Assembly: GCF_000697965.2 (NCBI RefSeq)
Contig: NZ_CP015881.1
Location: 1,475,501 to 1,539,500 of the forward strand
Direction of reading: 5' to 3'
DNA: 64,000 nt
Origin: Ensifer adhaerens
Lineage (GTDB): Bacteria > Pseudomonadota > Alphaproteobacteria > Rhizobiales > Rhizobiaceae
This document shows positions 1 to 64,000 of this stretch, piece after piece. The notes beneath the pieces are model-generated. The model was not told where the DNA came from. It did not search any database and worked only from the letters and a program-made list of their open reading frames with translations. The position numbers and the translations under genes were made by a program. The number at the start of each line of letters is the position of its first letter. Position 1 is the stretch's first letter.

Positions 1-1044
1 CTCTTCCGGCCTGATCCGGATGTCTGGCAGGACGAAGGCGAGCGACTGCAGGATGTAGTCGCGCTCGTCGGCTTCGCAGCGCACGGTTTCGGGATCATCG
101 ACACGAATGTCCGTCGAGCCCACCAGCACCTTGCCGAGATAGGGAAAGAGGATGCAGATGCGGCCATCCTCGTTCTCGTAATAGATCATGTGGCCGTTAA
201 GCGCTTCCATGAGTTGGGCATTGTCGATGATCAGATGCGAGCCCTTGGTGCCGCCCATCAACGGGGCCGGCTTCGACGTTGCGGGAAACAGTGCGCCGTT
301 GGCGATATCGATCCAGCCGCCGGTGGCGTTGATGATGAGGCCGGGCTCGATCGCAGCGACCGCGCCGGTGACATCGTCCTTCAGTTCGTAGCGTCCGGGT
401 GCGGCCAGCGTCAGTTCGGCGTAGTTCAGCGCCTGCGCGTGAGAACCGGCGGCAAGCCCGTCCTTCAACAGCTCGATGCCGAGACGTTCCGGCTGGCTGA
501 CCCAGGCGTCGTAATAGGTCGCGGAACTCTTGATGTCGGGATTGAGCGCCGGCCAGCGTGCAAGCGTCGTGCGCCGCCCTCGGAAGGCATGCTTCGGCAT
601 CAGCGCCCGCTTGCGCGTCAGGAAATCATAGATGCCAAGGCCCATCTTGACGGCGACGGCGCCACGGCGGCTTGGCCGCCGCGTCAATCCCAGGAAGCGA
701 ACCGCGCCATTGGCAAGGCCCGAGAAGATGTCGAAGATCGGCACGGTCGTGGGCAGCGGCGCCACGTAATGCGGCGCGTTCTTCAGCAGCCGATCGCGTT
801 CGACCAGCGATTCCCTGACCAGGCTGAACTCGCCATTTTCCAGATAGCGAAGACCGCCATGCACCATGCGTGACAGCGCCGCACTCGCGCCCGAACAGTA
901 GTCGTGCTTCTCGACGAGCAGCACGTTCACCCCCTGCAGCGCCAGTTCACGAAAGACGCTGAGGCCGTTGATGCCGCCGCCGAGGACGCACACGTCCACC
1001 TTCGGGCTCTTGGGGAGCCCGTTGAAAATCTCTTCCCGGTTCAT
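1..1044 (-). CDS. GlpD-like FAD-dependent glycerol-3-phosphate dehydrogenase family protein (C-terminus cut by window edge)
   Basis: The N-terminal 348 residues are present. A Rossmann FAD motif, GGGINGL, lies near residues 20-26, followed by the family signature SRMVHGGLRYLENGEFSLVRE around residues 55-75 (GlpD-type enzymes have RGGxRYLE here). Proteins of this family oxidise polyol phosphates such as glycerol 3-phosphate or erythritol phosphate with FAD and pass electrons to quinone. The start is ATG at 1044, 12 bases after the aldo/keto reductase stop, so it is the distal visible gene of the sugar ABC operon running leftwards. The context suggests a polyol-phosphate or related substrate rather than housekeeping GlpD. 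No kinase is visible, but it could lie beyond the edge. The family is clear; the substrate is unknown. Confidence 0.85.
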   Translation of the reverse strand, partial: MNREEIFNGLPKSPKVDVCVLGGGINGLSVFRELALQGVNVLLVEKHDYCSGASAALSRMVHGGLRYLENGEFSLVRESLVERDRLLKNAPHYVAPLPTTVPIFDIFSGLANGAVRFLGLTRRPSRRGAVAVKMGLGIYDFLTRKRALMPKHAFRGRRTTLARWPALNPDIKSSATYYDAWVSQPERLGIELLKDGLAAGSHAQALNYAELTLAAPGRYELKDDVTGAVAAIEPGLIINATGGWIDIANGALFPATSKPAPLMGGTKGSHLIIDNAQLMEALNGHMIYYENEDGRICILFPYLGKVLVGSTDIRVDDPETVRCEADERDYILQSLAFVLPDIRIRPEE

Positions 1045-1056
1045 GATGGCAGTCCG

Positions 1057-2052
1057 TTAGCTGTCCATGTTGACGAGCGTCGCCGCGATGGCCGCGTCGA
1101 TCCCCGCGAGATCATCGTGATCGAGCCGGATCGTCCCGGCCCTTGCATTGTCGAGCGCTTGCGCCGGATTGCGTGCGCCGCAGAGCGCGAAAGTCACGCC
1201 CTCCTGGCAGAGCGTCCAGGCAATGACGATCTGGGCGATTGTCGCGCCATGCTTTTCTGCGACCGGCTGGATGGCCTTGGCAAAGGCCGCGACCTTTTCG
1301 CGGTTGCCGACCGAGAAGCGCGGATTGTCGCGCCGCTGGTCGTCGCCTGAAAACACCCGCTCCGGTCCGATGCCGCCGGAGAGAAGGCCGAGCGCCAACG
1401 ACGAGTAGCTGAGCGTGGCGACGCCGTTGCGCCGCGTCAGCGGCAAAAGCTCCGCCTCGATCTCGCGATCGATCATGCTGAAGCGTTCCTGGATCGCGTC
1501 GAGCCCGCCGATCGCGATGTACTGTTCAAGGTCGCTACGGCCGACATTGCTGGCGCCGATCGCCCGGATCTTGCCCGCCTGGCGCAGCTCTTCGAGCGCG
1601 GCCATGGTCTCCTCGATCGGCGTCGTCGGGTCCTGCCAATGGGTGATGTAGAGGTCGATGTAATCGGTGTCGAGCCGCTTCAGGCTCTGCTCGACCTCGT
1701 GATGGATCGCATCTCGGCCGAGGTAGCGGTGCACCGGCTTGCCGTCCTGGTCGAAGAAGTGCTTGCCCTTGTCCGTATGCCAGACGAGCCCGCACTTGGT
1801 GGCGATGATTGCCTTGTCGCGGCGGCCGGCCAAAGCCTTGCCGACGATCTCTTCCGAGCGGCCGAGGCCATAGGCCGGCGCCGTATCGATCAGCGTCACA
1901 CCGGCGTCGAGCGAAGCCTGGATCGCCGCGATCGATTCCCGCTCGTCCGTGCCGCCCCACATCCAGCCGCCGATCGCCCAGGTGCCGAGCCCGACGGCCG
2001 AAGCCTTCACGCCCGATCGGCCGATCTCCCGCATCAATTGATCCCCGCTCAT
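1057..2052 (-). CDS. Aldo/keto reductase
   Basis: This 331-residue NAD(P)H-dependent oxidoreductase has the AKR TIM-barrel layout. DTAPAYGLGRSEE near residues 56-68 carries the catalytic Asp and Tyr, ATKCG supplies the Lys, THWQDP supplies the His, and the C-terminal cofactor region CGARNPAQALDNA is present. The ATG at 2052 overlaps the stop of the upstream SorC regulator by 4 bases, so the two are translationally coupled. It sits between the regulator and the FAD dehydrogenase in an ABC-transporter operon, so it probably oxidises or reduces the imported sugar or polyol. The substrate cannot be read from sequence. Confidence 0.9.
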   Translation of the reverse strand: MSGDQLMREIGRSGVKASAVGLGTWAIGGWMWGGTDERESIAAIQASLDAGVTLIDTAPAYGLGRSEEIVGKALAGRRDKAIIATKCGLVWHTDKGKHFFDQDGKPVHRYLGRDAIHHEVEQSLKRLDTDYIDLYITHWQDPTTPIEETMAALEELRQAGKIRAIGASNVGRSDLEQYIAIGGLDAIQERFSMIDREIEAELLPLTRRNGVATLSYSSLALGLLSGGIGPERVFSGDDQRRDNPRFSVGNREKVAAFAKAIQPVAEKHGATIAQIVIAWTLCQEGVTFALCGARNPAQALDNARAGTIRLDHDDLAGIDAAIAATLVNMDS

Positions 2053-3059
2053 GCCAGAAGTCCCTTTTCGCTTGCCATGGCGAGCACGCGCTCGCCGGTC
2101 GCCTCGTCCGTCACCAGCGTGTCGAGGTGGTGTCCCCGCATGACGCTGAGGATCGGTCCGGCCTTGTTCGGTCCACTTGCCACGCCGATCTTCGTCGGGA
2201 TCGAGGCGAATTCTTCGAGCGTCAGCGAGACCAGCGACCGGTTGAGGCTGTAGTCACAGACACGTCCCTCATCATCGAGCAGATGGGCGAGAAGTTCGCA
2301 GCTTGCGCCAGAGCGCTCGATTGCCGCTCGGTCCGTGCTCGAAGACGGATGCAGGTCGTAGTAGCTCGAATCGTCCGAAAGGATCGAACCGATGCCGACC
2401 ACCGCCACCTTCGCTTCGCGCGCCCTCCCGAAGACATCCGCCACCGAGCGCATGTTGATCAGCATCGCCCGCTCGGCGGCACTGTCGGCAAAGAGCGGCG
2501 CGTGGATCTGGAAAGACCGCCCGCCGAGCCTGTCGGCCATCATCGTCGAGACGTGGTTCACATCCGTATAGTGCTTGCCCTGGACGCAGCCGGTACCGGG
2601 GATTACCTCGACATCGAAGCGGCGCGGCGCCTGCAGCCCCGCGACGACGGCACTGACACCCTTGCCGCCGGTGATGCAGATCGTGTCGCCATCGCCGATC
2701 TCTTCGAGCAGCAGCCGGGCTGCCGCCTCGCCGACCGCCTGGAGGGCGGTCTGCTGATTGTCGGAAACGGTCGGCACGACGATCGCCCGGCGGATGCCGC
2801 CGATCGCAAGCAACTGCTCTTCCATGTCGACCAAGGGCTCGATCGGCGACTTGATCTTGATCTCGACCAGGCCAAGCTGACGGCCGCGCTTGATCAGCCG
2901 GTTAACGGTCGGCTGCGAGATGCCGAGCCGATCGGCGATCTGCGACTGGGTCAGTCCTTCGAGGAAATGCAGGACGAGCGCCTGATGCATCTGCCGCGCG
3001 ACGACGAGTTCTTCTCGCGCACTTGAGGCCTGGGACAAAATGGGTTTGGCAATCGGCAT
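2049..3059 (-). CDS. SorC/DeoR-type sugar-binding transcriptional regulator
   Basis: This 336-residue protein has an N-terminal helix-turn-helix (LTQSQIADRLGISQPTVNRLIKRGRQLGLV, about residues 36-61 in two parts) and a long phosphosugar-binding domain containing ITGGKGVSAVV and VEVIPGTGCVQG, typical of the SorC family (relatives: EryD, DeoR of Bacillus, LsrR). Such proteins usually repress or activate their own catabolic operon in response to a phosphorylated intermediate. The reading frame is open further upstream, but ATG 3059 is chosen because it begins the conserved family N-terminus and lies 2 bases after the permease stop. The likely operator is the inverted-repeat cluster at 6852-6875. 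Confidence 0.88.
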   Translation of the reverse strand: MPIAKPILSQASSAREELVVARQMHQALVLHFLEGLTQSQIADRLGISQPTVNRLIKRGRQLGLVEIKIKSPIEPLVDMEEQLLAIGGIRRAIVVPTVSDNQQTALQAVGEAAARLLLEEIGDGDTICITGGKGVSAVVAGLQAPRRFDVEVIPGTGCVQGKHYTDVNHVSTMMADRLGGRSFQIHAPLFADSAAERAMLINMRSVADVFGRAREAKVAVVGIGSILSDDSSYYDLHPSSSTDRAAIERSGASCELLAHLLDDEGRVCDYSLNRSLVSLTLEEFASIPTKIGVASGPNKAGPILSVMRGHHLDTLVTDEATGERVLAMASEKGLLA

Positions 3060-3061
3060 GG

Positions 3062-4051
3062 TCAGGCTGCCTTCCGCTTGTGCAGCAGGTGGTCGATGGA
3101 AACGGCAGCCAAGAGAATGCACCCCTTGATCATGTCCTGCCAATAGACGGAGACGTCGAGCAGGATCAACGAGCTGGTGACAACCGAGAGAAGAGCGATA
3201 CCGAGGATGGCGCCGAGGATCGTGCCCGAGCCGCCGTTGAGCGAGGCGCCGCCGATGACCGCCGCAGCGATGATGTTGAGCTCCATACCGACCCCGAAGG
3301 TGGGCGTCGCGGCGCCGAAGCGCGACATGTAGATGACGCCGGCGACACCTGCGAGCGTCGAGCAAAGCACCGTCACCCAGAACTTCACCTGCTTGGTCTT
3401 GATGCCCGAATAGAGCGCTGCCTTCTCGTTGCTGCCGGTATAGAAGACCTTGCGGAAGGCGGTCGCCCGGCGCAGCAGGAAGTCGAAGAGCACGACGACG
3501 GCGACGAAGATCAGGATGACATAGGGCACGCCGTGGAAGGTGCCCTGCCCGACCGCCTTGAACGACACCGGCAGCGTGAAGAGCGACAGCGGCGTGCCCT
3601 TGGTGATGACGAGGCAGAGGCCGCGCACGATCACCATCGCCGCCAGCGACGTGATGAAATGATTGAGCCCGACGACGGTGACGAAGAAGCCCATGATCAT
3701 GCCGATCATGCTGCTGGCGAGGATGCCGACCAGCGAGGCCGTCCAGGGATCGACACCGGCGAGAAACAGCGAACCGGCCAGCACCATGGCGAAGCAGACG
3801 ACCGAGCCGACGGCGAGGTCGATGCCGCCGACGATCAACAGGATCGTCATGCCGACGACGACGATTCCTTCGACCGAGAAGCTCATCAGCATGGCGCGCA
3901 TGTTGCCGAAGGTGAGAAAATGCGGCGAGGCAAAGCTCATGATGATACCGAGCGCCAGGATGATCGCGATCAGCCCCGCCTCACGCATCGTGCCGATGCG
4001 TTTCCAGGCGGGCGCCTGCGCATGCGTTGCAACCATCGTATCAACAGCCAT
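3062..4051 (-). CDS. Ribose-type (RbsC family) sugar ABC transporter permease
   Basis: This is a 329-residue inner-membrane permease of the RbsC/XylH/AraH family with about 8-10 hydrophobic segments. The family motif GGIDLAVGS follows the third segment, and ALYSGI and AAAVIGGASLNGGSGT come near the C-terminal half. ATG 4051 is chosen over the upstream ATG 4090 because GGGGAGGCGGAA, an excellent Shine-Dalgarno sequence, precedes 4051 directly. The gene follows the ATPase gene by 28 bases and forms the translocation pore with it. Confidence 0.92.
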   Translation of the reverse strand: MAVDTMVATHAQAPAWKRIGTMREAGLIAIILALGIIMSFASPHFLTFGNMRAMLMSFSVEGIVVVGMTILLIVGGIDLAVGSVVCFAMVLAGSLFLAGVDPWTASLVGILASSMIGMIMGFFVTVVGLNHFITSLAAMVIVRGLCLVITKGTPLSLFTLPVSFKAVGQGTFHGVPYVILIFVAVVVLFDFLLRRATAFRKVFYTGSNEKAALYSGIKTKQVKFWVTVLCSTLAGVAGVIYMSRFGAATPTFGVGMELNIIAAAVIGGASLNGGSGTILGAILGIALLSVVTSSLILLDVSVYWQDMIKGCILLAAVSIDHLLHKRKAA

Positions 4052-4079
4052 TTCCGCCTCCCCGGCTCTATCAGTTCTT

Positions 4080-5621
4080 TCAGGCGACATGATCCACCAT
4101 CCGGCCAGCCTCGGCCGTTTGCGTCACCCCTGAGGCCAGGCGGATCACCGCCTCCTCGCTCATTTCTCTGTCATCAAGCTCGCCGGCGATCGCGCCTTCG
4201 CGCACGACCAGAACCCGGTCGCAAAGCCCGAGCAGCTCCGGCAGTTCCGACGAGATCACGACAATGCCGATGCCGGTTTCTGCAAGCTCGCGCAGCAGCC
4301 GGTGGATTTCGGATTTGGCGCCTACATCGATGCCGCGCGTCGGCTCGTCCATCAGGATCACTTGCGGGCGAACGGCGAGCTGCTTGGCAATCGCCACCTT
4401 CTGCTGGTTGCCGCCCGAGAGCGACGAGACCGGCATATCGATGCCGCCCATGCGCACGCCGAGCCGGCGGACGAAATCGCGGGCGAGATCGGCCTCGGCC
4501 CTGGAATTCAGCAATCCGAGCGGCCCGGTCAGCGTCTTCAGATCAAGCACCGAAATATTCTGCGCGATCGACAGGTCGACGAAGACGCCGGACCCCTTGC
4601 GATCCTCCGAGAGATAGACGATGCCGGCATCGACCGCGTCGCGGTAGTTGCCGATGCGCTGCGGCTTTCCGCGCAGCGTAATGTCGCCCTTCGACTTGGC
4701 CCTCAGACCGCAGATCGCTTCGGCGATCTCGGTACGACCGGAGCCGATCAGACCGCCGATGCCAAGAATTTCGCCCCGCTTCAGATCGAAGGAAACGGTG
4801 TCGATGCGGTCGCCATCGCTCAAGCCACGCACAGAGAGAATGGTCTCGTCCGTCCGCGCCTCCGGCGCCTGCTTTTGCGGATAGAGCTGGCTGATCTCGC
4901 GGCCGACCATGCGGCGTACGACATCATCAGCAGTCACGTCGGCGATCTTCTCGGTGACCACATGGCGGCCATCACGAAACACGGTGACGCGGTCGCAGAG
5001 CGAAAAAATCTCGGCCATGCGGTGGCTGATATAGATGATCGATATGCCCGCGGCCTTCAGGTCGCGGATGATGGCGAACAGCGCCTGCGCTTCGGCTTCC
5101 GTCAGCGCCGCGGTCGGCTCATCGAGGATCAGTACGCGGCAGTCGAGCGTCAGCGCCTTGGCAATCTCGACCAGCTGCTGGCTGGAAATGGCGAGGTCGG
5201 CGACCTTGCGCCGGACGTCGATCGGCGCCAGCCGGTTCATCACTACCTGGGCTTCGCGTTCGAGCGCGCCGTAATTCATCAGCGGCGAGCGCCGGCGGTT
5301 GGTGGCCGCCATGAACATGTTTTCCGCCACCGTCGCATCCGGGCAGAGCGCGATTTCCTGGTGGACGAGGCCGATGCCGAGCGTCTGGGCGGTCGCCGGC
5401 GAGGCGATTTTCACGGACGCTCCATCCACCAGCACCTCGCCGTCATTCGGCTGCAGCACACCGGCAATGATGTTCATCAGCGTGGATTTGCCTGCGCCGT
5501 TTTCGCCGCAGAGTGCGTGGATCTCTCCCCGCTCGAGGCGAAAATCCACCTCCGTCAGCGCCTTCACCGCACCGAAATGCTTGGTGACGCGCCGGACCTC
5601 CAGAACCGGTTGTGCTGTCAT
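4080..5621 (-). CDS. Ribose-type sugar ABC transporter double ATPase (RbsA/MglA family)
   Basis: This 513-residue protein has two fused nucleotide-binding domains. The first has a canonical Walker A (GENGAGKST, near residues 38-46) and Walker B ([11 protein letters not shown]). The second has the degenerate Walker [10 protein letters not shown], the signature [10 protein letters not shown] and Walker [12 protein letters not shown], as in MglA/RbsA. It energises sugar import. ATG 5621 is preceded by GGAGGACAGC, while the in-frame GTG at 5633 has no ribosome-binding site. It is separated from the binding-protein gene by a stem-loop at 5643-5670. Confidence 0.93.
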
Positions 5622-5642
5622 GCTGTCCTCCACCCGCAGTCC

Positions 5643-5670
5643 TGGCTGCCCGGAAACGACCGGGCAGCCA
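5643..5670 (-). other. Intercistronic stem-loop between binding protein and ATPase genes
   Basis: TGGCTGCCCGG and its exact complement CCGGGCAGCCA flank the loop AAACGA, giving 11 perfect pairs. No T-tract follows in the minus direction. In ABC operons such hairpins after the binding-protein gene commonly protect the upstream mRNA and raise binding-protein levels over the membrane components. That role here is inferred. Confidence 0.7.
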
Positions 5671-5680
5671 ATTCACAATC

Positions 5681-6709
5681 TTACTCGTCGATGCCCTTGG
5701 TGCCACGACGCTTCAGGTACTTGTCCCAGTAGAAGTCATCGGCATTTTCGGCGGTAACGATCGAAAGGCCGTTGTCGACGAAGGGGATGCTCATCGGGTT
5801 GAAGCCGGAACGCTTGGCGTCGTTCATCGGATCGATCAGTTCCGGGTGCTTCGCCATCCACAGGAGCATGAAGCCCATATAGCCCTGCATGCCCTGGTTC
5901 GGGTTGATCGAACCGAAGACTTCGCCGGCCTTGATCATATCGAGGATGTTGGCGTTGACGTCGGCGCACATGACGAGGACCTTGCCGCCGCTTTCCTTGC
6001 TGGCCTGGGCCGCACCGATCGCGGAGTTGGCTTCCGGCATGAACACGGCGCCGAGGTTCGGATTGGCCTGGATGAGGCTCATCAGACCCTGATAGGCCTT
6101 GTTCGGATCCTGGTTCGAGGCGGCGCGACCGACGAGTTTCATGTCGGGCCACTTCTCGGCCATGCGATTGACGAAGGCGGTAATGCGCTTGTCGTGGTTG
6201 TCCTGGCCGGGGTTTTCAAGAACGGCATATTCGCCCTTGCCGCCCATCTTCTCGGCAATCGCGTCGGCGGCATAGATGCCTTCGCGGGTGTTGTCCGAGG
6301 TGATGAAGGAGACGCGCTTCGACAGCGGCGAGTCCGCAGCGAAGGTGACGACTGCCGTGCCCTGATCGATCGCCCGGTTGATCGGCTCGATGAACGGATC
6401 GGAGTTCATCGGGTGCACCAGAATGCCGGCCGGGTTCTGGGCAAGCGCCTGGTCGAAAGTGGCGATCTGCTTGTTGACGTCATATTCCGGCGTGCCGGTA
6501 TATTCGGTCTCGCAGCCGAACTGCTGGCCGGCCTGCTTGAACATTTCATAGACCGGGAACCAGTATTCGACGCCGGATACCATGACGTTCATGACGTATT
6601 TTTCGCCGGGCTGGCAGCGAAACGGGTTCGCCGTTTCGGCGCTTGCCGAACCTGCCCAAAACGAAGCTGCAATGACCGCCAGAGCGGTCGTGCTGAGAAA
6701 TTTGCGCAC
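5681..6709 (-). CDS. Sugar ABC transporter periplasmic substrate-binding protein (ribose-binding-like, PBP type 1)
   Basis: This 342-residue protein has a Sec signal peptide (hydrophobic run LSTTALAVIAASFWAGSASA, cleavage after ASA near residue 24). The mature part has the Peripla_BP_4 fold: a sugar-binding region near VSGVEYWFPVYEMFKQAG, DQALAQNPAGILVHPMN and the hinge-region TFAADSP. It delivers the solute to the RbsC/RbsA-type partners downstream. It is the first gene of the operon, and the promoter at 6819-6847 lies about 110 bases upstream. The ligand is unknown; the family binds sugars and polyols. Confidence 0.92.
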   Translation of the reverse strand: MRKFLSTTALAVIAASFWAGSASAETANPFRCQPGEKYVMNVMVSGVEYWFPVYEMFKQAGQQFGCETEYTGTPEYDVNKQIATFDQALAQNPAGILVHPMNSDPFIEPINRAIDQGTAVVTFAADSPLSKRVSFITSDNTREGIYAADAIAEKMGGKGEYAVLENPGQDNHDKRITAFVNRMAEKWPDMKLVGRAASNQDPNKAYQGLMSLIQANPNLGAVFMPEANSAIGAAQASKESGGKVLVMCADVNANILDMIKAGEVFGSINPNQGMQGYMGFMLLWMAKHPELIDPMNDAKRSGFNPMSIPFVDNGLSIVTAENADDFYWDKYLKRRGTKGIDE

Positions 6710-6818
6710 GCGTCCTCCTCGAGGCCGAAGCCCCTCCCAAAAACCGATAGGGCCGTTTGTTTGCGGCCGCTGAATGTATGAGTTCGCCGGAACTCCTCCT
6801 CGACTTCCGACGATTGCG

Positions 6819-6847
6819 ATTTAAGCCGCGGACTCAGCTTCTGTCAA
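6819..6847 (-). promoter_or_regulatory. Probable sigma-70 promoter of the sugar ABC operon
   Basis: Reading the minus strand, TTGACA (6847-6842) is followed 17 bases later by TTAAAT (6824-6819). The -35 is perfect, the -10 matches 4 of 6, and the spacing is ideal. It faces the binding-protein gene. Confidence 0.6.
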
Positions 6848-6851
6848 TATA

Positions 6852-6875
6852 ATTCACAGCATGAATAATAATTCA
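6852..6875. promoter_or_regulatory. Overlapping inverted repeats, candidate SorC or LacI operator
   Basis: Three alternating half-sites, ATTCA (6852-6856), TGAAT (6862-6866) and ATTCA (6871-6875), form two overlapping palindromes: ATTCA-N5-TGAAT and TGAAT-N4-ATTCA. They end 5 bases upstream of the -35 of the minus-strand promoter and lie in the divergent region before the LacI gene. TGAA/TTCA half-sites suit SorC-family proteins such as LsrR and DeoR. Which regulator binds is inferred. Confidence 0.5.
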
Positions 6876-6944
6876 CGCGCGACGTGGAAAACCTTGGGTC
6901 CGGTCCTTCAATCAGCTGTCACGCAGACCCGTTAGAGCGCGATC

Positions 6945-7931
6945 ATGGTTACCCTGCAACAGATCGCCTTTCATGCCGGCTGCTCGCTGGCAACCGTGTC
7001 GCGGGTGCTGAAGGGCGAAGGTCCCGTCAGCGACGAGATGGTGCGTCGCGTGCGCCGGGCGGCGGCCGAACTCGGCTACCGGCCGTCGCCGGCCACGGGA
7101 CGCGCCACCAACCGCAGCCAGCCCGTCGTCGGCGTGCTGGTGCCAAGCGTCACCAACCCGGTGTTTGCCGCCTCGCTCGGCGGCATCCAGCACCGTTTGC
7201 AGGCGGCGAACCATGGCGTGCTGATCGCCCAATCCAATTATGATCCCGCACTCGAGGCGCGCGCCGTGCGCTCGCTGCTCGAACAGCGGCCGACCGGTCT
7301 GATCCTGACGCTCTGCGACGCCAAGACCAGCGAGGCGCTTTCGGCGGCGCTGCCGCCGACGGTGCTTCTCAACAACCGGCCGGTCGCACGCTTCGCTGCC
7401 GCCGTCACCGTCGACAATTACCGGGCCGGTTTCGATCTCACTCGCCACATCCTCGACCACGGTCACCGCCGCATCCTCGTCGTCTCCGGCCACTTCCGTT
7501 CATCCGACCGGGCGCGCCTGCGCTATGACGGCTATTTGGCCGCTATGCAGGAAGCCGGCGCCCGGCCGATGGAGGCGGTCGAGATCCCCTTCGTCGACGG
7601 CTATGAAAACCTCGACCTCGCGACGGTTCTTGCGCAGCACCGCCCGACCGCAATCATCGCTTCCAACGATCTGCTGGCGCTCGGCGTGATAGCAGCGCTG
7701 CGGCGTGAAGGCCTTTCCGTGCCTGACGATGTCTCCGTCGCCGGCTTCGACGGCATCGCGCTTGGCCGGCTGATGACGCCAACACTCACCACCATCTCGA
7801 TGCCCGACGGCGACATGGGGCTCGCAGCGGCGGCGCTGTTGCTCGATATGGCCGAGAATGCGTCGGGCTGCCGCCATCTCAATCTCGACTGCCGACTCTA
7901 CGCAGGCGGGACTGTTCGCCACCTCGCGTGA
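6945..7931 (+). CDS. LacI-family transcriptional regulator
   Basis: This 328-residue protein has the LacI N-terminal helix-turn-helix (VTLQQIAFHAGCSLATVSRVLKGE, residues 2-25, in two parts) and the hinge GYRPSPATGRA. A periplasmic-binding-protein-like effector domain follows, with VVGVLVPSVTNPVFA and the dimer-interface region TAIIASNDLLALGVIAALR. It is divergent from the sugar ABC operon, which already encodes a SorC regulator, so the import module may have two regulators. It may instead regulate itself or the next operon. The effector is unknown. Confidence 0.9.
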   Translation: MVTLQQIAFHAGCSLATVSRVLKGEGPVSDEMVRRVRRAAAELGYRPSPATGRATNRSQPVVGVLVPSVTNPVFAASLGGIQHRLQAANHGVLIAQSNYDPALEARAVRSLLEQRPTGLILTLCDAKTSEALSAALPPTVLLNNRPVARFAAAVTVDNYRAGFDLTRHILDHGHRRILVVSGHFRSSDRARLRYDGYLAAMQEAGARPMEAVEIPFVDGYENLDLATVLAQHRPTAIIASNDLLALGVIAALRREGLSVPDDVSVAGFDGIALGRLMTPTLTTISMPDGDMGLAAAALLLDMAENASGCRHLNLDCRLYAGGTVRHLA

Positions 7932-7933
7932 GC

Positions 7934-7972
7934 AAACACGAAAACACCGCCTCGAAGTTTCCTTCGGGGCGG
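7934..7972 (-). terminator. Intrinsic terminator of the phosphodiester ABC operon
   Basis: CCGCCTCGAAG (7947-7957) pairs with CTTCGGGGCGG (7962-7972) around a TTTC loop, 11 pairs with one wobble. Read on the minus strand it is followed by TGTTTTCGTGTTT. It lies between the stops of the convergent LacI and binding-protein genes. Confidence 0.7.
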
Positions 7973-7995
7973 CGTCGATCGATTTGGTTACAGGA

Positions 7996-9261
7996 TCAGC
8001 TGCGCGGCAGCAGGCTTTCGACTTCGGCCGCGGCCTCGTCCAGCGCTTCCTTCGGCGAGGCCTGCTGCTCGACGATGCGCGACAGGTTCTCGACGATCGT
8101 CTGCGTCACCTTCACCCCGTTGCTACCGGGGAAGGCATACCAGGGGCGCATCAGCGCCATCTGCTCGAGACCAGCACGGAACAGCGGGTTTTCCTTGTAG
8201 AAGTTGGCGAGATACTCAGGCGACTTGGCGGCCAGCTCGTTGTTCGGCACATAGCCGGTGCCGGGAACGACAACCGAGGCGCCATAGGGGCCGGCTGCGA
8301 ACTTCGCGAACTTCCAGGCGGCTTCCTGCTTTTCGGCGTCGCGCGTCAGGATAACGACGGCGTTGCCGCCGGTCGGCAGCTTGCCCTTTGCCGGGTCGAT
8401 GAGCGGGATATGGGCAGTGCGCAGGTCGAACTTGTCGCCGACATTCTTGATGGTGTTGCGCAGCGCGCCCGTCGTCTGGAAGGCGAAACCGACCTTGCCG
8501 GCAACGAAGGCCTGCTCGCCGGCCTGCTTGGTCAAAACCGGCAGACCGCCTTCCTTGACCATGCGGTCGAGCACTTCGACGGCCTTCTCACCTTCGGGAC
8601 CGTTGAAGGCAACCTTGCTTTCGTCTTCGCTCAGCATCTCGCCGCCGGCGCCGAAGAGCAGCGCGGAGAACATCCAGTCATCGCCCTGCCAGCGGAAATC
8701 GATGCCCTCGTTGCCGTCGCCAAGCGCCTTGATCTTGCCGCCGAGCGCAATGACCTCGTCCCAGGTCTTCGGCGGGTTTCCCGGGTCGCCGCCGGCTTTG
8801 CGCACGAGATCGGCGTTGTAATACATGATCGGGTTGGAGGTGGCGAAGGCAAGGCCCACCTGCTTGCCGCCCACCTGGGCGAGCTTCAGGATGTTTTCGG
8901 AAAAGCCCTGCTCGGCCATGTTGCCGTCCTTGGCGATGAACGGGCCGAGATCAACGGGGACGTCGCGCTCGTTGACCATGCGCAGGCGGTTGAGGCCGAT
9001 GAAGGTGAGATCGGGCATCTCGGCCGTTCCGGCCTGACGCATGATCGTCTGGATGCCTTCCTCATAGGTCGCCGACGGATTGGCGAAGGTGATCTTGATA
9101 TCCGGGTTTTCTTCCATGAACTTCTTCGAGATCGTATCCATCACGTCCTTGAAGAAGCCGGGCATCGGATAATGCACCGTCAGCTGGGTCTCGGCGTCGG
9201 CGGGGGCTGCGAGCATCAGCGATGCGGCAGCCGCGGTGAAAAGCTGTCTCAGATGTGTCAT
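7996..9261 (-). CDS. ABC transporter substrate-binding protein, UgpB-like (family 1 extracellular SBP)
   Basis: This 421-residue protein has a signal peptide (MTHLRQLFTAAAASLMLAAP, cleavage near ADA at residues 22-24). The mature part has the SBP_bac_1 fold: NPDIKITFANPSATYEEG, an NLVR-like YNADLVRKAGGDP stretch and MRPWYAFPGSNG in the C-terminal lobe. Relatives bind glycerol 3-phosphate, glycerophosphodiesters or sugars. Unusually it is the last gene of its operon, after phosphoesterase, ATPase and two permeases. With the Pho box upstream of that operon, a phosphorus-containing ligand is likely but not proved. Confidence 0.87.
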   Translation of the reverse strand: MTHLRQLFTAAAASLMLAAPADAETQLTVHYPMPGFFKDVMDTISKKFMEENPDIKITFANPSATYEEGIQTIMRQAGTAEMPDLTFIGLNRLRMVNERDVPVDLGPFIAKDGNMAEQGFSENILKLAQVGGKQVGLAFATSNPIMYYNADLVRKAGGDPGNPPKTWDEVIALGGKIKALGDGNEGIDFRWQGDDWMFSALLFGAGGEMLSEDESKVAFNGPEGEKAVEVLDRMVKEGGLPVLTKQAGEQAFVAGKVGFAFQTTGALRNTIKNVGDKFDLRTAHIPLIDPAKGKLPTGGNAVVILTRDAEKQEAAWKFAKFAAGPYGASVVVPGTGYVPNNELAAKSPEYLANFYKENPLFRAGLEQMALMRPWYAFPGSNGVKVTQTIVENLSRIVEQQASPKEALDEAAAEVESLLPRS

Positions 9262-9285
9262 GGGTTGCGCTCCAGGTTGGACCGT

Positions 9286-10119
9286 TCAGCCTTTGAGACC
9301 GGTCATGGTAATGCCCTCGACAAAGCGCTTCTGCGCCAGCAGAAACGCGGTCACGAGGGGAAGGGTGATGATGAGGGTCGCGGCCATCAGCGCGCCGTAG
9401 TCGTCGCCGGCTTCTGCGGCGCGGAAGTAGAGAAGGCCGAGTGGCGGGGTCGCATAGTCCTGGTTGGTGACGACGATCAGCGGCCAGAAGAGATCGTTCC
9501 AGTGGGCGACGACCGAGAAGATTGCAAAGGCGGTGATCGCCGGCCAGCCGTTTGGCACGATGACGCGCGCGACGATGCCGGCTTCAGACATACCGTCGAG
9601 GCGTGCCGCATGGATCAGATCGTCGGGCATGGCGCGGAAAAACTGCAGGAAGAGGAAGATCGCGAACACCGAGATCGAGAACGGCGCCACTAGCGCTGCG
9701 TAGCTGTTCAGCACCGACAACCTGTCGAAGGCCACGTAAATGGGCAGCGCGGTTGCGTGGATCGGCACCAGGAGGCCGAGCATGACCAGCACCATCATGG
9801 TGCGGGCCGCCCGAAACTTCAGCTTCGCCATGGCATAGGCGCAAGGGATGGCGACGACGATCTGGATGACGAAGATCAGCGCGCAGACGACAACGCCGTT
9901 GAAGAGCAGGGTCGTCATCGAGACGCGCGACAGCGCCTTGGAAAAGTTCTCGATATAGGACCACTGCTCAGGGATCAGCGACAGCGACGAGGAGAAGATC
10001 TCGCTCTGAGCCTTGCCGGCGGTCGAGACCATGAAGATGTAGGGCGCGAGGAAGATGAGCGCGCCAAACGACAGAACGGCGAGGCGAATGAGGCGGGCGA
10101 CGGAGATGGTGTTGGTCAT
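9286..10119 (-). CDS. ABC transporter permease, UgpE/MalG type
   Basis: This 277-residue inner-membrane protein has six hydrophobic segments. The MalG-family EAA loop is ARLDGMSEAGIVARVIVPNG, and the C-terminus ends in VEGITMTGLKG, typical of UgpE/MalG-type permeases. Its start overlaps the stop of the preceding permease by 4 bases. It pairs with that permease to form the pore. Confidence 0.91.
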   Translation of the reverse strand: MTNTISVARLIRLAVLSFGALIFLAPYIFMVSTAGKAQSEIFSSSLSLIPEQWSYIENFSKALSRVSMTTLLFNGVVVCALIFVIQIVVAIPCAYAMAKLKFRAARTMMVLVMLGLLVPIHATALPIYVAFDRLSVLNSYAALVAPFSISVFAIFLFLQFFRAMPDDLIHAARLDGMSEAGIVARVIVPNGWPAITAFAIFSVVAHWNDLFWPLIVVTNQDYATPPLGLLYFRAAEAGDDYGALMAATLIITLPLVTAFLLAQKRFVEGITMTGLKG

Positions 10120-11078
10120 GCGTAGTGAACCTTCCGGTCGAGCACGCGGTACTGCAGGAACATCAGGACGACGAGGATGGCGAGGAAGACGACGGTCATG
10201 GCCGAGGCATAGCCGACGCGCAGATAAACGAAGCCCTCCTGGTAGATGGTGAAGAGCAGCACCTCCGACGCCTTGTTCGGACCGCCCTCGGTCAGCGTCT
10301 TCACCGTCTCGAACACCTTCACTGAGTTGATGATGCTGATGGTGGTGACGAACAGCGTCGTCGGCCCGAGCATCGGCCAGGTCACCAGCCGGAAACGATC
10401 GAACCAGGTCTTGGCGCCGTCGACTTCGGCTGCGGCATAGAGCTCGCGCGGGATGGCGGTGAGACCGGCGAGGAACAGCACCATGTTGAAGCCGACCGAC
10501 TGCCAGATGCCGATGATCGACAGGCCATAGAGCACCGTGCCGGAGGCCCCGAGCCAGTTGGGGCCGGCAATGCCGAAAACGGCCAAGAAGGTGTTGATCG
10601 GGCCGATGGTCGGGTGAAACAGGAACTGCCAGACCGTCGCCATGGCGACGAGCAGCGAGGCCACCGGCAGGAAATAGACCGTGCGGAAGAACGCCCGGCC
10701 CTTGGTTTCCGCCTCGATCAGCATGGCGATTGCCAGCGCCAGCACGATCGAAACCGGTGTGACGATCGCGGTGTAGATGGTGGTGTTCCAGAGCGAGCGC
10801 CGGAAGGTGCGGTCGCTGAAGAGTTCGGCATAGTTCTCGAAGCCGACAAAGCGGAAGCTGCCGTAGCCGAGCTCGAAATCGGTGAAACCGAGAACGATCA
10901 CCGCCGCGGTCGGTAAAAGGATGAAGAGGACGAGCAGCGTGATGGCCGGCAGCGCTAACAGCCAGGCAATGCGGGCCTCGCGGCGATCGGGATCGGTGGT
11001 CGCGGCACCGATCGCCGTCTGGGTCCGCAGCCGCTGCGCCGGCTGGACACCGTCTCGCAGAGATGAATGTTGAGGCAT
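10116..11078 (-). CDS. ABC transporter permease, UgpA/MalF type
   Basis: This 320-residue permease has an EAA loop (AAAEVDGAKTWFDRFRLVTW) and the family N-terminal segment ARIAWLLALPAITLLVLFIL. The frame is open upstream to 11294, but that part lies inside the ATPase gene and the repeat, and its composition is unlike a protein. ATG 11078 is the first sensible start, although the GGAGG before it is unusually close (2 bases). A rhizobial-type palindromic repeat separates it from the ATPase gene. Confidence 0.85.
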   Translation of the reverse strand: MPQHSSLRDGVQPAQRLRTQTAIGAATTDPDRREARIAWLLALPAITLLVLFILLPTAAVIVLGFTDFELGYGSFRFVGFENYAELFSDRTFRRSLWNTTIYTAIVTPVSIVLALAIAMLIEAETKGRAFFRTVYFLPVASLLVAMATVWQFLFHPTIGPINTFLAVFGIAGPNWLGASGTVLYGLSIIGIWQSVGFNMVLFLAGLTAIPRELYAAAEVDGAKTWFDRFRLVTWPMLGPTTLFVTTISIINSVKVFETVKTLTEGGPNKASEVLLFTIYQEGFVYLRVGYASAMTVVFLAILVVLMFLQYRVLDRKVHYA

Positions 11079-11089
11079 TGCCTCCAGCC

Positions 11090-11134
11090 GATCTCCCCCC
11101 TTGTGGGGGAGATGCCCGGCAGGGCAGAGGGCGG
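11090..11134. repeat. Palindromic rhizobial intergenic repeat
   Basis: The stretch reads ATCTCCCCCCTTGTGGGGGA followed by GATGCCCGGCAGGGCAGAGG. It contains the inverted repeats CTCCCCC/GGGGGAG and GCCCGGCAGGGC. Elements of this type are scattered in many Rhizobiales genomes. Here it lies inside an operon, between ATPase and permease genes, and can form a stem-loop in the mRNA. Confidence 0.7.
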
Positions 11135-11184
11135 TATCCACGAAATCCGCCGCCCCTGCCGCCGTATCCCGATTGGAACCCGCC

Positions 11185-12351
11185 TTAGCCATGGATCTTC
11201 TCCAGCGTCGCGGCGATAGCGACCCGCTCGGCTGGCAGCCGGGTGCCCTCGCCGTCGAACAGCATCGCCCGTTCCGGCATGAACTCGACGTCAACGGGCT
11301 GACCGATCGCGAGCACCGCGGCGTCGGCAGGTGCTGACTTGGCAGTGACTAGCTCGCCGATCGCATCGAGGCGGGCGTGAACGATTACCTCAGAGCCGAG
11401 GAACTCCATACGCTCGACCCGCGCGCTCAACCGGCCGGCGCTTGCCGCATGGAAGCGCACGAATTCCGGGCGGATTGCGAGCTTCACTGAAGCATCCGGC
11501 GCCTGTCCGCGGCTTGCCAGAAGCACCAGATCGCCGAAGCGCACGATGCTCGCCGTATCCGTGCGGGTCTCCAGCACGTTGATCTTCGGCTGGCCGAGGA
11601 AGCGTGCGACCTCGATATGGGAGGGGTTGTCGTAGATCTCCTTCGGGGTCGCCAGTTGCAAGAGATTGCCGCCGATCATCACTGCCACTCGATCCGCCAT
11701 CGACAGGGCTTCCGACTGGTCGTGGGTGACATAGAGCGTCGGCACGCCGGCGCGGCGGTGGAGATCGACGATCTCGCCGCGGGCGTGGACGCGCAGGTTG
11801 GCATCGAGATTGGAGAGCGGCTCGTCCATCAGGAAGACGGCCGGGCGGCGCACCATGGCGCGGGCGAGCGCCACGCGCTGGCGCTGGCCGCCGGACATCT
11901 GGCCGGGCTTGCGGTCGAGCAGGTGATCAATCTTCAGCGCCAGCGCCATTTCCTTGACCTGGCGCTGGATATCGCTGCGGATCTGCTTCTGCCCCGGCAT
12001 CAGATTGCCGATCACAGGCAGGCGCTGCGCCGCTGTCAGCCGCCGCATCGCAAGCGGCACGGCGATGTTCTCGCCCGCCGTCAGGTGCGGATAGAGGGCA
12101 TAGGACTGGAAGACCATCGCGACATTGCGATCGGCCGCCGCCATGCGCGCGACACTGCGGCCGCCGATGACGATCTCGCCGCCGTCGCCATGATCGAGAC
12201 CGGCGACGATGCGCAACAGCGTGCTCTTGCCGCAGCCGGAAGGACCAACGAGCGCGATGAACTCACCCGCCTCCGCCTGCAGGCTAACCCCCTTAAGGAT
12301 CGCGTTGCCGCCATAGGACTTGGTGATACCCTCTAGCGAAAGCACGCTCAT
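11185..12351 (-). CDS. ABC transporter ATPase, UgpC/MalK type
   Basis: This 388-residue ATPase has Walker [10 protein letters not shown] near residues 37-45, Q-loop VFQSYALYP, signature MSGGQRQR, Walker [13 protein letters not shown] and H-loop THDQ. A C-terminal OB-fold (TOBE) regulatory region ([31 protein letters not shown]) is typical of MalK/UgpC. About 18 residues around [20 protein letters not shown] are inserted before the signature motif compared with the common MalK layout. The start overlaps the stop of the phosphoesterase by 4 bases. Confidence 0.92.
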
Positions 12352-13190
12352 TGCGCGGCCTCCACACGGACCGTCTTCTTGGCCGCCAGCGGGTAGACCT
12401 CTTCGACGATCGGATCGAGCAGGTGGCTGGTCAGTCCCGGCACCGCGATGATCTCGCTTTTGACGTTGACTTCGCTAAACTCGTGTACGACGGCGCCGAC
12501 CAGCCGCTCGCCCGGCATCGGCCGTTCCAGCGTATCAATGATGAAGGAGGTCGGCGGCGCCCAGACGAGCGACGTCCCGGCGTGCTTGCCCGTCCAGGCC
12601 CAGTGCAGGTGGCCGCTTGCATGCAGCGCCACCTCGGCTTCGGCGAAAAGATCAAACAGGCGTTGGCGCTGGCGCGGACGGATGCCCCAGTAGCCGGTGT
12701 CGCCTTCGCCCGGATCGTCGACGAAGAGCGGCTTGTGGGCAAAGACGGCCACCCGGCGGCCGTCGCGGCTGAGCAACTGTTCCTCCAGCCAGGTAAACTG
12801 CCTGTCTTCTTCTTCGTCCTCGAAGCCGATCAGCAGGCTGTTGAGGCCGAGCAGCCGCCAGTCGCCATGGTCGCGGCCCCAGTAGTCCGGACCGGCGAGC
12901 CGGCGCCAGCGGGCAAGCCGAACTGGATCCACCGGCTGGTGCGAACCCGGCAGATGGCCGACATCGTGATTGCCGGGAACGATCAGCACCGGCATCGAGA
13001 GCTGGCCGATCAGATCGAGCGAGAAGGTGATGTCGTCCTCGTGGTCGGCGCCATCGATGGTGACGTCGCCGGTGTGGATGACGAGATCGGGTGCCACCGC
13101 CTCGATCCAGGCGCGAACCGGTTCCCAATTGCCGTTGAAGTGGCTTTTGGCGGGGCTGAGATGGGTGTCGCTGATCTGGACGATTTTCAT
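12348..13190 (-). CDS. Metallophosphoesterase (GpdQ/PlcP/3',5'-cAMP phosphodiesterase-like)
   Basis: This 280-residue cytoplasmic enzyme has no signal peptide. The full dinuclear metal site of the calcineurin-like superfamily is visible: SDTH (Asp8, His10), HTGD (Asp42), GNHD (Asn74, His75), AHKP and SGHLHW. Relatives hydrolyse glycerophosphodiesters (GpdQ), cyclic nucleotides (CpdA) or phospholipid head groups (PlcP, studied in Sinorhizobium under phosphate limitation). It is the first gene of an operon with a Ugp-like importer and lies about 94 bases downstream of a Pho box. The simplest reading is import of a phosphodiester followed by cytoplasmic hydrolysis. The exact substrate is open. 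Confidence 0.9.
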   Translation of the reverse strand: MKIVQISDTHLSPAKSHFNGNWEPVRAWIEAVAPDLVIHTGDVTIDGADHEDDITFSLDLIGQLSMPVLIVPGNHDVGHLPGSHQPVDPVRLARWRRLAGPDYWGRDHGDWRLLGLNSLLIGFEDEEEDRQFTWLEEQLLSRDGRRVAVFAHKPLFVDDPGEGDTGYWGIRPRQRQRLFDLFAEAEVALHASGHLHWAWTGKHAGTSLVWAPPTSFIIDTLERPMPGERLVGAVVHEFSEVNVKSEIIAVPGLTSHLLDPIVEEVYPLAAKKTVRVEAAQ

Positions 13191-13283
13191 GGAAACGGGC
13201 CTCCGACGATGGCTTGCGGTATCCGCGTCGAAGGGCTGATACTTCCCTTCTCTGCGGTTGGCCGCAGTCTTTAGGGAGCCGCC

Positions 13284-13301
13284 ATGTCAGTTTGGTAACA
13301 G
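13284..13301 (-). promoter_or_regulatory. Pho box (PhoB binding site)
   Basis: The minus strand reads CTGTTACCAAACTGACAT: two 7-base repeats (CTGTTAC, CTGACAT) separated by 4 A-rich bases. Each repeat differs at one position from the general consensus CTGT(C/A)A(T/C). Spacing and length (7-4-7) match a Pho box exactly. It sits 94 bases before the phosphoesterase ATG, and a -10-like CCTAAA follows about 10 bases downstream. Confidence 0.72.
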
Positions 13302-13566
13302 CCGTTCTCAGCTGATTTTCAGTTTCTCCATGAAAGCGTCATCTTCGGGAATGCCAATAGGTCGCGAAATTCGCCCTTGCCCACCCCGGTGGAGCCGCCG
13401 CGATCGTTGTGCTCAAAATTTTACGTTATCGTATACAATAATTTGCGCATATTGACGACAAAAAGCCCAAATCATGGGCAGTCGCCCTACGCCGTGAACG
13501 ACACAATCCGGCACAAAAAACGGCCATTCTCGCTATAAAACATAGCCTTAGGCACGACGATCGAAT
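13302..13566. other. Intergenic region between the divergent ABC operons
   Basis: No credible gene lies here. It holds an AT-rich patch with the near-perfect palindrome ATCGTATACAAT (13428-13439; core GTATAC), the kind of site bound by GntR/FCD-family regulators. The inverted repeat CCACCCCGGTGG is at 13381-13392. No GntR gene is present in the window, so the binding factor is unknown. Confidence 0.45.
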
Positions 13567-13583
13567 TTGGCACGATTGATGCT
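13567..13583 (+). promoter_or_regulatory. Sigma-54 (RpoN) -24/-12 promoter
   Basis: TTGGCACGATTGATGCT matches the RpoN consensus YTGGCACGRNNNTTGCW at every fixed position but one (A for T before TGC). GG and GC are separated by exactly 10 bases. The predicted start near 13594 leaves a short leader with AAGGAG before ATG 13610. Sigma-54 promoters in rhizobia usually serve nitrogen metabolism, with NtrC as activator. I did not find a clear NtrC site pair upstream. Confidence 0.75.
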
Positions 13584-13609
13584 TCTTCTTGTTGCAAGGA
13601 GAAAGCCTC

Positions 13610-14698
13610 ATGTCGAAAGCCGCAGAGATCGATATCGTTTCCGTTTCCAAGATGTATGGCGCGACCACGGCCGTGCATTCCATCAGCCTGAAGATCCCTG
13701 CCGGCAGCTACTGTTGCTTCCTTGGCCCGTCCGGCTGCGGCAAAACTTCGACGCTGCGTATGATCGCCGGCCATGAGAGCATTTCCTCAGGCGATCTCAG
13801 GCTCGGCAATATCGTCGTCACGGATTTTCCGCCGGCCAGGCGCAGCACGGCGATGATGTTTCAGTCCTATGCGCTCTTCCCTCATCTCGACCTCATCGAC
13901 AACGTCGCCTTCAGCCTGAAGATGAAGGGCGTCACCCGTGACATCAGACGCGCCAAGGCGCTCGACATACTGAAGCTGATGCAGATGGAGGCCTACGGCA
14001 CCAGGCGCCCGGCCCAGCTTTCCGGAGGCCAGCAGCAGCGCGTGGCGCTTGCCCGCGCGCTGATCACCGAGCCGGAGGCGCTGTTGCTCGACGAGCCACT
14101 CTCGGCGCTCGACCCGTTCCTGAAGATCCGCATGCGCGCCGAACTGAAGAAGCTGCAGAAGACACTCGGCATCACCTTCGTACACGTCACCCACAGCCAG
14201 GAAGAGGCAATGGCGCTCGCCGATCTGATCGTCGTCATGAACAACGGCCGGATTGAGCAGGCGGCAGCACCCCGCACGGTGTTCGAGCGGCCGGCCACCG
14301 CCTTCGTCGCCCGCTTCATGGGCGACCACAACGTTCTCTCCGGAAAAGTCCGGGCGATCAGCGACAACGTCGTCGAAATGGAGACGGCCGGGGGCCAGGT
14401 CTTTACGGTGCGCGATATCGCCCAGCAGGTGGGTCGGCCGATAGACATCGGCATCCGCACCGATCGCGTGCGGCTCGCCCCGCCCAGTGAGAAGGGCCTC
14501 GGCTTCCAGGCGGTGGTCTCCAACATCGAATATCGCGGCGCCTCGGTGAAGCTCACCGCCACCGGCGCCGGCAGCGACGACTTCACGGTGATCGTCAGCG
14601 ACGCCGACCATTTCAGGAAGCCGGTCGCGGTCGGCGACGCGGTGTCGCTGAGTTGGACCCTGGAGGACGTCGTCCCCCTCGGCCAACTTTCCGCATGA
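13610..14698 (+). CDS. Polyamine/opine-type ABC transporter ATPase (PotA family)
   Basis: This 362-residue protein has Walker A GPSGCGKT, Q-loop MFQSYALFPH, signature LSGGQQQR, Walker B LLLDEPLSALD and a C-terminal TOBE domain (IGIRTDRVRLAPP, YRGASVKLTATG). ATG 13610 with AAGGAG upstream is preferred to an in-frame start at 13589 that would lie before the Shine-Dalgarno sequence. It is the first gene of the sigma-54-dependent operon. Confidence 0.92.
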   Translation: MSKAAEIDIVSVSKMYGATTAVHSISLKIPAGSYCCFLGPSGCGKTSTLRMIAGHESISSGDLRLGNIVVTDFPPARRSTAMMFQSYALFPHLDLIDNVAFSLKMKGVTRDIRRAKALDILKLMQMEAYGTRRPAQLSGGQQQRVALARALITEPEALLLDEPLSALDPFLKIRMRAELKKLQKTLGITFVHVTHSQEEAMALADLIVVMNNGRIEQAAAPRTVFERPATAFVARFMGDHNVLSGKVRAISDNVVEMETAGGQVFTVRDIAQQVGRPIDIGIRTDRVRLAPPSEKGLGFQAVVSNIEYRGASVKLTATGAGSDDFTVIVSDADHFRKPVAVGDAVSLSWTLEDVVPLGQLSA

Positions 14699-14731
14699 GC
14701 TAATCAACCATCACAAGAAGGGGAACTGCAC

Positions 14732-16030
14732 ATGACGACTGAAACCAAGACCGAGAAACCTGCGAGCGGCCTAACACGGCGTTCGCTGCTCAAGACCGGC
14801 GTTGCTGCCGTCGGCGCGATCGCCGGATCCGGTGTGATCACCGGCTTCCCAACGATCTGGGCGCAAAATCCAATCACGCTGCGGCAGTTCGGCACCGGCG
14901 TTTCAAACATCAACGCGATCGCCGAGAAGTGTAAGCAAGACCTCGGCATCACGCTGGAGATGACGGCGACCGATTCCGACGCCGCCGCGCAGCGGGCGGT
15001 AACGCAGCCCGATTCCTACGACATCGCCGACATCGAATACTGGATCGCCAAGAAGGTCTTCCCAGCCGGCGTGATACAGCCGATGGACGTCAAGAAGATC
15101 AAGTACTTCGACAAGATTGTGCCGCTGTTCATAGACGGCAAGCTGAAGCCCGAAAGCGTCGTCGCGCAAGGCACCGCGCCGCACACCGTTGGATTTGTTG
15201 ACGCCCAGGATTCCAAGACCTTCGCCAAGTCGCCGACCGACTGGATGACCCTGATCCCGACGATCTACAACGCCGACACGCTCGGCATTCGCCCCGATCT
15301 CGTCGGCCGCGAAATCTCGACCTGGGCCGACATCATGGACCCGGCCTTCAAGGGAAAGACCGCGATCCTCAACATCCCCTCGATCGGCATAATGGATGCG
15401 GCAATGATCATGGAGGCGATGGGTAACATCAAATATGCCGATAAAGGCAACATGACCATGGACGAGATCGACAAGACGATCGAGTTCCTGATCAAGGCCA
15501 AGCAGGACGGCCAGTTCCGTGCCTTCTGGAAATCCTTCGACGAGAGCGTCAACCTGATGGCCTCTGGCGAAGTCGTCATCCAGTCCATGTGGTCGCCGGC
15601 CGTCGCCGCCGTGCGCTCCAAGGGCATTGCCTGCAAGTACCAGCCGCTGAAGGAAGGCTATCGCGCCTGGGGCGGCGGACTCGGCCTTGCCGCCCATCTT
15701 CAGGGCGCGCAGCTCGATGCGGCCTACGAATACATCAATTGGTATCTGTCGGGCTGGGTCGGCGCCTATCTCAACCGCCAAGGCTACTATTCCGCCGCGA
15801 TGGAAACCGCCAAGGGTTTCATGTCCGAGGACGAGTGGGGCTATTGGGTGGAGGGCAAGCCCGCCAAGGGCGACATCCTCTCGCCGGAGGGCAAGGTGAT
15901 GGAAAAGGCCGGCGCCGTCCGCGACGGCGGATCGTTCGAACAGCGCATGGGTAAAGTTGCCTGCTGGAACTCGGTCATGGACGAGGACCGTTACATGATC
16001 AAGCGCTGGAACGAATTCATCGCGGCGTAG
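14732..16030 (+). CDS. Tat-exported ABC transporter substrate-binding protein (spermidine/putrescine-like)
   Basis: This 432-residue protein has a twin-arginine signal: LTRRSLLK near residues 13-20, a hydrophobic stretch, then a cleavage region after IWA near residue 45. The mature part resembles PotD-type proteins (TIYNADTLGIRPDLV, EYINWYLSGWVGAYLNRQGYYS). Tat export is uncommon for binding proteins but known in this family in rhizobia. The ligand is probably a nitrogen compound given the RpoN promoter and the racemase at the operon end. Confidence 0.88.
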   Translation: MTTETKTEKPASGLTRRSLLKTGVAAVGAIAGSGVITGFPTIWAQNPITLRQFGTGVSNINAIAEKCKQDLGITLEMTATDSDAAAQRAVTQPDSYDIADIEYWIAKKVFPAGVIQPMDVKKIKYFDKIVPLFIDGKLKPESVVAQGTAPHTVGFVDAQDSKTFAKSPTDWMTLIPTIYNADTLGIRPDLVGREISTWADIMDPAFKGKTAILNIPSIGIMDAAMIMEAMGNIKYADKGNMTMDEIDKTIEFLIKAKQDGQFRAFWKSFDESVNLMASGEVVIQSMWSPAVAAVRSKGIACKYQPLKEGYRAWGGGLGLAAHLQGAQLDAAYEYINWYLSGWVGAYLNRQGYYSAAMETAKGFMSEDEWGYWVEGKPAKGDILSPEGKVMEKAGAVRDGGSFEQRMGKVACWNSVMDEDRYMIKRWNEFIAA

Positions 16031-16068
16031 TCGCAGGCACGGGTACGACTGCGCCCGCAGCGGTCTTG

Positions 16069-16240
16069 CCCCTCACCCTAACCCTCTCCCCGCTCGCGCG
16101 GAGAGGGGACGTGCCACACCTGCGGTCCAGATGTTTGTGAGGCGGTGCGGCATATCCCTTCTCCCGCCTGCGGGGAGAAGGTGCCGGCAGGCGGACTAGG
16201 GGCAATCCCTCACCGCGCGGATAAGGGGCACCCCCTCGTC
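16069..16240. repeat. Tandem REP-like palindromic repeats within the operon
   Basis: The first element contains CCCTCACCCTAACCCTCTCC with the inverted repeat CCTCTCC...GGAGAGG (about 16082-16107). The second contains CCTTCTCCC GCCTGC GGGGAGAAGG (16157-16182), and a third CCCTCACCGCGCGGATAAGG follows. These sequences belong to widespread proteobacterial interspersed palindromes. They fill the 234-base gap between the binding-protein and permease genes and could act as mRNA-stabilising stem-loops. Confidence 0.75.
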
Positions 16241-16264
16241 CAAAAATCGAAGAGAGGACCAACA

Positions 16265-17179
16265 ATGGCGACAATAGCCACTTCGCAGTCAGGGGAGATC
16301 GGAACAGAGACGGCGCCCCGTCGCCCCGCCATTCCCCGCGCGCTTGCCTCCTACATCCAGGCGCTGCCGCTGACGCTGATCCTCGGCTTCTTCTTCGTGT
16401 TGCCCATCCTGACGATCGTCGTCGTCAGCTTCTGGGATTATGATTTTGCCGGTCTCTACCCGGACTTCCTGACGATGAACTACGCCGACACGCTTGGCTC
16501 CTGGGTGACGTGGAAGACCTATCTCAACACGCTGAAATTCACCGTTCTCGTCTGGGCACTGACCCTCGCGATCGGCTTCTGGGTAGCGTATTTCCTCGCA
16601 TTCCATGTTCGTACCACCACCATGCAGATGGTGCTCTTCCTCGTCTGCACCGTGCCGTTCCTGACGTCGAACATCATCCGCATGATTTCCTGGATCCCGG
16701 TGCTCGGCCGCAACGGTCTTGTGAACTCTGCCCTGATCGAGCTCGGCCTCATCCCACAGCCGATCGAGTGGCTGCTCTATTCCGATTTTGCCGTGGTGCT
16801 CGCCATGGTCCATCTCAACACGCTGTTCATGGTGACGCCGATCTTCAACACGCTGATGCGCATCGACCGATCGTTGATCGAAGCGGCCCGAGACTGCGGC
16901 GCCTCCGGCTTCCAGATCCTCTGGAACGTCATTCTGCCGCTCGCCAAGCCCGGCATCGCCATCGGCTCGATCTTTGTCGTCACCCTCGTCATGGCGGATT
17001 TCTCGACCGTGCAGGTCATGTCCGGCGGCCAGAGCGCCTCGGTGGCGCTGATGATGAAGAACCAGATGTCGCTCTTGCAGTATCCGGCCGCCGCCGCCAA
17101 CGCGGTGGTTCTTCTGATCGTCGTTCTCCTGATGGTCGCCGCCATCCTACGCGTCGTAGACATTCGCAAGGAGCTTTGA
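16265..17179 (+). CDS. ABC transporter permease, PotB type
   Basis: This 304-residue inner-membrane protein has about six transmembrane segments, starting with LPLTLILGFFFVLPILTIVV. The PotB-type EAA loop is EAARDCGASGFQILWNVILPL. The start at 16265 follows AGAGAGGACC after the repeat region. The frame remains open to 16145, but that part is repeat DNA. It forms the pore with the next gene product. Confidence 0.91.
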   Translation: MATIATSQSGEIGTETAPRRPAIPRALASYIQALPLTLILGFFFVLPILTIVVVSFWDYDFAGLYPDFLTMNYADTLGSWVTWKTYLNTLKFTVLVWALTLAIGFWVAYFLAFHVRTTTMQMVLFLVCTVPFLTSNIIRMISWIPVLGRNGLVNSALIELGLIPQPIEWLLYSDFAVVLAMVHLNTLFMVTPIFNTLMRIDRSLIEAARDCGASGFQILWNVILPLAKPGIAIGSIFVVTLVMADFSTVQVMSGGQSASVALMMKNQMSLLQYPAAAANAVVLLIVVLLMVAAILRVVDIRKEL

Positions 17180-17180
17180 C

Positions 17181-18002
17181 ATGCCTCACGAGAAACGCGG
17201 CAAGGAATTCTACCTGCTTGCAGCCTTCTTCACCCTGTTCGTGCTGTTCCTCTACGGCCCGCTCTCGGCGGTGCTGATCCTCGCCTTCCAGGGGCCGGAC
17301 GGCGGTCTCACTTTTCCGCTGAACGGCGTCTCCGTGCACTGGTTCTACAATCTGTTCGAAAGGCAGGCGGTCGGTGATTTCGGCGCTTCGTTCCGCCGGT
17401 CCTTCACGCTGGGGCTGATGGTCATGGTGGTCAATGTCGTCGTCGCCCTGCTTGCGGGCCTCGCCTTCCGCCGGCGCTTCCGCGGCGCGACCGCGCTGTT
17501 CTATCTGACTGTCGCCAGTCTCGTGGTGCCGTCGATCATCATCTCGCTCGGCATCGGCGTCGTCTTCCAGCAGTTCGGCCTGAAACCCGGCTGGTATTCC
17601 TCCGGCTTCGGCGCGCATCTGACCTGGACGCTGCCCTTCGGCGTGCTCATCATGTTTGCGGTCTTCAACCGGTTTTCGCCGGCCTATGAAGAGGCCGCTC
17701 GCGATCTCGGCGCGACGGCGTGGCAGACCTTTCGCCATGTGCTTTTGCCGATGATCGCCCCGAGCCTGATCGGCGTCGGTCTCTTCGGCTTCACGCTCTC
17801 CTATGACGAGTTCGCCCGCACGCTGATGACATCAGGCAGCTACAACACCCTGCCGCTCGAGATCTACGGCATGACGACGAACGTGACGACGCCGGTACTT
17901 TATGCGCTCGGCACGGTCACAACCCTCTTCTCCTTCACCATCATCCTAGTCGCGCTGGCTGTCATACTGATGCTGCGGCGCCGCCAGGCAAAGCTGAGCT
18001 AG
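17181..18002 (+). CDS. ABC transporter permease, PotC type
   Basis: This 273-residue inner-membrane protein has six predicted segments. The EAA loop is YEEAARDLGATAWQTFRHVL, followed by SYDEFARTLMTSG, typical of PotC-like permeases. The ATG lies only one base after the stop of the PotB-type gene, with AAGGAG inside the end of that gene. Confidence 0.91.
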   Translation: MPHEKRGKEFYLLAAFFTLFVLFLYGPLSAVLILAFQGPDGGLTFPLNGVSVHWFYNLFERQAVGDFGASFRRSFTLGLMVMVVNVVVALLAGLAFRRRFRGATALFYLTVASLVVPSIIISLGIGVVFQQFGLKPGWYSSGFGAHLTWTLPFGVLIMFAVFNRFSPAYEEAARDLGATAWQTFRHVLLPMIAPSLIGVGLFGFTLSYDEFARTLMTSGSYNTLPLEIYGMTTNVTTPVLYALGTVTTLFSFTIILVALAVILMLRRRQAKLS

Positions 18003-18007
18003 GACCA

Positions 18008-18745
18008 ATGCGCATTCTGATCGTCAATCCCAACACCACCGCCTCGATGACCTCAAAGGCAGCGACTGCTGCGCGGGCGGTCGCCGAACCCCACACGGAA
18101 ATCCTCGCCCGCACATCGAAATCCGGTCCGGTCTCGATCGAAGGGCATTATGACGGTGCGATTGCGCTTCCGGGCCTGCTCGCGGAGATCCGTGACGGCG
18201 AAGCCGCGGGCGCGGACGCCGCCGTCATCGCCTGCTTCGACGATACGGGGCTTGAGGCGGCGCGCGCGCTAGCCCGCATGCCGGTGGTGGGCTTATGCGA
18301 ATCCGCTGTCGCAACCGCAGCCATGGTGGCGCAGCGCTTCACCGTCGTGACGACGCTGGAACGTTCGCGGGTGCTGATCGAAAACCTGACCCGGCACTAC
18401 GGCATGGCGGGCCGGGCGAAGGTGCGCGCCGCCGATATTCCCGTGCTTGAACTGGAGGACAAGTCCTCGAACGCCCTTGCCAAGCTGCGGAGCGAGATCG
18501 AACTGGCGCTTCATCAGGACGGCGCCGAGGCAATCGTGCTCGGTTGCGCCGGCATGGCGGATCTCGCCCGCATGCTCCAGGCCGACTACGGCGTGCCGGT
18601 CATCGACGGCGTGTCGGCCGCGGTCAAGCAGGCGGAAGCACTGGTGTCGCAGGGGCTTTCGACGAGCAAGCGCGGCTCCTACGCAGCCCCGCTCAGCAAA
18701 TCCTATTCCGGCTTGGTGAGCGCGCTTGCGCTGCCCCCTGGATGA
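18008..18745 (+). CDS. Hydantoin racemase / Asp-Glu racemase family protein
   Basis: This 245-residue protein has the family N-terminus ILIVNPNTT and both catalytic cysteines of cofactor-independent two-base racemases: Cys76 in ACFDDTG and Cys180 in LGCAGM. These exact contexts are typical of hydantoin (and allantoin) racemases. It lies 5 bases after the PotC-type permease, so the imported compound may be a chiral ureide or 5-substituted hydantoin. No hydantoinase or carbamoylase is encoded here, so downstream steps must be elsewhere. Its last 43 bases overlap the convergent LysR gene. Confidence 0.87.
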   Translation: MRILIVNPNTTASMTSKAATAARAVAEPHTEILARTSKSGPVSIEGHYDGAIALPGLLAEIRDGEAAGADAAVIACFDDTGLEAARALARMPVVGLCESAVATAAMVAQRFTVVTTLERSRVLIENLTRHYGMAGRAKVRAADIPVLELEDKSSNALAKLRSEIELALHQDGAEAIVLGCAGMADLARMLQADYGVPVIDGVSAAVKQAEALVSQGLSTSKRGSYAAPLSKSYSGLVSALALPPG

Positions 18746-19659
18746 AGCGACCTTGACACCTCCATCACGGTGGCAAGCATCGCATTCGACGCATCGGCTT
18801 CGGCAACGACCCAGTCGCGAAAAGCCTGGATCTTCTTCTGCCGCCTGGTGCTTTGCGGATAGACGAGCCAATAGGCGCGGCCGTCGCGCACCACGTGCTC
18901 GAACGGCCGGATGAGCCTGCCGCTCTTCAGTTCATCCATCAGGAAGGTTGAGACGGCAATCGCAATGCCGTGATCCGCCAGGATTGTGGCGACATCCATC
19001 GCCTGGACGTCGAAGATCAATTCGGTGCCGTTGCTTGCCGGCGGTTCGACGCCGGTTTCGATCATCCATCGCCGCCACCAGCTGGCGTTGCCGAAACGCC
19101 GGACCCTCAGAACGTCGGCGGGCTCCTTGAGCTGGTGCTTCTCCAGGAAGGAGGGCGTGCAGACAGGCACGTAATCGAGCGGAAACAAAGGAAAGACATC
19201 GTTGCCCGGCCAGTCGCCGGCGCCGCTGCGCACCGCGAGATCGACGGCGTCGCGCTTGAAGTCGACCAGCTCGGTCGACATGTGCACCCTGATGCTGATA
19301 TTGGGATGCGCGGTCTGAAACGAGGCGAGGCGCTGGCCGAGCCAGCTCGAAACGACGGTCGGGAGCACGGAGATGTGCAGGTGATGCTCGGTCTTGTCGG
19401 CGATCTCCGAGAAGGCTGCCCCTAAGAGATCGATCGCTTCGGTCACCTTCGGCGCCAACTGCCGCCCGGCGCCAGTCAATCGCATCTCGCGCGGAAGCCG
19501 GACGAACAGCGGCGCGCCGATGCGATCTTCCAACAGCCGGATCTGATAGCTGACGGCCGCCTGCGTCATGCTGAGCTCTTCGGCGGCGCGGGTGAAACTC
19601 AGGTGCCTGGCGGCGGCCTCAAAAGCGCGCACCGCACTCATGGGAGGAATCTTGCTCAT
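18703..19659 (-). CDS. LysR-family transcriptional regulator (GcvA-like)
   Basis: This 318-residue protein has the N-terminal HTH (AVRAFEAAARHLSFTRAAEE then LSMTQAAVSYQIRLLEDRIG) and GAPLFVR, typical of the GcvA/AmpR branch. An effector-binding domain follows. The 3' end overlaps the convergent racemase by 43 bases. It could regulate the transporter-racemase operon, but it is not divergent from that operon's promoter, so this is only a guess by proximity. Confidence 0.9.
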   Translation of the reverse strand: MSKIPPMSAVRAFEAAARHLSFTRAAEELSMTQAAVSYQIRLLEDRIGAPLFVRLPREMRLTGAGRQLAPKVTEAIDLLGAAFSEIADKTEHHLHISVLPTVVSSWLGQRLASFQTAHPNISIRVHMSTELVDFKRDAVDLAVRSGAGDWPGNDVFPLFPLDYVPVCTPSFLEKHQLKEPADVLRVRRFGNASWWRRWMIETGVEPPASNGTELIFDVQAMDVATILADHGIAIAVSTFLMDELKSGRLIRPFEHVVRDGRAYWLVYPQSTRRQKKIQAFRDWVVAEADASNAMLATVMEVSRSLHPGGSASALTKPE

Positions 19660-19773
19660 GGAACTGAGATAAGCATTCTTTATGCCAGCATGCGAGAAAT
19701 CGCTTTGCGCGAAACGGCAAAAACCCTCACTTTTTTCGCGAACACACGACCTTTTAGAGAAGTGAGGATAGCA

Positions 19774-20085
19774 ATGCTTAGCGCAATGCGATCAACGATT
19801 TACTATGTTCTGAACTGGGCCGATAAGACCCTCAGCCCCTCCGTTGCCATCGATACCTTCAACGAGTTCCAGCTCCGGGATATCGGCTTGACGCGGGACC
19901 AGGAGCACATTCGCCCGCGCATCGGCGATACAGCCGATCCGTGGCACTGGCCCAAGGAAGAGGCCTCATCCGTGCCGCAAACCTCGGCAGGCTGCAAGGG
20001 CGCGAGCAAGCCACGGGCCATGGCAGTCTCGCCGCGTGCGCAACCGGGCAAAAACAAGGACGTCAGCATCCTGCTCTGCGATTGA
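19774..20085 (+). CDS. DUF1127 (YjiS-like) small protein with extended C-terminus
   Basis: This 103-residue protein has a DUF1127 domain in residues 9-45 (WADKTLSPSV, then FNEFQLRDIGLTRDQ). The 58-residue tail is rich in Pro, Ser, Lys and Ala and has no recognisable fold. DUF1127 proteins are usually 45-75 residues, and several alphaproteobacterial ones bind RNA or affect phosphate and carbon metabolism. ATG 19774 is preceded by GTGAGGATAGC. Longer in-frame starts upstream lie in the LysR promoter region and lack a ribosome-binding site. Confidence 0.75.
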   Translation: MLSAMRSTIYYVLNWADKTLSPSVAIDTFNEFQLRDIGLTRDQEHIRPRIGDTADPWHWPKEEASSVPQTSAGCKGASKPRAMAVSPRAQPGKNKDVSILLCD

Positions 20086-20316
20086 GCGAGTGCCGAGACG
20101 CGACGGGCCTGGATCGCCTAGTGCAGCATCCGGCCCGCGTGATGGCTCCATCGAAATTTCTCCCCAAAACCCTGCGAGCGCTGCGGCGCTTGTTGCCGTT
20201 TCGGCGGCGAGACGAAGCCCCCGACGGAGAGCCGGTTCAAAGCGCCGTTTACTCTCCGTTATCCACACTGCAAAAGAAAAGACCCTCCGCACGGGCCGTC
20301 CGGCACCTCACACCTA

Positions 20317-20353
20317 TTGACGTAGATTTGCGATGAACTACTATATCTAGTGT
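20317..20353 (+). promoter_or_regulatory. nrdHIEF promoter with overlapping NrdR-like box
   Basis: TTGACG (20317-20322) and TACTAT (20339-20344) form a -35/-10 pair with 16-base spacing. CTACTATATCTAGTGT (20338-20353) matches the NrdR consensus acaCwATATATwGtgt at about 13 of 16 positions and covers the -10. NrdR represses ribonucleotide reductase genes when dATP is high. NrdR sites usually come in pairs about 31 bases apart, but I see only one good copy. Confidence 0.6.
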
Positions 20354-20556
20354 TCGAGGTTCTTCCGATTCGCAAGGATTGGGAGCTAAGACGGGAATAC
20401 GGTGCGCCGGCGGGTTTCCGCTGAGGCTATGCCGTAGCTGCCCCCGCAACTGTAGACGGCGAGCGACTGTCCGGATTTGGACCACTGAGGCATGAGGCCT
20501 CGGGAAGGTCGGGATGGAAGCTTTGACCCGTAAGCCAGGAGACCTGCCTCGATCAC
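20352..20556 (+). promoter_or_regulatory. Cobalamin (B12) riboswitch
   Basis: The core elements occur in order: TCGAGG (P1 5' strand, 20354-20359), GGGAATACGGTGCG, GCTGCCCCCGCAACTGTA, GGAAGGTCGGGATGG, and the B12 box GCCAGGAGACCTGCC (20534-20548), with CCTCGA (20547-20552) closing P1. This is a full cobalamin riboswitch on the nrdHIEF sense strand. It should switch expression off when adenosylcobalamin is plentiful, which fits a B12-independent reductase that replaces a B12-dependent enzyme (NrdJ) during cobalamin shortage. Confidence 0.95.
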
Positions 20557-20889
20557 CAAACGTCCACGGGCGGGGTGTCCGGAGGGGTTGAGTGCGTGGC
20601 AGGATGAGCCTGCCCGATCGTCTCGACGTCTCCCCGGCAGCCCGTCGAAATCTTCGGGGTGAAGTCATGCCAGTTTCTTCCAGTTCAGATCCACCTTCTG
20701 CGGACGGGTGCGCGTTGTTGCGCGCCTGATTGAAAGGCCGCGCCTTGAAAACCCGCATCCGCGGAATTCCTGAGCGCCCCACCAAAACGAGCCGGCCCGG
20801 TTGCGTAACCGACCTTGGGCCAGCTTGACGACGTCAACTCCGGTCGAGTCGACCGGGGAGCGATGTTTCGTGTCCAATCGCCAACACCA
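20557..20889 (+). other. Long structured leader between riboswitch and terminator-like hairpin
   Basis: There is no credible protein gene. It contains several short perfect inverted repeats: GGCAGG-ATGAG-CCTGCC (20598-20614), a GC-rich hairpin near 20707-20729, and CCGGTCGA-G-TCGACCGG (about 20841-20857). A 20-codon ORF (20667-20729, weak GGGGTG ribosome-binding site) could be a leader peptide but has no support beyond being open. Confidence 0.4.
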
Positions 20890-20921
20890 CGGTTCGCGTT
20901 CGCGCGATCCGACGACTTTTT
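20890..20921 (+). terminator. Terminator-like hairpin before nrdH (candidate riboswitch expression platform)
   Basis: CGGTTCGCG (20890-20898) and CGCGATCCG (20903-20911) pair with one mismatch around a TTCG tetraloop. ACGAC and then TTTTT (20917-20921) follow. It lies 31 bases before the nrdH ATG. The 5-base gap before the T-run is longer than ideal, so termination efficiency is uncertain. Confidence 0.5.
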
Positions 20922-20952
20922 GCGCCCATTTGCCAGACCCTACGAGGAACCC

Positions 20953-21174
20953 ATGTCGATCACCGTCTACAGCAAACCAGCCTGCGTCCAATGCACCGCC
21001 ACAACCCGTGCGCTCGACCGCCAAGGCATCGATTATCGCATCGTCGATATCTCCGAGGATTCCGATGCATTCGCGCTGGTGCAGGGTCTTGGCTATCGGC
21101 AGGTCCCGGTCGTCGTCGCCGGCGAGCGGCATTGGGCGGGTTTCCGCCCGGACATGATCAGCGCGCTTTCCTGA
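20953..21174 (+). CDS. nrdH: Glutaredoxin-like NrdH, class Ib ribonucleotide reductase electron donor
   Basis: This 73-residue protein has the NrdH redox motif CVQC at residues 11-14 and the conserved TTRALDRQGIDYRIVDIS. The C-terminal GFRPDMISAL is the usual NrdH ending. It reduces NrdE using thioredoxin reductase. ATG 20953 has GAGGAA at a good distance. An in-frame start further upstream (20815) would run through the terminator-like hairpin and lacks similarity. Confidence 0.96.
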   Translation: MSITVYSKPACVQCTATTRALDRQGIDYRIVDISEDSDAFALVQGLGYRQVPVVVAGERHWAGFRPDMISALS

Positions 21175-21186
21175 AGGACGCGGGCG

Positions 21187-21603
21187 ATGGGCCTGATCGT
21201 CTATTTTTCCAGTCGCTCGGAAAACACCCATCGCTTCGTCGAAAAGCTCGGCCATCGCGCCGCACGCATACCGCTCAGGGAAGGTAAAGACACACTTACG
21301 GTCGCAGAGCCCTATGTGCTGATCGTGCCGACCTATTGCGGCGACGATGGCCGCGGGGCGGTGCCGAAGCAGGTCATCCACTTCTTGAACGACGCGGGCA
21401 ACCGCTCTCACATCCGCGGCGTGATCGCAGCGGGCAACAGCAATTTCGGCGCGACCTACGGGATCGCCGGCGACGTGATTTCGGCCAAGTGCCGGGTACC
21501 CTATCTCTACCGGTTCGAGCTGCTCGGGACCGACGAGGACGTCGCCAATGTCAAAAACGGGATGGAACGATTTTGGACGTCACGACACTCGAACGCCCCT
21601 TGA
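21187..21603 (+). CDS. nrdI: NrdI flavodoxin-like protein
   Basis: This 138-residue protein has the NrdI N-terminus [20 protein letters not shown] (FMN phosphate-binding loop), [11 protein letters not shown] and [17 protein letters not shown]. NrdI supplies the oxidant that builds the dimanganese-tyrosyl radical in NrdF. It starts 12 bases after nrdH and its 3' end overlaps the proposed nrdE start by about 30 bases. Confidence 0.95.
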
Positions 21604-23726
21604 AGGCGACGGAAGCAGCGCTCGACTATCATGCGCTGAACGCAATGCTGAACCTCTATGACGAAGAGGGACGGATCCAGCTCGACAAGGATCGGCAGGC
21701 GGCGAAACAGTACTTCCTCCAGCACGTCAACCAGAACACGGTGTTCTTCCATAACCTCCGGGAAAAACTCGATTATCTGGTGACCGAGGGCTATTACGAG
21801 CAGGAAGTGCTGGACCAGTATTCCTTCAACTTCGTGCGCGATCTCTACGATCATGCCTATTCAAAGAAGTTCCGCTTTCCGACCTTCCTCGGGGCGTTCA
21901 AATACTACACGTCCTATACGCTGAAGACCTTCGACGGAAAGCGCTACCTGGAGCGCTACGAAGACCGTGTCTGCATGGTGGCGATGGCCTTGGCGCGCGG
22001 CAACGAAGGGCTTGCCCGCGATCTCGTCGACGAGATCATCTCCGGCCGCTTCCAGCCGGCAACGCCGACTTTCCTCAACGCCGGCAAGAAGAGCCGCGGC
22101 GAGCTCGTCTCCTGCTTTTTGCTCCGGATCGAGGACAACATGGAGAGTATCGGCCGCGCCATCAATTCGGCGCTGCAGCTTTCCAAGCGCGGTGGCGGCG
22201 TGGCGCTGTCGCTCACCAACATCCGCGAGATGGGCGCGCCGATCAAGCAGATCGAGAACCAGTCATCCGGCGTCATCCCGGTCATGAAGCTGCTCGAAGA
22301 CAGTTTCTCTTACGCCAACCAACTGGGCGCGCGCCAGGGAGCCGGTGCTGTCTACCTGCACGCCCACCACCCCGACATCATGCGCTTCCTCGATACCAAG
22401 CGCGAAAACGCCGACGAGAAGATCCGCATCAAGACGCTGTCGCTCGGCGTCGTCATCCCCGACATCACCTTCGAGCTCGCCCGCAACAACGAGGACATGT
22501 ATCTGTTCTCACCCTATGACGTGGAGCAGGTCTATGGCGTGCCCCTCACCGAGATTTCGGTGACCGAGAAGTACCGCGAGATGGTCGAGGATGCCCGCAT
22601 CCGCAAGCGCAAGATCAAGGCGCGCGACTTCTTCCAGATCATCGCCGAGATCCAGTTCGAGAGCGGTTATCCCTACATCATGTTCGAGGACACGGTGAAC
22701 CGGGCAAACCCGATCGCCGGGCGCATCACCATGAGCAATCTCTGCTCGGAAATCCTGCAGGTGAGCGAAGCGAGCGAGTTCAACGACGACCTCTCCTACA
22801 AGCACATGGGCAAGGACATCTCCTGCAATCTCGGTTCGCTGAACATTGCCGCTGCCATGGACAGCCCGGATTTTGGCCAGACGATCGAAACCTCGATCCG
22901 CGCCCTCACCGCCGTCTCCGAAATGAGCCACATCTCGTCCGTGCCCTCGATCGAAAAGGGCAACGACGACAGCCACGCGATCGGCCTCGGGCAGATGAAC
23001 CTGCACGGCTATCTCGCCCGCGAGCGCATTTATTATGGCTCCGAGGAAGGCATCGATTTCACCAACATCTATTTCTACACGGTGACCTATCACGCCATCC
23101 GCGCGTCGAACCGGCTGGCGGTCGAGAAGGGCAAGAGCTTCGCCGGCTTCGAAAACTCGAAATACGCGTCGGGTGACTATTTCGACAAATACACCGAGAC
23201 CGAATGGCTGCCGGCGACCGAAAAGGTGAAGGGCCTGTTCGAGGAAGCCGGCATCTCCATCCCGACGCAGGAAGACTGGCTGGAGTTGAAACGGGCGGTG
23301 ATAGCTGGCGGCCTCTACAACCAGAACCTCCAGGCCGTGCCGCCGACGGGCTCGATCTCCTACATCAACCACTCCACTTCCTCGATCCACCCGATCGTCT
23401 CGAAGATCGAGATCCGCAAGGAAGGCAAGATCGGCCGCGTCTACTATCCGGCCGCCTTCATGACCAACGACAATCTCGAATATTACCAGGACGCCTACGA
23501 GATCGGGCCGGAGAAGATCATCGACACCTATGCGGCCGCCACCCAGCACGTCGACCAGGGCCTGTCGCTGACCCTGTTCTTCCGCGACACGGCAACGACC
23601 CGCGACATCAACCGTGCTCAGATCCATGCCTGGAAGAAGGGCATCAAGACCATCTACTACATCCGCCTTCGGCAGATGGCGCTCGAGGGTACGCAGGTCC
23701 AGGGCTGCGTTTCCTGCGCGCTGTAA
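21573..23726 (+). CDS. nrdE: Class Ib ribonucleoside-diphosphate reductase, alpha subunit
   Basis: This protein of about 717 residues converts NDPs to dNDPs. [15 protein letters not shown] and NLCSEIL contain the active-site cysteine pair region, [10 protein letters not shown] is conserved, and the C-terminal GCVSCAL holds the redox shuttle cysteines. The conserved N-terminus [20 protein letters not shown] has no ATG before it. TTG at 21573 (or ATT just before) is therefore the likely start, overlapping nrdI. The open frame up to 21336 is in the nrdI coding region and is not reductase-like. The enzyme lacks the N-terminal ATP-cone, as usual for NrdE. Confidence 0.95.
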
Positions 23727-24767
<1,041 letters not shown>

Positions 24768-24796
24768 GGACGGTCCATTCGGTCATACCTGACAAC

Positions 24797-24832
24797 AAAA
24801 GGCCGGCGAGGACATCCTCGCCGGCCTTTTGG
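24797..24832. terminator. Intrinsic terminator after nrdF
   Basis: AAAAGGCCGGCGAGGA and TCCTCGCCGGCCTTTT form a perfect 16-base stem with a 2-base centre. The T-run follows on the plus strand and, by symmetry, one also follows on the minus strand. It can therefore serve both nrdF and the convergent MFS gene. Confidence 0.9.
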
Positions 24833-24849
24833 TTCAGCAATAGCAGCGC

Positions 24850-26046
24850 CTACTCTGCCGCGACCACCCGGCTGCGGCCGATCGTTGCTTGCGTCAGCAG
24901 GAAGGCGGCAAGGGCGCAAGCGGCGATCGCGCCGGCCATCGGCAGGGCCGTTCCGTCGAAGAAGATAGTCGCAACCACCATGGCGACGGCGGCGGTGACG
25001 AAGTGCAGCGTACCCATCAGTGCCGAGGCCGTGCCGGCGATCTCGCCGTGGTCTTCAAGCGCCAGCACCGCCGAGGTCGGGATAACCAGGCCGAGCACGC
25101 CATAGCCGACGAAGAGGAACGCGGCCATGACAGGCAACTGGTTGAAACCGAGGCTCATGACGATGAACATCGTGACCGTGGTCAGCGCGAACGCGCCGAC
25201 GGCAAGATGCATGACCCGCACCAGACCGAAGCGCTCGCCGAGCCAGCCGGTCGCCTGCGACACAGCGAAGAACGACACGGCATTGATCGAAAAGGCGATG
25301 CTGTACTCAGTCGGCGTCAGCCCATAATGGTCGATCAGCACGAAGGGCGAATTGGCGAGATAGACCAGGAACCCGGAAATGCCGAGGCCGCCGATGAAGG
25401 TGAGCGTCAGGAAATTGCGGTCGGAGAGAAGCAGGCGATAGGCGGCAAGCGCACTTGCGATACTGCTGTCGGCACGATCCTTCTTCGGCCGGGTTTCCTG
25501 CAATTGCGTCGAGAGCAGGATCAGGCCGATGAAGGCGGCGATGGTCACCGCATAGAACACGCCGCGCCAACCGTAGAAGCCGATGACGGCGCTGCCGGCA
25601 AGCGGCGCCAGGATCGGCGAAACGCTGAAGACCAGCATCAGCATCGACATCAGCCGCGCGGCCTGGACGCCCGTGTGCATGTCGCGCACCACGGCGCGCG
25701 GAATGACCATGCCGGCGGCACCGCCGATCCCTTGCAGGAAGCGGAAAGCGATCAGGGTTTCGATGTCGGTCGAAAGCGCGCAGCCGATGCTGGCGACGGT
25801 GAAGAGGCCGATGCCGAGATAGAGCGGCGCCTTGCGGCCCCAGATATCGGAGAGGGGCCCATAGACAAGCTGCGAGATGGCAAAGGAGATGAAGAACGCC
25901 AGCAGGCTGAACTGCACCACGCCGTTTTCGGCCGTCAGGTCCTTGCCGATTGACGGCAAGGCCGGCAGGTACATGTCGATTGCAAAGGGGCCGATCGCCG
26001 AGATCAGGCCGAGCACGATCGCCGTGCGGAGGAAGGACGTTGTCAT
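24850..26046 (-). CDS. MFS multidrug efflux transporter, Bcr/CflA family
   Basis: This 398-residue protein has 12 hydrophobic segments. The DHA1 motifs are visible: DMYLPALPSI in the first segment (typical Bcr/CflA), LVYGPLSDIWGRKAPLY in the first cytoplasmic loop, and a motif-C-like SVSPILAPLAGSAV. It exports drugs or metabolites by proton antiport. The divergent TetR gene and the palindrome at 26191-26208 suggest it is the repressor's target. Confidence 0.92.
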   Translation of the reverse strand: MTTSFLRTAIVLGLISAIGPFAIDMYLPALPSIGKDLTAENGVVQFSLLAFFISFAISQLVYGPLSDIWGRKAPLYLGIGLFTVASIGCALSTDIETLIAFRFLQGIGGAAGMVIPRAVVRDMHTGVQAARLMSMLMLVFSVSPILAPLAGSAVIGFYGWRGVFYAVTIAAFIGLILLSTQLQETRPKKDRADSSIASALAAYRLLLSDRNFLTLTFIGGLGISGFLVYLANSPFVLIDHYGLTPTEYSIAFSINAVSFFAVSQATGWLGERFGLVRVMHLAVGAFALTTVTMFIVMSLGFNQLPVMAAFLFVGYGVLGLVIPTSAVLALEDHGEIAGTASALMGTLHFVTAAVAMVVATIFFDGTALPMAGAIAACALAAFLLTQATIGRSRVVAAE

Positions 26047-26162
26047 GGCAATGAACTTTCAGAAATCGCGGCGCCGAAATCGCTGCCGCCCGGATTGAAA
26101 CTCAAAGACATCGTCGTGCCAGGATCGAACGTTGGGGATACGCATCCTGCGCTGACTATTCC

Positions 26163-26178
26163 GTCCATTAATTTGGAC
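26163..26178. promoter_or_regulatory. Second imperfect palindrome in the MFS/TetR intergenic region
   Basis: GTCCATTAATTTGGAC has 5-base arms (GTCCA/TGGAC) around six AT bases. It lies 28 bases from the main TetR palindrome and may be a second binding site or chance. Confidence 0.3.
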
Positions 26179-26190
26179 ATACGTGTAAAA

Positions 26191-26208
26191 TTAGACAGCA
26201 TTGTCTAA
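26191..26208. promoter_or_regulatory. TetR operator between MFS exporter and its repressor
   Basis: TTAGACAGCATTGTCTAA is a perfect inverted repeat (7-base arms, 4-base centre). It lies 28 bases before the TetR ATG and 145 bases before the MFS ATG. Size and symmetry fit a TetR dimer site, so autorepression and control of the exporter are likely. Confidence 0.75.
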
Positions 26209-26235
26209 ATCGTCAATGGCGCCTATCTTCGGTCC

Positions 26236-26904
26236 ATGAAGAAATTTGATTTGGCCTCGGCTGACGCTCGCCCCCAGAAAGGGCAATTCGCGAAACGCCT
26301 TTCGATCCTGGAGGCCGCGGCCGATGTTTTCTGTCGGGAAGGCTTTTCCGGCGCCAGCATCGACGAGATCGCCGTCGCGGCGGGTGTCTCGCGTCAGACC
26401 ATCTACAATCACTACCGCGAGAAAGAGACGCTATTCATGGCGGTGATCCAGGACATCATGGATCGCGTGAACGGCGTGCTTTTCTCCATCCTCGCGACCT
26501 TTCCCGAAAACGCCGACAACCTCGAGGAAGACCTGGCCGAATTTGCCGTGCGCCTCAACAAGAACTGCAATTGCAACCAGGACGCCAAGTTCATCCAGAA
26601 GCTGATCTCGACCGAGGGCAACCGCTATCCGCATCTCTTCCAGTTCTGGCGGGAGCAAGGACCCGGCAAGACCGATCGGGCGCTGGCGGCGCTGTTTGCG
26701 CGCCTTGCCCACATCGCACCGCTCGACATCGACGATTTCGACCTCGCGGCGCGCCAGTTCATCGCACTGATCAAGGCCGACCTGCAGATGGGTGGGCTGT
26801 TCGGTGAAACGCCGAGCGAAGCAGAGCTGGAGATCAGCGCCCGCAGGGCGGTGAAGACGTTCCTGCGCGCCTATGGCCGGCCGTCAACGGTTTCGGCAGC
26901 CTAA
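26236..26904 (+). CDS. TetR/AcrR-family transcriptional regulator
   Basis: This 222-residue protein has the N-terminal TetR HTH (ILEAAADVFCREGFSGASID then EIAVAAGVSRQTIYNHYREKE, residues about 20-60). The ligand-binding part contains a Cys/Asn-rich loop NKNCNCNQDAKF and the AefR-like ending TDRALAALFARLA. It is divergent from the Bcr/CflA exporter. Confidence 0.92.
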   Translation: MKKFDLASADARPQKGQFAKRLSILEAAADVFCREGFSGASIDEIAVAAGVSRQTIYNHYREKETLFMAVIQDIMDRVNGVLFSILATFPENADNLEEDLAEFAVRLNKNCNCNQDAKFIQKLISTEGNRYPHLFQFWREQGPGKTDRALAALFARLAHIAPLDIDDFDLAARQFIALIKADLQMGGLFGETPSEAELEISARRAVKTFLRAYGRPSTVSAA

Positions 26905-26934
26905 CGCCAACCGGCGCTAAAAACCAATCCCGGC

Positions 26935-27219
26935 CTATTTGGTGATGCGAAAGTCACCGACGTGCTCAGGCGGCTCGACAAATTCGGCAACCACCTTTGA
27001 AACCCATGCCGCCGGCGGCCCGTCATGCAGGCGCTCGAGCATGAGGGTGACCGCGTCCTCCGGGCCGCTGATCAAGGCGGCTACCGACCCGTCCGCCTCG
27101 TTTCGAACCCATCCCACCAGACCGAGCTTGCGCGCCTCGTCACGCGTCCAGACCCTGAAGCTGACGCCTTGCACCCGCCCAAGAATGCGGACCAACGCCG
27201 TCTTGCCGGTCTCAGCCAT
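26935..27219 (-). CDS. acyP: Acylphosphatase
   Basis: This 94-residue protein hydrolyses carboxyl-phosphate bonds such as acetyl phosphate. The signature GRVQGVSFR contains the phosphate-binding loop and catalytic Arg22, and GWVRNEADGSV contains catalytic Asn40. Length is normal for the family. ATG 27219 with GGAGA upstream is chosen; the frame extends to 27327 without a plausible start. It converges on the TetR gene and is probably monocistronic. Confidence 0.95.
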   Translation of the reverse strand: MAETGKTALVRILGRVQGVSFRVWTRDEARKLGLVGWVRNEADGSVAALISGPEDAVTLMLERLHDGPPAAWVSKVVAEFVEPPEHVGDFRITK

Positions 27220-27478
27220 GGCTCGTCTCCTTTGCCGTTTGTCATGAAATCTGGCGCAAGGCTGCGGAAAGACAAGCCACCCGCAAAAGGACTGAAAGGA
27301 CGACCGCTGCAACCTAAAAATTTCCACACTGCGCTCCCAATATTTTGTTCGTGTATTTTTAAAAGTTGACGCGCGAAAAGTTTTATGATTTTTACGGCCT
27401 CACCAAGACGGCGGTGGGAGGGCCTCGCCAGCTTGGCTGAGACACAAGAAGGCCCGCGCCGTTTCCAGGGAGGAAACC
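27220..27478. other. Intergenic region upstream of acyP and the second sugar ABC operon
   Basis: No gene is visible. An AT-rich stretch at about 27335-27395 is the likely promoter region of the plus-strand sugar operon. It contains TTGACG at 27364-27369 but no well-spaced -10. GGGAGGAAACC before ATG 27479 is a strong ribosome-binding site. No clear LacI-type palindrome was found. Confidence 0.35.
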
Positions 27479-28369
27479 ATGAACATGTCCCGCATTCTGA
27501 AATCTCTCGTCGCCGGCACGGCGCTGTCGCTCCTTGCCTCCTCGGCTTTTGCCGACGGCATCGGCGCGTCGCTTCTGACCCAGCAGCACCCGTTCTACAT
27601 CGAGCTCGCCGACGCGATGAAAGCCGAGGCTGAAGCCAAGAACGTCAAGCTCGAGGTCTCGATCGCCAACCAGGATCTGAACAAGCAGCTCGCCGATGTC
27701 GAAGACTTCATCGTCAAGGGCGTCGACGTCATCGTCATCTCGCCGGTCGACAGCCAGGGCGTGCGCGCTGCGATCGAAAAAGCCGAGAAGGCCGGCATCA
27801 AGGTGATCACCGTCGACGTTCCGGCAAATGGCGCGACCGTCACCTCGCATATCGGCACCGACAACTTCACCGGCGGCGTCAAGGCCGGCGAGCTGATGGC
27901 CAAGGTTCTCGACAACAAGGGCAAGGTCGCCGTCATCGACTATCCGACGGTCCAGTCGGTGGTAAACCGTGTCAACGGCTTCAAGGAAGCGATCGCCAAG
28001 CATCCGGACATGGAAATCGTCGCGATCCAGACCGGCATCACCCGCGCCGAAGCATTGGCCGCCGCCCAGAACATGCTGCAGGCCAATCCTGATATCACCG
28101 GCATCTTCGGCTTCGGCGACGATGCCGCCCTTGCCGCTGCCGTTGCGGTCAAGGCTGCGGGTCTCGAATCCCAGGTCAAGGTCATCGGCTTCGACGGCAT
28201 GAAGGAAGCGCGCGACGCCGTCGACACGAACCCTGTCATGGTCGGCGTCATCCAACAGTTCCCGGACCAGATGGGCAAGCAGGCGGTCGACACCGCCGTC
28301 AAGGTTGCCGCCGGCGAGACCGTGCCGGCCGAACAGCCGATCGTCCCCGGCGTCTACACCGCGAAGTAA
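27479..28369 (+). CDS. Ribose-type ABC transporter substrate-binding protein
   Basis: This 296-residue protein has a Sec signal (LKSLVAGTALSLLASSAFA, cleavage near residue 25). The Peripla_BP_4 fold shows QQHPFYIELADAMKAEA, VDVIVISPVDSQGVRAAIEK, the sugar-contact region TVDVPANG and FGFGDDAALAAAVAVK. It is the first gene of an operon with a PfkB kinase and a GatZ-family enzyme, so its ligand is probably a ketohexose or related sugar. Confidence 0.93.
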   Translation: MNMSRILKSLVAGTALSLLASSAFADGIGASLLTQQHPFYIELADAMKAEAEAKNVKLEVSIANQDLNKQLADVEDFIVKGVDVIVISPVDSQGVRAAIEKAEKAGIKVITVDVPANGATVTSHIGTDNFTGGVKAGELMAKVLDNKGKVAVIDYPTVQSVVNRVNGFKEAIAKHPDMEIVAIQTGITRAEALAAAQNMLQANPDITGIFGFGDDAALAAAVAVKAAGLESQVKVIGFDGMKEARDAVDTNPVMVGVIQQFPDQMGKQAVDTAVKVAAGETVPAEQPIVPGVYTAK

Positions 28370-28383
28370 GTCCTCCCAGGACA

Positions 28384-28411
28384 GCCGCCGCCTCACCTCA
28401 GGGGCGGCGGC
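28384..28411 (+). other. Intercistronic stem-loop after the binding-protein gene
   Basis: GCCGCCGCC (28384-28392) and GGCGGCGGC (28403-28411) are perfect complements around a 10-base loop. No T-tract follows. It is placed exactly like the stem-loop at 5643-5670 in the other ribose-type operon and probably stabilises the binding-protein transcript. Confidence 0.65.
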
Positions 28412-28480
28412 AACCCATCAGGGTCCGTTTCCGTCCTCTGGCCGGAGGCGCTGCTCTCGGCTGACCTGAAGGAGGCCGCC

Positions 28481-29992
28481 ATGTTTGGTTCGACCAGCGA
28501 TACCATTCTCGAAATCGACAACGTCACCAAATCCTTCGGCCAGGTCGCGGCGCTGAAGGGCATGCGCCTCAAGGTTCGCCGCGGCCGGGTGCACACGCTG
28601 CTCGGCGAAAACGGCGCCGGCAAATCGACGCTGATGAAGATCCTCGCAGGGGTTCACGAGGCGACCTCGGGGGAAATCGCCCTCGATGGGCGCCCCTACC
28701 AGCCGCGCAATCCGCAGGATGCCGCCGCACTCGGTCTTGCCATCGTCTTCCAGGAACTCAGCCTCTGCAGCAATCTGACGGTGGCCGAAAACATTCTCGC
28801 CACCCGCGAGCCACGCCGCTTCGGCTTCATCAACGACAAGGAACTGGTCGTCAGGGCCCGCGCGATCGTCGCCGATCTCGGCCTGCCGATCGATGTCAGC
28901 GAGAAGGTCGGCAATCTCTCGATCGCCCAGCGCCAGCTGGTCGAGATCGCCAAGGGCTTAAGCCACGAGGCCAAAGTCGTCATTCTCGACGAGCCGACGT
29001 CGTCGCTCAGCGACAGCGAAGCCGAGATCCTCTTCGACATCATCGCGCGGCTGAAGAGCCGTGGCGTCGCGGTCATCTACATCTCGCACCGCATGGAAGA
29101 GATCATGCGGCTCAGCGACGACATCACGGTCATCCGCGACGGTGAATATGTCTCCACCCATGATCGCGACGACGTCACCATCGAGACGCTGATCGCGCTG
29201 ATGGTCGGCCGCCGCATGGACGAAATTTATCCGCCAGCGGCACACGAGCAGAAGCCGGATGCCACGCCGGTTCTCTCCGTCGACGACCTCACCCGCGACG
29301 GCGAGTTCGAGAACATCTCCTTCGACATCCGGCCCGGTGAAATCCTCGGCTTCTTCGGCCTCGTCGGCTCCGGCCGCTCCGAGGTGATGAACGCGCTCTT
29401 CGGCATGAGGGCCGCGACCGGAACTGTGCGCTTCGAGGGGCAACCGGTCCGCTTCCGCTCGCCGGCAGAGGCAATCGCCCGCGGCATCGGCTTCGTCACC
29501 GAAAACCGCAAGGAAGAGGGCCTGGTCCTCAGCCACAGCGTCGGCTGGAACATCTCGATGGCGGCGCTCTCCGATTTCACCGGCCCGCTCGGCTTCACCC
29601 GCAGCCGCGCCGAACGCACGGCGGCAGCCCAGGAAGTCGGCCGGCTGGCGATCAAGACCCATTCGCTCGACACGCCCTCGGGTTCGCTCAGCGGCGGCAA
29701 CCAGCAGAAGATCGTGCTCGCCAAGTGGCTGCTGACCCGGCCCAAGGTGCTGATCCTCGACGAGCCCACTCGCGGCGTCGATGTCGGCGCCAAGTTCGAA
29801 ATCTACAAGATCATCCGCCAGCTGGCGGCCGAGGGGACGGCGATCCTGCTGATCTCCTCCGAGCTGCCGGAAGTGCTGGGAATGAGCGACCGCGTCGTCG
29901 TCATGCACGAGGGCGTCATCGGCGCAACGCTTTCCGGCGCCGAACTCAACCCGGAAACGATCATGGCGCACGCAACGGGATTTAAATCATGA
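28481..29992 (+). CDS. Ribose-type ABC transporter double ATPase (RbsA family)
   Basis: This 503-residue protein has two fused ATPase domains. The first has Walker [10 protein letters not shown] and VVILDEPTSSLSDSEAE. The second has the degenerate GLVGSGRSE, signature [10 protein letters not shown] and LILDEPTRGVD. The stop overlaps the permease start by 4 bases. A GAAGGAGG ribosome-binding site precedes the ATG. Confidence 0.93.
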   Translation: MFGSTSDTILEIDNVTKSFGQVAALKGMRLKVRRGRVHTLLGENGAGKSTLMKILAGVHEATSGEIALDGRPYQPRNPQDAAALGLAIVFQELSLCSNLTVAENILATREPRRFGFINDKELVVRARAIVADLGLPIDVSEKVGNLSIAQRQLVEIAKGLSHEAKVVILDEPTSSLSDSEAEILFDIIARLKSRGVAVIYISHRMEEIMRLSDDITVIRDGEYVSTHDRDDVTIETLIALMVGRRMDEIYPPAAHEQKPDATPVLSVDDLTRDGEFENISFDIRPGEILGFFGLVGSGRSEVMNALFGMRAATGTVRFEGQPVRFRSPAEAIARGIGFVTENRKEEGLVLSHSVGWNISMAALSDFTGPLGFTRSRAERTAAAQEVGRLAIKTHSLDTPSGSLSGGNQQKIVLAKWLLTRPKVLILDEPTRGVDVGAKFEIYKIIRQLAAEGTAILLISSELPEVLGMSDRVVVMHEGVIGATLSGAELNPETIMAHATGFKS

Positions 29993-30951
29993 CGCAGCAA
30001 TCCGAACTCCAGGCCGCCTTCCTGCGCGCCCTGAAACAGTATGGCGGCATCCTTTTGTCGTTGGTGATGCTCTGCGTCATCTTCTCCTTCCTCAACCCGC
30101 GCTTCATGTCGGTCGTCAACTTCATGAACATCCTGCAGCAGGTGGCCGTGGTGGCGATCGCCGCCTTCGGCATGACCTGGGTGATCCTGCTTGGTGAGAT
30201 CGACCTTTCGGTCGGCTCGATCATTGCGGTTGCGGGCATGGTCGGCGCGCAATGTTTCGCCTTCGGCCTCGGCTTCGCGCCGGCGCTCGCCATCACGCTT
30301 CTTGCCGGCGCCCTGATGGGCATGCTGAACGGCGTACTGACGGCAAAGCTGCTGCTGCCATCCTTCATCGTCACCGTCGCGACCATGGGCATCTACCGCG
30401 GCATGGTCAGCCTGCCGACCAACGGCGCGCCGGCGATGATCGAGAACTCGACCTGGACCGCCATCGGTACCGAAAGCTTCCTCGGCCTGCCGATCATCAT
30501 CTGGGTCGTCGCCGTGCTCTTCCTCGTCAACCACATCCTTTTGAGCAAGACGAGCTTCGGCCGCCGCGCCTATCTGACGGGCGGCAATCGCGAGGCAGCG
30601 GTCTATTCCGGCATCAAGGTCGACCGGCTGAAGATCACCATCTTCATGATCTCGGGCGTGATGGCGGCGATCAGCGGCGTGCTTCTCTCCTCCCGCCTGT
30701 TCTCCGCCCAGACCAATGCCGGCATGAGCTACGAGCTCGACGCGATCGCGGCGGCAGTCCTCGGCGGCACCTCGCTTGCCGGCGGCGTCGGCACCATGGT
30801 CGGCACGCTGATCGGCGCGCTCATCATCGGCGTCATGAACAACGGCATGAACATGCTGTCGGTCCCTTACTTCTACCAGCTCATCGTCAAGGGCCTGGTG
30901 ATCCTGATCGCCGTCTGGCTCGACGTCCGCGCCAAGCAGGCAAAGCGCTGA
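29989..30951 (+). CDS. Ribose-type ABC transporter permease (RbsC family)
   Basis: This 320-residue inner-membrane protein has the family motif GEIDLSVGSI, AVYSGIKVDRLK and AAAVLGGTSLAGGVGTMVGT. It forms the pore with the RbsA-type ATPase, and its start is coupled to that gene's stop. Confidence 0.93.
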   Translation: MTQQSELQAAFLRALKQYGGILLSLVMLCVIFSFLNPRFMSVVNFMNILQQVAVVAIAAFGMTWVILLGEIDLSVGSIIAVAGMVGAQCFAFGLGFAPALAITLLAGALMGMLNGVLTAKLLLPSFIVTVATMGIYRGMVSLPTNGAPAMIENSTWTAIGTESFLGLPIIIWVVAVLFLVNHILLSKTSFGRRAYLTGGNREAAVYSGIKVDRLKITIFMISGVMAAISGVLLSSRLFSAQTNAGMSYELDAIAAAVLGGTSLAGGVGTMVGTLIGALIIGVMNNGMNMLSVPYFYQLIVKGLVILIAVWLDVRAKQAKR

Positions 30952-30973
30952 TCTTTCCGAAGAGAACATACCC

Positions 30974-31915
30974 ATGCACAAGATACTGACGATCGGCGAA
31001 ATTCTCGTGGAGATCATCGCCACCGAAAAGGGCGACGGCTTTCGCCAGGCGACCCCTTTGATCGGCCCCTACCCCTCGGGTGCGCCGGCGATCTTCATTG
31101 ACCAGGTCGGCAAGCTCGGCCAGGCAGCGGCAATGATCTCGCGCGTCGGCAACGACGATTTCGGCCACGTCAACCTTGATCGGCTCAAGGCCGATGGCGT
31201 CGACATCTCGGGTATCGCGGTCGATCCGCTCGGCACCACCGGCAGCGCCTTCGTGCGCTACCGCGCCGACGGCAGCCGCGCCTTCGTCTTCAACATCCGC
31301 CACAGTGCCTGCGGCACGATCCGGTTCGACGAGGCGACCCGGGCGCTGGTCGGAACCTGCAGCCACCTGCACGTGATGGGCTCGTCGCTCTACGCTCCAA
31401 GCGTGGTCGAGAGCATCATCGCCGCGATCGAGATCATCAAATCAGCCGGCGGCACCGTCTCCTTCGACCCGAACCTGCGGCCGGAAATCCTCGACAGCCC
31501 GGGCATGCGCGAGGCGCTGCAGGCGGTGCTCGCCAAGACCGACGTCTTCCTGCCGAGCGGACAGGAACTCTTCCTGTTCACGCAGGCAAAGACCGAAGCG
31601 GAAGCCATTGCCGAGCTGCTCGCCGCCGGCATCAAGGTGGTCGTCGTCAAGCGCGGCGCCGATGGCGCCAGCTATTTCGATCGTAAAACGACGCTCTCGC
31701 ATCCGGGTTTTGCGGTCGAGGAAATCGACCCGACCGGCGCCGGCGACTGCTTCGGCGCGACCTTCGTCACCTTCTGGCTGAACGGAGCCAAGCCCGCTGA
31801 AGCATTGGAATTCGCCAATGCCTCGGGCGCGCGCGCCGTCATGATTTCCGGCCCGATGGAAGGCGCATCGACGCGCGCCGATCTCGAAACCTTCATCACC
31901 GCGAAAAAGGGCTGA
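30974..31915 (+). CDS. PfkB-family sugar kinase (candidate D-tagatose kinase)
   Basis: This 313-residue kinase of the ribokinase fold (PF00294) has the N-terminal substrate region and the C-terminal signature DPTGAGDCFGATF (about residues 253-265), with the catalytic Asp in GAGD. Next to a PF08013 protein and an ABC importer, it matches the arrangement in Agrobacterium where a PF00294 kinase phosphorylates D-tagatose at C6. The substrate assignment is by analogy. Confidence 0.85.
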   Translation: MHKILTIGEILVEIIATEKGDGFRQATPLIGPYPSGAPAIFIDQVGKLGQAAAMISRVGNDDFGHVNLDRLKADGVDISGIAVDPLGTTGSAFVRYRADGSRAFVFNIRHSACGTIRFDEATRALVGTCSHLHVMGSSLYAPSVVESIIAAIEIIKSAGGTVSFDPNLRPEILDSPGMREALQAVLAKTDVFLPSGQELFLFTQAKTEAEAIAELLAAGIKVVVVKRGADGASYFDRKTTLSHPGFAVEEIDPTGAGDCFGATFVTFWLNGAKPAEALEFANASGARAVMISGPMEGASTRADLETFITAKKG

Positions 31916-31920
31916 CCGCC

Positions 31921-33201
31921 ATGCAACAGAACCTTCTGATCGACATCGCCCGCTGGTCCGAACGCCCCGGCCCGCGCGGCATACCCTCTGTCTGCTCGGC
32001 CCACCCGCTGGTGATCGAAGCCGCCATGCTTCGGGCGCTGAAGGAAGATGCCGCGCTTTTGATCGAGGCGACCTGCAACCAGGTCAACCAGGACGGCGGC
32101 TATACCGGCATGACGCCCGCCGATTTCACCCGCTTCGTCGCCGGGATCGCCGATCGTGTCGCCTTCCCGAAGGACAAGATCATTCTTGGCGGCGACCATC
32201 TCGGCCCCAACCCGTGGAAACACCTTGCGGCCGAAGAGGCCATGGCCAAGGCCGAGACGATGATCGAAGCCTATGCCAAGGCCGGCTTCACCAAGCTGCA
32301 TCTCGATACCAGCATGGGCTGCGCCGGCGAGCCGGTGGCTCTGCCCGATGCGGTGACGGCGGAGCGCGCCGCGCGGCTGGCGGCTGCCGCCGAAGCCGCT
32401 ATTCGCGGCGAAAACCACACCGCTCCCGTCTACATCATCGGCACCGAAGTGCCGGTTCCGGGCGGCGCACTGGAAGAACTCGACACGCTGGAAGTCACCG
32501 CACCCGAGGCGGCGGTCGAAACTGTCTCCATTCATCGCCAGGCGTTTGAAAAGGCCGGCGCTGCCGACGCCTTCGGACGTGTCGTCGGCGCGGTGGTCCA
32601 GCCGGGCGTCGAGTTCGGCAACGAGAACGTGATCGCCTATGACCGGGCGAAAGCGGCGAAGCTCAGCGCCAGCCTGAAACAGCTCGACGGCGTCGTCTTC
32701 GAAGCGCATTCGACCGACTACCAGACACCAGAGGCGCTGCGCGATCTCGTTTCCGACGGCTTTGCCATTCTCAAGGTCGGCCCGGGCCTGACCTTCGCTT
32801 TGCGCGAGGCACTCTACGGCCTCGACCAGATCGCCGCCTTCCTTTTCCCCGAGGCGCGCAAGCAGACGCTGGCGGCCGTCACCGAGGAAGTGATGCGCGA
32901 GGAGCCGGCCAACTGGGGCAAGTATTACCACGGCTCGGCGGAGGCCCAGCGGCTGCAGCGGCACTTCTCCTATAGCGACCGCATCCGCTATTACTGGCCG
33001 CATCCGAAGGTCGCGGCAGCCGTCGAAGAACTTCTGGCACTGCTTGACGGCGTCGTCATCGCGGAAACGCTGATCAGCCAGTATCTCCCCGGCAATTACG
33101 AGCGCGTGCGCGACGGTGAAGTCGCGGCTCAAGCAAAACCGCTGGCACTTGCTGCCGTCGATCGGGTTCTCGAGGATTACTTCAAGGCCTGCCGCGCTTA
33201 G
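31921..33201 (+). CDS. GatZ/KbaZ family protein (PF08013), candidate D-tagatose 6-phosphate 4-epimerase
   Basis: This 426-residue protein has the PF08013 landmarks: SVCSAHPLVIEAAM, LIEATCNQVNQDGGYTGMTP, ILGGDHLGPNPW, LHLDTSMGCAG and IGTEVPVPGG. E. coli GatZ/KbaZ were first described as non-catalytic aldolase partners, but an Agrobacterium member was shown to epimerise D-tagatose 6-phosphate to D-fructose 6-phosphate (EFI study of altritol and galactitol pathways). No GatY/KbaY aldolase is present here, which favours the epimerase role. It lies 5 bases after the kinase. Confidence 0.87.
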   Translation: MQQNLLIDIARWSERPGPRGIPSVCSAHPLVIEAAMLRALKEDAALLIEATCNQVNQDGGYTGMTPADFTRFVAGIADRVAFPKDKIILGGDHLGPNPWKHLAAEEAMAKAETMIEAYAKAGFTKLHLDTSMGCAGEPVALPDAVTAERAARLAAAAEAAIRGENHTAPVYIIGTEVPVPGGALEELDTLEVTAPEAAVETVSIHRQAFEKAGAADAFGRVVGAVVQPGVEFGNENVIAYDRAKAAKLSASLKQLDGVVFEAHSTDYQTPEALRDLVSDGFAILKVGPGLTFALREALYGLDQIAAFLFPEARKQTLAAVTEEVMREEPANWGKYYHGSAEAQRLQRHFSYSDRIRYYWPHPKVAAAVEELLALLDGVVIAETLISQYLPGNYERVRDGEVAAQAKPLALAAVDRVLEDYFKACRA

Positions 33202-33301
33202 CGCCCGGCCCTCTGTTCGGTGAATATTTGCGAGCCGGTACTGCCTATCCCCTCGAAATGAACCTATAAACGAAATCAAAACAATATGGGGCACAGCGAC
33301 C

Positions 33302-34339
33302 GTGGACAGACAGATCAAGACCATGGAGGATTTTTCGGAGTTCGTCGGCCTGTCGCGCCCGACGGTCTCGAAATACTTCAATGATCCAGGCTCGGTCCGC
33401 AAGAAGACCCGCGATGCCATAGAGGCTGCGATCAAGCAGTCGGGTTTTCGCCCGAACATCTTCGCCGTCAACCTGAACCGCCGCCGCACCAACATCCTCG
33501 GCGTCATCGTCCCGAACTCGACCGACCCTTTCTACATGGCGCTGACGCGCCGGATCGAACACATCGCCAACCAGGCAGGGTTCCTTGCCTTCGTGCTCTC
33601 CTCCGACGGGCGGCCGGAAATGGAAGAGCGGGCGATCGAGACCTTCAAGTCGATGAACGTCGCCGGCGCCATCATCGCGCCGCTCGGCGTGCAGTCGCAT
33701 CACCGGACGCTGACGGCGCTCGGCGCCAGCATTCCGCTGATCTATGTGGACTCGCCACTCGACGACAGCTCGTCCTTCGTCGGCACCGACAACCGCCAGA
33801 GCTTCCGTCTGATGGTCGATTATCTTTGCCGCTCCGGCAGCCCGCCCTGCTACTTCGGCATGCCGCCGGTCAACAACAACGCGATGGCCCGGCGCGACGC
33901 CTATCTGGAAGCGATGCAGCAGCTGAAGATGGAGCCGGCACTGGTCGAAACCACGCCGAATGCCGCCTGGGATTTCGAAAAATTCGGCTTCGACGAGACG
34001 CTGCGCATCCTCGGCTCCGGCGGCTTTCCAACCAGGACGGTGCTTTGCGCCAACGACCGCGTCGCCTTCGGCGTGATTGCCGCCGCCTTCCAGTCGGGCC
34101 TCAAGGTCGGGCGCGACGCCGATGCGGATTTGCGTGTTGCCGGCCACGACGACCATCCGCTGTCGCGCTACACCTGCCCGCCGCTGACGACGGTGGCGCA
34201 GAACTACAACGAGATCGGTCGTCTGGCGATCGAACTGCTTTTGTTCAAGCTCGGGGAAACCACCGACGACGGCGGCGCCTTCCCCGAGGACGAGCGCATT
34301 CTCTTGAGCGCCGAGATCATGCTGCGCGGTTCCGCCTAG
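33302..34339 (+). CDS. LacI-family transcriptional regulator
   Basis: This 345-residue protein has an N-terminal HTH (MEDFSEFVGLSRPTVSKYFN) and the hinge SGFRPNIFAVNLNRRR. The effector domain has ILGVIVPNSTDPFYM and TVLCANDRVAFGVIAAAFQ. GTG 33302 is the best start; ATG 33323 is the alternative. It lies about 100 bases after the GatZ-family gene and is probably the local regulator of the tagatose-type operon. No palindrome that is clearly its operator was identified. Confidence 0.9.
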   Translation: MDRQIKTMEDFSEFVGLSRPTVSKYFNDPGSVRKKTRDAIEAAIKQSGFRPNIFAVNLNRRRTNILGVIVPNSTDPFYMALTRRIEHIANQAGFLAFVLSSDGRPEMEERAIETFKSMNVAGAIIAPLGVQSHHRTLTALGASIPLIYVDSPLDDSSSFVGTDNRQSFRLMVDYLCRSGSPPCYFGMPPVNNNAMARRDAYLEAMQQLKMEPALVETTPNAAWDFEKFGFDETLRILGSGGFPTRTVLCANDRVAFGVIAAAFQSGLKVGRDADADLRVAGHDDHPLSRYTCPPLTTVAQNYNEIGRLAIELLLFKLGETTDDGGAFPEDERILLSAEIMLRGSA

Positions 34340-34418
34340 CAAGGTCGGGCGACCCGTTCTGTCCGAATGCGACCTCTCAGAAGAGCGCGCTCCAGACAGG
34401 CCCGGTTGCGCTGATCAA

Positions 34419-34693
34419 TCAGGACCGGCGCGCCAGCGCCAGCACCTGATCGGTCGTCAGGATATCGCCGAAGGTGTCATCGATCGTCGCCAACGATGCG
34501 CGATGCAGCAGCGCATGCGGAACGACGTCACCTTCCCCCGTATCGAGATCGCGTGTGGCGCAGGCATCCGAAGCGACGATGACGTTGAAGCCGAGCGGCA
34601 CGGCATCACGCGCTGCACCGGCAACGCAGGCATGGGTCATCAGCCCTGACATGACGAGCGTATCGACGCCAGCCTGCCTCAACTGGGTGCCGA
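34419..34693 (-). pseudogene. Isochorismatase-family cysteine hydrolase, C-terminal remnant
   Basis: The minus strand encodes only the C-terminal half of a cysteine hydrolase: LRQAGVDTLVMSGLMTHACV with the catalytic Cys, then AARDAVPLGFNVIVASDACA and the normal C-terminal region ending at 34419. Reading back to the right, similarity stops near 34693. The rest of that open frame (to 34988) is antisense to an AraC-type gene and is not hydrolase-like. The N-terminal half with the catalytic Asp and Lys is missing. Confidence 0.8.
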
Positions 34694-35366
34694 GATCGAC
34701 GGCCTCTGCCTCGGCACCTTCGTGCTCGCCGAAGCCGGCCTGCTCGACGGCCGGGCGGCCTCGACGCACTGGGCCTGGGCGGACGAATTCGAGCGTGCCT
34801 ACCCGCAGGTCGCGCTGAACCGGAACGCGCTCTATCTCGACGAGGGCGATATCCTGACGTCCGCCGGAACGGCCGCGGCGATCGACTGCTGCCTGCACAT
34901 CGTGCGCAACGACCACGGCGCCGAGATCGCCAACCGCATCGCCCGCCGGCTGGTCGTCGCACCTCATCGTCACGGCGACCAGGCGCAATATATCGAAGCG
35001 CCGCTCCCTGCCCCCGGCAGCGGCGACCCGCTCTCAGCGACGACTACCTGGGCGATCGAACATCTCGACGAGCAACTGTCGCTCGAACGGCTGGCCGATC
35101 ACGCCGGCACGAGTCTCCGCAGCTTCACCCGGCACTTCCGCAAGAAGACGGGAACGACGTTCACGCAATGGGTTCTGGCGCAGCGGTTGGCGGTGGCGCA
35201 GCGCCTGCTGGAGACCGGCTCCTGTTCGGTCGATCACGTAGCGGAGATGGCGGGTTTTGGCTCCACCGTCTCCTTCCGCCAGCATTTCACCCGCGCCCTC
35301 TCCATCTCGCCAGCCAGCTATCGCCGACAGTTCCGCAACCGGCCAGCACGTGCATCCGCGCCTTAA
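34686..35366 (+). pseudogene. GlxA-type AraC regulator lacking its N-terminal DJ-1-like domain
   Basis: The plus strand encodes about 225 residues. It begins abruptly in the middle of a DJ-1/PfpI-like domain (AEIDGLCLGTFVLAEAGLLD then GRAASTHW). A complete C-terminal AraC DNA-binding domain follows with two HTHs (LERLADHAGTSLRSFTRHFR and VDHVAEMAGFGSTVSFRQHF, about residues 125-205). The first 100 or so residues are missing and no start with a ribosome-binding site exists. The upstream neighbour is the truncated hydrolase on the other strand, so this looks like a deletion product. Confidence 0.8.
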
Positions 35367-35403
35367 CCGGTCCCTTGCCCGTGTACAACAGGTAGCGCCG
35401 GCG

Positions 35404-36651
35404 TCAGCGCAAGGCGCGCTGCGCGTCGGCCCGCATCGGCGGCCGCACGAGGAACGCCAGCAACGGCACCGCAACCGTTGAAACCCCTGCCGCGCAAATA
35501 AAGAAGGCGGAATAGCCGAACCGTTCGGCGATCCAGCCGGCGCCCAAGCCCCCGGCCATGCTGACAAGGCTGTCCATGCATTGGAACAGAGTGAAATCTA
35601 CGCCCGCCTGGCGCGGATCGGCCCAGCCCATGAACTGTGCATAGAGCGCGACGAAGCCGATCGCCATGACGCCGGAGGAACTGGCGACCGCAAGCGTCAT
35701 CACCAGCGGTCGCGAGACATCACCGGAGGCGCCGACATAGGCGAACGCGACCAGCATCGTCACCTGCAGGAGCAGCGCGCCGATCAGCACGGCACCGGTA
35801 CCGCACAGGCGCACGAGCAGACCGCCGAACAAGGCCCCACCGAAGCCGACGAGCATGCTGCCGACACCATTGAGCATACCGACAGAGGCGAGATCGAACC
35901 CGTAGTCGATCAGGAAAGGGCCGAGCATGGCAAGGCCCCATTTCTGCGCGGACACATAGATCGCTGCGAGCAGAAGGCCTTTGCGCACCTCCGGCCGGGC
36001 GAGCGCGGCCTTGAGCGACGGAGTGTGGCTGCGCGCCTCGTTCGTCGGGCGCGAACCGGGCCCGAGCAGGAAAGGCAGACCGAGCCCCAGCACGACGGCG
36101 GCCATGATCCACACCGCCGGGGCCCAGCCGAGCCGATCGACGAGCACGAGGAACAGGCCGGCACCGATCGCCGAGCCGACATAGGAGCCGCCGACTTGGG
36201 CGGCATTGCCCCAACCGTGATGCTCTTCGGCGAGCGTCTCGACCGCAAAACCGTCGCAGGCGATGTCGACGGTCGAGGTGAAGAGCGCGATGAACACGAG
36301 GCAGGCGAGAACGGGGAAGAGCCGCTCCGGGCCGATGAACCCGAGAACCGCCAGCATCAGCGCCGACAGCGTGCCGCCGACGACAATGATGACCGCCGAG
36401 CGGTTGCGACCGACCACCGGCAGGCGGAAACGCTCCACCTGCGGCGACCAGAGGAACTTCAGCGCCCAGGGCAGCACCGTCAGATAGACGAGGCCGATCT
36501 GGTCGAGCGGGAGGCCTTGCGTCCGCAAGACCGCCGGCAGACCGAGCATCGTCAGCCCGCCGATCACGCTCTGCGCGACATAGAGCCCACCGACCGCGAA
36601 GAAGATCGCGGCCGGCGACGGCCTTGGCTGGACTGCCTTTTCCGACGCCAT
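35404..36651 (-). CDS. MFS siderophore permease, RhtX/FptX family
   Basis: This 415-residue protein has 12 hydrophobic segments and the typical opening [20 protein letters not shown]. It also has [24 protein letters not shown] in its first loop (in two parts) and [21 protein letters not shown]. RhtX and FptX are single-polypeptide permeases that carry rhizobactin or pyochelin across the inner membrane. ATG 36651 shares its A with the stop of the TonB receptor (TGATG), so the two are coupled. The longer open frame to 37245 lies inside the receptor gene and is not real. Confidence 0.88.
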
Positions 36652-39056
36652 CAGAAGCGGTAGCGCAGGCTGGCGACGACCTTGCGGCCTTCGTCGAAGT
36701 AGCAGAAGCCCGTTGTGCAAAGCTGCTCGACTTCGTCGAAGAGGTTGGTCGCATTGAGCTGAAGCCGCACGCCCTCGAAGTTCGGATTGGCAGCGCCAAG
36801 ATCGTAGCGCACCGAAGCATCGACAAATGTGCGCGCCTGGTTGTTGAGGACCGGCGTGTGGACGTTGTCGCCGAAGCTCGAGCCGACATAGCGCACGCCT
36901 GCGCCGACGCCGAGCCCTTCGAGCGGTCCGGACTGCACCTCGTAGTCCGCCCACAGCGAGAACATGTGGTAGGGCGAGGAGTTCAGCTGGTTGCCGAGCG
37001 TTTCCGACGTCAGCTTGGTGATTTCGACGTCGTTGTAGGAGTAGGACGCGATGAAGTTCCAGCCGTTGTCGAGCGAGGCCGTGCCCTCGAGCTCGAAGCC
37101 GCGTGACTTCAGATCGAGCTGGCGCAGGAGGTTGAGACCCGATGACGTCTCGTAGACGGTGGCGTTTTCCTGGTCGATGTTGAAGACCGCGGCCGTAATC
37201 GTCGCGTTCTGGCCGGGGATCTCGTACTTGACGCCCGCTTCCCATTGCTTGCCGAGCGTCGGCATCGCCGGCGTATCGGTGCCGCCGAGATTGAGGATCA
37301 CGCCCGGGTTGGAAACGAAGGCCGTGCCGTAGCTGACATAGGGCATCATGCCGTTCGGCAGCACGTAGCCAAGGGCGGCGCGCGCGGTCGTCTCGCTGTC
37401 GTCGCGGTTGAAGCGCCTTCCGTCGATGGAATATTTGTTGTCCACCCAGTCGTGGCGCAGGCCCGCCGTCAGGCGCCAGGCCTCATACTCGATCTGGTCC
37501 TGGATGTAGATGCCGATGCCGCTTTGCGACTGCTTCTGGGTCGAAGTCAGCTTCGGCACATAGGTGAAGTCGTCGGTGAAGAGATCCGGCCCGCTGCCCT
37601 GCTGCGAGGTGTACTTCATGTAGCTGTAGTCGATGCCGGCGATCAGCTGGTGCGCAGCGGCACCCGTGTCGAAGTCGAACTTCAGATAGGTGTCGCTGGC
37701 AAGGCCGCTGTTGTCCTCGACGGTCAGGCCCGGATACTTGGCGAACACCCATTCCTGCCGCGTCGAAATGTCGGAGTAGCGCAGCTTGTGGAAGAGCGTG
37801 ACGCTGTCTGTGAGCTCATGCTCCAGCTCGTAGCCGATGCGCGCCTGCTTCTGGGTGAAATCGTTGAAGCGGGCGTCGCCGCCATAGGTCGGGATCGCGC
37901 CGATCGACTTGCCGTCCGGCCCGTAGCGGTTGAGGTAGCCCCAGGTGCCGCCGGTGGTCGAATCCATGTACTCGCCAAGCAGCGTGAACTTGGTGCCCTC
38001 GTCCGGCTGCCAGGTGAAAGCGGGCGCGATGAACAGGCGGTCGTCCTTCACCGCCTCGATCTCGGTGCGGCCGTCGCGCGCAAGACCGGTCATGCGGTAG
38101 AGCATGGTGCCTTCGTCGTCGAGCGGTCCGGAAACGTCAAAGGCGCCCTGCACGCGACCGAAGGAACCGTATTGCACCTCAACCTCGCGCAGCGGGTCGC
38201 TGGTCGGGCGTTTCGAGACGATATCGACGATACCGCCAGACGAGCTGGCGCCGTAGATGGAGGCGGCCGGGCCGCGCAACGTGGCGATTGCCTCGACGCC
38301 ATAGGGCTCCAGCCGGAACAGGCCGTTGGGGCTTGCGATCTGGCGCAAGCCGTCTCGGAAGATTCCGGTCAGCGTCAGGTCGATGCCGCGCACCTTGAAG
38401 GCGTCGAAGCGCGGCTCGGCGCCGTACTGGCCGACGCGGGCGCCGGGTGTATAATTCAGCGCTTCCATCAGGTTCTGGGGCTTCAGGTCCTGCAACTGTT
38501 TCTGGCTGATCACTGACATCGACTGCGGCGTCTGCATGACCGGCGTATCGGTCTTGGTGGCGATCCTTGCGGATTTCGCCACGTAGCCGTCAGTCTCGAC
38601 GATGCCTTCGGCGCCGGTCCGCTCGCCGGTCGCGGTGATCTTTTCCAGTTGCGTTGCGCCATCCCTGACGACGGCGCCGGTGGTGATCGTCGCGTCCGCC
38701 GGATCGAAGATCTGCACGGTCGTTGCGCTGACGATGCGGAAGCGAAGCCCGGTCCCGTCGAGCAGTTGCACAACCGCCGCCTCGGTCGCGAGCCTGCCTT
38801 CAACGCCCTTGGTCACCTTGCCGCTGGTGAGCGCGCTCGGATAGAGCAGGCGCAGGTCGGCCTGCCGGCCGAGCTTGAGAATGCCCGTTTCAAGGGAGCC
38901 CGCGGGAACGGAGATCGCTTTGGACGCCGTGATCGCGGACGGTGCCGCCGTCGCCTGTGCCTGCACTGCGCTCGCGCAGGCGATGAAAGAAACACTGGCG
39001 AGCGCCAAGCATGCAAAAGACCGGCGTCGCGATCCACGACCCTGCAAAATTCTCAT
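36651..39056 (-). CDS. TonB-dependent siderophore receptor with N-terminal signalling (STN) domain
   Basis: This 801-residue outer-membrane receptor has a signal peptide ending near VQAQA. An STN domain of about 50 residues follows ([20 protein letters not shown]), then a TonB-box/plug region ([40 protein letters not shown]) and a beta-barrel ending in SLRYRF with terminal Phe. The STN domain allows ligand-dependent signalling to FecR, whose gene lies immediately upstream. With the RhtX-type permease it forms a receptor-permease pair for a ferric siderophore. Confidence 0.94.
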
Positions 39057-39219
39057 CCGAGATCCCCTACTCCAACTCCGGGCGGGCCACCTCGAACCAG
39101 GTGCAGCGCCGCCACTGCTGACTAAGAGTGTGGGGAGCGCGTTCTCCTGACGTCACCGGACGATTTTTGTCAGAAAAGATTCTTGTAAGGCGCGAAACCG
39201 CCTTGCCGCCGGCGTCAAC

Positions 39220-40170
39220 CTAACGCGACTGGACGAGGACCATCAGGCCCGAGAGCCGCAAGACACGGAGCGGCAGACTGGCTTCGAGAACGCTCAGTGC
39301 GTCGTCGGTATCGTGCAGATCGAAGATGCCCGACACTTCGAGCGCGCCAGCCTTCTCGTCGATGAGCAGGATCCGGCCGCGGCGGTAGCGCTCGAGCGTC
39401 GAAAGGACCTCACGGAGCGGCAGACGGGAGAAGACAAGCTTTCCGTCGCGCCAGGCCGTCCCGGCGGCAACATCCGTCTTCGTCAGGAACAGGCGACCCT
39501 GCCGGTCGATCGTTGCCGCTTCGCCGGCGCCCAGGATGGCTTTCTGCCCGGCCGCCTCGACTTCGACACGGCCCTCCTCCACCTTAACGTCGGCCGCTCG
39601 GTCCGCCCCCGTCGCGCCAACCGAGTAGCGGGTTCCGAGCGCCGTCGCGCTGATCGAGCCGTCTTCGACCACGAAGGGCCTCTGCGGATTTTTTGCGACG
39701 GCGAAGAACGCCTCGCCGCGCAGCAGCCGCACCTTTCTTTGCCCCTGATCATAGTGAACGACGAGCGCCGTGTCGGTGTTGAGGTCCACCTGCGTCCCGT
39801 CCTCCAGCGCGATGCGCCTGACCTCGCCGACACCGGTGTAGTAGTCGGCGCGCCAACGGTCGCCATAGGGCGTCGCCAGCGTCAGGATCGCGACGCCTGC
39901 GGCAAGACAGAGCCCGACAAAGCCACCGACGCGGCGGCGGCGCTGTGCGCGCAACTGCCCGAGCCGCCCTTCGGGGATCGGTACCTCGCCGAGATCGCTC
40001 CATAATGCCCGCAGTTCTTCGTAGGCCGCCCGATGATCCGGATGCTCGTCGAGCCAGCGCTCGAATGCCTGGCGGTCGATAACGGTCGCATCCTCGGACT
40101 GCAGTCGCGCAACCCAGCCGGCAGCCGCTTGCAGAACGCTGTCATCGATTGTCTGGCGATCGCCACTCAT
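39220..40170 (-). CDS. FecR-family anti-sigma factor/signal transducer
   Basis: This 316-residue protein has an N-terminal DUF4880-type cytoplasmic part (AAGWVARLQSEDATVIDRQA then FERWLDEHPDHRAAYEEL) and one transmembrane segment (GGFVGLCLAAGVAILTLATP, about residues 77-96). The periplasmic FecR domain has GEVRRIALEDGTQVDLNTDT, a C-terminal STN-like part comes last. It transmits the receptor's signal and controls the sigma factor encoded just before it. Confidence 0.92.
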   Translation of the reverse strand: MSGDRQTIDDSVLQAAAGWVARLQSEDATVIDRQAFERWLDEHPDHRAAYEELRALWSDLGEVPIPEGRLGQLRAQRRRRVGGFVGLCLAAGVAILTLATPYGDRWRADYYTGVGEVRRIALEDGTQVDLNTDTALVVHYDQGQRKVRLLRGEAFFAVAKNPQRPFVVEDGSISATALGTRYSVGATGADRAADVKVEEGRVEVEAAGQKAILGAGEAATIDRQGRLFLTKTDVAAGTAWRDGKLVFSRLPLREVLSTLERYRRGRILLIDEKAGALEVSGIFDLHDTDDALSVLEASLPLRVLRLSGLMVLVQSR

Positions 40171-40267
40171 TCCTGTCTTCCGGTCGAACTGAAAATGCCT
40201 TCGGGCGGTCCCAAAGAATCGCTCCCATCATCTTAGAGTTGAATGGATGGTTTTGCCTGATGTCGGC

Positions 40268-40774
40268 TCAGAAAATAATCTCGGCGCGCATTTTCCGGCA
40301 TTCGAGCAGCGCCCGGATGATGTGCTTTTCGACCATGTTTCTCGATATGCCGAGCTGCTCGGCAATCGCGCCGTTGCTGAGGCCGTGCAGGCGGCTGAGG
40401 ATGAAGACCTGCTGGCAACGGTTCGGAAGCCCCTCGATGGTGCGCGCCATGATCAAAAGGCACTGGCGGGCGTTGACGATGCGATCCTGGATCGGCCTGT
40501 CTTCGGCATGCTCGATGCCGTCCTCGTCGGCAACGAACAGCGCCTGCTCGCGCGCGGTGCGCTCGGCAGCGACCCGCGCGACGGAGCGCGCGACCTGGAA
40601 CAGATAGGCTTGCGGGTTCTCGATCAGCGTCGAGCGCGATGCCTCCAGCATGCGCATGAACGTTTCCTGCGTGGCGTCGACGGCATCCTCGCGACTTCTG
40701 AGGCGGCGGCTGAAGAAACGGCGTATCCTGCCCTCTTCCCGTTCGTGGAGCCCCTGCACCATCGCATCGGTCAT
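40268..40774 (-). CDS. FecI-type ECF sigma factor
   Basis: This 168-residue protein has sigma region 2 (FFSRRLRSREDAVDATQETFMRML in two parts, then NPQAYLFQVARSVA) and region 4 (LPNRCQQVFILSRLHGLSNG then AIAEQLGISRNMVEKHIIRA). ATG 40774 is used; the in-frame TTG at 40777 is less likely. It is the first gene of the sigma-antisigma-receptor-permease set and should direct transcription of the receptor gene. Confidence 0.93.
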   Translation of the reverse strand: MTDAMVQGLHEREEGRIRRFFSRRLRSREDAVDATQETFMRMLEASRSTLIENPQAYLFQVARSVARVAAERTAREQALFVADEDGIEHAEDRPIQDRIVNARQCLLIMARTIEGLPNRCQQVFILSRLHGLSNGAIAEQLGISRNMVEKHIIRALLECRKMRAEIIF

Positions 40775-40850
40775 CAATCTGCCTCTCCATCGCGGGAGCC
40801 GCGCGGCCGCCGCCGGAACCAGCGGTGGCGCCGTGCGCCACCGCTTATGT

Positions 40851-40865
40851 TGAATGTGTTACTCA
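40851..40865. promoter_or_regulatory. Candidate iron-responsive operator upstream of the FecI-type gene
   Basis: TGAATGTGTTACTCA fits the TGA-N9-TCA pattern described for iron-responsive operators in Rhizobium. It sits 77 bases before the sigma-factor ATG. The pattern is short and could occur by chance, but the position is right for RirA or Fur-type control. Confidence 0.35.
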
Positions 40866-40987
40866 TGTTTTATAAGTGAAGCCGCGCGCGACCGCAATGC
40901 GCTGGCATGCCGCATTGGAAAACGGGGGGCGGTACTGTTGCACGACGGCCACGTCGGCAGCGGCCACGGGCGGACGTGTCGCCGGCC

Positions 40988-41905
40988 CTATGCGTCTCCA
41001 ATGCGCGTCAGGACAGTCTCGATCGAACCGAGTTCCGAAGCGATCCGCTCGATCAACAGCCGCACCCGGCGTGGCTGGACGTTCGCCGGCGGATAGACGA
41101 TCTGCAACCCGGTTTCGCCGACCGCAAAATCCTTGAGAAGCTCGACCAGCGCGCCGGAGGCCAGGTCCTCGGCGATGTCCCACACCGACTTCAGGGCGAT
41201 GCCGCGCCCCGCCCTGCACCACGCCCCCACCAGTCCGCCGTCATTGGCGACGCGACGCCCGCGCACCATGACCTTGTGCGGCTTGCCATCCACCTGAAAG
41301 GCCCATTCGCGGTCGAGATTGGCGCCGAAGCGCATGACGATGCAGTCGTGGCGGGAGAGATCGTCGGGATGCTCCGGCCGGGCCTTAGCTTCGAGATAGG
41401 AAGGCGCCGCACAGACGACGCGCCGGTTCTCCCCGAGCGACCGAGACCTCAGCGTGCTGTCGGCCAGCACGCCGTGCCGGATCGCGAAATCCATGCCCTG
41501 GCCGACCAGGTCGAGGTAACCGTCGGTGAGATTGAGATCCACCGTCACATCGGGGTGCTCCGCGAGAAAGCGATCGAGGATCGGTACGATGTAGCGCCGC
41601 CCCATATCCTCAGGCGCGCTCAGCCGGATCGGCCCCGAGATCGTGCACGTGCCCGACCGGATGCCGCTCTCCAGTTCGTCGGCCTCCGCCAGCAGCCGGC
41701 GGGCGCCGTCCACCAGCAGGCGGCCCTCCTCCGTCAGGCTGATCGCCCGCGTCGTACGTTTCAGAAGTGCGGCGCCATAGTGGGCCTCGAGTGCTGCCAG
41801 CCGCTCGGAGACGGAGGCTGGCGACAACCCCTTCTCGCGGCCGGCGGCGGAAAGCCCGCCCTTTTCGACGATCAGAAGGAACAGAGCCAGATTGTCCAGC
41901 AGCAT
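40988..41905 (-). CDS. LysR-family transcriptional regulator
   Basis: This 305-residue protein has the N-terminal HTH LALFLLIVEKGGLSAAGREK then GLSPASVSERLAALEAHYGA. The substrate-binding domain is of the CrgA/DmlR type (IRLSAPEDMGRRYIVPILDR). ATG 41905 starts the conserved segment. It is divergent from, and 91 bases away from, the VOC-SDR-OYE-ADH operon and is therefore its probable regulator. CrgA-type LysR proteins often respond to quinones or electrophiles. Confidence 0.9.
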   Translation of the reverse strand: MLLDNLALFLLIVEKGGLSAAGREKGLSPASVSERLAALEAHYGAALLKRTTRAISLTEEGRLLVDGARRLLAEADELESGIRSGTCTISGPIRLSAPEDMGRRYIVPILDRFLAEHPDVTVDLNLTDGYLDLVGQGMDFAIRHGVLADSTLRSRSLGENRRVVCAAPSYLEAKARPEHPDDLSRHDCIVMRFGANLDREWAFQVDGKPHKVMVRGRRVANDGGLVGAWCRAGRGIALKSVWDIAEDLASGALVELLKDFAVGETGLQIVYPPANVQPRRVRLLIERIASELGSIETVLTRIGDA

Positions 41906-41996
41906 CTTTCGCTTTCCCCGAAATATAATTTTGGAAATAAGCCAATTATCCGGATGCGCCGCAAGCGCTAAATTTGCTGGCGAAAGGAGACGCGTG

Positions 41997-42404
41997 ATGC
42001 ACATCGACCACGTCACCATCCGCACCACCGATATCGACGCCACACGCGCGTTCTTCGAGACGGTCTTCGACCTGACCGTCGGCGAGCGTCCGGCAGCTAT
42101 CCGCCGAATCCCCGGCTGCTGGCTCTATGCCGGAGGCAAGCCGATCGTCCACCTCATCGGCAGCCGTGGCGTGGGCTTCGAGCGTGCGGCCGAAGCGATC
42201 GATCATGTCGGCTTCCGGTTCGAAGGCTACGCCGCCTTCCGCGCCAAGCTCGACCGGCTCGCCATTCCCTATTCGACCATGGACCTTGCCGACATCGGCG
42301 AGCGGCGGCTGTTCCTGCGCGCGCCCGGCGGACCGCTGCTCGAAGCCGTCTTTTGTGAACCCGTCCGCACCCTTCCTCCGGAGAATGACCATGACTTTCA
42401 CTGA
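41997..42404 (+). CDS. VOC-superfamily (glyoxalase/dioxygenase-like) protein
   Basis: This 135-residue single-domain vicinal oxygen chelate protein has the N-terminal metal-ligand His in HIDHVTIRTTDID, the central IDHVGFRFEGYA and the C-terminal GPLLEAVF with the Glu ligand. Members handle glyoxals, aromatic diols or electrophilic antibiotics. AAAGGAGACGCGTG precedes ATG 41997. The 3' end overlaps the SDR start by 14 bases. Confidence 0.85.
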   Translation: MHIDHVTIRTTDIDATRAFFETVFDLTVGERPAAIRRIPGCWLYAGGKPIVHLIGSRGVGFERAAEAIDHVGFRFEGYAAFRAKLDRLAIPYSTMDLADIGERRLFLRAPGGPLLEAVFCEPVRTLPPENDHDFH

Positions 42405-43062
42405 CACCACCGTCTCCGTCGTCATCGGCGGCACCAGCGGTATCGGCGCCGCCGTCGCCAAGGCGCTTGCCGAGCGCCCGGGCCGGGTAGAGATCGCCAG
42501 CCGCGCCACCGGTCTCGATCTTGCCGATGCTGCGGCAGTGGCCGCCTATTTCCAACAACTCGGTCCGTTCGATCACCTGATCGTCACGGCTGGCTCCTCG
42601 GCGCCGGGCGGCACCGTCGTCGATATCGACCTCGAAGCAGCCAAGGCCGCCTTCGACGTCAAGTACTGGGGCTCGATCCTGCTTGCCCGCGAGGCGGGCA
42701 AGAGCATTCGGCCCGGCGGTACGATCACCTTCACCTCGGGCTTTCTCGCCCGCCGATCGGTGCCGGGCACCTTCGTCAAGACGGCGATGAACGCGGCACT
42801 CGAAGCAACCGCCAAGGTGCTGGCCAAGGAATTGGCACCGCTGCGGGTGAACGTCGTCAGCCCCGGCCTGACGCGAACGGAAGCCTATGCCGGCATGGCC
42901 GGCGAGGCGCGCGACGCGATGTTCGATCGCGCCGCTGCAACACTGCCTGCCGGCCGCGCCGGGCAACCGGAAGATATCGCCAACGGCTATCTCTTCGCCA
43001 TCGACAATCCCTTCGTCACCGGCTCGGTCATCGACATCGAAGGCGGCGCACTGATCAACTGA
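42391..43062 (+). CDS. Atypical short-chain dehydrogenase/reductase lacking the Tyr-Lys catalytic pair
   Basis: This 223-residue Rossmann protein has a good cofactor motif GGTSGIG (residues 13-19), VTAGS and NVVSPGLTRT. Ser116 of the active site is present (FTSG), but where YxxxK is expected the sequence reads FVKTA (Phe128, Ala132). Classical dehydrogenase chemistry is therefore doubtful. A subgroup of SDRs with this degeneracy is known. ATG 42391 is preferred to 42385 because of the GGAG spacing. It lies in the operon between the VOC and OYE genes. Confidence 0.83.
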   Translation: MTFTDTTVSVVIGGTSGIGAAVAKALAERPGRVEIASRATGLDLADAAAVAAYFQQLGPFDHLIVTAGSSAPGGTVVDIDLEAAKAAFDVKYWGSILLAREAGKSIRPGGTITFTSGFLARRSVPGTFVKTAMNAALEATAKVLAKELAPLRVNVVSPGLTRTEAYAGMAGEARDAMFDRAAATLPAGRAGQPEDIANGYLFAIDNPFVTGSVIDIEGGALIN

Positions 43063-43121
43063 CGTGCTTCCCCGCGCTTGGCCCTGCCGCTATGCGACTG
43101 CCCCTCCCAAAGGATCTCACC

Positions 43122-44222
43122 ATGCCATCGCTCTTTTCTCCGATCCCGCTCGGGTCCTTGACCCTACCCAACCGCATCGCGCTTGCGCCGATGACGCGGG
43201 CGCGAAGCAGCCAGCCGGGCAATGTGCCCAACGCCCTGATGGCCGAGTACTATGCCCAGCGCGCCTCGGCCGGCCTCATCGTCACCGAGGCCACCCAGAT
43301 CTCGGCGCAGGGCCAGGGCTACTCGTTTACACCCGGCATCCACTCTCCCGCGCAGATCGCCGGCTGGCGGCTCGTCACCGACGCCGTACACCGGGCCGGA
43401 GGCCGCATCATGCTGCAACTCTGGCATGTCGGCCGCATGAGCCATGAGAGTTTCCACGACGGCGGACGCCCGGTCGCACCGTCTGCGATTTCGCCGGACG
43501 CAAAGGTCTGGGTGGCCGATCCAGAAACCGGCATCGGCGCGATGGTCGACAGCCCCTTGCCGCGCGCCTTGGAGCTGAGCGAGATCGCCGGCATCGTCGA
43601 AGATTTCCGCCAGGCGGCGGCCAACGCCATCGAAGCCGGTTTTGACGGCGTCGAGATCCATGGCGCCAACGGCTACCTGATCGACCAGTTCCTGCGCCGC
43701 TCGTCCAACCGGCGCGACGACCGCTATGGCGGCCCGGCCGAAAACCGCATCCGCTTCCTGGTTGAGGTCGCCGAGGCGGTCGCCGGCGAGATCGGCGCCT
43801 CCCGGGTCGGCATCCGGCTGTCGCCCTATATCACCCAGCGCAATATGAAGGACGACGAGATCATCCCAACGATCCTGAAGGCCGCGGACGAAATCGACCG
43901 CATCGGTCTTGCCTATATCCATCTGGTGGAAGCCGACTGGGACGATGCGCCCGTCATCCCCGACGACTTCCGCCGCGAGCTACGCGCCACCTATTCCGGC
44001 CGCATCATCGTCGCCGGCCGCTATGATCGTAAGAAGGCCGAGGCGATCCTTGCCGCCGGTCTTGCCGACATCGTCGCCTTCGGCCGCCCGTTCATCGCCA
44101 ATCCGGACCTGCCACGCCGACTGAAAGACGGGCTGCCGCTCGCAAGCTTCCACGGGGCCACGCTTTTCGGCGGCAGCGCCGAAGGCTACTCTAGCTATCC
44201 GGCACTCGAGCGCGTGGCATGA
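43122..44222 (+). CDS. Old Yellow Enzyme family NADH:flavin oxidoreductase (NemA-like)
   Basis: This 366-residue FMN TIM-barrel has LPNRIALAPMTRARS, LQLWHVGRMSH with the conserved His of the flavin region, EIHGANGYLIDQFLRRSSNR, then RDDRYGG and NRIRF. Relatives reduce the C=C bond of enones, maleimides and nitro compounds. It is the third gene of the LysR-controlled set. AAAGGATCTCACC precedes ATG 43122. Confidence 0.93.
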   Translation: MPSLFSPIPLGSLTLPNRIALAPMTRARSSQPGNVPNALMAEYYAQRASAGLIVTEATQISAQGQGYSFTPGIHSPAQIAGWRLVTDAVHRAGGRIMLQLWHVGRMSHESFHDGGRPVAPSAISPDAKVWVADPETGIGAMVDSPLPRALELSEIAGIVEDFRQAAANAIEAGFDGVEIHGANGYLIDQFLRRSSNRRDDRYGGPAENRIRFLVEVAEAVAGEIGASRVGIRLSPYITQRNMKDDEIIPTILKAADEIDRIGLAYIHLVEADWDDAPVIPDDFRRELRATYSGRIIVAGRYDRKKAEAILAAGLADIVAFGRPFIANPDLPRRLKDGLPLASFHGATLFGGSAEGYSSYPALERVA

Positions 44223-44263
44223 CCGCGGCAATCACACCTCTTCACCCCACAAAGGAGCAACTC

Positions 44264-45280
44264 ATGAAAGCTGTCGCCCTCACCCGCTATCTCCCGGTTT
44301 CCGACCCGGAGAGTTTCCTCGATGTCGAGCTCCCGAAGCCGGAGCCCAAAGGGCATGATATCCTGGTCGCGGTCCGCGCCGTCGCGGTCAATCCCGTCGA
44401 CGTCAAAATGCGCGCGCCGAAGGACAAGGTCGAGGAAACGCCGCGCGTGCTCGGCTGGGACGCAAGCGGCGTGGTCGAGGCCGTCGGTGCTGATGTGACG
44501 CTGTTCCAGCCGGGCGACGCCGTCTACTACGCCGGCGACCTGACTCGATCGGGATCCAACCAGCAGTATCAACTGGTCGATGAGCGCATCGTCGGGCGCA
44601 AGCCGAAGAGCCTGTCCTTTGCGGAAGCGGCCGCCCTGCCGCTGACGACGATCACCGCCTATGAGGCCTTCTTCGACCGGCTCGGCATCGACCGGGACGG
44701 CGCCGACCACGGCCAGTCGATCCTCATCGTCGGTGGCGCCGGCGGCGTCGGCTCGATCGGTATCCAGCTGGCAAAGCGCGCCGGCCTCACCGTCATCGCC
44801 ACCGCCTCGCGGCCGGAAACCATCGCCTGGGTCAAGGAACTTGGCGCCGACCACGTGGTCAGCCACCGTGAACCGCTGGTCGCGCAGGTCCGCGCGCTCG
44901 GCTTTCCCCATGTCGACCACATCGCCATCTTCAACGACATGCGCCACTGGGACGACGCTGTCGAGCTGATCCGGCCGCAAGGCGGCATCGTTTCGATCGA
45001 CAACACCAACGTGCCCATGCCGATGGCCGGCATGAAGACCAAGGCGGCGAGCCTGCATTGGGAGTTCATGTTCGCCCGCCCGATGCACCAGACGCCCGAC
45101 ATGATCGAACAGCATCGTCTGCTGAGCTTCGTCGCCGACGAGATCGATGCCGGACGGCTGAAGACGACGCTTGCCGAGGTGCTGTCGCCGATCAACGCGG
45201 CGAACCTGCGCGAAGCGCATCGCCGCATCGAAACCGGCGCTGCCAAGGGCAAGATCGTCATTGAAGGCTTTGCCGGCTAA
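44264..45280 (+). CDS. Zinc-binding-ADH-family quinone oxidoreductase (ZADH1-like MDR protein)
   Basis: This 338-residue medium-chain reductase has GHDILVAVRAVAVNPVDVKM, the NADP motif GGAGGVGSIG and the family ending VIEGFAG. The zinc ligands of classical alcohol dehydrogenases are absent, so it belongs with NADPH:quinone reductases. AAAGGAGCAACTC precedes ATG 44264. It is the last gene of the operon and probably detoxifies quinones or enones together with the OYE. Confidence 0.9.
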   Translation: MKAVALTRYLPVSDPESFLDVELPKPEPKGHDILVAVRAVAVNPVDVKMRAPKDKVEETPRVLGWDASGVVEAVGADVTLFQPGDAVYYAGDLTRSGSNQQYQLVDERIVGRKPKSLSFAEAAALPLTTITAYEAFFDRLGIDRDGADHGQSILIVGGAGGVGSIGIQLAKRAGLTVIATASRPETIAWVKELGADHVVSHREPLVAQVRALGFPHVDHIAIFNDMRHWDDAVELIRPQGGIVSIDNTNVPMPMAGMKTKAASLHWEFMFARPMHQTPDMIEQHRLLSFVADEIDAGRLKTTLAEVLSPINAANLREAHRRIETGAAKGKIVIEGFAG

Positions 45281-45310
45281 GTGCACCAGCTGCCGATTTA
45301 AACGAAATCG

Positions 45311-45336
45311 CTTGCCGCGACATAGATTGCGGCAAG
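45311..45336. terminator. Stem-loop downstream of the quinone reductase gene
   Basis: CTTGCCGC and GCGGCAAG are perfect complements around GACATAGATT. There is no T-tract on the plus strand, so it may be a Rho-independent terminator of low efficiency or an mRNA 3'-end structure. Confidence 0.45.
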
Positions 45337-45479
45337 CACCTGTCACCTCTGAAATTTCCGCGGCACCCGCGCCGCGCCAAACGGCCGAGCGACATTGGCG
45401 GTCGCCGCGACCCGCGTCGCCCTGTGCACGGCAATCGCATCAACGCTCGCCCCGATGAAATTGCGATCGCGGCGCGATA

Positions 45480-45505
45480 TCGATATATCCACGTAGATAT
45501 ATCGA
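45480..45505. promoter_or_regulatory. Perfect 9-base inverted repeat upstream of the arginase-like gene
   Basis: TCGATATAT and ATATATCGA flank CCACGTAG. The AT-rich palindrome stands out in GC-rich DNA and lies about 120-145 bases before the arginase-like gene. It resembles dimeric repressor operators. No regulator gene is adjacent. The rest of the 45337-45627 gap holds no gene. Confidence 0.5.
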
Positions 45506-45627
45506 ATCTTCGAGGCTTCCCTTCAAACCAATCCCACAGATCCCCTCGAAAACGCTGAAACAGGCGGGCTTTGCAGGTGCGCCCAATACCGGCGTTAACG
45601 CCCACCGAAAATGCAAGGAGAATGCCC

Positions 45628-46434
45628 GTGCCTTATAAACTCGTCGTCTCCCAGGGACGCATCGCCGACAGAACGTCCGGCGCTATCCCCGGGGCGGCCC
45701 TGACGGCCGAAGCGCTGAGCAAGCGCACCGGGCTGCAGCCGACCGTTATCGGCAGCCCGTCACCGGCAAAGGAAGACGACTGGTCGGCAAGCCTGCCTGA
45801 GGCCGGGGAGACCCTGGCCGCTTTGCAGGCGGCGATTGCCGCAACACTTGCGCGGGGCAACAAACCACTTTTCATCGCCAATACCTGCTCCGCCAGCCTT
45901 GCGACACTGCCGGTCGTCGCGCGGGAACGCGCCGACGCGGTCTTGCTCTGGTTCGATGCCCATGGCGATTTCAACACGCCGCAGACCACCGAAAGCGGCT
46001 ATCTCGGCGGCATGGTGCTGGCTGCCGCCTGCGGGCTCTGGGAGAGCGGCCACGGCAGCGGGCTGAACCCGGCAAAGGTCGTCATCGTCGGCGCGCGCGA
46101 CATCGACCCCGCGGAGATGGATTTGCTGCGGCAGGCAGGCGTGTGCATCCTTTCGCCGACAGAAGCGACGCCGGAGGTCATTCTTTCGTTGATCGGCGAT
46201 GCGCCGGTCTGGATCCATGTCAATTGGGACGTGCTCGAGCCGAAGCATGTGCCGGCCGCCTATGCGATCGGCGGAGGCCTCTATCCGCAGACCTTGCGCG
46301 CCATCTTCGCGGCAATCCCGAAAGAGCAGATTGCCGGCATCGAGCTCGCGGAATTCGAGGCGTCTGAGGCGGCGCTGAAGAATGAAGCTGCGATCGAATG
46401 CCTGCTTGGCGTCGTGGAACCGTTGCTGGCTTGA
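45628..46434 (+). CDS. Arginase-family (ureohydrolase fold) protein with degenerate metal site
   Basis: This protein has about 268 residues. DAHGDFNT (residues 110-117) matches the arginase DAHxD metal motif. The usual GGDHS is replaced by ANTCSAS (Cys87 in place of the ligand His), and the last motif SxDxDxxDP appears as HVNWDVLEP, so two or more manganese ligands differ. Related unassigned ureohydrolase-like proteins exist. GTG 45628 has AAGGAG at 7 bases; ATG 45622 would be only 1 base from it. Catalysis on arginine is unlikely without the normal ligand set. Confidence 0.78.
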   Translation: MPYKLVVSQGRIADRTSGAIPGAALTAEALSKRTGLQPTVIGSPSPAKEDDWSASLPEAGETLAALQAAIAATLARGNKPLFIANTCSASLATLPVVARERADAVLLWFDAHGDFNTPQTTESGYLGGMVLAAACGLWESGHGSGLNPAKVVIVGARDIDPAEMDLLRQAGVCILSPTEATPEVILSLIGDAPVWIHVNWDVLEPKHVPAAYAIGGGLYPQTLRAIFAAIPKEQIAGIELAEFEASEAALKNEAAIECLLGVVEPLLA

Positions 46435-46462
46435 CGCGGAGCGGCGTCGAGCCGGCGCCCTG

Positions 46463-47512
46463 TCACCCGTCCGTTTCCGGATCGGCCTTTACGTTCGTGA
46501 TGATCTCGCCGAGCACCAGATGCAGCGCGTCGCGGTAGCCGTTGCGGGCCGACGGCCCGCTTTCGGCCGATGTCATCACCACCGTCAGATCCAGGTTCGG
46601 CACGATGTAGAGCATCTGGCCGCCATAACCCCAGGCGAAATGCACTTCTTCACCGGCGATCTGGCGCTCGAACCAGCCATAACCGTACTCGTCGCCGGAG
46701 AAGCGCGAATTGGTTCGATGCTGCCAGGAGGCCGCGACCCACCCTTCCGACACCAGTTGCTGGCCTGACGCCGTGCGGCCGCCATTGCGATAGAGTTCGC
46801 CGAAGGCAAGCAGGGAGCGCGGGCTCATCGCCATCTGGTTGCCGCCAAGGTAGATGCCTTGCGGATCGCGATCCCAGGCCCCGATGCGGAAGCCCTCGAG
46901 CGGCCCCAGCCACGCGCGCGCGAGCGCCAGGGTCGACTTGCCGCTGACCTTCGTCAGGATCGCCGAAAGCAGATGGGTCGAGGCGGTGGAATAGAGCATC
47001 TCACCACCCGGATCGTCGTCGAAGGGCTGGGCAAGCGCCGTGCGCACCCAGTTCCGGCTGGCGACCCATCGCCCATAGTTCGGGCCCGAGAGACGGCCGA
47101 GCCCGGCCTGCATCGAAAGCAAATGACCGATGGTGATGTCGTTGATGCGCGGATCAGGCGAGGCCGGCAGGTCCGCCTTCAGGATCGGCGCGATCTTCTG
47201 CTCCGGACCTTCGAGCAGCCGCTTGTCGATGGCGATGCCGACCAGCGCCGAGATGATCGATTTCGACGCCGACTTGATGTTGGTCGAGTCCGTCACGCGG
47301 TTGCGGCCGTAACCACGCTCAGCGACGATCTTGCCGTCGCGGGCGACGATCACGGTCTTCAGGGGATCAAGCTCTGACCGTGAGGCCAGTTCGTCCAGCA
47401 AGGCCGAAATCGGCGATGGCGTCTGAGCCGCGACCGGCAAGGCGACAAGCGTCGAGACGACGAGTGCCAAAGTGGAGATGCGGGCAACGAGGACTGCGAC
47501 AAATCTGATCAT
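46463..47512 (-). CDS. Serine beta-lactamase-like hydrolase (class C/esterase family), exported
   Basis: This 349-residue protein has a signal peptide (ISTLALVVSTLVALPVAAQ, cleavage near residue 30). SASK at residues 81-84 gives the nucleophile Ser and Lys, YST near residue 172 is the Tyr motif, and WGYGGQ near the C-terminus takes the KTG position. This is the Beta-lactamase (PF00144) pattern of esterases and peptidases such as EstB. Real beta-lactamase activity is not implied. It converges on the arginase-like gene. Confidence 0.87.
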   Translation of the reverse strand: MIRFVAVLVARISTLALVVSTLVALPVAAQTPSPISALLDELASRSELDPLKTVIVARDGKIVAERGYGRNRVTDSTNIKSASKSIISALVGIAIDKRLLEGPEQKIAPILKADLPASPDPRINDITIGHLLSMQAGLGRLSGPNYGRWVASRNWVRTALAQPFDDDPGGEMLYSTASTHLLSAILTKVSGKSTLALARAWLGPLEGFRIGAWDRDPQGIYLGGNQMAMSPRSLLAFGELYRNGGRTASGQQLVSEGWVAASWQHRTNSRFSGDEYGYGWFERQIAGEEVHFAWGYGGQMLYIVPNLDLTVVMTSAESGPSARNGYRDALHLVLGEIITNVKADPETDG

Positions 47513-47609
47513 GGATCAGCATCTAAGACCAGCTTGCGCCGCCGTCATCCACCGCACGGCCATCTCACGGCGATTTGACAGACCGGTGAGCACGCCACTG
47601 CCGCAGTTG

Positions 47610-48182
47610 TCAGCCTGCCGGCCGTCTCGCAAAAGCTTCGACGAAGCGCGTCAGGCTCTGCTCGACAAAGACCGTGACCGGCACCTGCGGGTCGAAGCTC
47701 CACCAGAGCAAGGATCCCTGCCATTGCGACGCCATCAGCAGACCGAGCCCCGGGCTCGCAGCGGGAAGGCCGGCGAGGCATTCGTCGAGCACGCCTGAGA
47801 GCACGTCGCGCCACTTTGCGCCGCGGGCACGGAGCAACGGATCGCGCAGGTCTTCCCGCAGAATCCTGAGGTCGTCGGCATAGCTGTCGATACCGCCATA
47901 ATCGCCCGAGAGGCCGACGAGCAGTGCGATGGCGCCCTCCGGCGTCCGCGGTACGCTCGCCATCAGCTCCGCCGTCTGCCCGTCCAGCCCGTCCCAGGCC
48001 TGGCTGAGCGCCCGCTGGATCAGCTTCGCCTTGTTCTCGAAGCGCTGCACCAGCGTGGCGCCGGAAAGGCCCGTACGTGCAGCCAGCGCCGCGAAGGTCA
48101 GGCGATCTGGACCATCGGCCCGCATCAATGCGAAGGCGGCGGCCAGCAGCTCTTCGTCAGGCATGGTTTTTGGGCGAGGCAT
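47610..48182 (-). CDS. TetR/AcrR-family transcriptional regulator
   Basis: This protein has about 190 residues. The HTH is LLAAAFALMRADGPDRLTFA then ALAARTGLSGATLVQRFENK. The C-terminal domain is of the short TetR_C type. ATG 48182 begins the usual PRPKTMPDEEL; ATG 48194 is possible. It is divergent from the SDR at 48272. The 90-base gap holds direct repeats of TCATTTATA (48191-48199 and 48210-48218) that may be its operator and that overlap the likely promoters. Confidence 0.87.
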   Translation of the reverse strand: MPRPKTMPDEELLAAAFALMRADGPDRLTFAALAARTGLSGATLVQRFENKAKLIQRALSQAWDGLDGQTAELMASVPRTPEGAIALLVGLSGDYGGIDSYADDLRILREDLRDPLLRARGAKWRDVLSGVLDECLAGLPAASPGLGLLMASQWQGSLLWWSFDPQVPVTVFVEQSLTRFVEAFARRPAG

Positions 48183-48271
48183 CTTGACTCTCATTTATAA
48201 CCGAACAATCATTTATATATCACCCGAGCAAGAAAACGCCAGTCGGCAAGCGGCCGCGAAGGAGAAGAATC

Positions 48272-49180
48272 ATGACACTCGAAGGAAAAGTCGCCCTCGT
48301 CGCTGGCGCGACGCGCGGCGGCGGGCGCGGCATCGCGACCGAACTTGGCGCCGCCGGCGCCACTGTTTACGTAACCGGCCGCACCACGCGGCAACAGCAA
48401 TCCGATTACGGGCGTCCCGAAACGATCGAGGAAACCGCCGAGATCGTCACCAGCCTCGGCGGCAAGGGCATTCCCGCCCAGGTCGACCATCTGCAGCCGG
48501 CGCAGGTACAGGCGCTTGTCGAGCGCATCCGCAGCGAACAGGGACGGCTCGACATCCTCGTCAACGACGTCTGGGGCGGCGAGTTGCTGTTCGAGTGGAA
48601 CAAGCCGGTCTGGGAGCACAATCTCGAAAACGGGTTGAAGCTCCTGCATCTCGGCGTCGATACGCACCTGATCACCGCCCACTATGCCCTGCCGCTGATG
48701 ATCGAGAAGCCCGGCGGCCTCTTGGTCGAGGTGACCGACGGCACCGCCGAATACAATGCCGAGAACTACCGGCTGTCGCCGTTCTACGACCTTGCCAAGG
48801 TTTCAGCGAACCGCATGGCCTGGGCCCACGCCAAGGACCTTTCGCCGCACGGCGCAACCGCGGTTTCGATCACGCCCGGCTGGATGCGGTCGGAGATGAT
48901 GCTCGAACATTTCGAGGTCGGTGAAGACAACTGGCAGGACGCCACAAAGAACCAGCCGCACTTCGTCATTTCGGAAACACCACGTTTCGTCGGCCGCGCC
49001 ATCGCGGCGCTCGCGGCCGATCCGGACAAGTCCCGCTGGAACGGCCAGTCGCTGTCGAGCGGCGGGCTGGCGCAGGTCTACGGGTTTTCCGATCTCGACG
49101 GCTCGCGGCCCGATTGCTGGCGCTACATGCGCGAGGTGATGGAGGCGAACAAGCCGGCCGACGCAACCGGCTATCGTTAG
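48272..49180 (+). CDS. Short-chain dehydrogenase/reductase
   Basis: This 302-residue protein has a Rossmann motif GATRGGGRGIA (residues 12-22), DILVNDVWGG, and the catalytic Tyr-Lys in FYDLAKVSANR. It is longer than classical SDRs and ends in DCWRYMREVMEANK, features of a widespread group of TetR-controlled SDRs that resemble mammalian DHRS1. A GGAGAAGAATC ribosome-binding site precedes the ATG. Probable target of the divergent TetR. Confidence 0.91.
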   Translation: MTLEGKVALVAGATRGGGRGIATELGAAGATVYVTGRTTRQQQSDYGRPETIEETAEIVTSLGGKGIPAQVDHLQPAQVQALVERIRSEQGRLDILVNDVWGGELLFEWNKPVWEHNLENGLKLLHLGVDTHLITAHYALPLMIEKPGGLLVEVTDGTAEYNAENYRLSPFYDLAKVSANRMAWAHAKDLSPHGATAVSITPGWMRSEMMLEHFEVGEDNWQDATKNQPHFVISETPRFVGRAIAALAADPDKSRWNGQSLSSGGLAQVYGFSDLDGSRPDCWRYMREVMEANKPADATGYR

Positions 49181-49309
49181 GCGTTGCCGCCAAAACCCGT
49201 CACCGGCAAACTTGAAACGACGGGCGGCCTCCTATAGTTCGGTGTTTCGGGCAACCAAGCGCCGCCGCCCGCCATCCGGATGTGGCAGCGCTATCGAGTG
49301 TGATTGAAC

Positions 49310-49564
49310 ATGGCATCGCGGGATCGGTATTCGAGAAAGCTGGAATGCGCCAAATGCGGAGCCGCCGGCTTCGCCGAAGCGTCGGAAAACGACAAAGGCA
49401 AGGGCAGCAATCGCGGCTTTACCATCGACGTGATGCCCAAGGGCTTCTCGACTGAACGCACCTCTCCCGACCCCGCCAAGCACATGGTGCGCTGCCGCTG
49501 CGGCAACGTCTTTGCCTTCAAGCAGAAGACCGTCTATGCGCCCGGCAGTGAGCCGCGGGACTGA
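49310..49564 (+). CDS. Small zinc-ribbon-like hypothetical protein
   Basis: This 84-residue protein has two cysteine pairs, CAKCG (Cys13, Cys16) and RCRCG (Cys62, Cys64), in a layout suggesting a zinc ribbon with a positively charged middle. I do not recognise a named family. ATG 49310 is used; an in-frame TTG two codons earlier exists. No clear operon partner. Confidence 0.7.
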   Translation: MASRDRYSRKLECAKCGAAGFAEASENDKGKGSNRGFTIDVMPKGFSTERTSPDPAKHMVRCRCGNVFAFKQKTVYAPGSEPRD

Positions 49565-49822
49565 CGCATCGGGACTTTTCCGGCGCCCGCGTTGAGAAAA
49601 AATTCACCATCTTGTCTCAACATCGACCCAATCGGCGGTCAGCTATGGCAGCGCGCGTTCAAGAATTTTTGATCGCGAGCGCCAGGGACAAAGGCTTGCA
49701 GCCAGGGCTGTCACCGCTTAATCGCTGAACTTGAGGCTGAACCGAACTGCGTCGAACGCAACCGGCCGGCACACACGCCACACGAAGGACGCTTGGTGGC
49801 GGAAGCATTTCCAGGAGCCCGC
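49565..49822. other. Intergenic region before the YafK-like gene
   Basis: No gene. TTGAGA (49591-49596) and TCTCAA (49614-49619) form a spaced inverted repeat in an AT-richer patch, possibly a promoter or operator region. Confidence 0.3.
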
Positions 49823-50887
49823 ATGCGGCGCGAGACGATCAAGAGCCCTTCTTCCGAGACACCTCAGGCCGGCAGGATATTCGCGCAGGTGCGACGGATG
49901 CGGCATGCCTTGGCGATCGGCGCGATGGCCCTGGCGCTGTCCGGCTGCATGGCGCTCGACGCCGACGACGTGCGCGAGCCACCGCCGATCCCGGCCAAGC
50001 TGATCGCCGCCATGGCGAAGAACGGCAGCAAGCCGGAAAGCCCGGTGTTGATCCGCATCTTCAAGCAGGAAAGCGAACTCGAAGTCTGGAAACAGAATAA
50101 GCAGGGCCAGTACGCGCTGCTGAAGAGCTATCCCATGTGCCGCTGGTCCGGAAAGCTCGGCCCGAAGATGAAGTCGGGCGACCGCCAGGCGCCGGAGGGC
50201 TTCTACCACGTCTCCGCCGGCATGCTGAACCCGAAATCGCAATATTTCCTGTCGTTTAACCTCGGCTACCCGAACCGGCTGGAATCGGCGCTCGGCTACA
50301 CCGGTGAAGCGCTGATGGTGCACGGCGCCTGCTCGTCGTCCGGCTGCTACGCCATGACCGACCAGGGTGTCGGCGAAATCTATTCCGTGGTGCAACGCGC
50401 GCTCGCCGGCGGCCAGGGCACGTTCCAGGTTCAGGCCTATCCCTTCCGCATGACGGCGGAGAACATGGCCAAGCACCGCGGCGACCCGAATTTCGACTTC
50501 TGGAAGAACATCAAGCAGGGTTACGACATCTTCGAGGCGACGAAGCGCCAGCCGAAGGTTTCGGCCTGCGGCCGCCGCTACGTCTTCAACACCGATTTCG
50601 CCGATGGCGAACCGTCCGACCCGCTTGCCGCCTGCCCGGCGGCGATCTCCACGCCCGATGCCGGACTGGTGGCACGACTGCAATCGGAGGACGCGAAGCT
50701 CGCCGGCATGATGACCAACCAGACGTCGGCGCCGCTGAACGCCTATGTCGATGGCGGCATGCATCCGAGCTTCCGGGCGCTTCTTGAGAAAAACGGTGCT
50801 GAAAAGCTGGCCGCGAAGATCTCGGGAACTAAGTACCCTATCAGCCGACCCGAAGCGGCGCTGGCGGACCCCTACGCCGGCCTGTGA
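49823..50887 (+). CDS. YafK-type L,D-transpeptidase-like lipoprotein
   Basis: This protein has about 354 residues. A signal segment MRHALAIGAMALALSGCMAL has the lipobox LSGC, with Cys near residue 42 of the longer form. The YkuD-like catalytic region reads GEALMVHGACSSSGCYAMTD, with His and Cys in the expected HxxxxxxxC pattern. YafK/DpaA-type enzymes cleave or form bonds to meso-diaminopimelate, for example detaching Braun lipoprotein in E. coli. ATG 49823 has AGGAG at 6 bases; ATG 49898 would give a shorter signal but lacks a ribosome-binding site. It heads a cluster of four such genes. Confidence 0.85.
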   Translation: MRRETIKSPSSETPQAGRIFAQVRRMRHALAIGAMALALSGCMALDADDVREPPPIPAKLIAAMAKNGSKPESPVLIRIFKQESELEVWKQNKQGQYALLKSYPMCRWSGKLGPKMKSGDRQAPEGFYHVSAGMLNPKSQYFLSFNLGYPNRLESALGYTGEALMVHGACSSSGCYAMTDQGVGEIYSVVQRALAGGQGTFQVQAYPFRMTAENMAKHRGDPNFDFWKNIKQGYDIFEATKRQPKVSACGRRYVFNTDFADGEPSDPLAACPAAISTPDAGLVARLQSEDAKLAGMMTNQTSAPLNAYVDGGMHPSFRALLEKNGAEKLAAKISGTKYPISRPEAALADPYAGL

Positions 50888-50970
50888 TCGTTCCGTCGGC
50901 TGGCGACGCACAATTGACTTAAAAGGTCGGTTGCATCGCCGGTAGCGAATAGAGGACGATCGAGGATTAC

Positions 50971-51810
50971 ATGCCCGAAAGAGAGTTCCGCCGCCGCGCC
51001 TTCCTGCAGCTTTCCGCCGGGTTGGCGGCCGTTGGTCTCGCCGGCTGCGCCTCGCCGCGGCCTACTGTGACGCGCTCCTATGCGCCGGAACCGGTTCCCG
51101 AGACCAACACGTTCCTGGCCGACATGTACGGCGAGAAGCCGAACGAGCCCTACCCGCTGCCGGCCATTCCCTACGAGAAGATCGATCCGCGCTTCTACCG
51201 CCAGATGGTCGCCGATCCGACCGGCGAAAAGCCGGGAACGCTGGTCGTCGACGTCGGCAGCCACTTTCTCTATAGGGTCTATGAAGGCGGCCAGGCGATG
51301 CGCTACGGCGTCGGCCTCGGGCGTGCCGGTTTCGCCTGGGCCGGGCGCGGCGTCATCCAGTACAAGCGCGAATGGCCCCGCTGGAAGCCGCCGAACGAGA
51401 TGGTGGCGCGCCAGCCCGAGCTGCAGCAATTCAGCATCGAGGCGGGCGGCATGGATCCCGGCCTCAAGAACCCGCTCGGCGCCCGCGCCATGTACATCTT
51501 CCAGAACGGCGAAGACACGCTCTACCGCATTCACGGCTCGCCGGAATGGTGGACGATCGGCAAGTCGGTGTCGTCGGGCTGCGTGCGCATGATCAACCAG
51601 GACGTCGTCGATCTCTACAACCGCGTGCCGAACGGCACGCCGATCGTCGTCACCGATCTCTCGGGCGGCGGCATGGTGCAATCGCAGCCGATGCAGGACG
51701 CGCAGCCCCTGCCGGATGGGCAACCATTGCCGGACTCCCAGCCGGTGCAGCGGTCGCCCGACTATATGCTGATGGGGCCGGACGGGCTGCCGCTTCCGCA
51801 GCCACTTTGA
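50971..51810 (+). CDS. L,D-transpeptidase (YkuD/ErfK type) lipoprotein
   Basis: This 279-residue protein has the signal FLQLSAGLAAVGLAGC with lipobox LAGC (Cys26). A YkuD domain follows: GTLVVDVGSHFLYRVYEGG, then the catalytic HGSPEWWTIGKSVSSGCVRM, with His and Cys. A Gln/Pro-rich tail of about 50 residues contains three DxQPLPD-like repeats. It probably cross-links peptidoglycan (3-3 bonds) or links outer-membrane proteins to it. The gap to the YafK-like gene is 83 bases. Confidence 0.9.
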   Translation: MPEREFRRRAFLQLSAGLAAVGLAGCASPRPTVTRSYAPEPVPETNTFLADMYGEKPNEPYPLPAIPYEKIDPRFYRQMVADPTGEKPGTLVVDVGSHFLYRVYEGGQAMRYGVGLGRAGFAWAGRGVIQYKREWPRWKPPNEMVARQPELQQFSIEAGGMDPGLKNPLGARAMYIFQNGEDTLYRIHGSPEWWTIGKSVSSGCVRMINQDVVDLYNRVPNGTPIVVTDLSGGGMVQSQPMQDAQPLPDGQPLPDSQPVQRSPDYMLMGPDGLPLPQPL

Positions 51811-51858
51811 GGCAATCCGTCCGGCAAGGGCGCAGAAATTACGCCAGATTGTCGCCCA

Positions 51859-52575
51859 TCACAGGACGAGCAGCGGCGTCTTGCCTCTGACGCGATCATA
51901 GAGATCGATCGCGTCCTGCTGCAGCATCCGCACGCAGCCCGCCGACGCGTTCTTGCCGATCGAGCGCCACTGCGGCGAGCCGTGGATGCGGTAAAGCGTA
52001 TCCTGGCCGTCCTGGAAGATATACATGGCGCGGGCGCCGAGCGGATTGTCGAGGCCCGGATCCATGCCGCCGGCATCGATGCCGTATTTCTTGAGGTGCG
52101 GCTGGCGTGCGACCATGTCGTCGGGCACCGTCCAGCGCGGCCACTTGCGCTTCCACTGCACCACGGCACGCCCCTTCCAGGCGCGGCCGGCCGCACCAAG
52201 ACCGACGCCGTAACGGATGGCGCGGCCGCCGGGCAGGACGTAGTAGAGGAACATCGTCTGGGTATCGACGACGATCGAATGGGGCGGCTCGGTGGTGGCA
52301 TAGGCCACTTCCTGGCGCAGGAACTGCGGCTTGATCTCGGTGTGCTGGATGCCCGGGACGTCGTAGCCTTCGTCCTTCACCGGCGCGTAGATCCTGGCAT
52401 AGTCGAAGGTCTTCGTCGGCACGCCCGCCGCATCCGCCGCCTTTTCCGGCGAGCCGCCATCACCGCCGATCGGCTCGATCAGCTTCGGTTTCGGTTCGGG
52501 TTTCGGGATCTGCGTGCAGGCGCTCAAAACAGAGCTGGCGATCACCGCGAGCAGCGACCGGCGGGACAAATTCAT
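51859..52575 (-). CDS. L,D-transpeptidase (YkuD type) lipoprotein
   Basis: This 238-residue protein begins MNLSRRSLLAVIASSVLSAC (lipobox LSAC). The YkuD domain has SIVVDTQTMFLYYVLPGGRA and the catalytic HGSPQWRSIGKNASAGCVRM. ATG 52575 is used; the frame is open to a TTG at 52590. It is a close paralogue of the neighbours at 50971 and 52760, sharing the MVARQP and GGMDPGL(D/K)NPLGARAMYI blocks, and converges on the former. Confidence 0.9.
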   Translation of the reverse strand: MNLSRRSLLAVIASSVLSACTQIPKPEPKPKLIEPIGGDGGSPEKAADAAGVPTKTFDYARIYAPVKDEGYDVPGIQHTEIKPQFLRQEVAYATTEPPHSIVVDTQTMFLYYVLPGGRAIRYGVGLGAAGRAWKGRAVVQWKRKWPRWTVPDDMVARQPHLKKYGIDAGGMDPGLDNPLGARAMYIFQDGQDTLYRIHGSPQWRSIGKNASAGCVRMLQQDAIDLYDRVRGKTPLLVL

Positions 52576-52759
52576 CGACACTGTATTCAATTCCAGGGTT
52601 GGAGATTTCGGTTGGGAGGTCCGAGGGAAGGCCCAAGCCTGTTGGGCCGAACCGTGACCGAAATGTGGTGAAAATCTTTCTTTGGCGTGGATCGCTTGCG
52701 CGAGGCGGTACTCGTTTTCGAAGTGTTGCAGAATTCCCGCGCTCGCTGCCTGCCCTCAC

Positions 52760-53527
52760 CTAACCGATCGCCATGTCGCCCTTGGTCGGATCCGGAATGA
52801 CGACGATGGTGCTGCCGTCGCGGACCTGATCATGGAGGTAGACGACATCCTGATTGAGCAGGCGAATGCAGCCGGAAGAGACCGCCTTGCCGATCGAAAA
52901 TGCCTCGGGACTGCCATGGATGCGGTAGAGCGTGTCCTTGCCGTCCTTATGGATATAGAGCGCGCGGGCGCCGAGCGGGTTCTTGATGCCCGGGGGCATG
53001 CCGCCATTGGCGATGCTGTAGGGCTGGAGTTTCGGCTGACGCGCGACCATCTCGTCGGGCGGCGTCCAGCGCGGCCATTTGCGCTTGTAGGCGACGATCG
53101 CCCGGCCCGACCAGGCAAAGCCCTCGCGCCCGACGCCGATGCCGTAGCGCATCGCCCGCCCGCCCGGCAGCACGTGATAGAGGTATTTCGCGGGCGTATC
53201 GACGATCAGCGTGCCGGGCCGCTCACTGGTCGGATAATCCACCTCCTGCCGCCAGAACTTCGGATCGACCTCGGCGATCTTCACCTCAGGGATCGGAAAC
53301 TGCTCGTCGGGCATCGCATAGTACATCGGCGGCACCGTCCGGCCGGCTGAGGGGCGGACGGGCGTGACGGCTGCCGGCACCACCGCCGGTGTCGGGCGGG
53401 CGGTCGCGCAGCCGGTGACGATCAGCGAGGCCGCGCCGATGACAAGGCTGCGGCGGGTCAGCGTGATGCCGGTCTTTTGATCGGCCGTGGAGGAAGAAGG
53501 CTCGTGTGCTTCGGTCATATCGGGCAT
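52760..53527 (-). CDS. L,D-transpeptidase (YkuD type) lipoprotein
   Basis: This 255-residue protein has the signal TRRSLVIGAASLIVTGC with lipobox VTGC. The YkuD domain has GTLIVDTPAKYLYHVLPGGR and the catalytic HGSPEAFSIGKAVSSGCIRL. ATG 53527 is used, ATG 53518 is possible; neither has a strong ribosome-binding site. It is divergent from the response-regulator gene and shares its intergenic region, including the direct-repeat box at 53573-53589, so the two-component system may control it. Confidence 0.9.
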   Translation of the reverse strand: MPDMTEAHEPSSSTADQKTGITLTRRSLVIGAASLIVTGCATARPTPAVVPAAVTPVRPSAGRTVPPMYYAMPDEQFPIPEVKIAEVDPKFWRQEVDYPTSERPGTLIVDTPAKYLYHVLPGGRAMRYGIGVGREGFAWSGRAIVAYKRKWPRWTPPDEMVARQPKLQPYSIANGGMPPGIKNPLGARALYIHKDGKDTLYRIHGSPEAFSIGKAVSSGCIRLLNQDVVYLHDQVRDGSTIVVIPDPTKGDMAIG

Positions 53528-53572
53528 TCAACGGTTCGATTGTTGCAATGCCGCCTCAGAGGGAAGTCCTAC

Positions 53573-53589
53573 CTTAAGGCTGCCTTAAG
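53573..53589. promoter_or_regulatory. PmrA-box-like direct repeat
   Basis: CTTAAGGCTGCCTTAAG consists of two CTTAAG hexamers separated by 5 bases, an 11-base period suited to two OmpR-family protomers. It equals the PmrA/BasR box pattern YTTAAK-N5-YTTAAK. It lies 45 bases before the response-regulator ATG and 46 before the divergent L,D-transpeptidase ATG. Confidence 0.65.
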
Positions 53590-53633
53590 GGAGCGATTAA
53601 AGGATCGCGCTCTCAGAAATGTTAGGAGTAGCG

Positions 53634-54296
53634 ATGCGAGTCCTGATCGTCGAAGACGACGATATCCTTAGAGACGGCCTGAAGGTCGGCCTGGCGCTGG
53701 CGGGCTTCACCACCGATGCCGTCGGCACCTGCGATGCGGCCGCGACGGCGCTTGCCGCCAACGGCTTCGACGCGGTCGTGCTCGACCTGATGCTGCCCGA
53801 CGGCTCCGGTCTCGACATTCTGCGGGACCTGCGCGCCAGGCAGAGCGACATTCCGGTGCTGCTGTTGACCGCACGCGACACCGTGCGCGATCGCGTCGCC
53901 GGCCTCGACACTGGCGCCGACGACTATCTCGGCAAACCCTTCGACCTCGACGAGGTCGCCGCCAGGCTTCGGGCGCTGGCGCGACGCTCCAGCGGCCGGG
54001 CGAGCGCCGCGCTGGAATGGTCGACGCTCAGGCTCGATCCGGCCAGGCAATCGGTGGAACAGGCGGGCAAGCCGGTGCAACTCTCGCGGCGCGAATATTC
54101 CATCCTGCATACGCTGATGTCGCACCCGGGGGTGATCTTCTCCAAGACCAAGCTGGAAGACAAACTCTACGGCTGGCAGGAGGAAATCGAGAGCAACGCC
54201 GTGGAGGTGCACATCCACCATCTGCGCAACAAGCTCGGCCCGGGACTGATCGAAACCATCCGGGGCATCGGCTACCGGCTGGGCGGAGCCGGCTGA
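53634..54296 (+). CDS. OmpR/PhoB-family response regulator (PmrA/QseB/TctD group)
   Basis: This 220-residue protein has a receiver domain with the acidic pocket EDD (7-9), phosphoacceptor Asp51 (VVLDLMLPDG) and Lys in GKPFDLDEV. A winged-helix DNA-binding domain follows (VQLSRREYSILHTLMSHPGV, then NAVEVHIHHLRNKLG). AGGAGTAGCG precedes ATG 53634. The gene overlaps the kinase gene by one base (TGATG). Confidence 0.94.
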   Translation: MRVLIVEDDDILRDGLKVGLALAGFTTDAVGTCDAAATALAANGFDAVVLDLMLPDGSGLDILRDLRARQSDIPVLLLTARDTVRDRVAGLDTGADDYLGKPFDLDEVAARLRALARRSSGRASAALEWSTLRLDPARQSVEQAGKPVQLSRREYSILHTLMSHPGVIFSKTKLEDKLYGWQEEIESNAVEVHIHHLRNKLGPGLIETIRGIGYRLGGAG

Positions 54297-55669
54297 TGCA
54301 ATCGCTGCGCGCCCGGCTTTTCGCCATCCTCCTGATCACGACGGGGCTCCTGTGGCTATCGGCCACCGTCTGGATCTTCCTCAGCACCCGCGCCGAAGTC
54401 GAGCGCGTGCTCGACGCGCGGCTGATGGAGGCGGCGCGCATGGTGAATTCGCTGATCGTCAGCCCAGACATGATGAAGGAAGAAGGCGACACCCATGCCA
54501 ACCGCCCGGCACAGAGCGCGATCAGGATCCCGCTGCTGGAGCACCCGCATTACGACCGGCAGCTCTCCTGCCAGATCTGGTCGCTGGACGGAACTCTGAT
54601 CGGCAAGTCGGACAGCGCGCCCGACACAACGCTTGCGCCCCACGCCATGGGCTTTTCCGAAACCGTCATCAACGGCGAGACCTGGCGTGTCTTTGCGGTG
54701 GAGAATGCGAGCCTCGGCGTGCGCGTTCTCGTCGGTGACAACCTGCGCATCCGCGACCGGCTGGTCAACGACCTGGTCAAGGGGCTGTTGCTGCCGGCGC
54801 TGCTGATCATTCCGCTTCTGGCCGTGCTGATCTGGCTCTGCGTCGGGCGGGGCCTCGCGCCGCTGCGCAAGCTTGCCGGCGACCTTGCCGCGCGTGAAGC
54901 CTCCGACCTGCACGCGATCGAGGACACCGGCACGACGCGCGAGATCAGCCCGGTCTTGAAGTCGCTGAACGGCCTTTTTGCCCGTGTCGCCGGCGCCCGC
55001 GAGCGCGAGCAGAATTTCATCGCGTTTGCCGCCCACGAGTTGCGTACGCCGCTGGCGGGCCTCAAGACGCAGGCGCAGGTGGCGCTCGCCAGCGACGACG
55101 GCGAAATCCGCGAGAAGGCGCTCGGCCAGATCGTCGCCGGTGTCGACCGGACCGGCAAGCTGGTGCGGCAACTGCTCGATATCGCCTCGGTCGAAGCCAC
55201 CGAGAGCGGCAGGCCGGCGGCCGGTTTTGATGTCGGCGAGATGCTGACAAGTCTTCGCACCGAACTCGCCGGCCAGGCGCGTCTCGTCGATGTTGTCGTC
55301 GACGGGGCGATGTCCGGTCTCAGGATCAATATGGATCCGGACCTCTTCCGGCTCGCGGCGCGCAACCTGCTCGAAAACGCCATCAACCATTCGCCACCGG
55401 GCGCAACGGTCTCTTGCCACGCCGAGATACGAGGCCAGCATCTGGCAATCGCGATCAACGACGAGGGGCCTGGCATCCCCGAGGAGGAAATGCCGCGCGT
55501 GACCGAGCGCTTCTTCCGCGGCCGGTTCAAGGCGGCGGCCGGCAGCGGGCTCGGCCTCAGCATCGTCGAGCGTGCGCTTGACCGAACCGGCGCCGAACTC
55601 GAACTGCGCAACCGACCGACCGGCGGCCTCTCGGCTCGCATCGTATTGTCGCAAGGCCTCGCGCCGTGA
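54296..55669 (+). CDS. Sensor histidine kinase
   Basis: This 457-residue protein has transmembrane helix 1 at residues 8-30. A periplasmic sensor of about 130 residues of the 2CSK_N type follows, then transmembrane helix 2 at 164-183, a HAMP linker, the H-box FAAHELRTPL (His247), the N-box NLLENAINHSP, DEGPGIP and GSGLGLSI. It is the partner of the upstream response regulator. The sensor domain type occurs in QseC/PmrB/TctE-like kinases that sense cations or organic acids. Confidence 0.93.
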   Translation: MQSLRARLFAILLITTGLLWLSATVWIFLSTRAEVERVLDARLMEAARMVNSLIVSPDMMKEEGDTHANRPAQSAIRIPLLEHPHYDRQLSCQIWSLDGTLIGKSDSAPDTTLAPHAMGFSETVINGETWRVFAVENASLGVRVLVGDNLRIRDRLVNDLVKGLLLPALLIIPLLAVLIWLCVGRGLAPLRKLAGDLAAREASDLHAIEDTGTTREISPVLKSLNGLFARVAGAREREQNFIAFAAHELRTPLAGLKTQAQVALASDDGEIREKALGQIVAGVDRTGKLVRQLLDIASVEATESGRPAAGFDVGEMLTSLRTELAGQARLVDVVVDGAMSGLRINMDPDLFRLAARNLLENAINHSPPGATVSCHAEIRGQHLAIAINDEGPGIPEEEMPRVTERFFRGRFKAAAGSGLGLSIVERALDRTGAELELRNRPTGGLSARIVLSQGLAP

Positions 55670-55735
55670 GCGATCGGGATTGTTTCAAACAGAAGGGGAT
55701 GCGGGCGGAGACCGCACCCGTGTTGTCGTCTCGCT

Positions 55736-57406
55736 CTAAGCGCTTTTCCGCATCGGTGGGTCCGGCAGCGGCACCGCGGCCATCAGCGCCCGGGTGTAGG
55801 CGTCCTGCGGATCCTCGAACACGGCGCGGCGCGTTCCCATCTCGACGATGCGGCCGCCGCGCATGACGGCGACATGGTGCGACATCCGCTCGATCACAGC
55901 CATGTCGTGCGAGACGAAGAGATAGGCAAGACCCATCGTCTCCTGCAGTTCGAGCATCAGATCAAGCACGCGTGCCCGCACTGACACGTCGAGCGCGGCC
56001 ACGCTTTCATCCGCGACAATAAGCTTCGGATTGACCGCCAGCGCGCGGGCAATGCAGATGCGCTGCCGCTGTCCCCCGGAGAACTCGTGCGGATAGCGGC
56101 TGGCAGCATCGGGCCCAAGCCCGACACGGCGCAACAGATCGGCGACGCGATCCGTGCGTTCGCTGCGATTGCCGATGCCATGGATGAGCAGCGGCTCGGC
56201 GATCGCCGCCCCGACCGCCATGCGCGGGTCGAGCGAGGCATAGGGATCCTGAAAGATCATCTGCGCGGAGCGGCGCACGGGCCGCATCTGGCGTTGCGAC
56301 AGCGCGCCGATCTGCTGGCCGTCGATCGCCACATCGCCATCGAATGGAATGAGGCCGAGCACCGCCTTGCCGGTGGTCGACTTGCCCGATCCGCTTTCGC
56401 CGACGAGCCCCAGCGTCTCACCGGAGAAGATGTCGAAGGAAACGTCGCTGACGGCGGCGGCCAGCTTCTTTCCGCCCAACAGTCCGCTGGGCTTTTTTCC
56501 GTAGTGGACAGCGAGGTCACGCACGGACAGGACCGGGCTCGCCGCCCGCGGGACGGATGCCGCAGCCGTTGCGGCGATGCGCGGCGGGCCGTCGGTGCCG
56601 GCATGCGCCCCCAGCCTCGGTACGGCCGCCAACAACTCCTGCGTGTAGCGCTCGCGCGGCGAGCGGAAGATCGGCAGCACGTCGCCCTGCTCGACGATGC
56701 GGCCCTGCTGCATGATGACCACGCGATCCGCCATCTGCGCGACCACGCCCATGTCATGGGTGATCAGCACGATCGAAGCGCCGAATTCCCGCTTCAGTTC
56801 CTTCATCAGCGTCAGGATCTGCGCCTGCACGGTAACGTCGAGTGCCGTCGTCGGCTCGTCGGCGATCAGCACCTTGGGTCGGCACGAGAGTGCCATCGCG
56901 ATCATCACGCGCTGCCGCATGCCGCCGGAAAGCTCGTGCGGATATTGCGTCATGCGCCGCGCCGGCTCGGTGATGTGCACCGCATCCAGCATGCGCAGGG
57001 CGACGGCACTCGCCGTTCCCCCCTCGGAACCCTGATGTTCGCGAATGGCCTCGGTCAGTTGCTCGCCGATCGACATCACGGGATTGAGCGATGTCATTGG
57101 CTCCTGAAAGACCATCGCGACATCGCCGCCGCGCACGCTGCGCATCGCACTGTTGGAGAGCTTCGAGAGTTCGCGCCCTTCGAGCTTGATGCTGCCGGAG
57201 GCGATCCGCAGCGAGGCTTTCGGCAGGAGCCCCATGACAGCAAGCGAAGTCACGGATTTGCCCGAGCCGCTCTCGCCGGCAATGCACAGCGTTTCGCCGC
57301 TCATGAGGTTGAAGCTGACGGCATCAAGGACCCTTCGCGGCCCTTGCGGCGTCAACGCATCGACGCAGAGGCCATCGATGCCGAGCACAGGTGCTGCCGT
57401 TGTCAC
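55736..57406 (-). CDS. Peptide/nickel-type ABC transporter fused double ATPase (DppD-DppF)
   Basis: This 556-residue protein has two complete ATPase domains in one chain: Walker A GESGSGKS at about 42-49 and again near 325, with signatures LSGGMRQR and FSGGQRQR. Each has an oligopeptide-type C-terminal extension (RYTQELLAAVP, AYTRALMAAVP). It starts with GTG at 57406 overlapping the amidase stop by 4 bases and is the last gene of the ANTAR-controlled operon. Confidence 0.92.
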   Translation of the reverse strand: MTTAAPVLGIDGLCVDALTPQGPRRVLDAVSFNLMSGETLCIAGESGSGKSVTSLAVMGLLPKASLRIASGSIKLEGRELSKLSNSAMRSVRGGDVAMVFQEPMTSLNPVMSIGEQLTEAIREHQGSEGGTASAVALRMLDAVHITEPARRMTQYPHELSGGMRQRVMIAMALSCRPKVLIADEPTTALDVTVQAQILTLMKELKREFGASIVLITHDMGVVAQMADRVVIMQQGRIVEQGDVLPIFRSPRERYTQELLAAVPRLGAHAGTDGPPRIAATAAASVPRAASPVLSVRDLAVHYGKKPSGLLGGKKLAAAVSDVSFDIFSGETLGLVGESGSGKSTTGKAVLGLIPFDGDVAIDGQQIGALSQRQMRPVRRSAQMIFQDPYASLDPRMAVGAAIAEPLLIHGIGNRSERTDRVADLLRRVGLGPDAASRYPHEFSGGQRQRICIARALAVNPKLIVADESVAALDVSVRARVLDLMLELQETMGLAYLFVSHDMAVIERMSHHVAVMRGGRIVEMGTRRAVFEDPQDAYTRALMAAVPLPDPPMRKSA

Positions 57407-58347
57407 GAAAAGACGATCCTCGGGAAGTAGAAGGAAACGACCCAGTTCGGAGCGTCGACGATCTCGCTGATGCGGAGGTCGCCGCAGACCGAGCAGAGCA
57501 GATAGGCATCGACCGGACTCAAGCCGTGTTCGGCGCCAAGCAGGTCGATCATGCGCATCAGGCTTTCGCGCGCGCCGGTCATCAGATCCGGGCCGATGCC
57601 GGTCGTCACCTCGTAACCGGCAGCATCCAGATGACGGGTCACCGGACCCGGCGTAGTGAACCGCGGGCTGGCGAGACGGGCATCCTTGACGAGCTCGATC
57701 GTGGCTTCGACCTCCATCTGGCTCTCGATCGCGGTGCCACAGACCTCGCCGTCGCCCTGGGCTGCGTGGGTGTCGCCGATGGAAAACAGCGCGCCCTCCA
57801 CCTCGACCGGCAGATAGAGGGTGACGCCCGATGTGAGATCGCGAATGTCGAGATTGCCGCCGACCCGGCGCGGCGGCACCACCGAATGCAGGCCCGGTTC
57901 GGCCGGCGCGACGCCGATCGTGCCGGCGAAGGGCTTCAACGGCACGCGGCCGCCCGGTCCATAGAGCGCCGGCGCCATGGTATTCGCATCATAGGACCAC
58001 ATGTGCAGCGCCGGATCGGTGAACTGATCGGCGAGCAGGCCGAAGCCCGGAATGTTGGCCGTCCAGCCAACGCCCGAGGGCACGAAGCGGCGGATCGTCA
58101 CCTTCAGCGCGTCGCCGGGCGCAGCACCTTCGACATAAACAGGCCCCGTCACCGGATTGATCTTCTCGAAATCGAGCGAGGCCAATGTGTCGAGCGTCGA
58201 GCCAGCGCCGAGCTGCCCGCCGGAAGAATCCAGGCATTCGAAATGGATGGTCTCACCGGGCTTGGCGATCAGCGTCGGCTCGAAGTCGCGGTTCCAGCCG
58301 AAATGATGCTTGGCGCGATGGATGGTGTGTGTGCAGGCAACGCACAT
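57403..58347 (-). CDS. Acetamidase/formamidase family protein (FmdA/AmdA)
   Basis: This 314-residue protein has the family blocks SGGQLGAGSTLDTL, NPVTGPVYVEGAAPGDALKV, FAGTIGVAP, the central GGNLDIRDLTSGVTLYLPVE, GDTHAAQGDGEVCGTAIE and CSVCGDLRISEIVD. These zinc-type amidases release ammonia from formamide or short amides. Its place between a peptide-type binding protein and the ATPase, in an operon led by an AmiC-like sensor, suggests that the imported solute is an amide or contains an amide group. Confidence 0.9.
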   Translation of the reverse strand: MCVACTHTIHRAKHHFGWNRDFEPTLIAKPGETIHFECLDSSGGQLGAGSTLDTLASLDFEKINPVTGPVYVEGAAPGDALKVTIRRFVPSGVGWTANIPGFGLLADQFTDPALHMWSYDANTMAPALYGPGGRVPLKPFAGTIGVAPAEPGLHSVVPPRRVGGNLDIRDLTSGVTLYLPVEVEGALFSIGDTHAAQGDGEVCGTAIESQMEVEATIELVKDARLASPRFTTPGPVTRHLDAAGYEVTTGIGPDLMTGARESLMRMIDLLGAEHGLSPVDAYLLCSVCGDLRISEIVDAPNWVVSFYFPRIVFS

Positions 58348-58407
58348 GAAATCTCTCCCAAACTCATGAAGAGGCTCCCCGAAGACGACCTCCGGAGAGC
58401 CTGACGC

Positions 58408-60027
58408 TTATTGCTTCACGAAGATCGCGTCGTAGTTGATGACCCGGGTCGGATCGACGTAGATCTCGCCCTCGCCACCCATTCGCGGCGACTTGGCAAC
58501 GACGCGGCGCTCGTTGGTGACGGGCACCCACGGCGCATCGGCCATAATGTCGGTGAAGATCTTGCCCCATTCCGCCTGCCGCTCGGCCGCCTTTGCCGGA
58601 TCGGACATGGAATCGGCGGCAACGGCGCGCTTGTCGAGTGCCTCGTTGCAGTACCACGACCAGTTCCAGCCGCCCTGGACCGCACCGGAGCAGCCGAGGA
58701 TCGGGCCGTAGAAGTTCGACGGGTCCGGGAAGTCGGCGATCCAGGCCATACCACCCGACCAGATCATCGGCGCTTCGCCTTCGGTGCCGCCGGCGGCAAT
58801 GACGTTGGCCTGGGCCAGCGCCCGCACCTCCGCCTTGATGCCGATGGCGGCCAGATCCTGCTGGATCGCCTGGGCGATGCGCGGCTGCGGGTCGGTGTTG
58901 GTCGAATAGAGCACCGTCTCGAAGCCATCGCCATGTCCGGCCTCGGCGAGCAGGGCCTTCGCCTTCTCGACGTCATAGTCATAACCGGTGAACGCCTTGT
59001 CGTAACCCGGCATCAGCGGCGGCAGCGGCTGGTTGGCGGGCGTCGCGCGACCATTGAGGATGCGGGTGATACGCTCCTTGTTGATCGCCATATTGACGGC
59101 CTGACGAACCTTTACGTCGTCGAAGGGCTTCACCTTGGTGTTGAGCGTGACATAGCCGGTATGGAGCTGCTGTCCATCGACGATAATCTCGGCGCCTTCA
59201 GGCGAATTCTTGATTTCGAGGAATTTTGCCGGCGGAATACCGTCCCCGGCAATATCGACCTCCCCCTTCTGCAGTCGCAGCAGCGCCACCAGCGGCTCCT
59301 GGCCGACCTCGACCGTGAACTTGTCGATATGCGGCATGTCCTTGACGAAATAGTCGGGGTTGCGCTCGAAGGTCAGGCTCTGACCGACGGTCCAGTCCCT
59401 AAGGACGAAGGTGCCGGAGCCGACCGGCTTCTTGCCGAAGTCGCCGGCGGCAGCCTCGACCGCTTCCTTTGGCACGACCGAGGCGAAGTTGACGGCGAGC
59501 ACGTGCAGGAAGGTTGCGTCCGGGCGCGACAGGTGGAAGACGACAGTCGCATCATCCGGCGCCTCAATGCCTTCAAGCGTCGCCGCCTTGCCGCCCGAGA
59601 GATCGTCGAAGCCCTTGATCGCGCCGAAGAAACCGGCGCCCGGCCCCTGCGTCTTCGGGTCGACCGCCCGTTCGATCGAATACTTCACGTCCGAGGCGAC
59701 GATCTCGCGGCCGTTGGTGAATTTCACGCCCTTGCGCAGCTTGAACGTATAGGTCAGGCCATCCGGCGCGACGTCGAAGGTTTCGGCGAGCGACGGCACC
59801 AGCTCGGTGGTACCCGGCTTGTAGTCCATCAGGCGCGAGAACAGGCTCTTGATCATCGACCAGTTGACCCAGTCGTAGCCGATGGCGGGATCGAGCGTGG
59901 CGATATCGTCCTTGTAGGTGATGACGATATCTCCGCCCTGTTTCGGCGCATCCTGTGCAAGGGCCGAGAGCGGTGCTGCGAGCAGTGCCGCAGCGACGGT
60001 TGAAGTTCGAAGCCAGCTTTTGAACAT
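58408..60027 (-). CDS. Dipeptide/oligopeptide-type ABC transporter substrate-binding protein
   Basis: This 539-residue protein has a signal peptide (STVAAALLAAPLSALAQ, cleavage near residue 25) and the SBP_bac_5 fold: LVPSLAETFDVAPDGLTYTF, LRKGVKFTNGREIVASDVKY, FDDVKVRQAVNMAINKERI and MAWIADFPDPSNF. It delivers the solute to the two downstream-acting permeases. It lies 29 bases after the DppB-type permease. Confidence 0.93.
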   Translation of the reverse strand: MFKSWLRTSTVAAALLAAPLSALAQDAPKQGGDIVITYKDDIATLDPAIGYDWVNWSMIKSLFSRLMDYKPGTTELVPSLAETFDVAPDGLTYTFKLRKGVKFTNGREIVASDVKYSIERAVDPKTQGPGAGFFGAIKGFDDLSGGKAATLEGIEAPDDATVVFHLSRPDATFLHVLAVNFASVVPKEAVEAAAGDFGKKPVGSGTFVLRDWTVGQSLTFERNPDYFVKDMPHIDKFTVEVGQEPLVALLRLQKGEVDIAGDGIPPAKFLEIKNSPEGAEIIVDGQQLHTGYVTLNTKVKPFDDVKVRQAVNMAINKERITRILNGRATPANQPLPPLMPGYDKAFTGYDYDVEKAKALLAEAGHGDGFETVLYSTNTDPQPRIAQAIQQDLAAIGIKAEVRALAQANVIAAGGTEGEAPMIWSGGMAWIADFPDPSNFYGPILGCSGAVQGGWNWSWYCNEALDKRAVAADSMSDPAKAAERQAEWGKIFTDIMADAPWVPVTNERRVVAKSPRMGGEGEIYVDPTRVINYDAIFVKQ

Positions 60028-60056
60028 TGTTGTTCCCCTTTTTGGTTGGTTTCGGA

Positions 60057-60977
60057 TTAGCGGGCGCGGATGCGCGGATCGATGAGCGGCGCGACGAGGT
60101 CGGCAAGGAGGTTGCCAAGCACGATCGCGAGCGCCGAGACGAGCGTCACCCCCATGATGATCGGAATGTCGACCTGCTGGATCGCCTGCCAGGCGAGCTG
60201 GCCGATGCCTGGCCAGCCATAGACGGCCTCGACGACAACGACCCCACTCATGAATTGGCCGATATCGATGCCGATCATGGCGATGACGGGTAGAAGCGCG
60301 TTCGGCAGCGCATGGCGGAAGATGATGCGGAACGAGGACAGGCCCTTGGCACGTGCGGTGCGCACATAATCCTGGTTCAAGACGTCGATCATCGCCGAGC
60401 GCACCATGCGCGCGTACCAGCCGGCACCGAGGATGCCGAGCGTCAGCGCCGGCAGGACCACATGGGCGAAGCTGCCGAAGCCGCTCATCGGGAACCAGGC
60501 GAGCGTGACCGCGAAGACATAGAGCAGCAAAAGGGCCGCAACGAATTGCGGTGCCGAGACGCCGACGAAGGATGCCATCATCACGAGCCGATCGACGAAA
60601 CCGCCGCGCCGGATGGCCGCGACGACACCGAGAAACACGCCGAGCAGGACTTCGACGAAAATGCCGGCCGCCATCAGGATCAGCGTTGCCGGCAGGCGCG
60701 CCGCGATCAAGGTACCGACATCGGTCTTCTGCGCGTAGGAGCGACCGAGATCGCCCTGCACCAGCCCCTGGAGATAGCTCCAGAACTGAACGAGCAGCGG
60801 CTGGTCGAGCCCGAGTTCCCGACGAATGTTGGCGACCGTCTGCGCCGTTGCGCTGCGCCCGGCGATCATGCGCGCCGGGTCGGCGGGAAGCGCATAGAGC
60901 AACAGGAAGGTGATGGCGGCAACGCCGAGCAGGATGAGCGCGGTCTGCACGAGACGGCGCAGCAGAAGGAATGCCAT
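60057..60977 (-). CDS. Peptide-type ABC transporter permease (DppB family)
   Basis: This 306-residue inner-membrane protein has the DppB N-terminus MAFLLLRRLVQTALILLGVA, PADPARMIAG, the EAA loop RTARAKGLSSFRIIFRHALP and VVVEAVYGWPGIGQL. ATG 60977 has GGGAGGGGCTGAG before it; the frame extending to 61025 is ignored. The start lies one base from the stop of the DppC-type gene. Confidence 0.92.
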   Translation of the reverse strand: MAFLLLRRLVQTALILLGVAAITFLLLYALPADPARMIAGRSATAQTVANIRRELGLDQPLLVQFWSYLQGLVQGDLGRSYAQKTDVGTLIAARLPATLILMAAGIFVEVLLGVFLGVVAAIRRGGFVDRLVMMASFVGVSAPQFVAALLLLYVFAVTLAWFPMSGFGSFAHVVLPALTLGILGAGWYARMVRSAMIDVLNQDYVRTARAKGLSSFRIIFRHALPNALLPVIAMIGIDIGQFMSGVVVVEAVYGWPGIGQLAWQAIQQVDIPIIMGVTLVSALAIVLGNLLADLVAPLIDPRIRAR

Positions 60978-60978
60978 C

Positions 60979-61827
60979 TCAGCCCCTCCCGCGTTGCGTC
61001 GGGTCGAGGATATCGCGGAGCGCATCGCCGACCAGATTGAAGGAGAGCGCGGTCAAAAGGATGACGGCGCCGGGGATGAACACCAGCCAGGGCGCGGCCT
61101 GGAAATAGCTCTGGCTCTCGAAGATGATGTTACCCCAGGAGGGTGTCGGCGGCTGGACGCCGATGCCGAGGAATGAGAGCGTCGCTTCGAGCAGCACCGT
61201 GGTTGCGATGCCGAGCGTGCCCCAGACGATCGCCGTCGGCACCAGATGCGGCAGGATGTGGTGAAACAGGATGCGCCCGTGGCCGGCGCCGAGTGAGCGC
61301 TCGGCGAGGATGAAGTCGCGTTCGACCAAGCCACGGGTCTCGGTATAGACGATGCGGGCGACCTGGACCCAGTTGACGAGCGCGATCACCATGGCGACGA
61401 TCCAGAGGCTTGGGCGCAGCAGTGCGGCAAGCACGATCGCCAGCAGCAGCGCCGGAAAGGCCATCATCAGGTCGGTGAAGCGCATCAGTGCGCTGCCGAT
61501 AAGGCCCCGCATGTAGCCCGAGAGAATGCCGATCATGAGCCCGATCGAGACGGCAACGCCATTGGCGACGAGGCCGATGACAAGCGAAGTTCGGGCGCCA
61601 TAGAGCAGGCGCGAAAAGAGGTCGCGGCCGAGCGTATCGGTACCGAGCAGGAACTGAGCACTCGGCGGCAACGGCGCTCCTTCGAGCGTCAGCCCGTCGA
61701 ACATCTGTTCGTCCGGGCTATAGGGGGCAACCAGCGGAGCGGCCAAAGCGAGCATGACGACCAGTGCAACGACGACGAGACCGAACAGCGCCGCCGGCTG
61801 CCTGAACATGGATTTCAAAACCTGCAT
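60979..61827 (-). CDS. Peptide-type ABC transporter permease (DppC family)
   Basis: This 282-residue protein has the DppC pattern: LAAPLVAPYSPDEQ, LGTDTLGRDLFSRLLYGART, the EAA loop LAERSLGAGHGRILFHHILP and LGIGVQPPTPSWGNII. ATG 61827 shares one base with the stop of the ANTAR gene and has GGAGG 8 bases upstream. Confidence 0.92.
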   Translation of the reverse strand: MQVLKSMFRQPAALFGLVVVALVVMLALAAPLVAPYSPDEQMFDGLTLEGAPLPPSAQFLLGTDTLGRDLFSRLLYGARTSLVIGLVANGVAVSIGLMIGILSGYMRGLIGSALMRFTDLMMAFPALLLAIVLAALLRPSLWIVAMVIALVNWVQVARIVYTETRGLVERDFILAERSLGAGHGRILFHHILPHLVPTAIVWGTLGIATTVLLEATLSFLGIGVQPPTPSWGNIIFESQSYFQAAPWLVFIPGAVILLTALSFNLVGDALRDILDPTQRGRG

Positions 61828-62408
61828 CAACCGGCCTCCGGCAGGGGCTCGGCACCGCCGAGGATGGAACCGGCGATCTGCTCCATCGACAGGCGCTTTT
61901 TCATCGCGCAATTGCGCAGGATTCCATAGGCTTGTTCTTCGTTGACATGGCAGGCCTGACCGATCTTCTGCACGGCGGCATGAACGAGCGGGCGCATGCG
62001 CACCCGTTCTTCGAGATGGGCGATCTTGTCGGCGACGGCGCGGCGCTCCTCGTAGATCCCAACCGCCAACACCAGGGCCGGGTAGACCGCCGAGGACGCG
62101 ACCGGCTTGGCGATGATGGCCGCAACCCCCTGCCCCATCGCCCAGGCGACCCGGCCCGGTGCTTCCGAGCCGAGCAAGGCGATCAGCGGCCGTGGCGCCT
62201 GCTCGTCCTTCCAGGGCAAGAGCCCGCTCCAGCCCTGGTCAGCGTCGACGAGGATGATATCGGGCAGGTCGCGCGCATCGAGCGGCTGCCATTGTACGGT
62301 GACGTCGAAGCCGAAGAGCTTGAGCTGTCGCACCAGCCGCTCCGTCGTCTGGTCTTCGCGGTGCAGGATTGCCGCACGCCAGCCGGTGAAGTTCGGTGTT
62401 TCCCTCAT
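61827..62408 (-). CDS. ANTAR-domain RNA-binding antiterminator (AmiR-like)
   Basis: This 193-residue protein has an N-terminal receiver-like domain without a clear phospho-Asp (DIILVDADQG), as in AmiR. A coiled-coil stretch follows (ERRAVADKIAHLEERVRMRP), then a C-terminal ANTAR domain (QAYGILRNCAMKKRLSMEQI, about residues 158-177). ATG 62408 overlaps the AmiC-like gene by 4 bases. AmiR-type proteins bind nascent leader RNA and prevent termination when their AmiC partner binds an amide. A matching terminator lies at 63551-63604. Confidence 0.9.
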   Translation of the reverse strand: MRETPNFTGWRAAILHREDQTTERLVRQLKLFGFDVTVQWQPLDARDLPDIILVDADQGWSGLLPWKDEQAPRPLIALLGSEAPGRVAWAMGQGVAAIIAKPVASSAVYPALVLAVGIYEERRAVADKIAHLEERVRMRPLVHAAVQKIGQACHVNEEQAYGILRNCAMKKRLSMEQIAGSILGGAEPLPEAG

Positions 62409-63541
62409 GAGACGATCCGCAATTGGGGCGCCTTGCGCTTGCGCTGGCCGGTCAGATAGGGGTCGGCGGCAATTGACGGCAGCGATGTGACGATGTCGAA
62501 GCCTCCGTCGTCGCTGATGCGGCCGAGATGGAACGGCAACGCCGCATGGTGGGTCTGCGGATCGATCCTGAGCGGGCCGAGCACACTCTGATGCGCCGCT
62601 GCCGAAACAAGCTGCGTGATCGTCGCGGGATCGTCGACGCCCGCCTCGATGATCGCCTCGGCGCAAAGCTTGACGGAGGCATAGGCGCTGGCAAACAGGC
62701 TGGAGATGCGTCGCCCGGGGCCGAAGCGACTGGCAACGCGCAGCTTGAAGGCCGCATTGTCGGGCGAAACCACCGTGTCGAAATAGGAGGCGGCACAGAG
62801 CTGGCCGGTCGCGACCCCGAGGCCGATATCCGTCAACTCGCACTCCTGAAGGTCGCAGCTGACGACGGGGCAGTTTTGCGGTCGGAACCCCGGATCGCGC
62901 ACGGCGAGCGCCCGGATCGCGGCGTGGAAGGCGTAACTGGAAGGACCGACGAGATTATTGAGGATGAAGCTCGGCCGGCGCTGCTCGATTTCGGCGACGA
63001 TCCGCTCGACCGCGGTTTCCTCGAGCGGCAGGTAACGCTCGCCGAGGATTGCGCCGCCGGCTTCCTCCACCAGCTCGCGCGCCAGGCGGTTCATTTCCCA
63101 GCCCCAGACATAGTTTGCACCGATCAGATAGGGCCGGTTGCCGAAACGCGGCAGCAGATAGTCGAGCAAGGGCAGCAAATGCTGGTTCGGGCAGGCGCCC
63201 GTATAGATCACGTTGTCGTTGGCCTCGAAGCCCTCATAGGGGCACATGTACCAGAGCAGGCCGTCGTGCTTTTCGACAAGCGGAATGACCTCCTTGCGAG
63301 CGAGCGAGGTGATGGTGCCGATGATGTGGCGGCATCCGTGGTCGCGCAGCAGCGATTTGGCGCCTTCGAGATAACGGTCGATATTGGCTTCCGGATCGAT
63401 GAAAACCGGCTCGATCCGGCCCGGATGGCTTGCCGCAATCTCCTCGATCGCCAGTTCCGCGCCATCGCGACAGTCGCGGCCCATCGTCCCGTAGGGCCCG
63501 GTCGTCGAATAGAGGATGCCGATCTTTACCGCGCCGCTCAT
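62405..63541 (-). CDS. AmiC-like cytoplasmic amide sensor (periplasmic-binding-protein fold without signal peptide)
   Basis: This 378-residue protein starts directly with the binding fold (VKIGILYSTTGPYGTMGRDC) and has no signal peptide, as expected for AmiC rather than for an importer component. Further AmiC/UrtA-type blocks are GTITSLARKEVIPLVEKHDG, YLIGANYVWGWEMNRLAREL and CAEAIIEAG. AmiC silences AmiR until it binds an amide. It is the first gene of the operon and directly follows the leader terminator. Confidence 0.9.
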   Translation of the reverse strand: MSGAVKIGILYSTTGPYGTMGRDCRDGAELAIEEIAASHPGRIEPVFIDPEANIDRYLEGAKSLLRDHGCRHIIGTITSLARKEVIPLVEKHDGLLWYMCPYEGFEANDNVIYTGACPNQHLLPLLDYLLPRFGNRPYLIGANYVWGWEMNRLARELVEEAGGAILGERYLPLEETAVERIVAEIEQRRPSFILNNLVGPSSYAFHAAIRALAVRDPGFRPQNCPVVSCDLQECELTDIGLGVATGQLCAASYFDTVVSPDNAAFKLRVASRFGPGRRISSLFASAYASVKLCAEAIIEAGVDDPATITQLVSAAAHQSVLGPLRIDPQTHHAALPFHLGRISDDGGFDIVTSLPSIAADPYLTGQRKRKAPQLRIVS

Positions 63542-63550
63542 GTACCCGCC

Positions 63551-63604
63551 AAAAACCAAAAACCCCACGACGCCGGGCCCATCGAAGATGGGGGCATCAT
63601 GGGG
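63551..63604 (-). terminator. Leader intrinsic terminator before the AmiC-like gene
   Basis: In the minus-strand RNA, CCCCAUGAUGCC (63604-63593) pairs with GGCGUCGUGGGG (63574-63563): 12 consecutive pairs including two G-U. They enclose an inner hairpin CCCAUC-UUC-GAUGGG. UUUUUGGUUUUU (63562-63551) follows at once. It ends 10 bases before the ATG of the first gene, so uncontrolled transcripts should stop before the operon. Confidence 0.85.
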
Positions 63605-63615
63605 CGAAACTGCCC
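63602..63615 (-). promoter_or_regulatory. Competing hairpin (candidate ANTAR antiterminator stem)
   Basis: The RNA GGGC-AGUUUC-GCCC forms a hairpin with a six-base loop. Its 3' strand shares three bases with the 5' arm of the terminator, so the two structures exclude each other. ANTAR targets have six-base loops with A at position 1 and G at position 4. Here position 1 is A but position 4 is U, so the match is partial. Confidence 0.5.
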
Positions 63616-63645
63616 GTCGACCATCGAGGTCATGTGAATGGATTG

Positions 63646-63670
63646 ATCATGCTCAATCTGAGAGCATGAT
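63646..63670 (-). promoter_or_regulatory. Upstream leader hairpin / palindrome
   Basis: ATCATGCTC and GAGCATGAT form nine perfect pairs around a 7-base loop. In ANTAR leaders two hairpins occur in tandem, and this could be the first, 30 bases before the one that overlaps the terminator. The loop does not show the A1/G4 pattern, so an operator role is an alternative. Confidence 0.45.
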
Positions 63671-63729
63671 TAAGATACGGGCAATCGACGGCTGTCAAGC
63701 AAGGATTGGCAAGCTCGCAACCTATTATA
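63670..63729 (-). promoter_or_regulatory. Candidate promoters of the amide operon
   Basis: On the minus strand a perfect TATAAT lies at 63729-63724 with a weak -35. TTGACA at 63698-63693 has TCTTAA 17 bases downstream (63675-63670). The first would give a leader of about 175 nt containing both hairpins and the terminator. The second would start inside the first hairpin. Confidence 0.45.
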
Positions 63730-63806
63730 CGCAACTTTACAGACAGAGGCGGGTGGAGCACCGCAATCAAGCGCCACTGCTGCGCGGAGGCGCGTAGGAG
63801 GACATT

Positions 63807-63835
63807 CGGCCGGCCCGCATTCCGGCCGGCCGGGT
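63807..63835. terminator. GC-rich stem-loop after the TonB receptor gene
   Basis: Read on the minus strand, CGGCCGGCC and GGCCGGCCG pair around GGAATGCGG, 12 bases after the receptor stop. There is no T-run, so it may be a weak or Rho-assisted terminator. Confidence 0.4.
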
Positions 63836-63846
63836 CCATGTTCCGC

Positions 63847-64000
63847 TCAGAACTTGCGGCTGATCGCGATCTTGAAGTTGCGGCCGGGCATCGCCGAGAT
63901 CCCGTCGCTGAGATAGGGCTCGTAGTATTTGTCGAAGATATTGTCGACGGCGAGATGCACTTCGCCACCCTCCATGAAGCCTGATGTCGGCGTCCAGTCG
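63847..64000 (-). CDS. TonB-dependent outer-membrane receptor, C-terminal end (partial, cut by window edge)
   Basis: The last 50 or so residues are visible. EVHLAVDNIFDKYYEPYLSD is the standard near-C-terminal TonB receptor block, and the protein ends ISRKF with terminal Phe, the outer-membrane assembly signal. The preserved DGISAMPGRNFKIAIS resembles haem receptors of rhizobia. The bulk of the gene lies beyond the window, so ligand assignment is tentative. Confidence 0.85.
   Translation of the reverse strand, partial: DWTPTSGFMEGGEVHLAVDNIFDKYYEPYLSDGISAMPGRNFKIAISRKF

Follow-up and report, generated by a model that had tools for sequence, protein, structure and literature searches.

How is the operon that opens with an AmiC-like sensor and an ANTAR protein in Ensifer adhaerens controlled, and if the control runs through its leader RNA, which signal does the ANTAR protein read? 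In the AmiC/AmiR amidase operon of Pseudomonas aeruginosa, a sensor and an ANTAR protein of this kind go together with the amidase AmiE. The Ensifer operon lies on a megaplasmid (a segment of NZ_CP121309.1 matches the sensor with 100% identity), within the stretch of 64,000 nucleotides analyzed here (hereinafter, the window), and consists of seven genes in series, of which the first two, encoding the sensor and the ANTAR protein, overlap:

62405..63541, minus strand: AmiC/UrtA-like cytoplasmic sensor, 378 amino acids, without a signal peptide (PF13433; 1pea and 8tg1; fold match)
61827..62408, minus strand: predicted AmiR_N + ANTAR antiterminator, 193 amino acids (PF21332 and PF03861 above the cut-offs; AmiR 1qo0 and EutV 6ww6 by fold)
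60979..61827, minus strand: OppC-like permease (profile matches)
60057..61025, minus strand: OppB-like permease (profile matches)
58408..60027, minus strand: solute-binding protein of the SBP_bac_5 family (Pfam)
57403..58347, minus strand: FmdA/AmdA (acetamidase/formamidase family) enzyme, 314 amino acids (PF03069)
55736..57406, minus strand: double ABC ATPase of the importer (two ABC_tran stretches)

The importer is encoded by four genes (OppC-like, OppB-like, SBP_bac_5 and a single double ATPase), not by five as in the original prediction for this locus. The amidase of that prediction belongs to the broad PF03069 family, but its score against the NCBI formamidase equivalog model is 113.8 bits versus a cut-off of 500, so that the family assignment stands and the narrower one does not. 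All seven genes are found in the same order in 78 of the best 80 of 314 relatives identified in a scan of named genomes; the remaining two loci (L045 and L072) are interrupted by contig ends. Nine of the 78 complete loci contain a surplus ATPase match, probably reflecting similarity between the two halves of this gene, and one (L096) contains a second solute-binding match. The search with the ANTAR protein of 297 Rhizobiaceae genomes yielded a close group of matches down to E = 3e-66 (L003–L026), followed by a gap to E = 5e-41, and further loci were added when 397 genomes from the order were searched. The laboratory strain Rhizobium johnstonii 3841 has a relative as well (NC_008384.1), with an ANTAR protein that is 67% identical. 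A two-component pair is present at 53619–55669 on the other strand; there is no evidence that ties it to the operon.

Altogether, 139 loci were collected, and 135 of these were included in the leader analysis, 120 as the ‘family’ (at least 55% sensor identity) and 15 as ‘distant’ (below that value); removal of identical leaders left 105 family and 15 distant leaders. In the window, the leader consists of the following elements:

63669..63698, minus strand: promoter-like stretch TTGACA-18-CTTAAT (TTGACA at 63698–63693, -10-like element at 63674–63669)
63632..63635, minus strand: ACAU immediately 5' of P1 (ACAT at this place in 97 of the 105 family leaders)
63619..63631, minus strand: hairpin P1, GACC-UCGAU-GGUC (folding; aligned pairs)
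63602..63615, minus strand: hairpin P2, GGGC-AGUUUC-GCCC, with a hexaloop and a 3' arm lying partly in the terminator (four pairs in 100% of the cells, 62 leaders)
63563..63604, minus strand: intrinsic terminator, a 12-bp stem enclosing a 6-bp hairpin (sequence, conservation, covariation, folding)
63551..63562, minus strand: interrupted U tract TTTTTGGTTTTT (sequence; T-rich stretch after the stem in family leaders)

Transcription would start near 63662, and a promoter pattern of the form TTGACN-N17-19 is present in 76 of the 105 family leaders. A candidate operator at the start site, AATC-N9-GATT, was discarded, being found in 32 of the 105 leaders only. The terminator stem, CCCCATGATGCC (63604–63593) paired with GGCGTCGTGGGG (63574–63563), comprises 12 contiguous pairs, two of them G-U, as had been predicted, and the inner hairpin is CCCATC-TTC-GATGGG (6 bp, 63592–63578). 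The end of the U tract is separated from the ATG of the sensor gene (63541) by 9 bases, one fewer than originally counted. The terminator stem begins at the second base of the 3' arm of P2, and the two elements have three bases in common (63604–63602), which is exactly the predicted overlap of the hexaloop hairpin with the 5' arm of the terminator. P1, which is located just upstream of P2 (63631–63619) at a distance of three bases, was absent from the earlier description.

The 50-nt terminator segment folds with -32.4 kcal/mol, compared with the mean of -17.9 kcal/mol (s.d. 3.3) for shuffled sequences, none of which, out of 200, is as good (z = -4.4), whereas the prefix containing P1 and P2 is unexceptional in its stability (z = -1.2; 22 of 200 shuffles as good). 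The 50-nt prefix of the leader folds into P1 and P2, and the longer RNA folds into P1 and the terminator. When P2 is forced, the cost is 4.0 kcal/mol, and four G bases beside the U tract are left unpaired. The wider range originally suggested for folding (63730–63541) is not suitable because it takes in the promoter-like stretch, and the resulting fold is dominated by long pairing that involves bases that are probably not transcribed.

The terminator is conserved well beyond chance. At least nine contiguous pairs precede the T-rich stretch in 100 of the 105 family leaders (which are related, so that such counts are not independent events), compared with 51 of the 1050 dinucleotide shuffles; among the other five leaders, four have eight contiguous pairs and one has four. 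In the covariation alignment (62 segments, thinned for similarity from 103 distinct ones), 87.1% of the terminator cells are paired, 16 pairs are changed on both sides, with none of the 500 shuffles as high, and the covariation score exceeds those of all 500 shuffles and all slid controls. For P1 and P2 together, the fraction of paired cells is 91.6% versus 88.3% in the shuffles, and the covariation score is again higher than in any of the 500 shuffles or the slid controls; at least as many pairs changed on both sides occur in 22 of the 500 shuffles. The two aligned parts of P1 are paired in 85.9% and 74.6% of the cells, and bases of both arms change; P1 pairs less well than P2 partly because the length of its loop varies. 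RNAalifold alone predicts eight terminator pairs and neither P1 nor P2. Overall, the comparison of orthologous leaders finds both the terminator and the hairpin overlapping it to be conserved and covarying.

The base that is common to P2 and the terminator (column 69 of the alignment) is informative in this respect. With its P2 partner, it forms C-G in 93, T-G in 9 and T-A in 3 of the 105 leaders; where C is replaced by T, the P2 partner and the terminator partner both remain compatible, and in L013, the sole sequence with the full three-way change, both partners are A. Such a pattern is what an RNA selected for both folds would show, with the three-way change resting on this one sequence. A covariance model of the leader, with the terminator included, detects a single strong hit in the own genome (E = 1.3e-25; the next one has E = 5.4) among the 150 of 3323 candidates that were scored, and a wider regulon was rejected within the scope of this search.

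The sensor is AmiC-like and devoid of a signal peptide (N-terminus MSGAVKIGILYSTTG), in agreement with the original prediction. Among the solved structures, AmiC (1pea) is matched with E = 1.2e-48 and a urea-binding protein (8tg1) slightly better, with E = 6.4e-53, and the predicted structural model (pLDDT 85.9) is about equally close to both (TM 0.88/0.90 for 8tg1 and 0.86/0.88 for 1pea). In the aligned pocket region, GTITS of the sensor corresponds to GCYMS of AmiC, and WYMCPYEGF corresponds to CYPTPYEGF. The residues T76, I77, T78, S79, W97, Y98, C100 and P101, which presumably line the ligand pocket, are invariant in 24 sequences. Because the sensor resembles the urea-binding protein as much as it resembles AmiC, the ligand class can be described only as ‘amide- or urea-like’. 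The second gene encodes an AmiR-like ANTAR protein, again as predicted: the product passes the Pfam cut-offs for both AmiR_N (PF21332) and ANTAR (PF03861), and its best solved match, by sequence and by fold, is AmiR.

With a conserved and covarying terminator and hairpin located directly before the sensor-ANTAR pair, self-regulation combined with control of the importer and the amidase is the natural reading, and self-regulated antitermination, which the original prediction had put forward, appears well supported by the sequence comparisons. We estimate at roughly 0.82 the probability that the locus regulates itself through an AmiC/AmiR-type transcription antitermination switch and that its RNA element is read by a modified code, namely, a P2 hexaloop with A at position 1 but without G at position 4, and a P1 with a variable loop, recognized by an ANTAR domain that lacks Lys143, Lys147 and Lys149 (EutV numbering). 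Given the RNA elements with their conservation and covariation, the protein domains and the order of the genes, such a switch would operate as follows. RNA polymerase would start near 63662, and P1 and P2 would form first on the emerging leader. With no ligand bound, the sensor would hold the ANTAR protein, presumably by sequestration, P2 would yield to the stronger terminator, and transcription would end within the U tract, immediately ahead of the sensor gene. Binding of a small amide- or urea-like ligand to the sensor would release the ANTAR protein as a dimer; the freed dimer would bind ACAU-P1-P2, probably through direct contact with the RNA, and hold P2, leaving the terminator without the pairs beside the U tract, and readthrough into all seven genes would ensue.

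The RNA target appears to depart from the standard one of ANTAR regulators. The known targets, as described in the accessible parts of the pertinent articles (PMC3369931, PMC7496416, PMC8934654), are paired hairpins, each with a hexaloop that carries A at position 1 (A1) and G at position 4 (G4). The layout of two small hairpins, with the second one overlapping the terminator, is shared by the targets of NasT, NasR and EutV and the Ensifer leader, but the A1 and G4 bases that those targets have in both hexaloops are replaced in Ensifer by a P2 without G4 and a P1 that is not of the A1/G4 type. An A1 hexaloop is present at the expected place of P2 in 105 of 105 family leaders, under a search rule that itself demanded A1; the loops are AGUUUC (55), AGUUUG (11), AGCAUG (9) and others, and the fourth position is mostly U (73 leaders) or A (30), with C and G in one leader each. 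As for P1, none of the 105 family leaders has an A1/G4 hexaloop there, and the loop length is 3 to 7 bases in 101 leaders and greater in the other four. A looser C-ANNGNN-G hairpin is found near P1 and P2 in 4 of the 105 leaders, and G is present in some P1 loops (for example, UUCGAU), so that the departure is not claimed to be a complete absence of G. The 15 distant leaders have A1 in 13, G5 in 14 and G4 in 2 of their P2 loops, with L136 uncertain and part of the loops read by eye. The leader thus departs from the consensus that underlies the ANTAR-target model proposed originally as a check, and an Rfam search found no ANTAR match in either the window leader or the NasT-type locus L186.

On the protein side, the EutV-RNA structure serves as a guide: Arg142, Lys149 and Glu160 hold the G4 base of P2, Tyr164 stacks against it, and the other chain contributes Lys143 and Lys147 as further RNA contacts (PMC8934654). 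In NasR, the K347R substitution weakens RNA binding about tenfold, according to the accessible text (PMC7496416); by spacing, K347 would correspond to Lys149 of EutV. In the window regulator, Lys143, Lys147 and Lys149 are replaced by Pro, Ala and Val. None of the 106 family rows, which include both the window and its copy L003, has Lys at position 149 (it is V, I, M or L instead), and P occupies position 143 in 104 of them and A position 147 in 95; the 15 distant proteins carry V, I or T at position 149. The other contacts are mostly kept: Arg142 in 105 of the 106 rows, Glu160 in 94 (Asp in 12), Tyr164 in 105, Arg168 in 104, and Met172 and Arg175 in 106 each. The retention of most of the backbone-binding and stacking residues combined with the loss of the three lysines fits the missing G4.

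The NasT-type loci provide the reference. The own genome encodes one other ANTAR match, with Arg142, Lys143, Arg147 and Lys149, which from its sequence reads as NasT-like, and a leader with the loops AACGAC and AAAGCC lies ~1.4 kb downstream of its gene on the same strand. A DNA search for NasT-type leaders in 101 genomes gave matches in 37; 30 loci were examined, and 14 leaders from the same bacterial family were clear, one of these, L194, having been read by hand where the script chose another place. In the other loci, the match was in the gene only or unclear, and L192 and L193, with one loop and no clear pair, were dropped. All 14 clear leaders have an A1/G4 P1 and G4 in P2, and 13 have A1 in P2, the exception having G1. 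Within these short loci, the NasT protein was not found by the script, so that the protein side of the comparison rests on the own genome.

These data bear directly on the reading under which the leader is an ordinary dual-hexaloop A1/G4 target and the deviations are noise or the result of a wrong choice of hairpins. The G bases in some P1 loops, the loose hairpins in four leaders and the retention of most of the RNA-contacting residues (Arg142, Glu160, Tyr164, Arg168, Met172 and Arg175) all speak for it, but G4 in P2 of 1 of 105 leaders and an A1/G4 P1 in none, against complete retention of both features in the 14 NasT-type leaders of the same family, make this reading quite improbable. Only slightly less improbable is phosphorylation as an additional control: the regulator has a receiver-like active site, unlike AmiR of P. 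aeruginosa, and the sensor may work together with a phosphate signal. All 106 family rows and all 15 distant proteins have D55, K101 and P102, S81 is present in all 106 family rows and in 14 of the distant proteins, and in the predicted model of the regulator (pLDDT 91.6) D55 lies at the end of one strand and K101 directly after the end of another, as expected of a receiver; furthermore, the Asp is missing in 10 of 10 AmiR-type proteins from a phylum search, with Ser at the aligned place in AmiR itself. However, Pfam names the domain AmiR_N rather than receiver at the threshold used, the acidic residue at position 19 is absent in 14 of the 15 distant proteins, and the operon includes no kinase gene, the two-component pair on the other strand showing no tie to it. 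In any case, the phospho-acceptor-like Asp argues for a variant of antitermination rather than against antitermination.

Two further readings both appear highly implausible. Translation-coupled attenuation by a leader peptide could make use of an open frame of 31 codons that runs through the terminator from ATG at 63633 to TGA at 63538, with the stop on the start of the sensor gene, but this candidate was rejected because the frame is not conserved among the relatives: the frame runs into TAG in the P2 loop of L020, L021 and L024 and into TGA in P2 of L016; L019 and L026 have no ATG at this place; differences in the P1 loop between relatives alter the frame; and no Shine-Dalgarno-like stretch is apparent by eye. 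Likewise, a same-strand gene for a TonB-receptor-like protein ends ~180 bases upstream of the leader hairpins, and the terminator could be an ordinary one of that gene, with no regulatory role; the elements, however, follow a conserved promoter-like stretch and lie directly before the sensor gene, and the arrangement is kept where the upstream genes differ, for example, in L181.

The proposed self-regulating switch with a modified target invites comparison with the known systems. The likeness to AmiC/AmiR of P. aeruginosa, as far as the latter is presented in the accessible parts of the reports, extends to the sensor of the periplasmic-binding fold without a signal peptide, its ANTAR partner and the small hexaloop hairpin that overlaps the leader terminator (PMC3369931, PMC8934654). 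In Ensifer, unlike in P. aeruginosa, the regulatory genes open the operon and are preceded by the leader; they are accompanied by genes for a peptide-type importer and FmdA/AmdA in place of AmiE; the ANTAR protein lacks Lys149, which AmiR keeps, and has the receiver-like Asp that AmiR lacks; and the RNA has no A1/G4 P1 hexaloop, the P. aeruginosa leader being compared by description. Operons of the AmiC/AmiR kind that also encode ABC importers and amidases have already been reported from Klebsiella plasmids (PMC13209695); there, as in L182, an AmiC-like sensor, an ANTAR protein, an ABC importer and amidase genes occur together. The published operon, unlike the one in Ensifer, includes amiE; L182 shares with Ensifer a gene of the acetamidase/formamidase family but differs in its importer, which is of the urea/branched-chain type and placed first, and in keeping Lys149. 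Control of nitrogen genes by ANTAR proteins through leader terminators is established as well, as the accessible sections of PMC3369931 describe. What seems to be new is this rhizobial operon, conserved together with its leader, and the apparently non-canonical RNA-protein pair: in the open-access texts searched, we recognized no paper on the operon or on an ANTAR code without G4, although leaders of this kind may be included in the tables of PMC3369931.

The choice of RNA by ANTAR proteins is understood structurally for A1/G4 hexaloops only. In the present case, 105 leaders without the G4 consensus, from a clade that also lacks lysines at three RNA-contact positions, occur beside a NasT-type A1/G4 pair in the same genome. 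It is conceivable, at somewhat under even odds, that separate ANTAR codes coexist in one cell, with the NasT-like protein (Lys149) reading two A1/G4 hexaloops and the amide-type protein (Pro/Ala/Val) reading ACAU-P1 and an A1 hexaloop without G4; if so, the two antitermination channels would be insulated from each other. This question of specificity is directly testable by exchanging loops and residues between the two rhizobial regulators. The leaders also suggest that searches based on the consensus miss targets of this kind, and the operon itself may be an inducible system by which many Rhizobiaceae take up a nitrogen compound.

A general one-residue rule, under which Lys149 reads G4, is contradicted by other AmiC/AmiR loci. 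L174 and L176–L179, with T, I or V at position 149, have G4 together with U1 in their candidate P2 loops (UAGGAA, UAUGUA, UAUGCA, UUUGAA and UGUGCA, with the terminator after the ANTAR gene), and conversely, the Lys149 loci L170, L171 and L182 combine a candidate A1/G4 P1 with a P2 that lacks G4 (P1 of these loci, and L182 in its entirety, were read by eye). The Gln149 locus L175 has the loops AACAGC and AAAAAA, with G4 in neither; no leader was found for L172 and L173. Given these exceptions, the association between residue and loop holds at the level of clades rather than as a one-residue rule, and the U1/G4 type of P2 may represent a third code.

FmdA-like matches with E = 1e-60 or better are present in 111 of 294 genomes; among the 14 loci inspected, nine have the enzyme outside such an operon, three have the regulators (L225–L227, with terminators identified by script in two and by eye in the third), and two (L218 and L219, the latter starting near a contig end) contain the importer and enzyme genes without a sensor or ANTAR match. 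The leader of L218 seems to be decayed: its U tract is broken, its P2 loop has 5 bases, and the sequence on its 3' side appears to be a remnant of the opening codons of a sensor gene that was lost; this one informative case fits the decay of the switch upon loss of the regulators.

At several other AmiC/AmiR loci (L174, L176, L177, L178 and L179), a terminator leader lies 3' of the ANTAR gene, and the loops of its candidate P2 hairpin have U at the first position and G at the fourth; L174 carries a second leader of this kind at position 1886. Such U1/G4 loops are a possible third loop code, next to the A1/G4 hexaloops of NasT-type leaders and the A1 hexaloop lacking G4 in P2 of the family leaders. 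On a Klebsiella grimontii plasmid (L182), the genes for an AmiC-like sensor, an ANTAR protein and an importer of the urea/branched-chain type are clustered, together with acetamidase/formamidase and nitrilase-family genes, and the leader has a hairpin at the terminator, with the loop AATAGA.

Among the best 80 of 314 relatives in named genomes (L033–L112), the ANTAR protein diverges faster than the first permease of the same operon, with 50–92% and 81–95% identity to the window, respectively. At one locus (L218), the operon for the importer and the enzyme is present, the sensor and ANTAR genes are absent, and the 300-base region preceding the OppC-like gene contains what looks like the remnant of a decayed leader.

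The leader in the window contains two further features:

63646-63671, minus strand, inverted repeat around the presumed transcription start site

63633-63538, minus strand, 31-codon open frame that spans P2 and the terminator, its stop on the sensor start

The motif AATC-N9-GATT of the repeat is found in 32 of the 105 distinct family leaders (loci with at least 55% sensor identity), compared with 5 of 2100 base shuffles. It may serve as an operator, or it may merely accompany the -10 region among close relatives. The short frame is interrupted in some relatives.

Elsewhere, the window harbors a riboswitch:

20340-20565, plus strand, cobalamin riboswitch (Rfam RF00174, 117.6 bits)

It precedes two plus-strand ORFs, one ending at 23726 and the other spanning 23760-24767, which we take to be the large and small subunits, respectively, of a putative ribonucleotide reductase.
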